From a virus, in IMG/VR virus record IMGVR_UViG_3300047562_002170, positions 1 to 31,017 of that record: a stretch of DNA of 31,017 nt, one strand, 5' to 3'. Under the pieces are notes generated by a model. The model searched no databases and was not told where the DNA came from. It was given only the letters and a program-made list of their open reading frames with translations. Position 1 is the first letter of the stretch, and each line of letters begins with the position of its first letter. Position numbers and translations under genes: made by a program. Positions 1-31,017 of this stretch are shown here, in pieces.

Positions 1-482
1 GAAGAGCTCTTGGCGAGCTTGGTCATCCCGAAGGTCCGCAGATTAATCTGGATCGTGTTTCTCATATGATTACTTCTTTGAAAAGAGAAGGTAACAATTT
101 TGTTGGTAAAGCAAAATTGATGGACACACCTTTTGGTAATATTGCAAAAGGTCTTATTTCAGATGGTGTAAAACTTGGCGTTTCTTCTCGTGGTATGGGT
201 TCGCTCAAACCAAACAATGAAGGAATTAATGAAGTACAAGATGATTTTCATCTTGCAACTGCCGCTGATATCGTAGCAGATCCGTCCGCTCCAGATGCAT
301 TTGTAAATGGCATCATGGAAGGTGTAGAATGGATTTGGGAAAATGAATTACTTGTTGCTAAAAAGCCGCAGGTTGTAGAAGAAACAGTTAAAGAAATTGA
401 AACTGCAGTTTCTTCGCGAGAACTTGAAATGCAAAAGTTACAGATCTTCGAGAACTTTATGAAGAAGATTTCTAAAATTTAA
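1..482 (+). CDS. 21: Prohead core protease gp21 (5' partial)
   Basis: This is the C-terminal part of the T4-type prohead maturation protease, a serine protease that digests the scaffold and trims capsid proteins before DNA packaging. The reading frame is open from base 3, so the gene starts before the window; about 159 residues are visible. The first residues read LGELGHP and then INLDRVSHMIT, the family's conserved block around the catalytic histidine. GVSSRGMGS (bases about 177-203) matches the catalytic serine block. The ATG at 66 is internal, not the start. Scaffold and major capsid genes follow, the usual T4 order. The identification is firm; the full length cannot be judged. Confidence 0.93.
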   Translation, partial: RALGELGHPEGPQINLDRVSHMITSLKREGNNFVGKAKLMDTPFGNIAKGLISDGVKLGVSSRGMGSLKPNNEGINEVQDDFHLATAADIVADPSAPDAFVNGIMEGVEWIWENELLVAKKPQVVEETVKEIETAVSSRELEMQKLQIFENFMKKISKI

Positions 483-486
483 AACA

Positions 487-494
487 AATAAATA
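487..494 (+). promoter_or_regulatory. Probable late promoter before the scaffold gene
   Basis: AATAAATA lies just after the gp21 stop and 27 nt before the gp22 start. It differs from the T4 late box TATAAATA only at the first base. The transcript would start near 500 and keep the GGAG ribosome site before ATG 521. Confidence 0.5.
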
Positions 495-520
495 GTTAAA
501 AATACTACAAGGAGTCTAAA

Positions 521-1555
521 ATGTCAGACAGAGAAACTACTGAAATCGTTCAGGATGAAGTTCTCGAGCAAGAAGTTGTTGAGAATGAAGTTCTAGACGA
601 AGAAGGTCTAGAGGAGCAGTCAGCTGGTGCTGCTACATTGAAGCCGAATCCAACTCGCGCTGAGATGCTTGCAACATTTTCTTCACTTCTTTCTCAAATG
701 AAAGGTGAAGATCTTTCGCACTTCTTTAACGATTCAATTCAAAAGATGAGCACCGATAATGTTCCATCTGCAACTGCACCAGGCGGCGGTCCTGCTCTTG
801 GCCAAATGCCAATGGATACGTTGTCTGCTGTAAAAGAAGACGTTGCAGAAATGTTTGCTGGTGAAGATCTTTCAGAAGAAACACAAGAAAAGATGACAAC
901 TATCTTTGAAGCAGCAGTTGCTGCACGTGTTTCTCTTGAAGAAGCCCGTCTTGCTGAAGAAGCGGAAAATGTTATTGCTGAACAAGTAGAAGCAGTAAAA
1001 GAAGAAATGGCAGAAAAGCTTGATCAATACATGGACTACGTAGTAGAATCATGGATGGAAGAAAATCAGCTTGCTATTGAATCTACACTTCGTGCAGATA
1101 TTGCAGAGAATTTCATGGAAGGATTGTATAATCTGTTTGCAGAGTCTTACATCACCGTTCCTGAAAACAAGATTGATGTTGTAGCAGAACTCAAGTCTTC
1201 TGTTGAAGAACTTGAAGCTAAGCTTGATGAAGCAATCAATAAGAATCTCGAACTTCACAATACTATTGATGAAGCTCGTAAAGAAACTACCTTTGACGAG
1301 GTTTCAGAAGGTCTTGCTGCCACTCAGGTAGAAAAGCTTCGTACTCTCGCTGAAGGAATTGAATTTACTGATGAAGAGTCATTTTCAAAGAAACTTAACA
1401 TCATTAAAGAAAAGTATTTTTCTGAAAACAAATCAGTGAATACCGGCGTTCTGACTGAAGAAGCTGAGGAATCAGACGATTCAGATAGATCACCAGTAGT
1501 TTCTGGCGACATGGCAAATTATGTCAGTGCAATTTCTAGAAACAAAAGATTTTAA
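521..1555 (+). CDS. 22: Prohead scaffolding core protein gp22
   Basis: This is the main internal scaffold of the T4-type prohead, around which gp23 assembles and which gp21 later digests. It has 344 residues, is very acidic, and is rich in Glu, Ala and Leu, with long predicted helix and coiled coil through residues about 110-300. That composition is typical of gp22, which is poorly conserved in sequence. The call therefore leans on composition and on its position between gp21 and gp23. The start ATG 521 follows an AAGGAG ribosome site. Several Leu-x-Glu type sites could be cut by gp21. Confidence 0.85.
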   Translation: MSDRETTEIVQDEVLEQEVVENEVLDEEGLEEQSAGAATLKPNPTRAEMLATFSSLLSQMKGEDLSHFFNDSIQKMSTDNVPSATAPGGGPALGQMPMDTLSAVKEDVAEMFAGEDLSEETQEKMTTIFEAAVAARVSLEEARLAEEAENVIAEQVEAVKEEMAEKLDQYMDYVVESWMEENQLAIESTLRADIAENFMEGLYNLFAESYITVPENKIDVVAELKSSVEELEAKLDEAINKNLELHNTIDEARKETTFDEVSEGLAATQVEKLRTLAEGIEFTDEESFSKKLNIIKEKYFSENKSVNTGVLTEEAEESDDSDRSPVVSGDMANYVSAISRNKRF

Positions 1556-1558
1556 TTT

Positions 1559-1566
1559 GATAAATA
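1559..1566 (+). promoter_or_regulatory. Probable late promoter for the major capsid gene
   Basis: GATAAATA spans the gap after the gp22 stop, 34 nt before the gp23 start. It is one base from the T4 late box, and a dedicated late promoter is expected for the most abundant virion protein. GGGAGA precedes ATG 1601. Confidence 0.55.
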
Positions 1567-1600
1567 ATTAAACTAAATCCTTAGGTAAAGGGAGAAAAAA

Positions 1601-2965
1601 ATGTTAGCTGAGGAACTTAACAACAAGTGGAAGCCAGTGCTTGAGCACGCTGACCTTCCAGATATTAAAGATGCCCACAAGCGTCTTGTTACAGCAACAG
1701 TTCTCGAGAATACTGAAAAAGCTCTCCGCGAGTCAGCTGCACAATCAGGTGGTCAGCAACTCCTCGGTGAAGCCGAAGCAGTTAACTCGGTAGGTAACGG
1801 CAATGTTGCTAACTTCGACCCAGTATTGATTTCGCTGGTTCGTCGCTCAATGCCAAACCTCGTCGCTTATGACGTCTGCGGTGTTCAGCCAATGACTGGT
1901 CCAACTGGCCTCATCTTCGCGATGCGTGCACAGTATGCCAACTCAACTGACGCATCAGTATCAGAAGCTTTCTATAACGAAGCAAACACTGGTCACTCTT
2001 CGCGTTTGGGTGCAGGTCTTAGCTCTGCAAACACAGGCGCTGGTTCAGACACAGCTGTTGGTGCTAACACTGTTGGTACTGCTCCGTCTGCAAACACTAA
2101 CGCTGGTAACGACCTGTACAACTATACAATGGGTCTTCTCGTTGGTTCAGGCGAACTGCTTGGTGCAAACAGCACATACATCTTCCCGGAAATGGGCTTC
2201 TCGATTGAGAAGGTAACTGTTTCTGCTAAGACACGTGCTCTGAAAGCAGAATACACTCTTGAACTTGCACAGGACCTGAAAGCAATTCACGGTCTTGACG
2301 CTGAGTCAGAGCTGTCAAACATCCTTTCGGGTGAAATCCTGGCTGAAATCAACCGTGAAGTTGTTCGTTCGATCATCATCACTGCTGAGCGCGGTGCTGC
2401 TGAAGGTACAACAACTGCTGGTGTCTTTGACCTCGATACTGATTCCAACGGTCGTTGGGCAGTTGAGAAGTTCAAGGGTCTTCTCTTCCAGGTTGAGCGC
2501 GAAGCCAATGCGATTGCTAAGCAAACTCGTAGAGGTAAGGGTAACGTAATCATCTGTTCTTCTGACGTAGCTTCTGCTCTTCAGATGGCCGGTGTTCTGG
2601 ATTACGCTCCAGCTCTTGACACTAACTCGCTGAACATCGACGACACAGGCAATACATTTGCTGGTGTTATCAATGGTCGTATTAAGGTCTATATCGATCC
2701 ATATGCTGGCGCTAACTTTATGGTTGTTGGCTATAAGGGTTCTAACCCGTTCGATGCAGGTCTGTTCTACTGCCCGTACGTTCCGCTGCAGATGGTTCGC
2801 GCCGTCGACACTGGTACGTTCCAGCCGAAGATCGGTTTCAAGACACGCTACGGCATGGCTCCGAACCCGTTCGCAAAGGGTACAGTAGCTGCAGACGCAA
2901 CTGCAACCCTCGAGCAGGACAGCAACAAGTACTACCGTCGTGTTATCGTAAACAACCTGATGTAA
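1601..2965 (+). CDS. 23: Major capsid protein gp23
   Basis: This is the T4-type major head protein forming the hexamers of the capsid (HK97 fold). It has 454 residues, somewhat shorter than T4 gp23. The N-terminal region ends in QQLLGE-AEA near residues 52-60, a good match to the gp21 cleavage rule (hydrophobic-x-Glu), so maturation probably removes about 57 residues. Conserved gp23 blocks follow: NFDPVLISLVRRSMPNL, VQPMTGPTGLIFAMR, and KYYRRVIVNNLM at the C-terminus. Base composition is visibly richer in G and C than in neighbouring genes, as expected for codon selection in a highly expressed gene. A strong terminator follows. Confidence 0.97.
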   Translation: MLAEELNNKWKPVLEHADLPDIKDAHKRLVTATVLENTEKALRESAAQSGGQQLLGEAEAVNSVGNGNVANFDPVLISLVRRSMPNLVAYDVCGVQPMTGPTGLIFAMRAQYANSTDASVSEAFYNEANTGHSSRLGAGLSSANTGAGSDTAVGANTVGTAPSANTNAGNDLYNYTMGLLVGSGELLGANSTYIFPEMGFSIEKVTVSAKTRALKAEYTLELAQDLKAIHGLDAESELSNILSGEILAEINREVVRSIIITAERGAAEGTTTAGVFDLDTDSNGRWAVEKFKGLLFQVEREANAIAKQTRRGKGNVIICSSDVASALQMAGVLDYAPALDTNSLNIDDTGNTFAGVINGRIKVYIDPYAGANFMVVGYKGSNPFDAGLFYCPYVPLQMVRAVDTGTFQPKIGFKTRYGMAPNPFAKGTVAADATATLEQDSNKYYRRVIVNNLM

Positions 2966-3004
2966 TCTGGTTGCATAATAATAAAAGTACGCTTAGTATA
3001 ACTG

Positions 3005-3037
3005 GGAGAGGAATCGAAAGGTTCCTCTCCTTTTTTT
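3005..3037 (+). terminator. Rho-independent terminator after gp23
   Basis: A perfect 9-bp stem (3005-3013 with 3022-3030, GGAGAGGAA/TTCCTCTCC) has an 8-nt loop and is followed by seven T. It separates the capsid transcript from the next promoter. Confidence 0.93.
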
Positions 3038-3038
3038 A

Positions 3039-3067
3039 TGTACATATAAATAGAAGTATGGTATAAA
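3039..3067 (+). promoter_or_regulatory. Composite promoter: TGTACA/TATAAA pair with a late box inside
   Basis: TGTACA (3039-3044) and TATAAA (3062-3067) are exactly 17 bp apart, as in other promoters of this window. A perfect late box TATAAATA (3045-3052) sits inside the spacer. Both would drive the gene at 3094, whose ATG lies 27 nt after the -10-like element. The spacing match is seen directly; dual use in early and late infection is inference. Confidence 0.65.
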
Positions 3068-3093
3068 GGTTATATCCAATTAAAGGTACTGTA

Positions 3094-3606
3094 ATGGCAG
3101 CTGTTAATTCTATCAATAAAAACTTTTTGTCACCATTAGGGTATAAATTTACTCTATCAAGAGCTCCTGCCATCAGTTATAATGTGCAGAGCTTGAGACT
3201 TCCTGGAATCCAATTAAGTAATGGTGAAACACCCACACCGTTTGTTCCTATTCCAGTTACCGGTAAAATTTCATATAATGCTTTTGGTGTAACATTTCGT
3301 CTCAATGAAGACATGACAGACTATCTCGAGATTCATAACTGGATGGAAAGTCTAGGATCTCCGGTTGATTTTACTGGTTACAAAGCTTTAGAAGATGCAC
3401 AAGTTGGATCAACCGATATGTTAACATCCGATATTAATGTATCTATTATGAATTCGAGTATGAATCCAAATATTCGAATCGATTTTTTTGATGCATTTCC
3501 GATTGGAATTGGAGATGTTGAATTTAATACAGTAGATACTAGTGTCAATTATATTGAATGTAGTGTAGAATTTAGGTATCTCAGGTACGAGATAAATATC
3601 TTATAA
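3094..3606 (+). CDS. Tail tube-like virion structural protein
   Basis: This 170-residue protein resembles the T4 gp19/gp54-like tail tube family found after gp23 in marine T4-like phages. Visible features are an N-terminal KNFLSPLGYKFTLSR segment and an LPGI motif near residue 37, followed by a run of beta strands. The LPGI element is common in tail tube and tube-initiator proteins. It has its own promoter just after the capsid terminator, and uvsY follows after 9 nt. A neck or tail completion protein is the alternative. The assignment rests on motif and place, so it is moderate. Confidence 0.55.
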   Translation: MAAVNSINKNFLSPLGYKFTLSRAPAISYNVQSLRLPGIQLSNGETPTPFVPIPVTGKISYNAFGVTFRLNEDMTDYLEIHNWMESLGSPVDFTGYKALEDAQVGSTDMLTSDINVSIMNSSMNPNIRIDFFDAFPIGIGDVEFNTVDTSVNYIECSVEFRYLRYEINIL

Positions 3607-3615
3607 GAGATTATT

Positions 3616-4050
3616 ATGAAAATTGATGACATTTATAATGAATGGGAAAAAGATTCCCAGATCAACCGAACTGAACTTGGTGAAGAATCACTCAAGATCC
3701 CAAAACTCCATCACAAATATTTCAAGATTTTTACGCATGAACGCTTGATTCTACGTAAACAAGAAGCAGATCTAAAACTGTTGAAACTTGAAAAACAAGA
3801 GTTTTACACACTAGGTCCGACAGAAGAAACACACGAGCGTGGATGGCAATTGCCCCCTCGTGGTAAAGTATTAAAATCAGAAGTATCTCATTATATCGAT
3901 GCAGATAAAGATATTATTAATTTATCTTTAAAGATAGGTATTCAGCAAGAAAAGATAGAATTGCTAGAATCTATTATTAAATCTTTGACAGGAAGAGGAT
4001 TTAATATCAAGGCGGCGATCGATTGGGAAAAATTCCAAGTTGGAATTTAA
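3616..4050 (+). CDS. uvsY: Recombination mediator UvsY
   Basis: UvsY loads the phage recombinase UvsX onto single-stranded DNA covered by gp32 during recombination-dependent replication. The 144-residue length is close to T4 UvsY (137). It opens with DDIYNEWEKDSQI and carries LGEESLKIPKLHHKY, the conserved N-terminal block. The middle is charged helix, and RGFNIKAAIDWEKFQVG is the typical C-terminal stretch. In related phages uvsY is adjacent to uvsW; here a NUMOD3 gene separates them. Confidence 0.92.
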   Translation: MKIDDIYNEWEKDSQINRTELGEESLKIPKLHHKYFKIFTHERLILRKQEADLKLLKLEKQEFYTLGPTEETHERGWQLPPRGKVLKSEVSHYIDADKDIINLSLKIGIQQEKIELLESIIKSLTGRGFNIKAAIDWEKFQVGI

Positions 4051-4056
4051 GGTGGG

Positions 4057-4064
4057 TATAAATA
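4057..4064 (+). promoter_or_regulatory. Late promoter of the NUMOD3 gene
   Basis: A perfect TATAAATA box lies 7 nt after the uvsY stop and 58 nt before ATG 4122. Transcription would begin near 4070, inside the left arm of the hairpin that follows. Late control is common for phage homing-endonuclease genes. Confidence 0.75.
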
Positions 4065-4066
4065 AA

Positions 4067-4094
4067 GGCAGGAGATGCTCTAACATCTCCTGCC
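4067..4094 (+). promoter_or_regulatory. Strong leader hairpin without a U-run
   Basis: A perfect 11-bp stem (4067-4077 GGCAGGAGATG with 4084-4094) closes a 6-nt loop. It is followed by AACATA rather than T residues, so it is not a classical terminator. It does not cover the ribosome site (GGAG, about 4110) of the gene at 4122. It may stabilise the late mRNA or slow readthrough from uvsY. Confidence 0.7.
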
Positions 4095-4121
4095 AACATA
4101 TAAGCTAATGGAGTAGCTAAC

Positions 4122-4589
4122 ATGTCTAATAGTATTTATGATCCGATCGCCGAAGCTTTAAACCTAGATCCAATCCACCATAATTTTGATAAATTTGTAT
4201 TAATGTCCTCGGGAAGACTTGACCATCGTGGAGAACTAAATCCTTTTTATGGCTTAAACCATACCGAAGATTCAAAGAAAAAAATGTCAGAAACTCGAAT
4301 TCGCGAAGGTACCTTTAAAGGTGAAAATAATCCAATGTTTGGTAAAAGCGCTAGACCTATGTTAGGTAAAAAGCACAGTGAAGAATCCAAGAAAAAAATG
4401 AGTATCTCTGCTAAGAAGCGCGGAGCGAATAGAACCGGTGCATTTACTGAAGAGCAAAAGAAAAATATTAGCAAAGGCCTTTTAGCAAGACCAATTATAA
4501 AATGCCCGCATTGTTCTATGGAAAGTAAAAATAATGCTAATATGGTGCGATATCATTTTGATAATTGCAAGTTTAAAGTAGGTATATAA
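4122..4589 (+). CDS. NUMOD3/zinc-finger protein, homing-endonuclease relative without a visible nuclease domain
   Basis: The 155-residue protein carries NUMOD3-type DNA-binding repeats: NPFYGLNHTEDSKKKMSE (residues 40-57), NPMFGK followed by LGKKHSEESKKKMS (70-94), and a weaker FTEEQKKNISKG (108-119). A C-terminal zinc-finger-like motif uses Cys128, Cys131, His145 and Cys149. NUMOD3 is known from GIY-YIG and HNH homing endonucleases, yet I see no GIY-YIG or HNH core in the first 38 residues. It could be a truncated homing endonuclease or a stand-alone DNA-binding factor. Its late promoter, and its place between two genes that are neighbours in relatives, suggest a mobile gene. Confidence 0.75.
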   Translation: MSNSIYDPIAEALNLDPIHHNFDKFVLMSSGRLDHRGELNPFYGLNHTEDSKKKMSETRIREGTFKGENNPMFGKSARPMLGKKHSEESKKKMSISAKKRGANRTGAFTEEQKKNISKGLLARPIIKCPHCSMESKNNANMVRYHFDNCKFKVGI

Positions 4590-6047
4590 TTGAGTAAAAT
4601 TCACCTTAAACATATTAATAATGTACATGTAAAAGTAGAATGTGAACCATCAACTCTTCAAGAGCTGTCGGATCAGTTTACATTTTTTGCAGAAAATTAT
4701 AAGTTTCATCCCAAATACAGAGCTCGTATGTGGGATGGAAAGATCAGACTTGTAAATGGTCTTACCGCGTATGTTTATGCTGGCCTTGCAAAGCACATTA
4801 AAAAGTTTTGTGATAGTAGAGGATATGAATTTACTTTTGATGATGAACTTTATTATGAAAACGTTTCCGAACATGAACTTCGGGCATTTATTGAAACTTT
4901 AGGGATACCAAAAAAATATGATATTCGCGATTATCAATTTGATTCTGTTCTTAAGTGTATTCGCTCCGGTCGTAGGACTCTGGTTTCTCCTACGAGTTCT
5001 GGAAAATCGTTAATGATTTATGTACTGATGCGTTGGTATCAGGAACATAAAGGTCTTGTAATAGTTCCTTCTATAGGACTTGTCGGTCAGATGGAATCTG
5101 ATTTTAGAGATTACGGATATACTGGAAATATACACCTATCAACACAAGGTTTATCAAAAGAAAATAATATTCCATGTGATCTTGTAATTACAACATGGCA
5201 ATCATTAAATAATGGCAAAACAAAAATGCCAAAGAAGTGGTATGAACAATTCGGTGTAGTATTTGGAGATGAGGCACATCATGCAAAAGCAATGTCATTG
5301 GTACAAATTCTTAGTTCTATGGTTAATTGTAAATACCGGTTTGGTACTACAGGAACCCTTGATGGCACACCACTCAACGAATACACAATTGAGGGGTTGT
5401 TCGGTCCAAAGTACAGCGCAGTCACAACCAAAGATCTCATGGACAGTGGCTACGTCTCAAAGCTCAAAATTAAATGTATTGTGCTCAAATACCCAGAACA
5501 AATCTGCAAAGACGTTAAAGGAAAATCTTACAATGAAGAGATTGACTTCCTTGTTAATAATGCAACACGCAATAAATTCATCAGAAACCTCAGTCTCTCC
5601 TTAAACGGAAACAAACTTGTATTTTTTAGGATAATTGATCATGGCAAACAACTCCGTGACTCCGTTCATGATTCTGGGGCTAGTAACGTATTTTACATCG
5701 ATGGATCTGTGTCAGGCAGTGAAAGAGAAGATATTCGGAAAGCAATCGAAGAAGAAGAAAATGCAATCTTAATTGCTTCATTAGGAACTACATCAACTGG
5801 TGTAAGTATTAAAAAATTACATCATATGATTGCTGCTTCTCCTTCTAAGTCTAAAATTAAAGTATTACAGTCAATCGGACGTATGCTTCGTATGCATGAA
5901 CAAAAAGAGCAAGCAGTTTTATATGATATCGTAGATGATCTTTCTTATAAATCACATCAGAATTTTACTCTTAAACATTTCTTAGAAAGATCTAAAATTT
6001 ATGATGCCGAGAAATTTGATTATGAGATCTATAATGTAAAGGTTTAA
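4590..6047 (+). CDS. uvsW: Recombination helicase UvsW
   Basis: UvsW is a superfamily 2 helicase that unwinds R-loops and branched recombination intermediates and helps switch T4 replication from origin-dependent to recombination-dependent. The protein has 485 residues (T4: 503). Walker A SPTSSGKS is at 133-140, the DEAH box at 227-230, and motif VI QSIGRMLR is near the C-terminal end. The N-terminal 100 residues match the UvsW DNA-binding domain. The start is TTG, directly after the stop of the upstream gene and 7 nt after AGTAGG; no ATG fits. A weak start here would keep expression low. Confidence 0.95.
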   Translation: MSKIHLKHINNVHVKVECEPSTLQELSDQFTFFAENYKFHPKYRARMWDGKIRLVNGLTAYVYAGLAKHIKKFCDSRGYEFTFDDELYYENVSEHELRAFIETLGIPKKYDIRDYQFDSVLKCIRSGRRTLVSPTSSGKSLMIYVLMRWYQEHKGLVIVPSIGLVGQMESDFRDYGYTGNIHLSTQGLSKENNIPCDLVITTWQSLNNGKTKMPKKWYEQFGVVFGDEAHHAKAMSLVQILSSMVNCKYRFGTTGTLDGTPLNEYTIEGLFGPKYSAVTTKDLMDSGYVSKLKIKCIVLKYPEQICKDVKGKSYNEEIDFLVNNATRNKFIRNLSLSLNGNKLVFFRIIDHGKQLRDSVHDSGASNVFYIDGSVSGSEREDIRKAIEEEENAILIASLGTTSTGVSIKKLHHMIAASPSKSKIKVLQSIGRMLRMHEQKEQAVLYDIVDDLSYKSHQNFTLKHFLERSKIYDAEKFDYEIYNVKV

Positions 6048-6049
6048 AA

Positions 6050-6427
6050 ATGATTCAAATAGTCAAACTAATTAATGGCGATGAAATAATCGGAGAAGTT
6101 GAAGGTGACTTTTCCGAATTTTATAACATCTATGAACCATTTAATATGACACATGTTGATGTTGAACAATACGGAATGGGCGTTAAACTTGATTATATTT
6201 TAGCGTATTCACAAAATAACTGTGTCACAATAAAGAATAATAGTGTAATATATAATTATAAGCCGTCAGAGAATCTAAAAAATTATTACGAGAAGCTCGT
6301 TGAATATAAGAATGAGCATGATCCTGATGCACTCATTAAAGAAACTATACAGAATATGGAAGAGATGGATAATCACTACCGAAAACTAATTAGTAAACGC
6401 CTTATAGGAGGAGAAGATGTCAACTAA
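6050..6427 (+). CDS. Small protein with Sm-like N-terminal fold
   Basis: This 125-residue protein starts IQIVKLINGDEIIGEV, followed by short strands up to about residue 65. The pattern resembles the Sm/Hfq-like beta barrel (Sm1-type signature) seen in small proteins of T4-like marine phages. The rest is charged helix. It begins 2 nt after the uvsW stop and precedes the late sigma factor, so it is co-transcribed with replication and late-transcription genes. RNA binding is plausible but unproven; the fold is inferred from sequence pattern only. Confidence 0.5.
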   Translation: MIQIVKLINGDEIIGEVEGDFSEFYNIYEPFNMTHVDVEQYGMGVKLDYILAYSQNNCVTIKNNSVIYNYKPSENLKNYYEKLVEYKNEHDPDALIKETIQNMEEMDNHYRKLISKRLIGGEDVN

Positions 6428-6438
6428 GGGGAATGACA

Positions 6439-6996
6439 GTGCCTAAAAAGAAAACAAATCATTATATTGATAACAAGAAATTTTATGGTGAAATGATACG
6501 TTTCCATAATGCCTGTCAAAAAGCAAAAGAAGAAGGCGAAGAACGCCCACGTATACCAGAATATGTAGGCGAATGTATTATGCTTATTGCACAAAGACTT
6601 TCGACTCGACCTAATTTTATTGGATATTCATATCGAGAAGAAATGATTGGTGACGGTATTGAAAACTGTTTGGCGTATATTCACAATTTCAATCCTGATA
6701 AATCAAATAATCCTTTTGCGTATTTTACTCAAATCATTTATTATGCATTTTTGCGTAGAATACAAAAAGAAAAGAAACAAATGTATATTAAACACAAGAG
6801 TTTTGAAAATAGTATGGTTATGAATAATCTTGTTGATATGGCACCAGAAGACCAAACTCAATTCAATGCCGTATACATTCATGTATCTGAAAAATTAGAT
6901 GATCTTATAGAGAAATTTGAAGCGCCTAAACCTCAAAAGAAAGTAGAAAAAAAAGGCATTGAAAAATTTATAAAGGATGATCCAGATGAGAAATAA
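6439..6996 (+). CDS. 55: Late-promoter sigma factor gp55
   Basis: gp55 is the phage sigma factor that directs host RNA polymerase to TATAAATA late promoters, working with gp33 and the gp45 clamp. Conserved blocks are YVGECIMLIAQRLSTRPNF, REEMIGDGIENCL and NPFAYFTQIIYYAFLRRIQ, the gp55 equivalents of sigma region 2. I prefer GTG 6439 as start because AAGGGG lies 7 nt before it. The in-frame ATG 6433 sits only one base after that site. The late boxes in this window are its expected targets. The lysine-rich C-terminus is where the clamp-binding tail should lie. Confidence 0.93.
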   Translation: MPKKKTNHYIDNKKFYGEMIRFHNACQKAKEEGEERPRIPEYVGECIMLIAQRLSTRPNFIGYSYREEMIGDGIENCLAYIHNFNPDKSNNPFAYFTQIIYYAFLRRIQKEKKQMYIKHKSFENSMVMNNLVDMAPEDQTQFNAVYIHVSEKLDDLIEKFEAPKPQKKVEKKGIEKFIKDDPDEK

Positions 6997-7159
6997 TGTT
7001 CCTGCGCTTGTTCAGCAGATCCGAGAAAATATGATGGATAATTCCAATCCAGAAAATATTAGATATAATTATATGATCTCAATGGAAAATATTCGTGATT
7101 TTGCTGATCGGGCTCTTCATGATTATAATCGAGCTTCTAATAAAAAGGCTCGCCGGTGA
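6986..7159 (+). CDS. Short hypothetical protein between gp55 and gp47
   Basis: The protein has 57 residues, is polar and probably helical, and ends in a basic tail (ASNKKARR). ATG 6986 is 8 nt from AAAGGA; the earlier in-frame ATG 6977 overlaps that site and is less likely. It overlaps the gp55 end by 11 nt, and its stop overlaps the GTG of gp47, so translation is probably coupled. I do not recognise the family. Confidence 0.65.
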   Translation: MRNNVPALVQQIRENMMDNSNPENIRYNYMISMENIRDFADRALHDYNRASNKKARR

Positions 7160-8223
7160 AAGTAGTTATTCTTGGCGATACACATTTTGGTATACGCAAT
7201 GATAATAAATCCTTTCATGATTACTATGAGAGGTTCTATGATGGTGTGTTTTTTCCATATCTTAAAAAGAATGGAATTAAAAGAATCATTCAATTAGGTG
7301 ATCTTTTTGATCGCCGTAAGTATATTAATTTCTATACATTGAAAAGATCTAAAGAATATTTCTTTAATAAAATTATAGAAAATGATATTCGAATGGATGT
7401 TTTTGTAGGTAATCATGATACTTATTTTAAAAATACAAACGAAGTTAATTCTCCTGAACTTCTTTTAGAAGATTATAAGGATAATGTTTTTGTATATTCT
7501 GAACCACAAGATCTAGATCTAGATGGTACTAGTGTTACTCTTTTACCATGGATTTGTACCGGAAATTATCAACAGTGTATCGATCACATTAATAATACTA
7601 GTTCACAGATTTTGTTTGGACACCTAGAGCTTGTTGGTTTCCAAATGTATCGTGGTGCAGTTAATGACCATGGTATGGATGCAAAGATTTTTGATAAGTT
7701 TGATATGGTAATGTCCGGACACTTCCACCATAAGTCTTCCCGAGGTAATATTCATTATCTTGGCACACCATATGAAATGACCTGGTCTGATTATGATGAT
7801 CCAAAAGGATTTCACATTTTTGATACTGAAACACGTGAACTTGAATTTATTCAGAATCCTCATACAATGTTTCAAAAATGGTTTTATGATGATACTGCCT
7901 GGGAGTCTTTTGAAAAGCTTGATGAATTTAATTATGATTCTGCCTCAAAAGCTTATGTTAAAGTTATAGTCAAGAATAAAGTAAATCCATTTTGGTTTGA
8001 CACATATATTGATCGGCTTGAAAAAGCAGATGCTCTTGATATTCAAGTTGTTGAAGACAATCTTAATTTGCAACTTGAAAATGACGAAGATATTGTAGAC
8101 GAAGCAGAAGATACTCTTACAATTTTATCTAAGTTTATAGATCAATGGGATACATCTGTTGATAAAACTAAACTTAATACATTTCTAAGAGATTTACATC
8201 ACGAAGCTCTATCGGTAGAATAA
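7156..8223 (+). CDS. 47: Recombination endonuclease subunit gp47 (Mre11-like)
   Basis: gp47 is the nuclease half of the phage gp46/gp47 complex, the counterpart of Mre11/Rad50 and SbcD/SbcC, which resects DNA ends for recombination-dependent replication. The 355-residue protein shows the calcineurin-like phosphoesterase motifs in order: GDTHFG (7-12), GDLFDRR, GNHD and GHFHHKS, supplying metal ligands. Length is near T4 gp47 (339). The start is GTG 7156, overlapping the upstream stop as GTGA. gp46 follows after 3 nt, so the two subunits are made together. Confidence 0.95.
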   Translation: MKVVILGDTHFGIRNDNKSFHDYYERFYDGVFFPYLKKNGIKRIIQLGDLFDRRKYINFYTLKRSKEYFFNKIIENDIRMDVFVGNHDTYFKNTNEVNSPELLLEDYKDNVFVYSEPQDLDLDGTSVTLLPWICTGNYQQCIDHINNTSSQILFGHLELVGFQMYRGAVNDHGMDAKIFDKFDMVMSGHFHHKSSRGNIHYLGTPYEMTWSDYDDPKGFHIFDTETRELEFIQNPHTMFQKWFYDDTAWESFEKLDEFNYDSASKAYVKVIVKNKVNPFWFDTYIDRLEKADALDIQVVEDNLNLQLENDEDIVDEAEDTLTILSKFIDQWDTSVDKTKLNTFLRDLHHEALSVE

Positions 8224-8226
8224 TAT

Positions 8227-9942
8227 ATGATTTATTTTAAAAAACTTAGATGGCAAAACCTATTGTCAACTGGTAATGTAATGACTGAACTTGATTTAAA
8301 TCGTAGTAAATCAACGTTGGTTATTGGTGAAAACGGAGCAGGCAAGTCAACAATGCTTGATGCTTTGTCTTTTGTATTATACGGAAAAGCTTTTCGTAAC
8401 ATTAATAAACCACAATTAATGAACTCTATGACAAATAAAGGACTATTGGTTGAATGTGAGTTCTCAATTGGAAAAAATGAATACTTAGTAAAAAGAGGAA
8501 TGAAGCCTACACTGTTTGAAATTTACCAAAATGGTGAACTAATTAATCAAAATAGTACTACAAAAGATTATCAAGATTTCTTTGAGAGAAACATTTTGAA
8601 ATTAAGTTTCAAATCTTTCGGTCAAATCGTTGTTCTAGGCTCTGCTAATTATCTTCCTTTTATGCAACTTCCTGCACATTCCCGCCGAGAAGTGATTGAA
8701 GATCTATTGGATATTCAGATTTTTAGCACCATGAATACTCTCTTAAAAGAAAAGATATCAAAAAACAAAAGTGATATTCTGGATATTGACTATCGCATTG
8801 ACTTAATTAATAATAAAATTGAATTAGCTGAAAAACATTTGATAACTATTCGTACAAATAATGACGAATTGATTAAAGCTAAAATGGATATGATTGATGA
8901 GTTGAATGATAGAATTCACGAGCAGACTCTGATTATTGATACAACTACAACACAGCTTACAGAGCTTCAAACCAGTATTGTAGATTCTGAAAAAGTTTTA
9001 TCTCGTAAAAATAAACTTGTTAATATGGAAGGTGAACTAGAGAAAAAAGTTGCAAAGTTCAAAAAAGAAATTAAATTCTTCCACGATCATGATAACTGTC
9101 CTACGTGTAAGCAGGGCATTGATCACAATTTTAAAGATGAGTGGATTGATAAAAGAACCAAAAAGTCTGATGAGATCTCAGATGCAATGTCAAAAATTGA
9201 ACATCAAATTGAAATTGTTGAAACACGCCTAAACGAAATTACTGCGATTAATAGTCAGATTACAGAACTTAATTCGCAGATTACAAATATAAATGCTGAT
9301 ATCAGATCTTGGCAAAATTCTATTAAAACATTAAATGAAGAGATTAAATCGATTCAAAACAATACGGTAGCCATTGATAACAGCAACGAAGATATTGATG
9401 AGTATAAGAAAAATCTAAAAATAACAAAAACACAAAAAGAAGATCTCATCTATCACAAAAATATTCTTGAAGTTTCAAGCGTTCTGCTTAAAGACACAGG
9501 AATTAAAACTAAAATTATTAAACAATATATTCCCATAATGAACAAGCTTATTAATAAATATCTTGCAGCTATGGATTTCTTTGTGCAGTTTGAATTAGAT
9601 GAGAGCTTCAATGAAACTATTAAATCACGTCACAGAGATGATTTCTCGTATGCCTCTTTCTCCGAGGGAGAAAAAATGCGCATTGATCTCAGCCTTATGT
9701 TTACCTGGAGGGCTATTGCTAAGCTTCGTAATAGTGCTTCGACCAATTTGCTTATCATGGATGAAGTCTTTGACTCATCACTTGATGCAGGTGGTACAGA
9801 AGAATTCATTAAAATTTTGGAATCGCTCACACAAGATACAAACACCTTTGTTATTAGTCACAAAGGAGATCAACTCTTCGACAAATTCCATTCAGTAATT
9901 AAATTTGAAAAACATAGCAATTTTTCAAGAATTGCTGCCTAG
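8227..9942 (+). CDS. 46: Recombination endonuclease subunit gp46 (Rad50-like)
   Basis: gp46 is the ABC-type ATPase partner of gp47. Walker A GENGAGKST is at 34-42 and a zinc-hook CPTC at 291-294 sits in the middle of a long coiled coil. The ABC signature FSEGEKMRIDLSL begins at about 478 and Walker B LLIMDE lies near 509. The His-switch ISHK follows near the C-terminus. The protein has 571 residues against 560 in T4. It is the last gene of its run; a new promoter follows at 9947. Confidence 0.96.
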   Translation: MIYFKKLRWQNLLSTGNVMTELDLNRSKSTLVIGENGAGKSTMLDALSFVLYGKAFRNINKPQLMNSMTNKGLLVECEFSIGKNEYLVKRGMKPTLFEIYQNGELINQNSTTKDYQDFFERNILKLSFKSFGQIVVLGSANYLPFMQLPAHSRREVIEDLLDIQIFSTMNTLLKEKISKNKSDILDIDYRIDLINNKIELAEKHLITIRTNNDELIKAKMDMIDELNDRIHEQTLIIDTTTTQLTELQTSIVDSEKVLSRKNKLVNMEGELEKKVAKFKKEIKFFHDHDNCPTCKQGIDHNFKDEWIDKRTKKSDEISDAMSKIEHQIEIVETRLNEITAINSQITELNSQITNINADIRSWQNSIKTLNEEIKSIQNNTVAIDNSNEDIDEYKKNLKITKTQKEDLIYHKNILEVSSVLLKDTGIKTKIIKQYIPIMNKLINKYLAAMDFFVQFELDESFNETIKSRHRDDFSYASFSEGEKMRIDLSLMFTWRAIAKLRNSASTNLLIMDEVFDSSLDAGGTEEFIKILESLTQDTNTFVISHKGDQLFDKFHSVIKFEKHSNFSRIAA

Positions 9943-9946
9943 ACTA

Positions 9947-9975
9947 TGTACAAATATATGACAGTGTGGTACTGT
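9947..9975 (+). promoter_or_regulatory. Promoter, TGTACA-N17-TACTGT
   Basis: TGTACA (9947-9952) and TACTGT (9970-9975) are 17 bp apart, and ATG 10007 follows 32 nt after the -10-like hexamer. The -10 is poor by itself; the call rests on the element recurring with the same spacing elsewhere in the window. Confidence 0.55.
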
Positions 9976-10006
9976 AATATCATGATTGATTATGAAAGGT
10001 TTTTTA

Positions 10007-10213
10007 ATGACTAAATATATTTGGATTGAAGATACATTTGGTGCTGAACACTATGTTAATTTAGATCATATTATAAAAGTAACTATAGATGATAAATTAA
10101 ATCAATATACGGTGTGCTTAACAAATTCAACTCATATTAAACTTGCTACAGATAGTGGAAGTTCCCATGAGCTAGTGGTACACAAAATTAATGAGGCACT
10201 ATACTCAAGATGA
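10007..10213 (+). CDS. Hypothetical 68-residue protein
   Basis: A short protein with a beta-rich pattern, starting MTKYIWIEDTFGAEHYVNLD. ATG 10007 is chosen because GAAAGG precedes it at normal distance; an earlier in-frame ATG at 9986 lies before that site. It is the first gene after the promoter at 9947 and overlaps the deformylase start by 4 nt (ATGA). I do not recognise the family. The strand pattern might be a small SH3-like barrel, but that is a guess. Confidence 0.7.
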   Translation: MTKYIWIEDTFGAEHYVNLDHIIKVTIDDKLNQYTVCLTNSTHIKLATDSGSSHELVVHKINEALYSR

Positions 10214-10770
10214 TAAGACAGGTAGTAGATTATAAAAATCCTATTCTTAAAGAAGAGATGCCGGCATTCGATTTTTTAAATCCGATTATGGATCCTATCG
10301 AGCTGTATACAGATCTTGCAGAAACAATGCGTGATCAAGATGGCATTGGTCTTTCTGCTAATCAGATTGGTATTCGAACCCGTGCATTTGTAATGAGAGC
10401 CGAAGAAATTATTGGTGTTTTTAATCCAAGAATTGTTGATGTATCAGATGAAACTATCTATCTTGAAGAAGGTTGTCTCAGTTACAGGAATCTATTTGTA
10501 AAGATTAAAAGACCTAAATCAATTCGTGTGAGGTTTACACATCCGGACGGTAAAACTGAAACGCGTGAATTTGATGGTATGACTGCACGGTGCTTTCAGC
10601 ACGAATTAGATCATCTAGATGGAATTATCTTTACTCGTCGTGCGAATTCAGTGCATTTGAATCAGGCAAGAAAGATTGCCAAAAAAATGAATAGAAAATA
10701 TGGCTTGTTAAAGCCAAAAGGTGAATTATCACAAGAAGCGAAGGATATGATGGAATGGCTCAAAGCGTGA
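10210..10770 (+). CDS. def: Peptide deformylase
   Basis: Peptide deformylase removes the formyl group from the N-terminal methionine of new proteins. The 186-residue protein has all three family motifs: GIGLSANQIG (46-53), EGCLS (87-91, with the metal-binding Cys) and HELDH (131-135, metal-binding His and catalytic Glu), so it should be active. Phage deformylases are widespread in marine T4-like phages and are thought to support translation during infection; that role is known for the family, not shown here. The C-terminus extends about 35 residues beyond the last motif. Its end overlaps the next gene by 16 nt. Confidence 0.95.
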   Translation: MIRQVVDYKNPILKEEMPAFDFLNPIMDPIELYTDLAETMRDQDGIGLSANQIGIRTRAFVMRAEEIIGVFNPRIVDVSDETIYLEEGCLSYRNLFVKIKRPKSIRVRFTHPDGKTETREFDGMTARCFQHELDHLDGIIFTRRANSVHLNQARKIAKKMNRKYGLLKPKGELSQEAKDMMEWLKA

Positions 10771-11165
10771 TTACAAACTGGGTATATGACATTGCGGATA
10801 TGCACGATAAATATGGCGTGAATGAAAAAGTTCGTGAGTTTGATTCAGAAAAACTAAAGCAGTTTCTTCAGTTTCGTGTCGATTTTCTTGAAGAAGAGCT
10901 GACTGAACTCAAAGAAAATATGGATAATCCTGAAGAAATTGTTGATGCACTTATTGATTTGTGCGTTGTTGCAATTGGCACGCTCGATGCCTTTGAAATT
11001 GATTCCTATAAAGCTTGGAATGAAGTTCATAAAGCTAATATGAATAAGGAAGTCGGTGTGAAAGAATCACGGCCGAATCCTCTCGGTCTGCCTGATCTGA
11101 TCAAGCCTGAAGGTTGGACAGCTCCAAGCCATGAAGGAAATCATGGTCTTCTAACAAAGATGTAA
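10755..11165 (+). CDS. MazG-like / PRA-PH-type nucleotide pyrophosphohydrolase
   Basis: This 136-residue protein matches the all-alpha NTP pyrophosphatase superfamily, with EEELTELKENMDN (about 45-58) followed by EIVDALIDLCVVAIGTLDA. These give the E-x-x-E plus E-x-x-D metal-binding pattern. The C-terminal part (SRPNPLGLPDLIKPEGW) is typical of phage members annotated as phosphoribosyl-ATP pyrophosphohydrolase-like. The substrate is not predictable. It could clean up nucleotides or lower alarmone levels, as proposed for phage MazG. It follows deformylase in overlap. Confidence 0.8.
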   Translation: MAQSVITNWVYDIADMHDKYGVNEKVREFDSEKLKQFLQFRVDFLEEELTELKENMDNPEEIVDALIDLCVVAIGTLDAFEIDSYKAWNEVHKANMNKEVGVKESRPNPLGLPDLIKPEGWTAPSHEGNHGLLTKM

Positions 11166-11182
11166 TTTTTTGAAAATAAGTG

Positions 11183-11211
11183 TGTACATTAATTCTTTTT
11201 CGTGATAGGAT
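11183..11211 (+). promoter_or_regulatory. Promoter, TGTACA-N17-TAGGAT
   Basis: TGTACA (11183-11188) and TAGGAT (11206-11211) are 17 bp apart, 28 nt before ATG 11239. Both hexamers and the downstream leader (GGATAA..CCTATAATG) recur almost unchanged at 30673-30712, which strongly supports a real promoter. Confidence 0.72.
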
Positions 11212-11238
11212 AAACCTATAATGAAGAAGGAAACAAAC

Positions 11239-11535
11239 ATGACTACTTTCGTTAAGACCAACTTCGAATACCACGGTGGCTATTTGCACTACAACACCGA
11301 ATCTGGTGAACGTAAGTTTGTTGCTCGCTTCAAGCATCGTGGACCTGTCACAAAGGCAAAGTTCCTTAAGGCTCTTATCAAGCACTACTCGGTCGAAGAA
11401 TACTTTAGCCGTCTTGGTGGAGCTTACAATCCTAAGGGTGAAACTCCTCTCGGAATCTTCATGAACGATGGCCTTCTTGAATACCGCGAAGAAAACGACC
11501 GTGGATATCTTATCCTTGACGGAAAGGTTTTGTAA
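11239..11535 (+). CDS. Hypothetical 98-residue protein, probably highly expressed early
   Basis: The protein begins MTTFVKTNFEYHGGYLHY and is rich in aromatic and charged residues with no motif I recognise. ATG 11239 is preferred because GAAGGAAA lies just upstream; ATG 11221 is in frame but has no ribosome site and falls in the conserved leader. Codon choice is more C-rich (AAG, TTC, GAC) than in nearby genes, which together with the promoter suggests strong expression. The next gene starts within the stop codon (TAATG). Confidence 0.75.
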   Translation: MTTFVKTNFEYHGGYLHYNTESGERKFVARFKHRGPVTKAKFLKALIKHYSVEEYFSRLGGAYNPKGETPLGIFMNDGLLEYREENDRGYLILDGKVL

Positions 11536-11798
11536 TGACTAAAGATGAACAACTTGAAATTCTCAACGTCCTTGACAGACTTCCTCTTAATGAAGCCAAG
11601 TCGAAGGCGCTCGAGATTATTTCTACACTTTCTACAAAGACAGTGCGTCAAACCGCTGCAATAAATCGTTTAAAGTACGATATCGAGACCGCTAATACTT
11701 CGAAGTATATATGTGAATCGATGTGGCGTTCTTATTTAGCATCTCAAGGTCTGCGAGTTGCTGACTCGTCTTGGGATAAACACTACAAGAGTATTTGA
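11535..11798 (+). CDS. Hypothetical 87-residue helical protein
   Basis: No recognised domain. The protein is mostly helical, with DRLPLNEAKSKALEIISTLS and a C-terminal SQGLRVADSSWDKHYKS segment. The start overlaps the upstream stop (TAATG), so translation is coupled. Uninterrupted frame and coupling support it as a real gene in the operon led by the promoter at 11183. Confidence 0.65.
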   Translation: MTKDEQLEILNVLDRLPLNEAKSKALEIISTLSTKTVRQTAAINRLKYDIETANTSKYICESMWRSYLASQGLRVADSSWDKHYKSI

Positions 11799-11800
11799 TT

Positions 11801-12238
11801 ATGATTGGTGAATATACTGCTACTGTCCTTCAAGACTTTATCGACCGTCGTCAAGAACGTGTCGATGAAGACACTCGCACAGACGTAAATCCTTACTTCC
11901 AATGGGATTCTGAATTTGCTGAATGGCATCAGAGTCTCACTGATCCTTTACAAACAATGTACGAAGGATACGAGTTCGATACAGTACATGAGATGTATCG
12001 TAATCTTGATTATAAGATGTACTCAAAAGAAGGTGTAAAGGTTAGCCCTTACATTCAAAAACAAATTGATGCTGGTAAGATTGATCATTTAGTTGTCTGG
12101 AAATGGACAGACGGCTATAAACAATTGTACTTAAATCAAGAAGTTAAGTATACTATACTTGGTGTTGTGCCAGCTAAAGAAGCTGCAGCCAAACTAGTGA
12201 ATGGCCGTTTTAAATTTGAAGAGGTTTCCCATGTCTAA
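11801..12238 (+). CDS. Hypothetical 145-residue protein
   Basis: It starts MIGEYTATVLQDFIDRR and contains many aromatic and acidic residues, with no motif I can name. ATG 11801 is preferred over the in-frame TTG 11795, which lies over the upstream stop. The gene end overlaps the next start by 8 nt. Spacing and coding pattern support a real gene; function is unknown. Confidence 0.65.
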   Translation: MIGEYTATVLQDFIDRRQERVDEDTRTDVNPYFQWDSEFAEWHQSLTDPLQTMYEGYEFDTVHEMYRNLDYKMYSKEGVKVSPYIQKQIDAGKIDHLVVWKWTDGYKQLYLNQEVKYTILGVVPAKEAAAKLVNGRFKFEEVSHV

Positions 12239-12632
12239 TGAACGTGAATCAGTAAAAGTCCTGCAAGAGTGTATTGATCTGCAGATCCGTAAGTCACAGG
12301 ACTATCAGAATCCTAACTCGAATGTGAAGCAGGCGATGCATTATCGTCGTGGTGTCGACTCGATCCACGACACTATGCATGGCAAGATGCTTCGTGCTCA
12401 GAGTCTTCTTGAGTCTGGTGAGACTGCCAACTTCGAGTCACTTGAAGATACCTATAAAGATCTGATCAACTACGCAAGCTTTGCCGTCTCGTATATTCGT
12501 GGCAAGATGGAAGGTCAGAATCCTGATCTTGATTATCTTAATCGTCCTATTCAAGATTCTGAGTTTCCGTATGTAGGACGGTCTAGCACTGCGTATGATG
12601 ATCAGTTTGCGGAGGATGAGTCAAATGGCTAA
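12231..12632 (+). CDS. Nmad1 (DUF1599)-like nucleotide-modification-associated protein
   Basis: This 133-residue protein starts at ATG 12231, 5 nt after a GAGG ribosome site. The pattern KSQDYQNPNSNV, MHYRRGVDSIHDTMHGKMLRA, then ANFESLEDTYKDLINYASF resembles the Nmad1/DUF1599 family, which computational surveys have associated with nucleotide or DNA base modification in phages. No biochemical role is firmly known to me. Its position just upstream of dCMP hydroxymethylase fits that association. The family call is by eye and should be checked with a profile search. Confidence 0.55.
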   Translation: MSNERESVKVLQECIDLQIRKSQDYQNPNSNVKQAMHYRRGVDSIHDTMHGKMLRAQSLLESGETANFESLEDTYKDLINYASFAVSYIRGKMEGQNPDLDYLNRPIQDSEFPYVGRSSTAYDDQFAEDESNG

Positions 12633-12936
12633 GTGGAAATACTCATATAAGAATCAAGAATTTGGCATTTTTCCAAAGGGCACTAAGGTAAAGACTTTTA
12701 GTGGTGGTTCTACTACTAAGAATCAAATCCAATGCGGCCAATGGACTCTCCGTGCAAGCGTTTCTGATTACATTCCAAACGGAAAGAAACATGCTCAAAG
12801 AACGATTAAGTCTGGTAAGAATCCTGATGAATTGTATGATCTCATGATCAAGATCATTGATTGTCTATCTCCCGACGAGATCGGCAAAGTTAATCCTATT
12901 ATGAATGCAAAGAAGGTGGTAAATGCTAAAGGTTGA
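12625..12936 (+). CDS. Hypothetical 103-residue protein
   Basis: It begins MAKWKYSYKNQEFGIFPKG. ATG 12625 is 9 nt from GGAGG; the in-frame ATG 12616 is only one base from that site. The N-terminal half looks beta-rich, the C-terminal half helical (DELYDLMIKIIDCLSPDEIG). It overlaps the genes on both sides by 8 and 14 nt, so it is part of the gp42 operon. I do not recognise the family. Confidence 0.65.
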   Translation: MAKWKYSYKNQEFGIFPKGTKVKTFSGGSTTKNQIQCGQWTLRASVSDYIPNGKKHAQRTIKSGKNPDELYDLMIKIIDCLSPDEIGKVNPIMNAKKVVNAKG

Positions 12937-13570
12937 AGATATTCGTCAGCATTTTATTGATGAGTTGACGGCTGGCAACTTTGTCACAGACAAGACTGGT
13001 GTCAAGACCATTGAGATGATTGGTGCTACATTTGAAGCTGATGAACCTACTATTTTTGGCAAAGTCAACCAGGACTATGTTGAGCGTGAACTAAAGTGGT
13101 ATAAGTCAAAGTCTCTGAGTGTCTATGACATTCCTGCTCCAGTTCCTGAAATCTGGAAGCAGGTAGCTGATGAAAATGGCTATATTAATTCCAACTATGG
13201 TTGGTGTATTTGGTCTGAAGATAATTATGGACAGTATTGGAAGGTTCTAAACGAATTACGCGAGAATCCAAACAGCCGTCGCGCGGTTATGATTTATACT
13301 CGTCCTACTATGTGGTATGATTATAACTTCCTTGGCAAGTCAGACTTCATGTGTACTAATGCTGTACAGTATATGATTCGTGATGATGAACTTGTTGCTG
13401 TAGTTCAGATGCGTTCGAACGATGTAGTCTTTGGTTATCGTAATGACTTTGCATGGCAAGATCATGTTGTAAAGCTTCTTGCAGCTGCTCTTGGTATTCC
13501 TCAGACTAAAGTTATTTGGCATGTCGGCAATCTTCATGTTTATGAACGACACTTTAATATGGTGAAATAA
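12923..13570 (+). CDS. 42: dCMP hydroxymethylase gp42
   Basis: This enzyme adds a hydroxymethyl group from methylene-tetrahydrofolate to dCMP, the first step toward hydroxymethylcytosine DNA. It is a thymidylate synthase relative. The sequence tracks T4 gp42 closely: VDKTGVKTIE-like start (22-31), GYINSNYGWCIWSEDNY (86-102), NSRRAVMIYTRP, DFMCTNAVQY with catalytic Cys144, and MRSNDVVFGYRNDFAWQ (163-179). It is 215 residues against about 246 in T4 and ends soon after HVYERHF, so about 25 C-terminal residues are missing. All core catalytic blocks remain. The close match argues against an ordinary thymidylate synthase. Confidence 0.92.
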   Translation: MLKVEDIRQHFIDELTAGNFVTDKTGVKTIEMIGATFEADEPTIFGKVNQDYVERELKWYKSKSLSVYDIPAPVPEIWKQVADENGYINSNYGWCIWSEDNYGQYWKVLNELRENPNSRRAVMIYTRPTMWYDYNFLGKSDFMCTNAVQYMIRDDELVAVVQMRSNDVVFGYRNDFAWQDHVVKLLAAALGIPQTKVIWHVGNLHVYERHFNMVK

Positions 13571-14751
13571 TGGAACCAACTCAATATTATGACGAGTATC
13601 TTCGATACTTTGATTTGGCTCTTAGCCAACAAAAAAAATGTAATGTTTCAGAAGGCGTGCCTTATGGTATGATCTCTCATATTGAATCCAATATGGGAGA
13701 TGACTTACTTGAAAATGTTGAGTTATATGATGTTGTGGAACGCAAATTTGCAGGGTTTTCTCAAATTGTAAATGATATCTTTTATGGATGGACGGATAAG
13801 CATCCGTACTGGAAGAAGATGGAAGCCGGTAAAGTTACTCGTCAACGTGAACAAGTTGCTAAAGACTGGACAGGCAAGCATTCTGACTTTAGTCTTCCAG
13901 AATGGTTATATATATTCATACTACATCGTGTAACTGGTTCTGCTATTAATTACGCACAAAAACCGTCTGGATATTATAATACTATTTTATTTCATTTGCA
14001 TCAGTGTAAAAATATTGAAGAGATGGTTGGTCTACTCAATAACTATCCATATTCATTTTATACGTCAGTCGGTTATCAATTCCCTGCATTTCCAAAAGTT
14101 CCTGCCGATAAACCTTATAAAAAAGGTGGTGACTATTATCTTTCAGAATATGCGCCGCGCCTTGCAAGAGATTTAGCTGAGTGGCTTGAAAGCAGTAATG
14201 CTAAAAGAGATCTTCGTGAAATCGGCGATTGGATGTTAGCATGGAATGTTAAAAATGGGCTTCGTCAATATAAGTTTCAGTATGCTGCAGTTGTAGCAGA
14301 TATTGCAGATTGGTATCCACAATATGTAAATCTACAAAGTCCATTTTATTATGGAACAAATGCTGTCGAATGTATTTCTTATCTTGGTATTAATACACAA
14401 AGATTAAAAAAAGAAAAGTTTCTTGATACAGTAATGGAACGGATTTATGCCGATACTGGATCTTATCCTTATAATGCAGAAGATGTGTGTTGTGATTTTA
14501 TTCGCTGGGTTGAAAACTATGTAAAGCCAGGACCTGATTACAATCATCTAGATTTTGATAATGTCTGGTCATCTTGTAAAATCAAGGACCATCCTTATGG
14601 CAGACAAAAAGCCATGTTAGATCTTGGTCTTGTAGAGACATTTAACGGCATGACAAATCATCCATCCGATGATACGATTTTGAAAAAAGCAGGAATGTCT
14701 GTTGCAGAATACAAGGCAAAAGTAAATGGCACACAACAAGCATATCATTGA
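13570..14751 (+). CDS. Uncharacterised 393-residue protein of the putative DNA-modification cluster
   Basis: No family is certain. The protein is mainly helical, with many Trp and Tyr: VNDIFYGWTDKHPYWKKM (about 68-85), FILHRVTGSAINYAQKPSGYY, and a C-terminal DVCCDFIRWVENYVK. This helical layout recalls the helix-hairpin-helix-type phage enzymes linked to thymine hypermodification (the helical domain beside hydroxymethyluracil DNA kinase and the putrescinyl-thymine enzymes), but I cannot show a diagnostic motif. It starts in the last base of gp42 and overlaps the PLP-like gene by 26 nt, so it almost certainly acts in the same pathway. Confidence 0.6.
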   Translation: MEPTQYYDEYLRYFDLALSQQKKCNVSEGVPYGMISHIESNMGDDLLENVELYDVVERKFAGFSQIVNDIFYGWTDKHPYWKKMEAGKVTRQREQVAKDWTGKHSDFSLPEWLYIFILHRVTGSAINYAQKPSGYYNTILFHLHQCKNIEEMVGLLNNYPYSFYTSVGYQFPAFPKVPADKPYKKGGDYYLSEYAPRLARDLAEWLESSNAKRDLREIGDWMLAWNVKNGLRQYKFQYAAVVADIADWYPQYVNLQSPFYYGTNAVECISYLGINTQRLKKEKFLDTVMERIYADTGSYPYNAEDVCCDFIRWVENYVKPGPDYNHLDFDNVWSSCKIKDHPYGRQKAMLDLGLVETFNGMTNHPSDDTILKKAGMSVAEYKAKVNGTQQAYH

Positions 14752-15628
14752 TGGTATTAATAAGGATGTAGGCATTTATGGGTGGGAAGGCGCCAAGGAC
14801 TACTATCTTAAACTTGCAGAAACATGGATCGATCCTTATCCAGATCCCGTAGTTACAGTTCATGATGGTGTTCGTTGCGTTCGAGATGACTTGATTACTG
14901 GAACTAAGGTTCGTGGTGGTGATTGTCTTCTATCAAGAATTAATCAATCAACCATCGTATATGTTCAGCCTCGTACTGGTTTAGCTGGTGTCTCTATTCT
15001 TGATGTTGCTAAACGCTATGACAAGAAGGTAAAGCTGTTTATGCCTTCTTCTCAACGTATTTCACACCATCAGGCATGTTGTATCGAACGTGGTGCCGAG
15101 GCATCTTTTCACCGTATTGCCGCTATGCCAAATCTAAATAAAATTGCCAAGGATTGGGCAGATTCACAGGATGATGCATTCTTCGTTCCATTAGGATTAA
15201 AACACGAACTCGTTACGGCTGGTATTGTTAAAGCTGCATCAAAGATTGAAGAACCAGATGAAGTTTACGTTGCTATCTCAACTGGTGTTCTTTCAAGAGC
15301 AATGCAAATTGCATGGCCGAATGCTAAGTTTCATTCAATTGCAGTTTCTCGTAATCTAAAAGCAGGTGAACTTGGCCGCGCTGAAGTTATCTCCGAACCA
15401 TTAGCTTTTACTCAAAGCGAGAAGTCTGAAAATCTTCCACCATTCCCGTGCATTGATACGTATGATGGTAAAGTGTGGAAATATATTCCAAAGAATACCG
15501 GCAAAAACATTTTATTTTGGAATGTTGGAAAAGAACCTGTGCTTAACGATCCTACGATTTATGATCGCGTAGATAGTTACCGCGATTGGCCAAAAAATGA
15601 TGTACAATATAATGTACTTGATGTATAA
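14726..15628 (+). CDS. PLP-dependent enzyme, fold type II-like
   Basis: The 300-residue protein resembles the cysteine synthase/ACC deaminase fold. DDLITGTKVRGGD holds a candidate PLP lysine, Lys61. PRTGLAGVSILDVAKRY and VKLFMPSSQRISHHQACCIERGA look like the substrate loop and first Rossmann half. ISTGVLSRAM could be the phosphate-binding loop. PLP enzymes act in some phage base-hypermodification pathways, so a role in adding or processing an amino-acid-derived group is plausible, though not shown. ATG 14726 overlaps the upstream gene by 26 nt. A non-catalytic relative is possible. Confidence 0.6.
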   Translation: MAHNKHIIDGINKDVGIYGWEGAKDYYLKLAETWIDPYPDPVVTVHDGVRCVRDDLITGTKVRGGDCLLSRINQSTIVYVQPRTGLAGVSILDVAKRYDKKVKLFMPSSQRISHHQACCIERGAEASFHRIAAMPNLNKIAKDWADSQDDAFFVPLGLKHELVTAGIVKAASKIEEPDEVYVAISTGVLSRAMQIAWPNAKFHSIAVSRNLKAGELGRAEVISEPLAFTQSEKSENLPPFPCIDTYDGKVWKYIPKNTGKNILFWNVGKEPVLNDPTIYDRVDSYRDWPKNDVQYNVLDV

Positions 15629-15637
15629 AGGAATATT

Positions 15638-16675
15638 ATGAGTATTTTAATTACATCGCCTTTTACCCACATATCACCTAATATTCATTCTCACCGAGCA
15701 GCACAAGCTGCAATTTATGCAGAACAGATTAGCGTTGAATATGGTGGAGAAGTCCATCTAGATAAAACTGGTGATATTCACGATAATATCAATGACTTTG
15801 ATGAGGTCTATGTTTATCATGGGAACGATTGGGGTGGATCTCTTAACTTATTTGGCGGAATGAAGAACTATGGTGGCATTGATAATCTCATCCGCTATTC
15901 ACAGTTTAAAGGAAAAGTAAATTCTCTTTGGATCGACCATCCTAAATATTCTGAAATGCTTGAAAAAAGAATGAATGATGATGTACATCCTGATTGGCAT
16001 AAAGTTGATTGGGAAAATCTAAAGCGCATTGAAAACACTGCTAAAACTGTTCGTGAAATCGAATGCGTGAATAGGGCAGTTGCTGGCGATAGTCATGCTA
16101 TCTGCATGTACCGTCCTGGTTGGTTCGTCAATTCTGTCCCATTCAAGACTCTTCATGGGGCATTGAAAGAAGGACTGAATACCTTTATCCAGCCATATCA
16201 TAAGATCGTAGAATTCTACTTTGGCAATATTGACGTTCGTCATCACTTGATGCGTCAACCGAATCCTGAAGAAGCAACACGGGATTTAGCAAATAGATAT
16301 CATACGCAATTAAATGCACTCGATGTGGAATCAGTATCCGCATATGAATTACTTCCCATTGAAAACGAATCTCGTGCTCTCCCAAAAACAGGTTATTATA
16401 AAGATACACCGTTTTATGGATCTTGGCAAGAACGCGAAAATACACGTCTTATATTCAAAGATGAAATGTTAAAGCTTTGCTCAACAAGTAAAGTCAACTT
16501 TATTGAATGGGTTGACTATATGATAAACGAGCGCGGCGAATTAGATTTTGAATTTATGGAAAAACCTAAGTCTGTCCACTTATCTCGTGCGGCTTATCCA
16601 CATTGGCAAGGTAAAAAGTGGAGCGAAAAAAGATTTACTGGAAATACACTAGAGGATTTTTTTACACATGATTGA
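15638..16675 (+). CDS. Possible SGNH-like hydrolase or transferase
   Basis: The 345-residue protein has a possible SGNH arrangement in its second half: GDSH (150-153) for block I, YFGNIDVRHH (194-203) resembling block III, and HLSRAAYPHW (314-323) for the His block. The first 140 residues are different and include DEVYVYHGNDWGG. If real, it could be an esterase, or an acyltransferase working with the PLP and glycosyltransferase genes. Alternatively it is an unrelated phage family. AAAGGA precedes ATG 15638 by 5 nt. Its end overlaps the next gene by 8 nt. Confidence 0.5.
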   Translation: MSILITSPFTHISPNIHSHRAAQAAIYAEQISVEYGGEVHLDKTGDIHDNINDFDEVYVYHGNDWGGSLNLFGGMKNYGGIDNLIRYSQFKGKVNSLWIDHPKYSEMLEKRMNDDVHPDWHKVDWENLKRIENTAKTVREIECVNRAVAGDSHAICMYRPGWFVNSVPFKTLHGALKEGLNTFIQPYHKIVEFYFGNIDVRHHLMRQPNPEEATRDLANRYHTQLNALDVESVSAYELLPIENESRALPKTGYYKDTPFYGSWQERENTRLIFKDEMLKLCSTSKVNFIEWVDYMINERGELDFEFMEKPKSVHLSRAAYPHWQGKKWSEKRFTGNTLEDFFTHD

Positions 16676-16979
16676 TGATGATTTTTACCAATTGAAACCA
16701 GATATCTCGTATAAATATAATGAAGGCAATCTCATGAAAGAGATTCAAGCCTACGTAAATGCTACATACGATCAGCATTATTCTCAAAACAAATATCAGG
16801 CAACCGAGTTTATCATCGATGGTGGACACGGTGAGGGTTTCTGTATTGGTAATATTCTTAAATATGCCCAAAGATACCGAAATAAAGGCGCGCCAGAAGA
16901 TTGGCGAAAAGATCTGATGAAAGTTATTCACTACGCAATTATAGCACTACACGTGCACGATCTAGAAAACAAGGACTAG
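16668..16979 (+). CDS. DUF3310-like small protein
   Basis: The 103-residue protein has an FCIGNILKYAQRYRNKG segment followed by EDWRKDLMKVIHYAIIALH, resembling the DUF3310 pattern (glycine-Asn-x-x-Lys-Tyr, then a helix). T7 gp1.7, a nucleoside monophosphate kinase, belongs to that family. A role in nucleotide metabolism would suit its place between hydroxymethylase-linked genes and a glycosyltransferase, but the family varies and kinase activity is not established in general. Confidence 0.5.
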   Translation: MIDDDFYQLKPDISYKYNEGNLMKEIQAYVNATYDQHYSQNKYQATEFIIDGGHGEGFCIGNILKYAQRYRNKGAPEDWRKDLMKVIHYAIIALHVHDLENKD

Positions 16980-16981
16980 TT

Positions 16982-17959
16982 ATGGCTATTAATATTGAAG
17001 TACCAATTGAAGAACTAAAAAAGCGTAAGCTGTTTGTTGCTGTGCCAATGTATGGTGGTCAGTGTGCTGGTATGTTTACACGATCTGTTGCAGATTTGTC
17101 TGCGCTATGTACACATTACGGAGTACAAGTACGGTTTTACTTTTTGTTCAACGAATCACTTGTAACACGAGCTCGTAACTATTGTGCAGATGAGTTTATG
17201 CGCTCTGGTGATACCCATCTTATGTTTATTGACTCGGATATCGGATTTAATCCAAACGATGTGATTGCACTGCTTGCGCTTCAAAATCCAGATCACACAC
17301 AAGATAATTATGATATTATTGCTGGGCCTTATCCAAAGAAGTGTATTGCTTGGGAAAAGATCAAACTTGCAGTTGATCGTGGATTTGCTGACGAACAACC
17401 TAGTGAACTTGAAAAATATGTTGGTGATTATGTTTTTAATCCAACTGGAGAAACAAAAGAAATTCGTCTAGATGAGCCTGTAGAAGTTCTTGAAGCTGGA
17501 ACTGGATTTATGATGATCCGTCGTAATACGTTCGAGCGATTTATGGAAGAATATCCTCAGCAATCCTATAAGCCTGATCATGTACGCACTGAAGCTTTTG
17601 ACGGTTCACGCGAGATTTTTGCTTTCTTTGATACTCCTATTGATCACAAACGTACGAATATGAATGCAGAATTAAAGAAGTATCTTGAGGATAATCCAGA
17701 GGCTTCACATGATGAAATCCTGCAGTTTGTAACCGATCCTAACAATGGCGTCGTAAAAGACTATTCAAAGAGATATCTTTCTGAAGATTATATGTTCTGT
17801 CAGTGGATTCGCCATATTGGACTCAAAGTTTGGTTGTGTCCATGGATGGAACTAAAGCATGTTGGATCGTATATCTTTGGTGGTACACTCAACGATCTTG
17901 CAAAGGTTGGAGCTGCAGCTACGGCAGATCCTTCGGCACTTAAAAAGCCTAAAAAATAG
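16982..17959 (+). CDS. GT-A type glycosyltransferase
   Basis: The 325-residue protein begins KLFVAVPMYGGQCAGMFTRS, then VTRARNYCADEF and a DxD metal/nucleotide-sugar motif at Asp84-Ser-Asp86 (LMFIDSDIGF). GPYPKK and GTGFMMIRR follow. This matches Anp1-like family 2-type glycosyltransferases common in phages. Near dCMP hydroxymethylase, a sugar transfer to hydroxymethylcytosine is attractive, as in T4 and RB69, but the fold differs from T4's GT-B glucosyltransferases. Transfer to proteins or lipopolysaccharide is also possible. ATG 16982 lies 2 nt after the upstream stop and no Shine-Dalgarno is obvious. Confidence 0.75.
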   Translation: MAINIEVPIEELKKRKLFVAVPMYGGQCAGMFTRSVADLSALCTHYGVQVRFYFLFNESLVTRARNYCADEFMRSGDTHLMFIDSDIGFNPNDVIALLALQNPDHTQDNYDIIAGPYPKKCIAWEKIKLAVDRGFADEQPSELEKYVGDYVFNPTGETKEIRLDEPVEVLEAGTGFMMIRRNTFERFMEEYPQQSYKPDHVRTEAFDGSREIFAFFDTPIDHKRTNMNAELKKYLEDNPEASHDEILQFVTDPNNGVVKDYSKRYLSEDYMFCQWIRHIGLKVWLCPWMELKHVGSYIFGGTLNDLAKVGAAATADPSALKKPKK

Positions 17960-17960
17960 G

Positions 17961-17989
17961 TTTACAATAATTGATTTATTATGTAATAT
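17961..17989 (+). promoter_or_regulatory. Promoter before the clamp gene, TTTACA-N17-TAATAT
   Basis: TTTACA (17961-17966) and TAATAT (17984-17989) are 17 bp apart, 33 nt before ATG 18022. Geometry equals that of the TGTACA promoters in this window. Confidence 0.5.
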
Positions 17990-18021
17990 GAATATACAGT
18001 TTTTATGTGGAGAACTATATT

Positions 18022-18681
18022 ATGAAGCTTGATAATGTTACGATGAATATTCTGAAGAATTTTTCATCTATTAATAAGAATATTCTATTTAAGCCAGGAA
18101 ATGTCATTCGGACCGTGTCTGGTACAAAATCGGTTTTAGCAAAGGCGGTAGTCGGGCAGGATTTTGAAAAGTCATTTGCTATTTACGATCTGTCGCGTTT
18201 TATCGGAACACTTTCATTATTTAATGATCCGGATCTCAATGTGCGTGATACTCATATTGAGATCAATGAAGGCAGTAATAAGTTCAATTATGCTGTTACT
18301 GATCCATCACTTATTATTGTTGCTCCTGATAAAGACATTGAACTACCAAATCCTGAAGTAAAATGTATCGTGAGCGAAGAAGCGCTTGCTCGTGTAATGA
18401 AAGCGCTAGCAGTATCTCAACTTCCTGAGATTGCCATTGTAGGTAAAAACGGTGAAATTCTATTGCAAGCCGTTGATACAAAGGGCACAACTAATGATTC
18501 ATTTAGTGTTGTTGTTGGTGAAACCAATGCCCGTTTCCGCATGGTATTCAGATCTGATAATATCAAGTTGATTCCTGGATCGTATGAAGTCTCTATTTCA
18601 TCTCGTGGCCTAAGTCACTGGAAGGGTGAAGCTGTTGAATATTGGATTGCCGTCGAATCCAATTCAGCATTTGAGGAGTAA
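18022..18681 (+). CDS. 45: DNA polymerase sliding clamp gp45
   Basis: gp45 forms the trimeric ring that tethers DNA polymerase to DNA and activates late transcription through gp55 and gp33. The 219-residue protein (T4: 228) starts MKLDNVTMNILKNFSSIN, a clear gp45 N-terminus, and carries the clamp-like FAIYDLSRFIGTLSLF segment. ATG 18022 is chosen because GGAGA lies 8 nt upstream; the GTG at 18007 overlaps that site. gp44 follows after 23 nt. Confidence 0.94.
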   Translation: MKLDNVTMNILKNFSSINKNILFKPGNVIRTVSGTKSVLAKAVVGQDFEKSFAIYDLSRFIGTLSLFNDPDLNVRDTHIEINEGSNKFNYAVTDPSLIIVAPDKDIELPNPEVKCIVSEEALARVMKALAVSQLPEIAIVGKNGEILLQAVDTKGTTNDSFSVVVGETNARFRMVFRSDNIKLIPGSYEVSISSRGLSHWKGEAVEYWIAVESNSAFEE

Positions 18682-18704
18682 ATTGTTTTTGACGGAGTTA
18701 TATT

Positions 18705-19640
18705 ATGCTTGAAGAATTTCTATGGGTAGAACGCTATCGTCCAAAAACTGTAGCTGATACCATTCTTACTGACGATTTGAAAAAGACTTTTCAACGATTT
18801 GTTGATCAGAATAATATCCCAAATCTTATCTTGTCCGGATCTGCAGGCGTTGGTAAAACGACTGTGGCAAAGGCTATGTGTGAACAATTAGACTGTGATT
18901 ACATTGTAATTAACGGTTCTATGAACGGAAATATTGATACACTCCGTAATGATATTTCACAATTTGCTAGTTCGGTATCGTTGTCCGGTGGCCGTAAAAT
19001 GGTTATCCTAGACGAAGCCGACTATCTTAATCCGCAATCAACTCAACCTGCTTTACGCAACTTCATGGAGGAATTCAGTGCTAACTGTGGTTTCATTCTT
19101 ACTTGTAATTTTGTCGATCGTATTATTGAACCTCTTCATAGTCGATGCTCGGTTATCAATTTTGGAATTAAAAAGTCGGAACTCCCGATTCTTGCGAAAC
19201 AATTCATGCAAAGAGTCTGTGGGATCCTCGAAACTGAGTCTGTCCCGTTTGAAAAGCCTGTCGTCGCCGAAGTCATTAAAAAGCATTTCCCAGATTGGCG
19301 ACGCGTTATCAACGAGCTCCAACGTTATTCTGCTACTGGCAGCATTGACACTGGCATTCTCAGGAATTTTTCTGATGATTCTTTAACTTCTTTAATGAAG
19401 TATATGAAAGATAAAAACTTCACTGCGGTTCGTAAATGGATCGGCGAGTCTGATCTTGAACCCAGTGAATTTTTTAGAGCTTTCTTTGATAAAGCAGAAA
19501 ATCATATTGCAAAGGGTTCTATTCCACAACTTGTATTGCACCTCGCGCGATATCAATATCAAAACTCTTTTGCTGCAGATCCGGAGATTAATCTAGTTGC
19601 ATGCGCGACAGAGATCATGGCTGACTGTGAGTTTACATAA
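18705..19640 (+). CDS. 44: Clamp loader large subunit gp44
   Basis: gp44 is the AAA+ ATPase that opens gp45 rings and loads them at primer ends, in a complex of four gp44 and one gp62. The 311-residue protein (T4: 319) has Walker A GSAGVGKTT (45-53), the DEAD Walker B box (103-106) and the clamp-loader SRC motif (146-148). WVERYRPKTVADTI at the N-terminus is the usual clamp-loader opening. GACGGAG precedes ATG 18705. The next small gene starts at its stop (TAATG). Confidence 0.96.
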   Translation: MLEEFLWVERYRPKTVADTILTDDLKKTFQRFVDQNNIPNLILSGSAGVGKTTVAKAMCEQLDCDYIVINGSMNGNIDTLRNDISQFASSVSLSGGRKMVILDEADYLNPQSTQPALRNFMEEFSANCGFILTCNFVDRIIEPLHSRCSVINFGIKKSELPILAKQFMQRVCGILETESVPFEKPVVAEVIKKHFPDWRRVINELQRYSATGSIDTGILRNFSDDSLTSLMKYMKDKNFTAVRKWIGESDLEPSEFFRAFFDKAENHIAKGSIPQLVLHLARYQYQNSFAADPEINLVACATEIMADCEFT

Positions 19641-19834
19641 TGCCTTGGTCATTTGGTCTTAAGAAAAAATGTCCGGTATGCAATTCTAAGTTTTCTTCTT
19701 CAGAACCTTTTCATGAAATGAGATTGAATACATCTGATGGATTACATACACTGGATATTTGTGAATCGTGCGCTGATTTTTTTGATAAGTCAGCAGAAGT
19801 TATAGCAAAGGGTCGAACTGATGAAGCCATTTGA
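19640..19834 (+). CDS. Zinc-ribbon small protein between gp44 and gp62
   Basis: This 64-residue protein has two Cys pairs, CPVC (11-14) and CESC (41-44), spaced as in a zinc ribbon or treble clef. It starts within the gp44 stop and overlaps gp62 by 14 nt, so it is translated in the same coupled series. T4 has gp44 and gp62 adjacent, so this insertion is not in the T4 layout. A nucleic-acid-binding or replisome accessory role is possible but not shown. Confidence 0.75.
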   Translation: MPWSFGLKKKCPVCNSKFSSSEPFHEMRLNTSDGLHTLDICESCADFFDKSAEVIAKGRTDEAI

Positions 19835-20201
19835 TTTTGTAACTTCTATTAATAGTAGTAAAAAGAACTTAATGAAAGGAACGGCTAACGACAAATTAGC
19901 AGAAAAAACATATAGTCCATGGCTAACTAACAAATCTTTGTCATATTTTCCTGATACTATTCAAGTTGCAAATATGATGAATTGCCGACACTATCTAGAT
20001 CATAAACTCCAATACTATTTCCTTATAAATATTGTAAGACCATCCAAACGGTTTTCGAAATGGGTGAAAAAACAGAAGGATGAAGATCTCGAAGCTGTTG
20101 CCGAATATTATGGTTATAGTATGCAAAAAGCCAAATCTGCTTTACAGATCCTCTCTCCCGAAGAATTAAAAAACATAAAAAACAAAATTCATAAGGGTTA
20201 A
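19821..20201 (+). CDS. 62: Clamp loader small subunit gp62
   Basis: gp62 is the non-ATPase subunit that completes the gp44/gp62 clamp loader. The 126-residue protein is shorter than T4 gp62 (187), as in many marine T4-like phages. PFDFVTSINSSKKNLM and the central SYFPDTIQVANMMNCRHYL are typical gp62 segments. It lies between gp44 and regA, its normal neighbours. Confidence 0.88.
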   Translation: MKPFDFVTSINSSKKNLMKGTANDKLAEKTYSPWLTNKSLSYFPDTIQVANMMNCRHYLDHKLQYYFLINIVRPSKRFSKWVKKQKDEDLEAVAEYYGYSMQKAKSALQILSPEELKNIKNKIHKG

Positions 20202-20210
20202 GGGTAAATC

Positions 20211-20606
20211 ATGAGTATTGTAGATAGTTTAGTAGAAGTTAGGTTGGGTGAAGAGGATGATTTCTTAAAAGTAAGGGAAACATTAACTCGCATAGGAGTT
20301 GCATCCCGTAAAGATAACACTCTTTATCAATCATGTCATATCTTGCATAAGCAAGGAAAATATTATATTGTACACTTTAAAGAGCTTTTTCTGTTAGATG
20401 GAAAACCATCAGACTTTGCAGAGAGCGATAAAGCCAGAAGAAATACAATCACAAAGTTGTTATCTGATTGGGGTCTTATTGCAGTGGTAGATCCTGCTAT
20501 GGTTGAAGATCCTATTGCACCTATTAACCAAGTTAAAATTCTTCCTTTTTCTGAAAAGAAAGACTGGAATCTTGTAACAAAGTATAATATCGGACGTAAA
20601 AAATGA
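20211..20606 (+). CDS. regA: Translational repressor RegA
   Basis: RegA binds start regions of early phage mRNAs and blocks their translation. The 131-residue protein (T4: 122) contains LVEVRLGEEDDFLKVRETLTRIG, abbreviated here, and the family segments NTLYQSCHILHKQGKYYI and NTITKLLSDWGLIAVVDP. It sits directly after gp62 as in T4. The clamp and clamp-loader genes upstream are known RegA targets in T4; I cannot verify binding here. Confidence 0.94.
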   Translation: MSIVDSLVEVRLGEEDDFLKVRETLTRIGVASRKDNTLYQSCHILHKQGKYYIVHFKELFLLDGKPSDFAESDKARRNTITKLLSDWGLIAVVDPAMVEDPIAPINQVKILPFSEKKDWNLVTKYNIGRKK

Positions 20607-20926
20607 TACCGTTTAGCGCTTTTAAATCATCTCTTGATCGTGATGAGAAGTTCAAAAAAGCACAAAAGAATAAACCCTACAATCACGTAGAGGCACATCA
20701 AGCGGTTCAGTTTCTTGCTAGTAAACATCGTTCATATTCAATGGGTGCTGCTAACTATCATTATCTAACAGGTCATAGTGATAGAAGTCGTATTGAAAAG
20801 CATTATAATAAGACTGTTGCTCCTCTTATCAAAAAACATGGCATGCCAAGCCCTAGTGATAAGAATTGGCATAAGGTTGAGAAAGATTTAGTCAATAATT
20901 GGAAAAAAGAAAAGCGAATCGACTAA
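20603..20926 (+). CDS. Hypothetical 107-residue basic protein after RegA
   Basis: It starts in the RegA stop (ATGA) and ends before a terminator at 20970, making it the last gene of the replication operon. The protein is strongly basic and rich in His, Lys and Tyr (NHVEAHQAVQFLASKHRSYS; YHYLTGHSDRSRIEKHYNK). No catalytic motif is recognised. Nucleic-acid binding is a composition-based guess. Confidence 0.7.
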   Translation: MIPFSAFKSSLDRDEKFKKAQKNKPYNHVEAHQAVQFLASKHRSYSMGAANYHYLTGHSDRSRIEKHYNKTVAPLIKKHGMPSPSDKNWHKVEKDLVNNWKKEKRID

Positions 20927-20969
20927 ACGCGCACGTAAAAAGTAATATAAACTTTCTTGTTAAAAAATT

Positions 20970-20999
20970 ATGCGTTCGGGTTTCCGGGCGCATTTTTTT
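20970..20999 (+). terminator. Rho-independent terminator of the replication operon
   Basis: A 10-bp stem (20970-20979 with 20984-20993, including two G-T pairs) has a GTTT loop and is followed by seven T. The next promoter begins at 21001. Confidence 0.88.
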
Positions 21000-21000
21000 A

Positions 21001-21029
21001 TGTACAAAATATAAAAAACATGTTAGAGT
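21001..21029 (+). promoter_or_regulatory. Promoter, TGTACA-N17-TAGAGT
   Basis: TGTACA (21001-21006) follows the terminator at once, TAGAGT (21024-21029) is 17 bp further, and ATG 21053 is 24 nt after that. The order terminator, ATGTACA, promoter is the same as at 3031-3067. Confidence 0.65.
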
Positions 21030-21052
21030 GGTAACATAATGGAGAAAAATAT

Positions 21053-21277
21053 ATGATGCATCCAATTGAAATGTTCAATCTAACGTTTGAAACTGTCGAA
21101 AATATTCTAGATGATGCAGTGGTTTGGAATTACTGCTACGAATACTATCTTCCAGAGATGCCTTACGGCACAGCTAAAGCCCGTGACGGTGATCCAGACG
21201 AATGGATTTGTCAAAAACTTGATCAAGATTTGATATTTTTTACGAATGAAGCAAAAAAAGATATGTACATTAATTAA
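21053..21277 (+). CDS. Hypothetical 74-residue acidic protein
   Basis: The protein (MMHPIEMFNLTFETVENILD...) is acidic and aromatic, with no recognised domain. GGAGA lies upstream of the paired ATGs at 21053 and 21056, and either could be used. A promoter for the next gene overlaps its 3' end. Confidence 0.65.
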   Translation: MMHPIEMFNLTFETVENILDDAVVWNYCYEYYLPEMPYGTAKARDGDPDEWICQKLDQDLIFFTNEAKKDMYIN

Positions 21278-21291
21278 AAATCGTATATAAT
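21264..21291 (+). promoter_or_regulatory. Promoter, TGTACA-N16-TATAAT
   Basis: TGTACA (21264-21269) and a consensus TATAAT (21286-21291) are 16 bp apart, 34 nt before ATG 21325. It overlaps the end of the preceding gene. Confidence 0.65.
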
Positions 21292-21324
21292 GGTATATAC
21301 CAGTTATGAAGAAAGGTTTTAATT

Positions 21325-21603
21325 ATGGAAAATATTACTAAGTTCGAATCTGCATATCCACCTAAATCTTTTCGTACCAATAAAGTACTAGCTTATTGGA
21401 TTCCAATCGAACTTCGTGATGATGTTCTTCGCGAATATCGTACCCTTGGTAAAAAAATTCGTCTCCGTTATCGTGGACCGCGCGCGGTTTCTATTGGTCG
21501 CGAGATGAATATTAACGGGCATCGCTACACGCGTACGGCTGCTCGGGCATATCAAGATTGTTTGCTTGAAGATGCCACACATTTTACTGTGTATTCGCGC
21601 TAA
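21325..21603 (+). CDS. Hypothetical 92-residue basic protein
   Basis: It has its own promoter and a GAAAGG ribosome site. Sequence shows KVLAYWIPIELRDDVLREYR and a run of Arg-rich strands (KKIRLRYRGPR). The net charge is positive and the C-terminus aromatic. I do not recognise a family; a small host-takeover or nucleic-acid-binding protein is only a guess. Confidence 0.7.
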   Translation: MENITKFESAYPPKSFRTNKVLAYWIPIELRDDVLREYRTLGKKIRLRYRGPRAVSIGREMNINGHRYTRTAARAYQDCLLEDATHFTVYSR

Positions 21604-21632
21604 GTTGTATATATAAAATATAAGGTTTTTTT

Positions 21633-21797
21633 ATGAACATACAAATGTTTACTCTTCCTACATTTCAGAATACAACTGAAGTTGAAAAAACATATTGCGA
21701 ACTTCTTTCGGCAAAGCGATCCGGAGAAGTTCTTCCAGAAGAAATCCTCGATTGGATGGATACTGCAAACACATGGCTTACTGAGGTCTCTTTATGA
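21633..21797 (+). CDS. Hypothetical 54-residue protein
   Basis: A short open frame beginning MNIQMFTLPTFQNTTEVEK and ending in WLTEVSL, with predicted helix (LLSAKRSGEVLPEEILDWM). AAGG precedes the ATG by about 8 nt. Its stop overlaps the next ATG (ATGA). No function can be named; the coupling supports it being real. Confidence 0.55.
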   Translation: MNIQMFTLPTFQNTTEVEKTYCELLSAKRSGEVLPEEILDWMDTANTWLTEVSL

Positions 21798-21967
21798 TGA
21801 AAACCAATAAAGGTGGAGTATTTGCCCCTGCAGATACCAAACTAATTTTGCGCGCGTTAGAGCATTATAAACGGCATTTGGTTTCGTTAGAAGAATCAGA
21901 GCGCACACCATCTGCAGAGCTGAATCAGCTTGCAAATCTTCTTCATCGTATTTCAAATAGAACATAA
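21794..21967 (+). CDS. Hypothetical 57-residue helical protein
   Basis: It starts at ATG 21794 (overlapping the upstream TGA) or ATG 21797 and runs to 21967, six bases before tRNA-Arg. The protein is helical (DTKLILRALEHYKRHLVSLE) with a second helix near the end. No recognised domain. Confidence 0.55.
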   Translation: MMKTNKGGVFAPADTKLILRALEHYKRHLVSLEESERTPSAELNQLANLLHRISNRT

Positions 21968-21972
21968 AAGAA

Positions 21973-22049
21973 GGTCCCGTAGCTCAGCTGGATAGAGCAC
22001 GTGCCTTCTAAGCATGGGGTCAGAGGTTCGAGTCCTCTCGGGATCGCCA
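21973..22049 (+). tRNA. tRNA-Arg(TCT)
   Basis: A complete cloverleaf is seen: acceptor GGTCCCG/CGGGATC, D stem GCTC/GAGC, anticodon loop CTTCTAA (anticodon TCT, reads AGA), T stem AGAGG/CCTCT, discriminator G and encoded CCA. AGA is favoured in AT-rich phage genes. Confidence 0.95.
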
Positions 22050-22077
22050 TTATGGTGTTGCTACCTAATAAGCACGC

Positions 22078-22099
22078 GAGAGATTATGGTTAGTCTCTC
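22078..22099 (+). other. Hairpin between tRNA-Arg and the next small gene
   Basis: GAGAGA (22078-22083) pairs with TCTCTC (22094-22099), extendable inward to 9 pairs with a 4-nt loop. No T-run follows. It may mark the 3' end of tRNA processing or only be a stable leader stem. Confidence 0.45.
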
Positions 22100-22126
22100 A
22101 TTCACCCTCATCTAAGGATATAGATT

Positions 22127-22288
22127 ATGACACTTTTTCTTTTCGGACTAGTTATTTTTCTTTTATTTGTTTATCTTTGCATTAAAGATATGGAACGTGA
22201 AACAACGTCGCTTAGATCGGGCACCTTGTGGGCTCTTACCGGGTTTTGGGCATATGGATTGCTAGACACACTTGTTAGAGCAATATGA
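22127..22288 (+). CDS. Small membrane protein, 53 residues
   Basis: It starts MTLFLFGLVIFLLFVYLCI, a clear transmembrane helix, and a second hydrophobic stretch (GTLWALTGFWAYGLLDTL) ends it, with a charged loop between. Two-helix topology in the inner membrane is likely. The ribosome site is AAGGA, somewhat upstream. Its stop overlaps the next start (ATGA). Such phage mini-proteins often alter host membranes, but nothing here shows how. Confidence 0.6.
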   Translation: MTLFLFGLVIFLLFVYLCIKDMERETTSLRSGTLWALTGFWAYGLLDTLVRAI

Positions 22289-22524
22289 CGCCGCAAGAAA
22301 TATCTGATCATAAAATGAGATGGATGCCCGGTCACGAAGTGATCGTGCATTCAGATTTACGTGATCACGCCAAAGATTGGTGTAAAACTAAACTTAAAAT
22401 GTGGGAATATAAAATTGTACAATGGACTCATCCGTATGCTTTTACGTATCGATTCGAACATGAGCATGATGCAAAAGAATTTGCGCAAGAATTCAAAAGC
22501 TGGGTTAATGTAGGAATCGATTAA
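22285..22524 (+). CDS. Hypothetical 79-residue protein in the tRNA region
   Basis: It is rich in His, Trp and charged residues (MRWMPGHEVIVHSDLRDHAKDW; FEHEHDAKEFAQEFKSW). It looks like a small alpha/beta domain. Coupled to the membrane protein upstream and followed by tRNA-Leu after 14 nt. No recognised family. Confidence 0.65.
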   Translation: MTPQEISDHKMRWMPGHEVIVHSDLRDHAKDWCKTKLKMWEYKIVQWTHPYAFTYRFEHEHDAKEFAQEFKSWVNVGID

Positions 22525-22538
22525 GAGTACCGCTCCAT

Positions 22539-22621
22539 GGGCACGTGGCGAAATCGGTAAACGCAACGGACTTAAAATTCGTCGGGAAACCTTGCGGGTT
22601 CGAGTCCCGCCGTGCCTACCA
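22539..22621 (+). tRNA. tRNA-Leu(TAA)
   Basis: Acceptor GGGCACG/CGTGCCT, anticodon loop CTTAAAA (anticodon TAA), a long variable arm as expected for Leu, T stem GCGGG/CCCGC, discriminator A and encoded CCA. It reads UUA, common in this AT-rich genome. Confidence 0.93.
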
Positions 22622-22627
22622 GTTTAA

Positions 22628-22703
22628 GGTCCCTTAGTTCAGTAGGTAGAACAACGGACTTTTAATCCGTGTGTCGCTGGTTCAAGTCCAGCAGGGATCA
22701 CCA
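22628..22703 (+). tRNA. tRNA-Lys(TTT)
   Basis: Acceptor GGTCCCT/AGGGATC, D stem GTTC/GAAC, anticodon stem ACGGA/TCCGT with loop CTTTTAA (anticodon TTT), T stem GCTGG/CCAGC, discriminator A, encoded CCA. It starts 6 nt after tRNA-Leu. Confidence 0.95.
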
Positions 22704-22716
22704 AATTAAAAAGTAG

Positions 22717-22742
22717 GCCGGTATAGCTCTTTATAGAGAGCA
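22717..22742 (+). pseudogene. 5' fragment of tRNA-Thr (acceptor and D arm)
   Basis: GCCGGTATAGCTC (22717-22729) equals the first 13 bases of the intact tRNA-Thr at 23107. The D stem is closed by GAGC (22738-22741) with a changed loop, and the A at position 26 is kept. Then the sequence departs into a late promoter. It therefore forms a direct repeat, 390 bp apart, that brackets the endonuclease gene. An alternative reading is a weak hairpin terminator followed by TTTTT. Confidence 0.65.
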
Positions 22743-22749
22743 ACGTTTT

Positions 22750-22757
22750 TATAAATA
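22750..22757 (+). promoter_or_regulatory. Late promoter of the endonuclease VII-like gene
   Basis: A perfect TATAAATA box lies 20 nt before ATG 22778, leaving room for a short leader with a GGAGG ribosome site (22768-22772). T4 gene 49 is likewise served by a late promoter. Confidence 0.75.
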
Positions 22758-22777
22758 GAATAAAAGCGGAGGCTATT

Positions 22778-23106
22778 ATGAAGAACTGTAAACATTGTGG
22801 AATTGAATTAACACCAGAAGTAAAACATGAAGGACTGTCATGTAAAACTTGTAGAAACGGATTGGCACGATATGGATTGAATAGAAATCAGCAAAAACAA
22901 TTGCTGGAGTCTCAAAATCATAAATGTGCGCTGTGTGAAGATACTGTAGAATTGCATACCGGTAATAACTGGAATGGTGTTATAGATCATGACCACGAAA
23001 CAAATAAAGTAAGAGGCATTCTTTGTGGATATTGTAATGTTGCTTTGGGCAAATTAGAAGGCAACAAATTAAACAATTTCGCGAAAAATGTTTCTACATA
23101 TATAAA

Positions 23107-23116
<10 letters not shown>
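22778..23116 (+). CDS. Recombination endonuclease VII-like (His-Me finger) nuclease
   Basis: T4 endonuclease VII (gp49) cuts branched DNA before packaging. This 112-residue protein (gp49: 157) has the nuclease core: Cys50 and Cys53, the VIDHDHETNKVRG active-site segment (Asp70-His73) and Cys83/Cys86, which hold a zinc ion in the family. An added N-terminal CKHC...CKTC pair (4-25) suggests a second zinc finger. The last three codons and stop are the first 10 bases of tRNA-Thr. It may be the phage's resolvase or a free-standing homing nuclease of the same family; size and position favour the latter. Confidence 0.82.
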
Positions 23117-23181
<65 letters not shown>

Positions 23182-23197
23182 TATAAAAGAGGATGAT

Positions 23198-23383
23198 ATG
23201 AGCGAGAATAGTAATTCGTCTGTAAAAGTGTTGTCGGCTGCTATTGTTGGTATTGCCACAGTCGGAGTTGCAGCTTATGCTGGTTATAAGACGTATAAAC
23301 AAATGAAAGATATAGATTTAAATAATATCTTTGATGATCTTAATGAAACATTTTATAACGATCTACCTAAAAAAGAAACGTAA
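23198..23383 (+). CDS. Small membrane-anchored protein, 61 residues
   Basis: A hydrophobic stretch (VLSAAIVGIATVGVAAYAGY, residues about 10-29) is followed by a charged, acidic tail. It lies between tRNA-Thr and tRNA-Asn with an AGAGGATGAT ribosome region before ATG 23198. No recognised family; single-pass membrane topology is likely. Confidence 0.6.
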   Translation: MSENSNSSVKVLSAAIVGIATVGVAAYAGYKTYKQMKDIDLNNIFDDLNETFYNDLPKKET

Positions 23384-23391
23384 CTAGTTAT

Positions 23392-23466
23392 TCCCCGATA
23401 GCTCAGCGGTAGAGCAGACGACTGTTAATCGTCCGGTCGGTGGTTCGAATCCATCTCGGGGAGCCA
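23392..23466 (+). tRNA. tRNA-Asn(GTT)
   Basis: Acceptor TCCCCGA/TCGGGGA, D stem GCTC/GAGC, anticodon stem GACGA/TCGTC with loop CTGTTAA (anticodon GTT), T stem GGTGG/CCATC, discriminator G, encoded CCA. Confidence 0.95.
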
Positions 23467-23486
23467 TTTTAATAGTGGAGGTAACA

Positions 23487-23819
23487 GTGAAGAAAGCATT
23501 AGTCCTACTTATTGCCCTAATTGGTACAGCGGCATCAGCAACCATTTGGACCGGTAAAACAAGATATGTGAATCCTGTTACTGTCAATATAGTAGAACAT
23601 CCAAATATATGGTCTCTAAGGTCTGCAGCGATTTTTTGGGCACCAAGTTTAAATGCGGAAGTATTAGCTGGGTTTTCTTATACACAACAGAATGGAACGT
23701 GTGTAATTCATATCATAGATCCTGAGGTTGACTATCAACCAGAGATTATTGGCCATGAATTTGCGCATTGTGCATACGGATCCTTTCATGAAAAAAATAA
23801 TGCATATAAAGGAAGTTAG
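23487..23819 (+). CDS. Secreted metalloprotease-like protein (HEFAH)
   Basis: The 110-residue protein has an N-terminal signal peptide (KKALVLLIALIGTAASA) and a zinc-protease motif HEFAH at 90-94, with a further His at 101 (GHEFAHCAYGSFHE). This suggests a small periplasmic zincin; total size is minimal for a protease, so activity is uncertain. GTG 23487 is chosen because GGAGG ends 5 nt before it; the earlier GTG 23475 overlaps that site. It ends 2 nt before isocitrate lyase, so both are co-transcribed. A lysis or envelope role is possible. Confidence 0.65.
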   Translation: MKKALVLLIALIGTAASATIWTGKTRYVNPVTVNIVEHPNIWSLRSAAIFWAPSLNAEVLAGFSYTQQNGTCVIHIIDPEVDYQPEIIGHEFAHCAYGSFHEKNNAYKGS

Positions 23820-23821
23820 TT

Positions 23822-25054
23822 ATGGGCGAGAAGCGCAATTACAATCTAGTCGATACGATGAAAAAACTGCAGGGTTCGTGGTTTGTTGAGCATACTAGAG
23901 CAAAACGAGGGGCTGCTGATCTAAGGGATCTACTCACCCGTGAAAAACCTGTTCGTACATTCGGAGCGTACAATGGTCAACAAGCGGTTCAGCATGTAAA
24001 GGCTGGATTAGAAGCAATCTATGTTTCCGGTTGGCAGGTAGCGGCCGCCCACAATTCAACACAACAAACATATCCCGATCAGAGTCTCTATGCTGTTGAC
24101 TCTGTGCCTAATGCGGTTCGCTCAATCCAGAATGCTTTCCGTAGGCAAGATCAGATTCAAGTTGTGGAAGGGATGTCACATAAAGATCCTGATTATCGGT
24201 TCTGGGGTAATGTCCCTATCATTGCTGATGCTGAAGCAGGTTTTGGTGGGGCGTTGAATGCTTATGAGCTTACTCGTAGTTTGATTGAGGCAGGTGCTGC
24301 TGCAGTACACTTCGAAGATCAATTGGCAGCAGAAAAGAAATGTGGCCATCTTGGTGGTAAGGTCCTCATTCCGACTTCACAAGCAATTCGTAACCTCAAT
24401 GCAGCACGACTCGCTTCAGACGTAGAGCGTACCAATACCGTAATCATTGCTCGTACCGATGCTGAAGCTGCAAGACTATTGCTGTCAGATGTTGATGATG
24501 TCGATAAGAAGTTTCTCACTGGTAAGAGGACCGAAGAAGGTTTCTATGAAATTACTGGTGGTTTGGAAATGGGCTGTGAGCGTGGTCAAGCATTTGCTGA
24601 ATACGCCGACCTAGTCTGGTGTGAAACATCTAAGCCATGCCTCAAGGAAGCCAAGCGATTTGCCGATGCAGTTCGTGGTGCCGTTCCAGACCAACTACTA
24701 GCATACAACTGCTCACCTTCGTTCAATTGGAGACAGCATCTTCCGTCAGATACAGAGCTTGCAGAGTTTCAAACAGAGCTTGGTAAGATGGGATACAAGT
24801 TCCAGTTTATCACTCTTGCTGGATTCCATTCAACAAACTATGCGGTGTTTGATTTTGCTAAACAGTATGCCCAGGATGGTATGCTTGCATATTCTAGATT
24901 GCAAGAAAAAGAGTTTGCAGCTCTTAGCGAAGGATTCACATCAGTTAAGCACCAGCGTGAAGTTGGGGTCGGATACTTCGATGCAATTTCTCAGGCTGTA
25001 GGAGCTAGTTCGGTTGCTGCTCTAAAAGATTCTACAGAATCTGAACAATTCTAA
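23822..25054 (+). CDS. aceA: Isocitrate lyase
   Basis: Isocitrate lyase splits isocitrate into glyoxylate and succinate, the entry of the glyoxylate shunt. The 410-residue protein (E. coli AceA: 434) keeps the conserved blocks: YVSGWQVAAAHN, IIADAEAGFGG (metal site), the catalytic KKCGHLGGK with Cys174, IIARTDAEAA, LVWCETSKP, NCSPSFNW, and a C-terminal ESEQF like AceA's. No truncation or frameshift is visible, so activity is expected. GGAAG precedes ATG 23822. It is a clear auxiliary metabolic gene in phage DNA. Methylisocitrate lyase is less likely given the AceA-like motifs. A strong terminator follows. Confidence 0.95.
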   Translation: MGEKRNYNLVDTMKKLQGSWFVEHTRAKRGAADLRDLLTREKPVRTFGAYNGQQAVQHVKAGLEAIYVSGWQVAAAHNSTQQTYPDQSLYAVDSVPNAVRSIQNAFRRQDQIQVVEGMSHKDPDYRFWGNVPIIADAEAGFGGALNAYELTRSLIEAGAAAVHFEDQLAAEKKCGHLGGKVLIPTSQAIRNLNAARLASDVERTNTVIIARTDAEAARLLLSDVDDVDKKFLTGKRTEEGFYEITGGLEMGCERGQAFAEYADLVWCETSKPCLKEAKRFADAVRGAVPDQLLAYNCSPSFNWRQHLPSDTELAEFQTELGKMGYKFQFITLAGFHSTNYAVFDFAKQYAQDGMLAYSRLQEKEFAALSEGFTSVKHQREVGVGYFDAISQAVGASSVAALKDSTESEQF

Positions 25055-25078
25055 TACTCTAGACAATTTAATAAATTA

Positions 25079-25100
25079 GGGGCCCACGGGCCCCTTTTTT
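25079..25100 (+). terminator. Rho-independent terminator after isocitrate lyase
   Basis: GGGGCC (25079-25084) pairs with GGCCCC (25089-25094) around CACG, followed by six T. It insulates the isocitrate lyase transcript from the curli operon. Confidence 0.92.
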
Positions 25101-25107
25101 ATAAATA
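25100..25107 (+). promoter_or_regulatory. Late promoter of the curli/cyclase operon
   Basis: A perfect TATAAATA shares its first T with the terminator T-run. Start of transcription would be near 25113, only about 2 nt before ATG 25115, so the first gene would be nearly leaderless. The following genes of the operon have their own ribosome sites. Confidence 0.7.
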
Positions 25108-25114
25108 CACGTGT

Positions 25115-25402
25115 ATGGATTACAATGTTATTTTTCAATTGATTGCTGACGTGGGGTTTCCCATTGCTGCCGCATTGGTCGGTGGTGTCTTTGTATATTT
25201 TGTTATCAACTACATTCTTGAGAGTGTGGTTAAAGCTATTAAGGGTATGCAAGGTATTATCATCGGACTTGATAATCGCGTGAAGACTATGAACCATGAT
25301 ATTATTCGCGTTGACGCTGTGGTTAGTTCTGCACTCGGTTTGAAACCCGATCTGGATCGTATTGCTCGCGCGGATGGTAAGAACGACGCGCGGAAGGACT
25401 AA
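25115..25402 (+). CDS. Membrane coiled-coil protein A (holin/BhlA-like layout)
   Basis: The 95-residue protein has one N-terminal membrane helix (GFPIAAALVGGVFVYFVINY, residues about 14-33) and a helical tail with heptad pattern (LDNRVKTMNHDIIRVDAVV). It has no Shine-Dalgarno before ATG 25115 and starts just after a late promoter. The next gene is a paralogue: both share GFPI, FVYF and a RV...D.IR motif. The layout is that of small holin-like or bacteriocin-associated (BhlA/UviB) proteins, so lysis or pore assembly is possible. Function is not established. Confidence 0.6.
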   Translation: MDYNVIFQLIADVGFPIAAALVGGVFVYFVINYILESVVKAIKGMQGIIIGLDNRVKTMNHDIIRVDAVVSSALGLKPDLDRIARADGKNDARKD

Positions 25403-25654
25403 ATGGATCCACAACAAATTGCTGAACTTATACAGCAGTATGGTTTTCCAATTGTCGCCTCAGTAGGCCTTGGATATTTTGTTTATTTCATCTATAAGTT
25501 CGTTACCGACAAATTGATGCCCTTAATTGGTGAGACCAATGTCATTTTGATAGATCTCATTGATCGCGTTCGTATGCTTGATAACGATTTGATTAGATTA
25601 CAGCAGAAGGTATCTGTGCTATTGCAGGTTAAGGAAGAAAAAAATGAAGATTAG
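25403..25654 (+). CDS. Membrane coiled-coil protein B, paralogue of the gene before it
   Basis: The 83-residue protein has a membrane helix (GFPIVASVGLGYFVYFIYKF) and a coiled-coil tail (LIDRVRMLDNDLIRLQQKV). It begins immediately after the upstream stop. The order of motifs matches the 95-residue neighbour, so the pair arose by tandem duplication. A hetero-oligomer in the inner membrane is a reasonable guess. Confidence 0.6.
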   Translation: MDPQQIAELIQQYGFPIVASVGLGYFVYFIYKFVTDKLMPLIGETNVILIDLIDRVRMLDNDLIRLQQKVSVLLQVKEEKNED

Positions 25655-25790
25655 AATGAAGTTAGAGCTGCTGAAGATCTTCACTTTTGAATTCGATTTA
25701 GACACATATAAAGGTAAGAACGATGAAGAGACTATTGATAGTGATTCCGCTGATCCTGGCGACACCAGCGATGGCTCAGTACAATCGTGA
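25644..25790 (+). CDS. Possible 48-residue overlapping small protein
   Basis: An open frame with AAGGAAG upstream runs MKIRMKLELLKIFTFEFDLD and then an acidic Asp/Ser-rich tail. It overlaps the preceding gene by 11 nt and the start of csgF by 68 nt. It could be a real coupled mini-gene or a leader that feeds ribosomes into csgF. Low certainty. Confidence 0.3.
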   Translation: MKIRMKLELLKIFTFEFDLDTYKGKNDEETIDSDSADPGDTSDGSVQS

Positions 25791-26163
25791 TTTTCAGTTT
25801 AAGAACCCATCGTTCAGTGGACAGAATGCTTCTGCCCATTGGTTGACGATTGAGAACCAGGAGTTTACACGTAAGCAGGAAATTAGAGAGAAGATCGAGG
25901 AACAACTTGAGGAAGCTGCAAGAGAAGAGAAGAATTCCTTTCTCAATAGATTCCTTAACAACCTACAATCAAGAATCTATTCAAGGCTTGCTGCCCAGTT
26001 AACGGACAATTTGTTTTCACAAGAAGGGCAAAGTGGGTCATTTGAGTTAGAAGGAAATACTATATCATATGCTGAAGATGGTGACGAACTTGTATTGACG
26101 ATCGTACAGGCCGATGGCTCTGTCACTGAGATCAGAATACCGTTATCAGGATTCAGTTTTTAA
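25723..26163 (+). CDS. csgF: Curli assembly factor CsgF
   Basis: CsgF binds the CsgG pore and anchors curli subunits at the cell surface. The 146-residue protein has a signal peptide cut after ATPAMA (18 residues), and the mature N-terminus QYNRDFQFKNPSFSGQN matches the CsgF segment (FQFRNPNFGGN in E. coli) that inserts into CsgG. A charged helical middle (65-85) and a beta-strand end follow, as in CsgF. Length is close to E. coli CsgF (138). It starts inside a short overlapping frame, and csgG begins at its stop codon. Confidence 0.9.
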   Translation: MKRLLIVIPLILATPAMAQYNRDFQFKNPSFSGQNASAHWLTIENQEFTRKQEIREKIEEQLEEAAREEKNSFLNRFLNNLQSRIYSRLAAQLTDNLFSQEGQSGSFELEGNTISYAEDGDELVLTIVQADGSVTEIRIPLSGFSF

Positions 26164-26948
26164 TGAAACATTTTATTTTGTTATTGACTATATTATTAGG
26201 AGGATGTACAATTGGCGTAGCAGGGTCAAAACAATGGCATACACCCGATGCTCCAAGACTAGTTACACCATCCGATGTAACAGGTTTGATTTCATTACAA
26301 CCACCATATAGAAGACCGGTCGTTGCTGTATATGAATTTCCCGATCTAACGGGACAAAGAAATGAAGGCGGAGCTACTTCGAGTCTATCAACAGCAGTAA
26401 CTCAAGGCGGGACTGCTATTCTGATAGATGCTCTAAAGAATGCAGGTGGTGGCACGTGGTTTACGGTCGTAGAAAGAAATAGAATTGATAATCTTGCTAA
26501 GGAAAGGCAGATTGTCAGACAACAAAGAGATGAGTACGAAGGAGATAATGCTACAAAACTTCAACCGATGCTTTTCGCTGGGCTAATAGTTGAAGGTGGT
26601 ATCGTAGGCTACGATACGAGTTTAATGACAGGAGGTGCTGGTGCTAGGTATCTCGGAATTGGCGGTACTCATCAATATAAGAAAGACCAAGTTATAGTTT
26701 CGTTAAGAGCAGTTTCGACAAATACAGGAGAAGTTATTCTTAACGTTCAAATATCGAAGACGATTTATTCTTATGGAAATGATCTTTCGGTATTTAAGTT
26801 TGTTGATGCTGGCACAGACCTAGTGGAATTTGAAACTGGTATGACAGAAAACGAAGCAAACACAATGGCAGTAAAGATGGCGATAGAGGCTGCAGTCGTG
26901 GAAATGATTAAGCAAGGAATAGAAAGGGATATTTGGAGGTACAAATGA
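26163..26948 (+). CDS. csgG: Curli secretion channel lipoprotein CsgG
   Basis: CsgG is the nine-subunit outer-membrane pore that exports curli subunits (type VIII secretion). The 261-residue protein (E. coli: 277) has a lipoprotein signal with lipobox LGGC, Cys15. Family blocks follow: VVAVYEFPDLTGQ, STAVTQGGTAILIDAL, WFTVVERNRIDNLAKERQI, VEGGIVGYDTSLMTGGAGA, and YLGIGG in the pore-forming region. The end IKQGIERDIWRYK matches the CsgG C-terminal helix. It starts at the csgF stop (TAATG) and ends overlapping the curlin-like gene (ATGA). Confidence 0.95.
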   Translation: MKHFILLLTILLGGCTIGVAGSKQWHTPDAPRLVTPSDVTGLISLQPPYRRPVVAVYEFPDLTGQRNEGGATSSLSTAVTQGGTAILIDALKNAGGGTWFTVVERNRIDNLAKERQIVRQQRDEYEGDNATKLQPMLFAGLIVEGGIVGYDTSLMTGGAGARYLGIGGTHQYKKDQVIVSLRAVSTNTGEVILNVQISKTIYSYGNDLSVFKFVDAGTDLVEFETGMTENEANTMAVKMAIEAAVVEMIKQGIERDIWRYK

Positions 26949-27640
26949 AACTAATCAAGAATTTCTTGGTTATGCTTACATTATTGATTCCAGCGATTGC
27001 ATATGGACAGTCAACAACAAACTCGATCTACATTGAGCAGATCGGCGATGGTTCAACGATAACTATCGAACAAACGGGGAACACTAATACGATCGGTGAT
27101 ACCGTTTTGGATATTCCATTTGATCTTAATGGGGCATCACAAAACATTACGGTAACTCAAGATGGCAACTCTAACTCACTTGATGGAGCGATTAAAGGAG
27201 CAAACATTACTGCTAGCATCGACACAACAGGTGATACAAACGATCTTGATTTCGATGTCGGGGCAACTGCGGCCAGTGGATCAACACTTGACTTTGATGT
27301 AATAGGCAGTGGCAACGATGTCGACTTTACGCAAGGATCGTTAAACTCTGCTACCAATGCTGATGTCACTGTTGGTATCACTGGTGACTTTAACACGTTT
27401 GATTCCACCATCGAAACAGATGATGTTACAAATACATTTGCTGTTACCGGCGATTCAAATGACATGACTATTGTTCAAGATGGTTATGCTGGTAAGAACA
27501 TTGATATGGATCTTACTGGATCAACAAATACCGTAACAGTTAATCAGAAGAGCACGTTGAATGTTGATTCAATTAATCTCACGTCTACGACGAGCAACAG
27601 TACTATTAGCATTAATCAGTGCGACTCCACTGGTTGCTAA
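26945..27640 (+). CDS. Curlin-repeat (CsgA/CsgB-like) secreted protein
   Basis: The 231-residue protein has a signal peptide (ending IAYGQS) and then about eight imperfect repeats of roughly 22-26 residues. Each has alternating Ile/Val/Leu strands and a Gly-[Asp/Ser/Asn]-x-Asn turn, for example ITIEQTGNTNTI, ITVTQDGNSNSL and VTVNQKST. The Gln and Asn ladder of curlin is best kept in the first and last repeats; middle repeats use Asp instead. A Cys pair ends the protein (NQCDSTGC). GGAGG supports ATG 26945; the TTG 26933 upstream is not used. Beside csgG it should be the exported fibre or a cap. Confidence 0.82.
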   Translation: MKLIKNFLVMLTLLIPAIAYGQSTTNSIYIEQIGDGSTITIEQTGNTNTIGDTVLDIPFDLNGASQNITVTQDGNSNSLDGAIKGANITASIDTTGDTNDLDFDVGATAASGSTLDFDVIGSGNDVDFTQGSLNSATNADVTVGITGDFNTFDSTIETDDVTNTFAVTGDSNDMTIVQDGYAGKNIDMDLTGSTNTVTVNQKSTLNVDSINLTSTTSNSTISINQCDSTGC

Positions 27641-28634
27641 TGATATTGGTTCGGTAACGCAATCAAAGGGGACTGGCGAAGTAGTTCGTAATCAAACGAA
27701 GTACAACGTCAGGCCCCAGTTACCTATTCGTCAAAACGATACAGTAAAGACGGGCAATGGTCGTGTCAGGATTACGTTTGTCGACGATTCAACTGTTAAT
27801 GTTACCGAACAGTCTCGTTTAGTTATCGATGACTTTGTTTACAATGGTAACCCATCTGCATCGAGGATGGCACTTCGGTTCGCATCCGGGACCGCTAGAT
27901 TTACATCTGGTTCAGGAAGAATTGCCAAACCGAACATAGCTCTCAGAACACCTTCTGCAACAATTGCCGTTCGTGGAACAGACTTTACAACGACAGTCGA
28001 TGAGTTCGGTAAGAGCCTAATTATTCTACTACCATCTGATGATGGAACGGTCGGAGAGATCACGGTTTCTAACGCAGCAGGAATTGTTGTCCTCAATCAA
28101 GCATTTCAAGCAACTCTTGTCGAGACGTTTGATTCTCGACCATCGCAACCTCTAATACTCAATCTTTCATTGGATATGATCGATAACATGATCATTGTTA
28201 ATCCACCTGAAGAAATAAAAGAGTATGAAATAGCAGATTCAAGAACTAATATTCTTGATCTCTCAGAACTCGATATAGATTACCTAGAATTTAAGGATCT
28301 TGAAAAAGATGATCTAATCTTTGATCAATTGGATAAGGATCTATTGAGTGTAAACTTCTTGGAAGACTATCTTGATGATGGTGGCGGTGATTTGTCCGAT
28401 TCAGTAGATGGGGTGTCGATTGTAGGAACGACTTTTGGTTATAATGAAAGTACGCAGATCTATGCAATCATTGCACAGGATTCTATAAATATCTCAAGGT
28501 ATGTTGGTGGCACAATAAGCATTAACTTGTCTAAAGATGAAGGAAAGAATATCCTTCTTAATCAAAATAAAATTATATACGATTTAAAGGTAAATGGCGG
28601 TGGATCAGAAATTATCATCACGCAATCTGACTAA
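27561..28634 (+). CDS. Secreted FecR-domain protein
   Basis: The 357-residue protein begins with a signal peptide (RRATVLLALISATPLVA) that is encoded in the last 80 nt of the curlin gene, in another frame. No later in-frame start would keep the signal. A FecR-type domain spans about 40-175: VKTGNGRVRITFVDDSTVNV, then LRTPSATIAVRGTDFTTTV. An acidic linker follows, and a C-terminal beta-rich tail (IYDLKVNGGGSEIIITQSD) slightly recalls a curlin strand. FecR proteins sense or scaffold in the periplasm. Here it may link the exported fibre to the cyclase encoded next, overlapping by 41 nt. Confidence 0.85.
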   Translation: MLIQLISRLRRATVLLALISATPLVANDIGSVTQSKGTGEVVRNQTKYNVRPQLPIRQNDTVKTGNGRVRITFVDDSTVNVTEQSRLVIDDFVYNGNPSASRMALRFASGTARFTSGSGRIAKPNIALRTPSATIAVRGTDFTTTVDEFGKSLIILLPSDDGTVGEITVSNAAGIVVLNQAFQATLVETFDSRPSQPLILNLSLDMIDNMIIVNPPEEIKEYEIADSRTNILDLSELDIDYLEFKDLEKDDLIFDQLDKDLLSVNFLEDYLDDGGGDLSDSVDGVSIVGTTFGYNESTQIYAIIAQDSINISRYVGGTISINLSKDEGKNILLNQNKIIYDLKVNGGGSEIIITQSD

Positions 28635-30669
28635 GATACTCCTATCCCCATGGATGGCATTGCTTACGTTTGCAATTCTATTATCTGTTAAGTTTGCAGA
28701 TCCGTATCTCGTAGAGTCAACAAGGTTAACATCCTATGATTATATTATGCTTGATGAAAAAATTGAAGCTGACGGTATTGTTGTTGCAAATATCGGTGAA
28801 AAGGCAATTGAAAAATACGGCCAATATCCATTTCCGCGAGAAGTATATTCAGAGATCATAAAAGATCTATACGATAATGGTGCATATCTGGTCACATCAA
28901 CTATTATGTTTCCCGAATATGATCGATTCGGTGGTGATGGTGCGCTGGAACAAACTTTATCAGAATATCCTATCGTCCTTAGCCAATCGGTTTTAACCGA
29001 ATGCGGCACTAATCCCAATACAGAAATTCGCCGGACCGGTGTTGCTGTAGTCGGGGATGGTCAGCCGACCGACTTTCTACCAAACTATCCCTGTGTCCTT
29101 GATAACATTCCCATTCTTCAAGAAGCTGCAGTTGGAGTTGGTGTAACATCGACATTGCCGGAGAGTGATGGGGTCGTGAGAAGAGTTCCTCTGTTAGCGA
29201 CTTCAAACGGTGAGTACTATCCTGCATTTGCACTTGAAGTTCTCCGAGTTCTAGCAGGAGATCCTTCATATCAAGCGAAGATAAATCAGTCTGGTGTGGA
29301 AGCATTGCGTATTCCTCAATTTGATACTATAAACACTGATCCTTATGGAAGGATCTTTATTAATCCTAATTATTCATTCAAGACGGTAGAGATAGGAGAT
29401 AATCTTCCAGATCTAACTGGCAGCACTGTGATTCTTGGTGTTTCTGCAACGGGAGTTGTAAACCCAGTTCCAACAGCTTCGGGGGCCCAAACCCCGCATC
29501 AAATTCAGGCCAGTCTACTTCAAACTCTATTTGATGGCAATTCTGCATCGATTCCGCAATGGGTAGATTTATTAGATTTGATTGCTTTTGTGATTCTTTC
29601 TCTGACATTAATAGTTCTTTCCAGGTTTAAATATTCAATAATTTTTATTGGAATAGTTTTTGCTGGCTATTTGTATTTGCCAGTGTATCTATTTGTACAA
29701 AATAATATTCTTTTTGATGTTAGTTTTAATTTACTAGCTGGACTATTAATCTACCTTCATATTTATACCGCTAAATATATCTCTGAATATTTACAGAAAC
29801 AGCAGATCAAGAAACAGTTTGGAACGTATCTGTCTCCTGCTATGGTCGAGAAGCTGCAGAAGAATCCTGAACTGTTAAAGCTAGGTGGTGAGTCGCGTGA
29901 GCTGTCGATCATGTTTACAGACGTGCGGGGATTCACAACGATCTCCGAACACTACGGCGAAGACGTTCAAGGTCTGACTAAGATAATGAATCGTTACATG
30001 ACAGCTATGACAAAAACAATTATTGAAAACGAAGGAACTATAGATAAGTATATAGGCGACGCGCAGATGGCGTTTTGGAATGCACCGTTGAATGACCAAC
30101 ATCATGCTTTACATTCAGTACAAACGGGGTTAACAATGCTAAAAGACTTGGAGACATTTAATGAAGAGATTGCAAGAGAAGGTATACCTGCTTTTGGCAT
30201 GGGTCTTGGTATTAACACTGACACTGTTGTGGTTGGTAACATGGGTTCTGATCAACGTTTCGATTACACTTGTTTGGGGGATGGAGTTAACCTTGCAGCG
30301 CGTCTTGAAGGTCAAACAAAAAGTTATGGCGTCAAAATTATTATCGGGCCTAAGACAGCCGGATATATCAAAGACATTTACCAAGTTATTCAGCTCGACC
30401 TTATAGCTGTTAAAGGTAAAACAAAGCCAGTAAAGATCTATACTGTTGTTGAAAACTGGGATAACATTGGACACACTCAACACAAAAAGTTCCTAGCACT
30501 ATATCGTCAAGGTCACTTTGATGTAGCTAAGAGATATGCAATAGAGTTAAAACAATCATTCCAGGGTCAGCTGTTCGAATACTATACAATGATGATAGAA
30601 CGGATCGACCATCTCAAAATCGAAAAGCCAAAAGATTGGGATGGAGTTTATAGAGCTACATCAAAATAA
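28594..30669 (+). CDS. CHASE2-domain class III adenylate cyclase
   Basis: The 691-residue inner-membrane protein has one N-terminal helix (about 17-35), a large periplasmic CHASE2 sensor (40-320), three helices (about 325-393) and a cytoplasmic cyclase domain (435-610). The cyclase has metal aspartates Asp443 (FTDVRGFT) and Asp489 (YIGDAQMAFW), Lys485 and Thr559 as likely adenine-recognising residues (CyaC type), and Asn566/Arg570 (VNLAARLE) for the transition state. All key residues are present, so it should make cAMP. AAAGG precedes ATG 28594. A guanylate cyclase is less likely because of the Lys/Thr pair. Confidence 0.93.
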   Translation: MAVDQKLSSRNLTKILLSPWMALLTFAILLSVKFADPYLVESTRLTSYDYIMLDEKIEADGIVVANIGEKAIEKYGQYPFPREVYSEIIKDLYDNGAYLVTSTIMFPEYDRFGGDGALEQTLSEYPIVLSQSVLTECGTNPNTEIRRTGVAVVGDGQPTDFLPNYPCVLDNIPILQEAAVGVGVTSTLPESDGVVRRVPLLATSNGEYYPAFALEVLRVLAGDPSYQAKINQSGVEALRIPQFDTINTDPYGRIFINPNYSFKTVEIGDNLPDLTGSTVILGVSATGVVNPVPTASGAQTPHQIQASLLQTLFDGNSASIPQWVDLLDLIAFVILSLTLIVLSRFKYSIIFIGIVFAGYLYLPVYLFVQNNILFDVSFNLLAGLLIYLHIYTAKYISEYLQKQQIKKQFGTYLSPAMVEKLQKNPELLKLGGESRELSIMFTDVRGFTTISEHYGEDVQGLTKIMNRYMTAMTKTIIENEGTIDKYIGDAQMAFWNAPLNDQHHALHSVQTGLTMLKDLETFNEEIAREGIPAFGMGLGINTDTVVVGNMGSDQRFDYTCLGDGVNLAARLEGQTKSYGVKIIIGPKTAGYIKDIYQVIQLDLIAVKGKTKPVKIYTVVENWDNIGHTQHKKFLALYRQGHFDVAKRYAIELKQSFQGQLFEYYTMMIERIDHLKIEKPKDWDGVYRATSK

Positions 30670-30672
30670 CTG

Positions 30673-30701
30673 TGTACATTTAATGAAAAGTAGTGTAGGA
30701 T
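30673..30701 (+). promoter_or_regulatory. Promoter, TGTACA-N17-TAGGAT
   Basis: TGTACA (30673-30678) and TAGGAT (30696-30701) are 17 bp apart, just after the cyclase stop. The hexamers, spacing and leader (GGATAACCTATAATG) repeat those at 11183-11223, so the two transcripts begin almost alike. Confidence 0.72.
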
Positions 30702-30724
30702 AACCTATAATGTGCAAAGGAAAT

Positions 30725-31017
30725 ATGATGCAGATCTCTGTTGAAGGTTTTTCAAAGAAAAAAACAGACGAACTCGTAGAGGCAGTTCAGTTTTTTGCCA
30801 AACAGCTGATGCACGGTAAGATGGTTAATAATCTTACAATCGATATTGAGAAGTGCCACCGCTTGGATGTGATGGGCGAATGTATCAATGAAGATGATAC
30901 GAAGAATCCTCGTTGGTTTACGATCAACCTTCGTGATAGCAAAGACGATGAAGACATTGTCAAGACACTAGCTCATGAAATGGTTCATGTTAAGCAATAT
31001 GCCAAGAACGAATTGGC
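30725..31017 (+). CDS. HExxH zinc-metalloprotein (3' partial)
   Basis: The first 97 residues are visible; the frame is open to the window end. HEMVHVKQ (84-91) is a zinc-protease type motif, as in SprT-like and related small peptidases. The part before it has ITIDIEK-like strands and FTINLRDSK. AAAGG supports ATG 30725 or 30728; ATG 30710 is in frame but lies in the leader. The first gene after a TGTACA promoter, it is probably early. The rest of the motif set cannot be seen. Confidence 0.7.
   Translation, partial: MMQISVEGFSKKKTDELVEAVQFFAKQLMHGKMVNNLTIDIEKCHRLDVMGECINEDDTKNPRWFTINLRDSKDDEDIVKTLAHEMVHVKQYAKNEL

Follow-up and report, generated by a model that had tools for sequence, protein, structure and literature searches.

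A gene set downstream of a phage dCMP hydroxymethylase, possibly for a DNA letter of a new kind

Amino-acid:DNA transferases (AADNATs) couple an amino acid to 5-phosphomethyl-dU in DNA. To our knowledge, all characterised AADNATs act on hmU derivatives, amino-acid-derived DNA bases are known only on thymine, and a base class such as aminoalkyl cytosine is known from no organism. The thymidine hypermodification of Pseudomonas phages M6 and PaMx11 pairs an AADNAT with a PLP or flavin enzyme acting on 5-hmdU; the PLP enzyme of M6, gp52, presumably reshapes the amino acid attached to the DNA base (e.g., by decarboxylation), and Lee reportedly described PLP decarboxylases and amino acids on hmdU in 2022. 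A search of the open-licence literature found no paper on amino-acid-modified cytosine. The hmC of T4 and RB69 is made by gp42 and tailored after synthesis by glucosylation or arabinosylation (PMC2993671, PMC8056088), and the Aeromonas phages 44RR, 31, and 25 have genes 42 and 56 with no known glucosyltransferase (PMC2993671).

How does the locus described here compare with these systems? It lies in the window—the whole stretch of DNA that was analysed, 31,017 nucleotides from a T4-like virus of bacteria—and is a compact gene set, entirely on the + strand, with small overlaps between ORFs (Table 1). As in M6 and PaMx11, a putative glycosylase-fold transferase accompanies a hydroxymethylase of the thymidylate synthase family, and as in M6 it adjoins a PLP enzyme of fold type II, which belongs to the same PHROG as the M6 enzyme. 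Unlike in those phages, the hydroxymethylase is of the dCMP type, not the dUMP type; the candidate transferase, H393, falls below Pfam ADDT detection; neither the 5-HMUDK kinase/HMUDK_hel pair nor an M6-like radical SAM gene was found in the loci carrying it; and a further enzyme, G345, is added. The predicted gp42-made hmC is shared with T4 and RB69, whereas the H loci are without a glucosyltransferase module, and GT365/TAGT stands at that site in other phages. The three Aeromonas phages resemble the window in having gp42 (also confirmed here for 44RR) and a G345 homologue, and differ in having no H393 homologue and no PLP enzyme match by tblastn.

Table 1. Genes of the locus, with the main evidence for each
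Feature	Coordinates	Strand	Evidence
DUF1599 / Nmad1 protein, MazG-like	12201..12632	+	PF07659 29.9 bits (cut-off 25)
103-aa ORF between Nmad1 and gp42	12625..12936	+	relatives in few loci
gp42, predicted dCMP hydroxymethylase	12923..13570	+	E 2.8e-85 to T4 enzyme 1b49; thymidylate synthase superfamily 75.4 bits
H393, helical 393-aa protein, predicted glycosylase-fold, amino-acid:DNA-transferase-like	13570..14751	+	AF2 model and structural matches
PLP enzyme of fold type II, relative of M6 gp52	14726..15628	+	phrog_7093 133.7 bits; 26-nt overlap with H393 ORF
G345, 345-aa SGNH-fold enzyme	15638..16675	+	AF2 model; SGNH Z 12.8
DUF3310 protein	16668..16979	+	Pfam DUF3310 37.2 bits
GT-A-type glycosyltransferase-like protein	16979..17959	+	phrog_1574

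The seven ORFs that the first-pass annotation had picked out are present on the + strand, at or very near the positions it gave, and its identification of a dCMP hydroxymethylase, a glycosylase-like helical protein, a fold II PLP enzyme, and an SGNH-like protein agrees with the searches reported below. An independent contig (L002) holds the same cassette at 88–100% identity per gene; the cassette is therefore not an assembly artefact. Comparison with L015 indicates purifying selection on the reading frames of H393 (pN/pS 0.136/0.859), the PLP enzyme (0.074/0.655), and G345 (0.166/0.773). Promoter and terminator scans returned signal near shuffle level. A scan of genome contigs also turned up six loci in contigs of metagenome-type bins, their gene content being phage-like.

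How tightly are these genes linked? Together, gp42, H393, the PLP enzyme, and G345 form a linked quartet. Each scan was limited to its 80 best loci at most, which gives near relatives too much weight. Among the best 80 for H393, 27 had enough flank (53 were left out) and all 27 hold both PLP and G345; 24 hold gp42 and three show none in the piece examined, and of the records whose piece had none, L075 and L078 carry gp42 elsewhere. H354, a divergent second family (~30% identical), is found with gp42, PLP, and G345 in 36/36 loci with enough flank (44 of the best 80 left out), the quartet occurring there in at least three gene orders. G345 is likewise present in all 71 PLP loci with room among the best 80 (six left out of the count). 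Furthermore, the H module and a glycosyltransferase (GT365/TAGT) module occupy the same site downstream of gp42. In 67 gp42 loci (13 of 80, with <2.5 kb downstream, were left out), we counted 24 with the H module, 22 with the GT module, and none with both (Fisher p 5e-6); dereplication, carried out for these 67 loci alone, left 50, with 19 of each kind and again none with both (p 9e-6).

The same comparison separates the module from its surroundings. The DUF3310 and GT-A genes, which the first-pass annotation had counted among the pathway parts, are equally common beside the alternative module (for GT-A, 16/20 GT-module loci and 13/17 H-module loci), and Cr30 carries GT-A in the same backbone with no gp42 in 156 kb. 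We reject both as pathway members: they are backbone genes, not module-specific, and the "glycosylated" part of the hmC that had been proposed, "amino-acid-derived or acylated and glycosylated," is therefore unsupported. Its amino-acid part is supported by the structural match of H393 to an AADNAT and by the relationship of the PLP enzyme to M6 gp52, and the acylated part draws on a single feature, the SGNH fold. The Nmad1-like protein is not specific to the H module either: it occurs with gp42 in 15/16 H loci and 19/22 GT loci, Nmad1 and MazG accompanying gp42 whichever module follows, and it probably serves nucleotide-pool housekeeping for hm-dCTP. Flanks of H loci showed no M6-type radical SAM gene or kinase. 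HMUDK_hel (PF18723), present in M6, PaMx11, L208, and L200, was found in 0/10 H-bearing records, some of which may be incomplete, and an AAA_33 kinase scored above cut-off in just three of the nine H-bearing records of at least 100 kb and is therefore no shared component of the pathway.

What kind of protein is H393? Searches of Pfam, PHROGs, and NCBIfam gave no match, its sequence profiles found no relative among PDB sequences, and tblastn found no homologue among 50,697 phage records. When its AF2 model (pLDDT 73) was compared with 283 chains by VIA-align, the best matches were 8z2n and 8z2m (Z 9.8 and 8.6), the only entries with Z of at least 8. Both are PaMx11 gp46, a solved AADNAT (5-phosphomethyl-dU glycinyltransferase); the 8z2n match spans 205 residues at 4.0 Å, and its Z lies below about 13, the value from which the tool trusts helical matches. 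The ranks below are mostly HhH-GPD relatives (DUF2419 and the OGG/AGOG 8-oxoG glycosylases). The top BFVD match, a 68%-identical relative, is named amino acid:DNA transferase, as is a 330-aa relative; for H330, Pfam scans were uninformative, and PHROGs were empty for two members. Foldseek with the H393 model gave no PDB match at E <2. Pfam ADDT (PF18724) was detected in 0/7 H-bearing records, even at E 10, and in 5/5 known hypermodified phages used as positive controls; H393 lies below the cut-off and is therefore not filed as a PF18724 member. Profile–profile comparison of H with AADNATs by hhalign was weak (E 0.077 and 0.009, probability <5%): a first H393 alignment failed, being too uniform, broader alignments improved little, and the E 0.009 result (probability 4%) aligns only a C-terminal helix with N-x-[EQ]-[DE]-V, a motif also spotted by eye in both the H393 and the AADNAT alignments. 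H393 is the most conserved part of the module, with at least 73% identity in the best 80 loci and many invariant residues. The glycosylase-like character first proposed for it thus stands at the level of fold, with no sequence-family match, and the modelled structure suggests that H393 is probably an AADNAT-like protein with an HhH-GPD-like fold.

For the PLP enzyme, the family connection is closer. Its phrog_7093 ("threonine dehydratase") score of 133.7 bits compares with 234.5 for L037 and 530.3 for M6 gp52, and hhalign joins it to the M6 gp52 family at E 1.7e-8. Both its Pfam PALP match (15.5, cut-off 35) and its profile comparison with PDB sequences are weak; we read it as fold type II because PALP scores above cut-off in its phage relatives. 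The candidate catalytic lysine K61 and an S185-T186-G187 phosphate loop are invariant in 26 sequences, K61 remaining so when the M6 and CN2 homologues are added. M6 gp52 and a Bordetella phage CN2 "threonine dehydratase" belong to the same PHROG, and each adjoins a Pfam-ADDT AADNAT. In Erythrobacter phage R6L, a PLP homologue is fused to a DNA methylase.

The modelled G345 (pLDDT 87) has an SGNH fold (Z 12.8 over 164–167 residues, 2.8–3.3 Å; Foldseek E 6.7e-6). Of the usual SGNH motifs, it keeps the Ser of block I and the His of block V (G150-D151-S152-H153 and H314 are invariant). It lacks the Asn of block III, where G-[NS]-I-D replaces G-x-N-D, and the Asp of block V, with K or another residue three before the His; we therefore do not class G345 among the canonical SGNH hydrolases. 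Its profile matched PDB sequences at chance level only. L200, L208, and L209 have G345 without H393, and PTm1 has the SGNH half with gp42 absent. Next to G345, L208 and L200 carry an over-cut-off HMUDK_hel and a myo-inositol-1-phosphate synthase; in 44RR, its homologue is fused to an HMUDK_hel-like domain (the 5-HMU-kinase helical domain); and in Aeromonas phage avDM4, it stands beside a GT365-type protein, with no AADNAT and no HMUDK_hel found. The avDM4 pairing speaks against G345 doing nothing more than activate hmC for an AADNAT.

Might G345, then, be the key transferase? SGNH enzymes are acyl hydrolases and transferases, and no other tailoring gene is shared as widely as G345 across these varied contexts. 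It could thus place an acyl or other non-amino-acid group on the hmC hydroxyl, with H393 as a mere DNA-binding partner and the PLP enzyme making the donor (e.g., an unusual amino or keto acid). However, the many invariant residues of H393 are unlike a passive binder, and in M6 and CN2 the relatives of the PLP enzyme adjoin genuine AADNATs; we consider this unlikely, while giving it real weight.

Simple glycosylation—G345 as a divergent beta-glucosyltransferase, GT-A adding sugars, and H393 and the PLP enzyme unrelated—draws on the N-terminal half of G345, which resembles T4 beta-glucosyltransferase (Foldseek to 1qkj, E 2.3e-4, 14 Å rmsd), and on a weak match of G345 to PF09198 (E 0.019, below the Pfam cut-off). 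Yet the conserved G345 residues concentrate in the SGNH half, and the candidate BGT-type Asp, matched by eye to what we recall as the BGT base, is D in only 33/38 sequences (P in four, N in one). With GT-A also found in Cr30 without gp42, this explanation is improbable.

The precedent of hmU-acting AADNATs could also suggest that the true target is thymine or hmU and that gp42 is present by chance. But gp42 aligns with T4 1b49 over residues 2–214; its C144 and D175 correspond to T4 C148 and D179 and are invariant in five aligned homologues. C144 is presumably the nucleophilic Cys and D175, Asn in TS, the residue that selects cytosine. On this close homology, gp42 is a true dCMP hydroxymethylase, predicted to make 5-hydroxymethyl-dCMP. 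It is present in all nine H-bearing records of at least 100 kb, and the H module takes the place of hmC glycosyltransferase modules, leaving a thymine target quite improbable. Least probable of all is a role in DNA repair or in taking over host metabolism, with no DNA modification: H393 does resemble DNA glycosylases, and fold II PLP enzymes occur widely in metabolism, but the tight gp42 linkage in several gene orders, the replacement by GT modules, and the R6L PLP–DNA methylase fusion speak against it.

We therefore favour, on balance, a module that makes an amino-acid-derived hypermodified cytosine. The data above show which genes are present, how they are related and linked, and how the modules replace one another; each chemical step is our inference. 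gp42 would supply hm-dCMP, which would enter DNA as 5-hydroxymethylcytosine. H393, flipping the base as its HhH-GPD-like fold and context suggest, would join a free amino acid to hmC in DNA at its 5-CH2, by analogy with AADNATs on 5-phosphomethyl-dU. The PLP enzyme would remodel the amino acid once attached, perhaps by removing its carboxyl group, as its M6 relative beside an AADNAT suggests, and G345 would act on the same position. We lean slightly toward G345 activating the hmC hydroxyl, in place of the missing 5-HMU-type kinase; we give nearly the same probability to G345 decorating the product through acyl transfer. The fully specified kinase-free route, in which G345 activates hmC, the AADNAT-like H393 adds an amino acid, and the PLP enzyme trims it to, for example, an aminoalkyl cytosine, spread through uncultured T4-like phages, is offered tentatively.

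A DNA letter of a new kind may thus come to light through this gene set. The G345 homologues of 44RR, 31, and 25 are concrete candidates for the missing hmC tailoring of these phages, which have gene 42 and no known glucosyltransferase (PMC2993671). If the amino-acid-derived cytosine is real, the transferase logic would be portable between pyrimidines, the module would provide enzymes for adding amines to the hmC of DNA, and it would explain DNA protection in many uncultured T4-like phages.

Which genes does this virus place after gp42, and on which base would they act? The 31-kb virus record carries T4-like core genes in the order prohead protease, gp23, gp19, UvsW, gp55, gp47, gp46, peptide deformylase, MazG, Nmad1, gp42, the module (H393, a 393-residue helical protein; PLP, a fold-type II PLP enzyme; and G345, a 345-residue SGNH-fold protein), DUF3310, GT-A, gp45, gp44, gp62 and RegA. 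Most of these names are labels from our own reading of the sequences; gp42, Nmad1, DUF3310 and the module genes were searched. ORF calls confirmed the gene coordinates of the first-pass annotation, and its naming of gp42 as dCMP hydroxymethylase was equally sound: in phmmer searches of PDB sequences the T4 enzyme (1b49 and mutants) matched at E 3e-85, with thymidylate synthases far behind (E 8e-12 or weaker), and gp42 retains the nucleophilic Cys (C144) and D175, the Asp in place of the thymidylate synthase Asn. These features make 5-hydroxymethylcytosine (hmC) the predicted base that the module decorates.

How tightly are the module genes linked? Among 80 H393 loci, the 27 that extend at least 2.5 kb upstream and at least 4.5 kb downstream all contain PLP and G345; gp42 is present in 24, the second helical gene H330 in 19, and GT365, a protein of an alternative glycosyltransferase module after gp42, in none. 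For H354, a second H family about 30% identical to H393, 36 loci from the best 80 of 134 relatives have 3 kb on each side; gp42, PLP and G345 are present in all 36 and GT365 or TAGT (also of the alternative module) in none, with gene orders that include G345-PLP-H, H-PLP-G345 and H-H330-PLP-G345. Seen from PLP (74 of 80 loci examined), G345 occurs in 71/71 loci with downstream room, H393 in 41/41 with 2.6 kb upstream (upstream of PLP in 38), and gp42 in 26/26 with 5.5 kb upstream. Each of the nine H-bearing records of at least 100 kb has exactly one H match, and all nine have gp42. A shared pathway would be expected to keep its genes linked despite rearranged gene order and deep divergence, as seen here.

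What replaces the module at other gp42 loci? The 67 loci with 2.5 kb downstream, from the best 80, divide into 24 with H, 22 with GT365 or TAGT, and 21 with neither; none has both. PLP and G345 were also seen in 22 of the 24 H-bearing loci, and the other two contigs stop inside PLP. Dereplicated loci (n = 50) give H 19, glycosyltransferase module 19, both 0 and neither 12 (Fisher p 9e-6). Given this mutual exclusion, hmC-tailoring modules are exchanged for one another at the position following gp42, and the H module is one option there. GT365 belongs to phrog_14998 and is named by no library; from its neighbor genes we infer that it is a glycosyltransferase. C5-methylase-like proteins adjoin it, locus L107 adds an epimerase and UDP-galactopyranose mutase, which suggests a furanose sugar on hmC there, and L112 contains a TET-associated glycosyltransferase. 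The glycosyltransferase and C5-cytosine-methylase-like (PF00145) genes occur together in 20/67 gp42 loci, and the methylase-like enzyme might serve a new function on the hmC of these phages.

How might H393 act? It matches nothing in any family database and has no relatives among 50,697 phage records; it is not rare, having 284 IMG/VR relatives, the best 80 of which are all at least 73% identical. The suggestion that it is glycosylase-like found support in its structure model (31 input sequences, from the window and loci; mean pLDDT 73.2, pTM 0.74), but Foldseek against the PDB gave nothing clear. In VIA-align against 283 chains, the top matches of the model were both entries of PaMx11 gp46 (Z 9.8 and 8.6, 205 residues), the amino-acid:DNA transferase (AADNAT) that acts as 5-phosphomethyl-dU glycinyltransferase, followed by DUF2419 (Z 7.4) and by five 8-oxoguanine glycosylase entries among the next six ranks (Z 7.2 to 4.2). 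Among viral models, the best matches are uncultured-phage proteins. Two of them, one 68% identical to H393 and the other 330 aa long, carry the name "amino acid:DNA transferase domain-containing", an automatic annotation that Pfam ADDT (PF18724) does not reproduce; the first named-phage match, the PhiW-14 protein with the 5-HMU-kinase helical domain (HMUDK_hel, PF18723), is weak (E 0.85). The ADDT model finds 5/5 known hypermodified phages tested and detects neither H393 nor its relatives, and agreement with AADNAT sequence profiles is weak (E 0.009 at best). We thus read H393 as a protein that probably works like an AADNAT, but do not assign it to PF18724.

H330 (about 330 aa) occurs with H393 in 52/80 loci, usually between H393 and PLP, and is absent from the window. 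Paralogy of the two is plausible, if not proven, because hhalign finds their families collinear over 125 columns (E 0.016, probability 3%). Two further genes were seen near H393 at other loci (see table).

PLP had been connected with thymine hypermodification, and homology upholds this. The enzyme (133.7 bits) shares phrog_7093 with M6 gp52 (530.3) and the Bordetella CN2 "threonine dehydratase" (521.2), whose genes each adjoin a bona fide ADDT transferase; its profile alignment with M6 gp52 spans 221 columns (E 1.7e-8), and K61 is invariant. Erythrobacter phage R6L encodes a homologue and an N6/N4 DNA methylase as one fused protein (both domains over Pfam cut-offs), and another homologue comes after a methylase gene in Microcystis phage Mae-JY30. 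The family is therefore repeatedly associated with DNA modification enzymes.

The SGNH-like reading of G345 held in its model (pLDDT 87, pTM 0.82), where an SGNH fold is predicted at residues 140-324 (Z up to 12.8), beside an N-terminal half. The Asn and Asp typical of SGNH enzymes are absent; conserved residues are concentrated in the SGNH half (GDSH, GxIDxR, PxExxxR, ME, SxH). T4 beta-glucosyltransferase comes ninth in the Foldseek list. G345 may take over the role of a kinase, because it is linked to HMUDK_hel, a domain paired with a P-loop kinase in PaMx11 (gp49/gp50). In Aeromonas 44RR its homologue forms the first ~332 residues of a 795-aa protein whose remainder matches HMUDK_hel (E 9e-4, below cut-off), and in L208 and L200 G345 comes after HMUDK_hel encoded as a protein of its own (34.5 and 44.6 bits, over the cut-off of 25), and myo-inositol-1-phosphate synthase lies upstream. 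Against this role, in avDM4, which has gp42, the protein before G345 is homologous to GT365 (29% identity, E 3e-41), and HMUDK_hel was not found in that record. The L208/L200 cassette could serve an inositol-related hmC modification.

Coordinates of module genes, neighbors and related loci
Location	Feature	Remarks
Window 13570-14751 (+)	H393	
Window 14726-15628 (+)	PLP	
Window 15638-16675 (+)	G345	
Window 16668-16979	DUF3310	
Window 16979-17959	GT-A	
Window 23822-25054	Isocitrate lyase	315 bits; unusual metabolic gene in phage
Window 25723-30669	Curli (type VIII secretion) set	CsgF 61.8 bits, CsgG 174.4, curlin repeat 24.6, FecR, CHASE2-guanylate cyclase; all over Pfam cut-offs
L082:6001-8388	44RR G345 fusion gene	Adjoins putative sodium-dependent galactose transporter; genome has gp42
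L208:2513-6310; L200:4247-8040	Cassette after gp42	myo-inositol-1-phosphate synthase, one unassigned ORF, HMUDK_hel, G345
L084:6792-9212	R6L PLP fold-II-methylase fusion	
L091:1970-3184; L107:4949-6145	C5-cytosine-methylase-like protein	Beside GT365; also other GT loci
L107:1954-4948	Epimerase, UDP-galactopyranose mutase	Around GT365 at gp42 site
L024:9598-10014	Uracil-DNA-glycosylase-superfamily-like ORF	120-140 aa; 18.5 bits, below cut-off; directly upstream of H393 or GT365; many H loci, not window
L033:9197-9544	Glycine cleavage H protein	87.4 bits; two genes upstream of H393; one lineage

Which neighbors fall outside the pathway? The DUF3310-like protein and GT-A, proposed as members by the first-pass annotation, are rejected: they lie beside both modules alike (GT-A and DUF3310 each in 13/17 H loci; 16/20 and 14/20 in GT/DNMT loci), and Caulobacter phage Cr30 carries GT-A between peptide deformylase and gp45, with no gp42 found in its whole genome. 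Nor does the Nmad1-like protein belong, since Nmad1 and MazG accompany gp42 in general. The curli set farther along the window may be a chimeric join or a host piece; relatives of its CsgG occur in 17 viral contigs.

How could the module work? An amino acid would be transferred to hmC, PLP would trim the attached amino acid, and G345 would activate or decorate. The activation step is in doubt, because hmU pathways pass via a phosphorylated base, according to PMC6449724, yet no kinase is common to the H-bearing records, which may be incomplete; host kinases or an undetected kinase family could provide it. We found no report of amino-acid-hypermodified cytosine in the open-licence literature, and earlier mention elsewhere is possible. 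Amino-acid hypermodification is already known on thymine; if the proposed route is true, a cytosine version that uses G345 rather than a kinase would add a new form to this kind.

Follow-up and report, generated by a model that had tools for sequence, protein, structure and literature searches.

The stretch of DNA analysed here, called the window, is a virus record of 31,017 bases with T4-type genes (gp23-type capsid, scaffold, UvsW, SbcCD-like and clamp loader). At about 25100 to 30669, it carries on its plus strand a module in which a late promoter is followed by two small membrane genes, csgF, csgG, a curlin gene, a gene for a FecR-domain protein and a gene for a CHASE2 adenylate cyclase. 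The initial annotation had proposed a curli-type export module under a late-type promoter in a T4-like genome, and this was supported; the genes that it placed at 25723 to 27640 are indeed there, but the unit extends to both sides of that span. The spacing of successive genes from the first small membrane gene to the cyclase gene is +0, +68, -1, -4, -80 and -41 nt, and from csgF onward each neighbouring pair overlaps, by 1 to 80 nt. Upstream, an intrinsic-terminator-like hairpin on the plus strand (25078 to 25095; 7-pair stem with 6 G-C pairs, T run) ends an isocitrate lyase unit; 9 such sites were found in the region, with 3.2 expected.

The T4-type late promoter TATAAATA lies at 25100 to 25107, its end 7 nt before the start codon of the first module gene, and a second copy lies within the FecR gene at 28484 to 28491, about 110 nt ahead of the cyclase start. 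The window contains 8 copies, compared to a mean of 3.05 in shuffled sequences, and because this enrichment is modest, a single site is weak evidence alone. Across the loci of the module, 21 of 83 have the octamer in the 100 bp ahead of their first module gene, compared to a background density on each strand of 0.008 per 100 bp, and we infer late expression. In phage Melnitz (locus L002, 8812 to 8821) it overlaps the ATG, and with the motif so near or over the start codon in both phages, late mRNAs may be nearly leaderless.

The first two genes encode small membrane protein A (25115 to 25402; 95 aa with an N-terminal hydrophobic helix) and its paralogue B (25403 to 25654; 83 aa), both assigned to phrog_18771. 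The pair and their relatives are single-helix proteins of about 83 to 116 aa, and B also gave a weak match to a holin family (phrog_4898, E = 0.0012). Judged from position, they are probably the genes called histidine kinase in a published description of the module (PMC9599517). However, neither HisKA, HATPase nor other kinase domains were found with Pfam in the window pair or in 10 relatives, and since proteins of 83 to 116 aa are also too short, the histidine kinase label does not hold for them.

The csgF gene (25723 to 26163) encodes a secreted protein with the motif FQFKNPSFSG (PF10614, E = 9.8e-17), and csgG (26163 to 26948) encodes an outer-membrane pore lipoprotein with an LLGGC lipobox (PF03783, E = 2.5e-51). 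CsgG of the window was colinear from end to end with the solved CsgG of E. coli (E = 4.6e-63); the hairpin regions were ungapped, and the sole gap in the channel region was one residue near its end. Therefore, the hairpin regions are not missing. CsgF of the window gave no match by sequence to the solved CsgF. The lipobox pattern was present in 58 of 70 distinct CsgG starts, and of the 12 misses, 11 have a cysteine after LCG, LNG or ING (by eye) and the last is a mis-started fragment. At the pore-loop position equivalent to E. coli F56, phage CsgG proteins have Leu in 27, Phe in 26 and Ile in 12 of 69, and 4 were unmatched. CsgE, the periplasmic gate of type VIII secretion, is absent from the window, as the initial annotation had noted, and from all 15 related records. 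Because E. coli does not depend on CsgE to make curli, as stated in the part of PMC7029224 available to us, the type VIII label was kept in the form "curli-type." From the homology of its parts, a working exporter of this kind is probable.

The candidate substrate is a secreted curlin-repeat protein of 231 aa (26945 to 27640, from the ATG at 26945; PF07012, E = 2.2e-5) that ends with TISINQCDSTGC. Its Q-x-G-x-x-N units are conserved, and just one repeat passes in Pfam PF07012. The Pfam searches that the initial annotation had named as a check thus matched CsgF, CsgG and the curlin repeat at their annotated positions, and with CsgG colinear, neither of the outcomes that it had named as refuting, a lack of profile matches or a CsgG without pore hairpins, occurred. 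Its remark that a second curlin is not seen was likewise correct for the window; in other lineages, this gene sits between those for FecR and the cyclase. The second curlin of phage HTVC008M, gp018 (locus L001, 10638 to 11963), is annotated as hypothetical and carries a PA14 domain (E = 2.7e-6), a hint at adhesion; no Pfam domain was found in three other long second curlins. Many first curlins have a FecR-like last strand followed by a cysteine-bearing tail, and 5 of 9 bacterial curlins end with the FecR-type strand motif (counted by eye).

The FecR-domain protein (27561 to 28634; PF04773, E = 4.1e-11) has a signal peptide, a FecR domain at about residues 29 to 209, a low-confidence linker at about 210 to 276 and an all-beta C-terminal domain at about 277 to 357. 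An AlphaFold model computed from 44 sequences showed a confident FecR domain (residues 29 to 200), low confidence at about 220 to 276 and a C-terminal domain (279 to 355) with a pLDDT of about 82 to 90, whose last strand is the curlin-type ending; a single-sequence model (pLDDT, 35.9) was discarded. The FecR domain resembled the signalling domain of PupR (Z = 15.8, rmsd 2.3, 134 residues aligned; Foldseek E = 7.0e-5) and the "Cell surface anchoring domain" 5ix9 (Z = 9.8, rmsd 2.0, 73 aligned, 30% identity; Foldseek E = 1.3e-3). We take 5ix9 to be part of a giant ice-binding RTX adhesin, for which a literature search gave no confirmation. No clear fold match was obtained for the C-terminal domain, the VIA-align rows covering mainly residues 28 to 208. 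Relatives of the phage FecR were found in 106 of 289 alphaproteobacterial genomes, and among the best 28 bacterial rows, 21 fell within open frames no shorter than 800 aa (by eye). Among eight N-terminal parts of large bacterial proteins, all had a FecR domain, three had RTX (one of them also Calx-beta) and another had cadherin. The position of the FecR domain near the N terminus of large, probably secreted, proteins suggests an anchor role. A role in iron regulation was considered and dropped, since neither an ECF sigma factor nor a TonB-dependent receptor was found with Pfam among the 10 proteins scanned between 23475 and 31015.

The FecR protein ends in a curlin-type strand, SEIIITQ (residues 349 to 355; 28605 to 28625, plus strand), with an invariant Gln 355. 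A strand motif, [IVL]x[IVLA]xQ plus 1 to 3 residues at the C terminus, was picked after three sequences had been seen. It ends 52 of 53 distinct phage FecR proteins, compared to 3 of 691 other open reading frames, a count close to a single observation because the phage FecR proteins are homologous; an earlier, slightly different pattern gave 48 of 53 and 8 of 691. In the other module proteins, the motif was found in 26 of 89 curlins, 0 of 65 CsgG, 4 of 63 CsgF, 0 of 52 cyclases and 0 of 87 small membrane proteins. When 52 phage FecR proteins were aligned, the Gln was present in every one, and the position four before it was Ile in 51 and Val in 1. In the window, the FecR gene end overlaps the cyclase start, a possible extra constraint on the ending; two loci (L054 and L089) keep the motif without the overlap. 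The motif was absent from all nine alphaproteobacterial FecR proteins encoded beside CHASE2 cyclases, and 1 of 8 other bacterial FecR ends matched a looser pattern admitting T; both control sets are small. With hhalign, the FecR tail was aligned to the curlin alignment with a probability of 4.4% and over the last 6 columns only, compared to 1.7% for CsgG and 1.5% for CsgF as controls. This profile match is weak, and homology of FecR and curlin is not established beyond the last strand.

The last gene of the module encodes a CHASE2 class III nucleotide cyclase of 691 aa (28594 to 30669; CHASE2, E = 1.7e-29; Guanylate_cyc, E = 1.6e-17). It keeps the catalytic residues D443, K485, D489, D557, N566 and R570, which presumably serve as metal, adenine and transition-state residues. 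Among 51 distinct full cyclases, D443, K485, D489 and R570 were present in all, N566 in 47 and D557 in 46.

CsgG relatives were found in 7 of 50,697 annotated phage records (two of HTVC008M, four of Melnitz and one 1.5-kb Salmonella phage fragment); in IMG/VR, 472 of 490 candidate stretches encode one. We compared 90 loci, namely, the best 80 of the 472 IMG/VR relatives, 7 loci from genome assemblies, the window, HTVC008M and Melnitz. Home-made profiles detected CsgF in 86, FecR in 84, the cyclase in 74 and the small membrane proteins in 65. The order of the window, from the two small membrane genes to the cyclase gene, was found in 27 loci and with a second curlin added before the cyclase in 14; the others were mostly cut by contig ends or were without one or both small membrane genes. 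Ratios of dN/dS were mostly 0.04 to 0.2 for csgF, csgG, curlin, FecR and cyclase (up to 10 pairs each), which shows purifying selection; the row for the small membrane genes was left out, with paralogues mixed in some pairs. HTVC008M (a phage of SAR11) and Melnitz (OM43) share with the window CsgF, a curlin and the two small membrane genes, with identities of 44 to 46% for CsgG, 39 to 40% for FecR and 40% for the cyclase, but both have a second curlin. In addition, contigs labelled as Pelagibacter, Rhodobacteraceae or Flavobacteriaceae MAGs (L089, L084 to L086 and L087) also have the phage cassette; these are probably phage sequences that were placed in bacterial bins.

The cassette is a further member of a published kind, with the pore genes described in 2020 and the full module in 2022. 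As far as the texts were accessible, CsgF, CsgG and a curli-associated protein were reported in pelagimyophages (PMC7029224), and the initial annotation had rightly suspected earlier reports of curli genes in SAR11 myophages. The complete set, in which histidine kinase, FecR, a second curlin and adenylate cyclase are included, was described for podo- and myophages (PMC9599517). The link to FecR and the cyclase, which the initial annotation would have looked at first, is therefore already in print (PMC9599517). The same paper, in the parts available, gives an alphaproteobacterial origin, the lack of CsgE in phage curli regions and expression of the module in metatranscriptomes. The window has the same genes in the same order as the pelagiphage module of these two papers, FecR and cyclase included, but it has no second curlin, and no kinase family was recognised in its two small first genes. 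What is added here is the finding of no kinase family upstream, the FecR ending, the PupR- and anchor-like fold, the spanin neighbours described below and the scarcity of cAMP-binding proteins. In the accessible parts of PMC9599517 and PMC7029224 there is no mention of the FecR C-terminal strand or of spanin neighbours, and no mention of the strand was found in literature searches, which covered chiefly open papers.

The E. coli curli system (csgBAC and csgDEFG) has CsgG, CsgF and curlin repeats in common with the window; in contrast, CsgE was not found in the window, a CsgD/CRP route is not evident there, and FecR and the CHASE2 cyclase are extra. Of 52 FecR places listed for bacteria, 16 had a CHASE2 gene within 8 kb; CHASE2 was found in 46 of 96 genomes and CsgF in 7 of 385. 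Neither FecR nor the cyclase was near any of five bacterial csgF-csgG loci examined. Since FecR and CHASE2 are close to each other in bacteria but absent at bacterial csgF-csgG, the cassette looks like curli genes joined to an envelope sensor pair. A Burkholderia biofilm operon has, like the window, a gene for a periplasmic FecR-domain protein beside one for a CHASE2 sensor enzyme (PMC5192318), and in Sinorhizobium meliloti, a FecR-domain protein is under the cAMP regulator Clr, and removal of CHASE2 from CyaD-type cyclases leads to constitutive cAMP formation (PMC5498481). No tie of these pairs to curli is described in the accessible parts of either paper, unlike the situation in the phage cassette.

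The reading that we prefer is that late in infection, CsgG and CsgF would assemble into an outer-membrane pore of the host that exports the curlin-repeat protein, which would then probably form a fibre on the infected cell. FecR would link the fibre to the cell, with its FecR domain in the periplasm, a flexible linker that can reach the pore and a curlin-type last strand that joins or caps curlin; the inner-membrane CHASE2 cyclase would read the state of FecR and make cAMP. We put the probability of this whole chain of exporter, FecR link and cyclase readout, final use excluded, at roughly 0.45, with the exporter weighing most. Homology gives the exporter good support; the arguments for the coupling to FecR are its C-terminal strand, a fold resembling an anchor and the gene order kept among loci, and FecR as a tether is a tentative proposal. 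Adhesion of the infected cell to neighbours or surfaces would be the most likely use of the fibre, and that is a guess. An amyloid nature of the product and the uses put forward in the initial annotation (blocking superinfection, gathering cells or virions, nutrient flow) are conjecture as well. Counting against the mechanism are the missing CsgE, the one passing curlin repeat, the weak FecR-curlin profile match, the FecR C-terminal domain without a clear fold match, the lack of clumping reported for Melnitz cultures (PMC9004378) and the scarcity of cAMP-binding proteins, with none in 13 phage records and few in SAR11-type genomes. A still more specific version appears unlikely: FecR as curli tether and as sensor of strain or completion, with a periplasmic adhesin-like anchor, a linker through the CsgG/CsgF pore and a strand in the fibre, the cyclase reporting fibre status as cAMP to a receiver other than CRP in hosts mostly without CRP.

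A different function has been proposed for Melnitz, whose pore was described together with a role in lysis timing and whose cultures did not clump (PMC9004378, as far as accessible); CsgG/CsgF, perhaps with the small membrane proteins, would then act as a gated pore or pinholin-like device. Consistent with such a function, we found an Rz-like spanin pair (phrog_739 and phrog_812) near the module in 12 loci, 8 times downstream and 4 times upstream, and the weak holin-family match of protein B and the late-type promoter point the same way. In five loci (L048, L052, L053, L073 and L089), the module lies between a gene for a 128-aa-class phrog_10198 protein and the spanin pair, and in L089, terminase and portal genes come next. 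Such neighbours link the cassette, over part of its range, with the lysis stage, and they support late action without proving or excluding a role in lysis. However, an outer-membrane pore such as CsgG would by itself not breach the inner membrane, spanins were near the module neither in the window nor in most of the 90 loci, many of which are cut short, and the conserved curlins, FecR and cyclase would be left unexplained; we consider lysis timing improbable. The words holin, spanin and endolysin are absent from the main text of PMC9599517. CsgG has also been suggested to admit larger nutrients or cofactors to the host (PMC7029224 and PMC9599517, accessible parts). An ungated pore would fit the failure to find CsgE, and a gene family for outer-membrane beta-barrels is near the module in 21 loci, but uptake needs none of CsgF, curlin, FecR and cyclase, yet all of these are under purifying selection, which makes uptake very unlikely.

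FecR and the cyclase could also be a separate sensor that travels with the curli genes and has no contact with the fibre. In favour of this, bacteria often have FecR-CHASE2 pairs at places remote from curli, and the five bacterial csgF-csgG loci have neither gene nearby. This reading is doubtful in view of the curlin-type ending, which the phage cassette has but the nine bacterial FecR proteins beside CHASE2 cyclases lack, and of the gene order kept across distant phages. Finally, the missing CsgE could mark a decaying remnant of a bacterial curli operon, but the frames are intact, dN/dS is low, the catalytic residues are conserved, and the module is expressed in metatranscriptomes according to the accessible part of PMC9599517; decay is hardly credible.

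Control of curli by cAMP through CRP and CsgD was suggested from gammaproteobacteria (PMC9599517, in the part available). We searched for the cNMP-binding domain PF00027, which was absent from all 13 phage records searched, the window included, and present in 2 of 60 SAR11-type genomes (the family of G002, a MAG titled Pelagibacter), which may not be the host of the window. One of the two positive genomes has a CRP-sized protein and the other has two proteins, whose frames are about 1000 aa long. A CRP-CsgD route was therefore rejected for SAR11-type hosts, and with cAMP-binding proteins missing from the 13 phage records and few in these genomes, the cAMP signal is without a known receiver. 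PF00211 cyclases were found in 2 of the 60 genomes, one on a phage curli contig (L188) and one (L189) without another module gene beside it in the 3.5 kb covered. Among phages of streamlined aquatic bacteria, the cassette is widespread, and it would provide the infected cell with a surface structure that is said to be lacking in the host lineage. If FecR is a fibre-linked sensor, one would understand why its pairing with the cyclase, apart from curli in the bacteria examined, stays joined to curli in phages, and both the role of a fibre in infection and the meaning of cAMP in a host seemingly without a receptor would become testable. Further work could best start from the C-terminal strand of FecR, the spanin genes near the module and the lack of a known receiver for cAMP.

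Some neighbouring genes were also observed. Directly upstream of the curli unit lies an isocitrate lyase gene (23822 to 25054) with an apparently intact KKCGH motif; a homologue in Phage C48C1 with 66.7% identity is annotated as hypothetical. Just upstream, five tRNA genes (Arg, Leu, Lys, Thr and Asn) are clustered at 21973 to 23466. An open reading frame at 14726 to 15628 resembles phrog_7093, "threonine dehydratase" (E = 1.8e-38), with no Pfam match at E = 0.001. The beta-barrel family near the module in 21 loci is OMP_b-brl, as at 11615 to 12133 of locus L020 (E = 6.3e-14).

Follow-up and report, generated by a model that had tools for sequence, protein, structure and literature searches.

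What is a membrane-bound adenylate cyclase doing at the end of a phage operon for curli-like fibres? The question is posed by a 31,017-nt window (the whole stretch of DNA that we analysed, from IMG/VR record IMGVR_UViG_3300047562_002170) of T4-like phage DNA, whose capsid protein is of the HTVC008M/Melnitz/cyanomyovirus type. The window contains a curli-type fibre-export cassette, all of it on the plus strand, whose last two genes encode a FecR-domain protein and a membrane adenylate cyclase. Two small membrane proteins, encoded by hol1 (25115..25402, 95 aa) and hol2 (25403..25654, 83 aa), are followed by CsgF (25723..26163; PF10614, with a signal peptide), the outer-membrane secretion pore CsgG (26163..26948; PF03783, lipobox LLGGC), a curlin-like fibre subunit (26933..27640; PF07012 repeat, with a signal peptide), a 357-aa FecR-domain protein (27561..28634) and a 691-aa CHASE2 class III adenylate cyclase (28594..30669). 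The FecR and cyclase reading frames reported in a first-pass annotation of the sequence are both present and intact, and they overlap by 41 bp. CsgF, CsgG and a curlin-repeat gene stand in order ahead of FecR and adenylate cyclase, as in a phage curli module. Downstream, a metallopeptidase-like gene (phrog_10499; 30710..31017, plus strand) is cut by the window end. An Rfam scan of the window returned tRNAs only, with no riboswitch like the one reported near the Melnitz cassette.

The first-pass annotation had described a full-length class III cyclase with all of its catalytic residues, and we confirmed this. Pfam places CHASE2 at residues 29-336 (E=2e-29) and Guanylate_cyc at residues 435-617 (E=2e-17), and bacterial class III adenylate cyclases provide the closest solved structures. 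The metal-binding residues Asp443 and Asp489, correctly numbered in the earlier work, are accompanied by Lys485 and Thr559, an adenylate-type pattern, and by the Asn566/Arg570 pair that completes the active site. All six residues are retained in 79 of 83 viral cyclase sequences; two of the four exceptions are truncated, and the other two are the deviating enzymes of Melnitz and HTVC008M. We predict with high confidence from these residues that the phage enzyme synthesizes cAMP. Hydropathy, together with an AlphaFold model that we used for topology only, as its catalytic domain is poor, indicates one transmembrane helix, a periplasmic CHASE2 domain, three further transmembrane helices and a cytoplasmic cyclase domain. 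Among the viral cyclases compared, the catalytic domain is far better conserved than CHASE2. The same architecture is found in Sinorhizobium CyaD1, in which CHASE2 gates activity, since CyaD1 without CHASE2 makes cAMP constitutively (PMC5498481). By analogy with that work, CHASE2 would also gate the phage cyclase. CyaD1 signals to Clr within its own bacterium, whereas a search of 17 larger phage records gave no CRP-type cAMP receptor (PF00027) above the cut-off, so any receptor for the phage signal would be the host's.

The annotation had known of no studied phage example of a FecR and CHASE2-cyclase pair, and here the literature had moved ahead of it. The curli genes carried by pelagimyophages have been on record since 2020 (PMC7029224), and FecR and adenylate cyclase were described within the curli module of podo- and myophages in 2022, in a paper that does not name CHASE2 (PMC9599517). 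HTVC008M and Melnitz carry syntenic cassettes (gp011-gp019 and gp97-gp104, respectively) in which the cyclase has been annotated. The window resembles the pelagiphage type VIII secretion module (PMC9599517) in its order of small gene(s), CsgF, CsgG, curlin, FecR, optional second curlin and cyclase, but it has no second curlin, it has an isocitrate lyase gene upstream, and its small genes are not histidine kinases. With a cyclase 40% identical to those of HTVC008M and Melnitz, the window phage is a distant member of this group. The HTVC008M enzyme has Ser at the adenine-specifying Thr position; the Melnitz enzyme has Asp there and Ser in place of the transition-state catalytic Asn. No clumping was observed in Melnitz cultures (PMC9004378). 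The viral database search that had been proposed did find relatives, encoded by at least 592 matched IMG/VR stretches. To the published record our computational analysis adds the loss of the cassette as a unit, a probable late promoter predicted to give a near-leaderless message, small upstream genes that look like holins rather than kinases, and bacterial FecR-adhesin pairs.

How tightly are FecR and the cyclase bound to the curli genes? Each of the 54 cyclases with enough flanking sequence has csgG, csgF, curlin and FecR on the same strand, and each of the 63 csgG loci with enough flank has FecR, 62 of them with a same-strand cyclase; these are distinct loci counted without regard to kinship, and the counts of linkage and loss describe the sampled loci rather than independent events. 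The remaining csgG locus (L237) has its cyclase nearby on the opposite strand, an orientation also seen in L226, L227 and L234. Losses follow the same boundaries. In L191 and L194, the small genes are followed by a 161-bp stretch and then by the usual downstream gene (30710 in the window), which forms the right boundary of the empty site. The beginning of this stretch resembles the junction of the small genes with csgF, and its end resembles the junction of the cyclase with the downstream gene. In L171 and L173, roughly the first 47 residues of CsgF are joined in frame to roughly the final 80 of the cyclase, and L184 and L186 contain decayed remnants of the cassette. We conclude that csgF, csgG, curlin, FecR and the cyclase are gained and lost as one unit, with csgF its first gene and the cyclase its last, a property first described in this study. 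The interpretation given in the first-pass annotation is supported in part: its proposal that FecR and the cyclase belong to the curli operon is borne out, as they are linked to it in every locus with enough flank and disappear together with it. We also rejected assembly of a bacterial chimera, which had been named as a possible refutation, as dozens of independent phage contigs share the gene order and L246 and L261 each repeat a part of it.

Within this unit, the parts do not always share one history. L261 matches the window at 95-97% DNA identity across isocitrate lyase, the small genes, csgF and csgG. L246 is ~96% identical to the window through csgG, curlin and FecR and continues with a cyclase that is 72% identical; the breakpoint lies at the FecR-cyclase junction, with identity dropping to 60-70% at the cyclase start. 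In a set of 41 distinct loci, FecR variation follows that of csgG and curlin, at 0.76-0.77 overall and at 0.83-0.90 within FecR types. Because of this co-variation and the L246 breakpoint, we consider the csgG-curlin-FecR block and the cyclase to be separately exchangeable between phages. FecR and CHASE2 correlate at 0.21 over the same loci, and at 0.58 and 0.82 within the two FecR types; given these within-type values, we dropped the weak overall correlation as evidence against pairing. Cyclases ~70% identical to each other adjoin FecR types that are only 30-43% identical, so that a single kind of cyclase is retained alongside either kind of FecR and is compatible across types. A direct partnership of FecR with CHASE2 is thus not supported across FecR types by these comparisons, though the two co-vary within each type. 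Purifying selection acts on every gene of the cassette, with median pairwise dN/dS of 0.04-0.14.

The FecR protein itself (Pfam FecR, E=4e-11) has a signal peptide at its N-terminus, consistent with the earlier statement that it is secreted. Its N-terminal domain resembles the domain by which an antifreeze protein is anchored to the cell surface (PDB 5ix9), a moderate match (Foldseek E=1.7e-3, profile E=0.02), and its C-terminal domain (residues 279-355) is confidently modeled as beta-rich. The FecR domain is the sole feature shared with FecI-FecR-FecA iron signaling: the phage protein starts with a signal peptide, and neither a FecI sigma factor nor a FecA receptor is among the ten proteins of 23475-31015.

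The nearest bacterial cyclases, at 33-36% identity, come from alphaproteobacteria such as Bradyrhizobium and Afipia and often lie downstream of FecR genes, so that, as in the phage, an exported FecR-domain protein precedes a CHASE2 class III cyclase. Unlike the phage protein, the bacterial FecR is often fused to Ig/cadherin-like repeats, and several of the FecR proteins beside cyclases reach 1400-2300 residues. Because alphaproteobacterial cyclases often follow FecR genes, several of which encode such long repeat-bearing proteins, the pairing of a CHASE2-cyclase with an anchored surface structure is a recurring theme. By this analogy, FecR may anchor surface structures in phage and alphaproteobacteria alike. 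The bacterial pairs also differ in their surroundings, as none of 80 FecR-cyclase loci had csgF, csgG or curlin within ~10 kb and CsgF was absent from the 23 genomes tested among those with such loci. Conversely, CsgF occurs in 4 of 385 alphaproteobacterial genomes, where neither FecR nor a cyclase lies within 10 kb of csgF. These results agree with the 2022 statement that bacterial curli operons do not include FecR and adenylate cyclase (PMC9599517). In Campylobacterota, FecR and a CHASE2-cyclase are adjacent in a cluster with a phosphodiesterase and a TPR gene (PMC9239204), neither of which is found in the phage cassette; curli genes are not mentioned for that cluster.

The fibres, rather than the signal, might be what selection has favored. 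Proposals in print have them serve in sibling capture or superinfection exclusion (PMC7029224, PMC9599517), and FecR and the cyclase would then merely regulate them or have been carried along from a bacterial adhesin-cyclase operon. The bacterial FecR-adhesin/cyclase pairs and the swapping of cyclase alleles in L246 would both fit such a history. A passenger, however, would hardly be expected to keep a near-invariant catalytic domain and a dN/dS of 0.14, and where the flank suffices the cyclase is never lost alone. We regard this account as unlikely.

When the cassette is expressed bears on what it does. A terminator-like hairpin (GGGGCCCACGGGCCCC, 25079..25098, plus strand) followed by a T run lies 3' of isocitrate lyase, and directly 3' of it is a T4-type late promoter motif (TATAAATA, 25100..25107, plus strand), 15 nt 5' of the hol1 ATG. 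The T4 late promoter consists of a -10-like element only (PMC7892883). Among 51 distinct close relatives, TATAAATA starts exactly 13 nt 5' of the hol1 ATG in 23, compared with 1 of 1188 other ORFs at the same loci, and it lies within 70 nt of that ATG in 38 of the 51 (36 of the 1188 other ORFs). Several phages whose small genes face the other way have a separate TATAAATA for csgF. Under the standard geometry of T4 late promoters, the predicted start of transcription coincides with the start codon or precedes it by 2-3 nt, and the mRNA is therefore predicted to be near-leaderless. From the motif, the cassette is probably switched on late in infection. By eye, from its position and sequence, a 187-aa ORF (6433..6996, plus strand) is a putative T4 gp55-type late sigma factor. 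Since the exact motif is absent from most distant relatives, including HTVC008M and Melnitz, the claim of a late promoter is limited to the clade of the window.

The first genes behind this promoter are hol1 and hol2, paralogues with one transmembrane helix and a conserved tail. hol1 is the most conserved gene of the region, with its lowest dN/dS (median 0.04). All 26 small-gene sequences match phrog_18771, 20 of them also match the holin family phrog_4898 weakly (best E=1.9e-5), and none of the 26 contains a kinase domain. A histidine kinase is reported to be always present upstream in podophage modules (PMC9599517); this label is not supported for the 95- and 83-aa single-TM proteins of the window, which have no kinase match. 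Homologues of hol1 and hol2 occupy the same position in HTVC008M and Melnitz, making the published label itself doubtful. Their resemblance to holins rather than kinases is a lead from sequence comparison. It raises the possibility that the cassette times lysis, with the curli pore and holin-like proteins depolarizing or permeabilizing the envelope late in infection and the cyclase reporting the damage. A late-type promoter ahead of two holin-like genes would suit this role, and CsgG has been hypothesized to act as a pinholin (PMC9004378). However, hol1 and hol2 remain in all of the phages seen to have lost the cassette (L191, L194, L171, L173, L184 and L186), and because the small genes outlast curli, FecR and the cyclase, lysis appears to be independent of the cassette. 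The curlin and FecR genes are also kept under selection, although a pore alone would have no use for them. A lysis timer is therefore an improbable explanation.

The first-pass annotation had also suggested that cAMP from the phage tunes host metabolism, perhaps with isocitrate lyase, which would be a general reprogramming of the host. The cyclase is indeed intact, and isocitrate lyase is a real enzyme gene just upstream of the cassette in the window and in L261. The link is not general, though: among 79 other viral isocitrate lyase loci examined with 4 kb of flank, only L261 has curli genes, and two further loci have a cyclase-end fragment at the contig edge. As isocitrate lyase rarely adjoins the cassette and a terminator-like hairpin separates the two, the enzyme should not be tied to cAMP. 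The late-type promoter argues against an early metabolic take-over, and the cyclase always travels with curli. Such reprogramming is thus quite unlikely. Still harder to credit is a role in which cAMP acts as a decoy for, or modulates, host anti-phage defences that work through nucleotides: its one attraction is the prediction that the phage produces a cyclic nucleotide, and a periplasmic sensor with late expression would be ill-suited to early counter-defence.

What remains as our best reading, to which we give a probability of about 0.45, is late fibre export with an inner-membrane cyclase that reports on the state of export through cAMP. A discrete, probably late-expressed cassette would equip the infected cell with curli-like export machinery. 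Judging from their families, CsgG and CsgF would form an outer-membrane pore for the curlin-like protein, and the periplasmic FecR-domain protein would not regulate iron but serve the fibre or pore as an anchor or gate partner. We infer that the inner-membrane CHASE2-cyclase monitors the state of the periplasm, or that of fibre export, and produces cAMP on the cytoplasmic side, the catalytic step being strongly predicted. As the phages appear to encode no receptor, this cAMP would act on the cAMP receptor of the host. A fuller version, in which CHASE2 senses FecR-anchored amyloid-like fibres to raise a late cAMP signal and the cassette is a single replaceable unit that arose when bacterial FecR-adhesin/cyclase pairs were coupled anew to curli, is more tentative and rather doubtful as a whole.

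Several observations count against the export-reporting reading. In Melnitz, these are the Asn-to-Ser change at the transition-state position and the unclumped cultures (PMC9004378). Elsewhere, they are the exchange of the cyclase apart from FecR in L246, its opposite orientation in a few phages, the lack of the promoter motif in most distant relatives and the moderate strength of the FecR fold match.

Aquatic T4-like phages commonly carry the cassette, and the module has been known since 2020-2022. Its deletion derivatives, its late-type promoter and its bacterial FecR-adhesin/cyclase relatives now offer handles on what it is for. If the export-reporting reading is true, a lytic phage would tie second-messenger synthesis to fibre export, which would be an unusual form of control over the infected cell.

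Upstream of the curli-cyclase cassette, the window encodes a complete isocitrate lyase (23822-25054) that carries the KKCGH motif, and so does Phage C48C1 (OQ984149.1 44175-45416), where the sole annotation of the gene is hypothetical. We found 147 relatives of this gene in IMG/VR, and the KKCGH motif is kept in all 78 ORFs that were checked. Genes of the aceA type had already been reported from viromes in 2013 (PMC4053976). Immediately before the window's lyase gene lies a variable region (21973-23466) that encodes five tRNAs (Arg, Leu, Lys, Thr and Asn).

Within the cassette, identity between the window and L246, a viral locus with an about 96% identical csgG-curlin-FecR segment, falls sharply at the FecR-cyclase junction (L246 ~2200; window ~28600), indicating that the cyclase allele was replaced through recombination. 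In the Melnitz cyclase (L082 8974-11025), Ser replaces the transition-state Asn and the motif is degenerate, so this enzyme may be weak or inactive. The cassette is also present on very large viral contigs (L050, 258859 bp; L068, 328068 bp; L075, 360683 bp), which may represent jumbo phages or assemblies that were joined.

In the viral loci L224 (17058-17417) and L225 (16772-17188), and in L226 (5715-6068) and L234 (5473-5826), where the cyclase lies on the opposite strand, csgF has upstream of it a short ORF whose resemblance is solely to the cyclase C-terminal extension (approximately profile positions 573-683). In two phages that have lost the cassette, L171 (4734-5120) and L173 (10614-11000), the CsgF signal peptide and N-terminus are joined in frame to the cyclase C-terminus, a fusion that the deletion of the cassette left behind.
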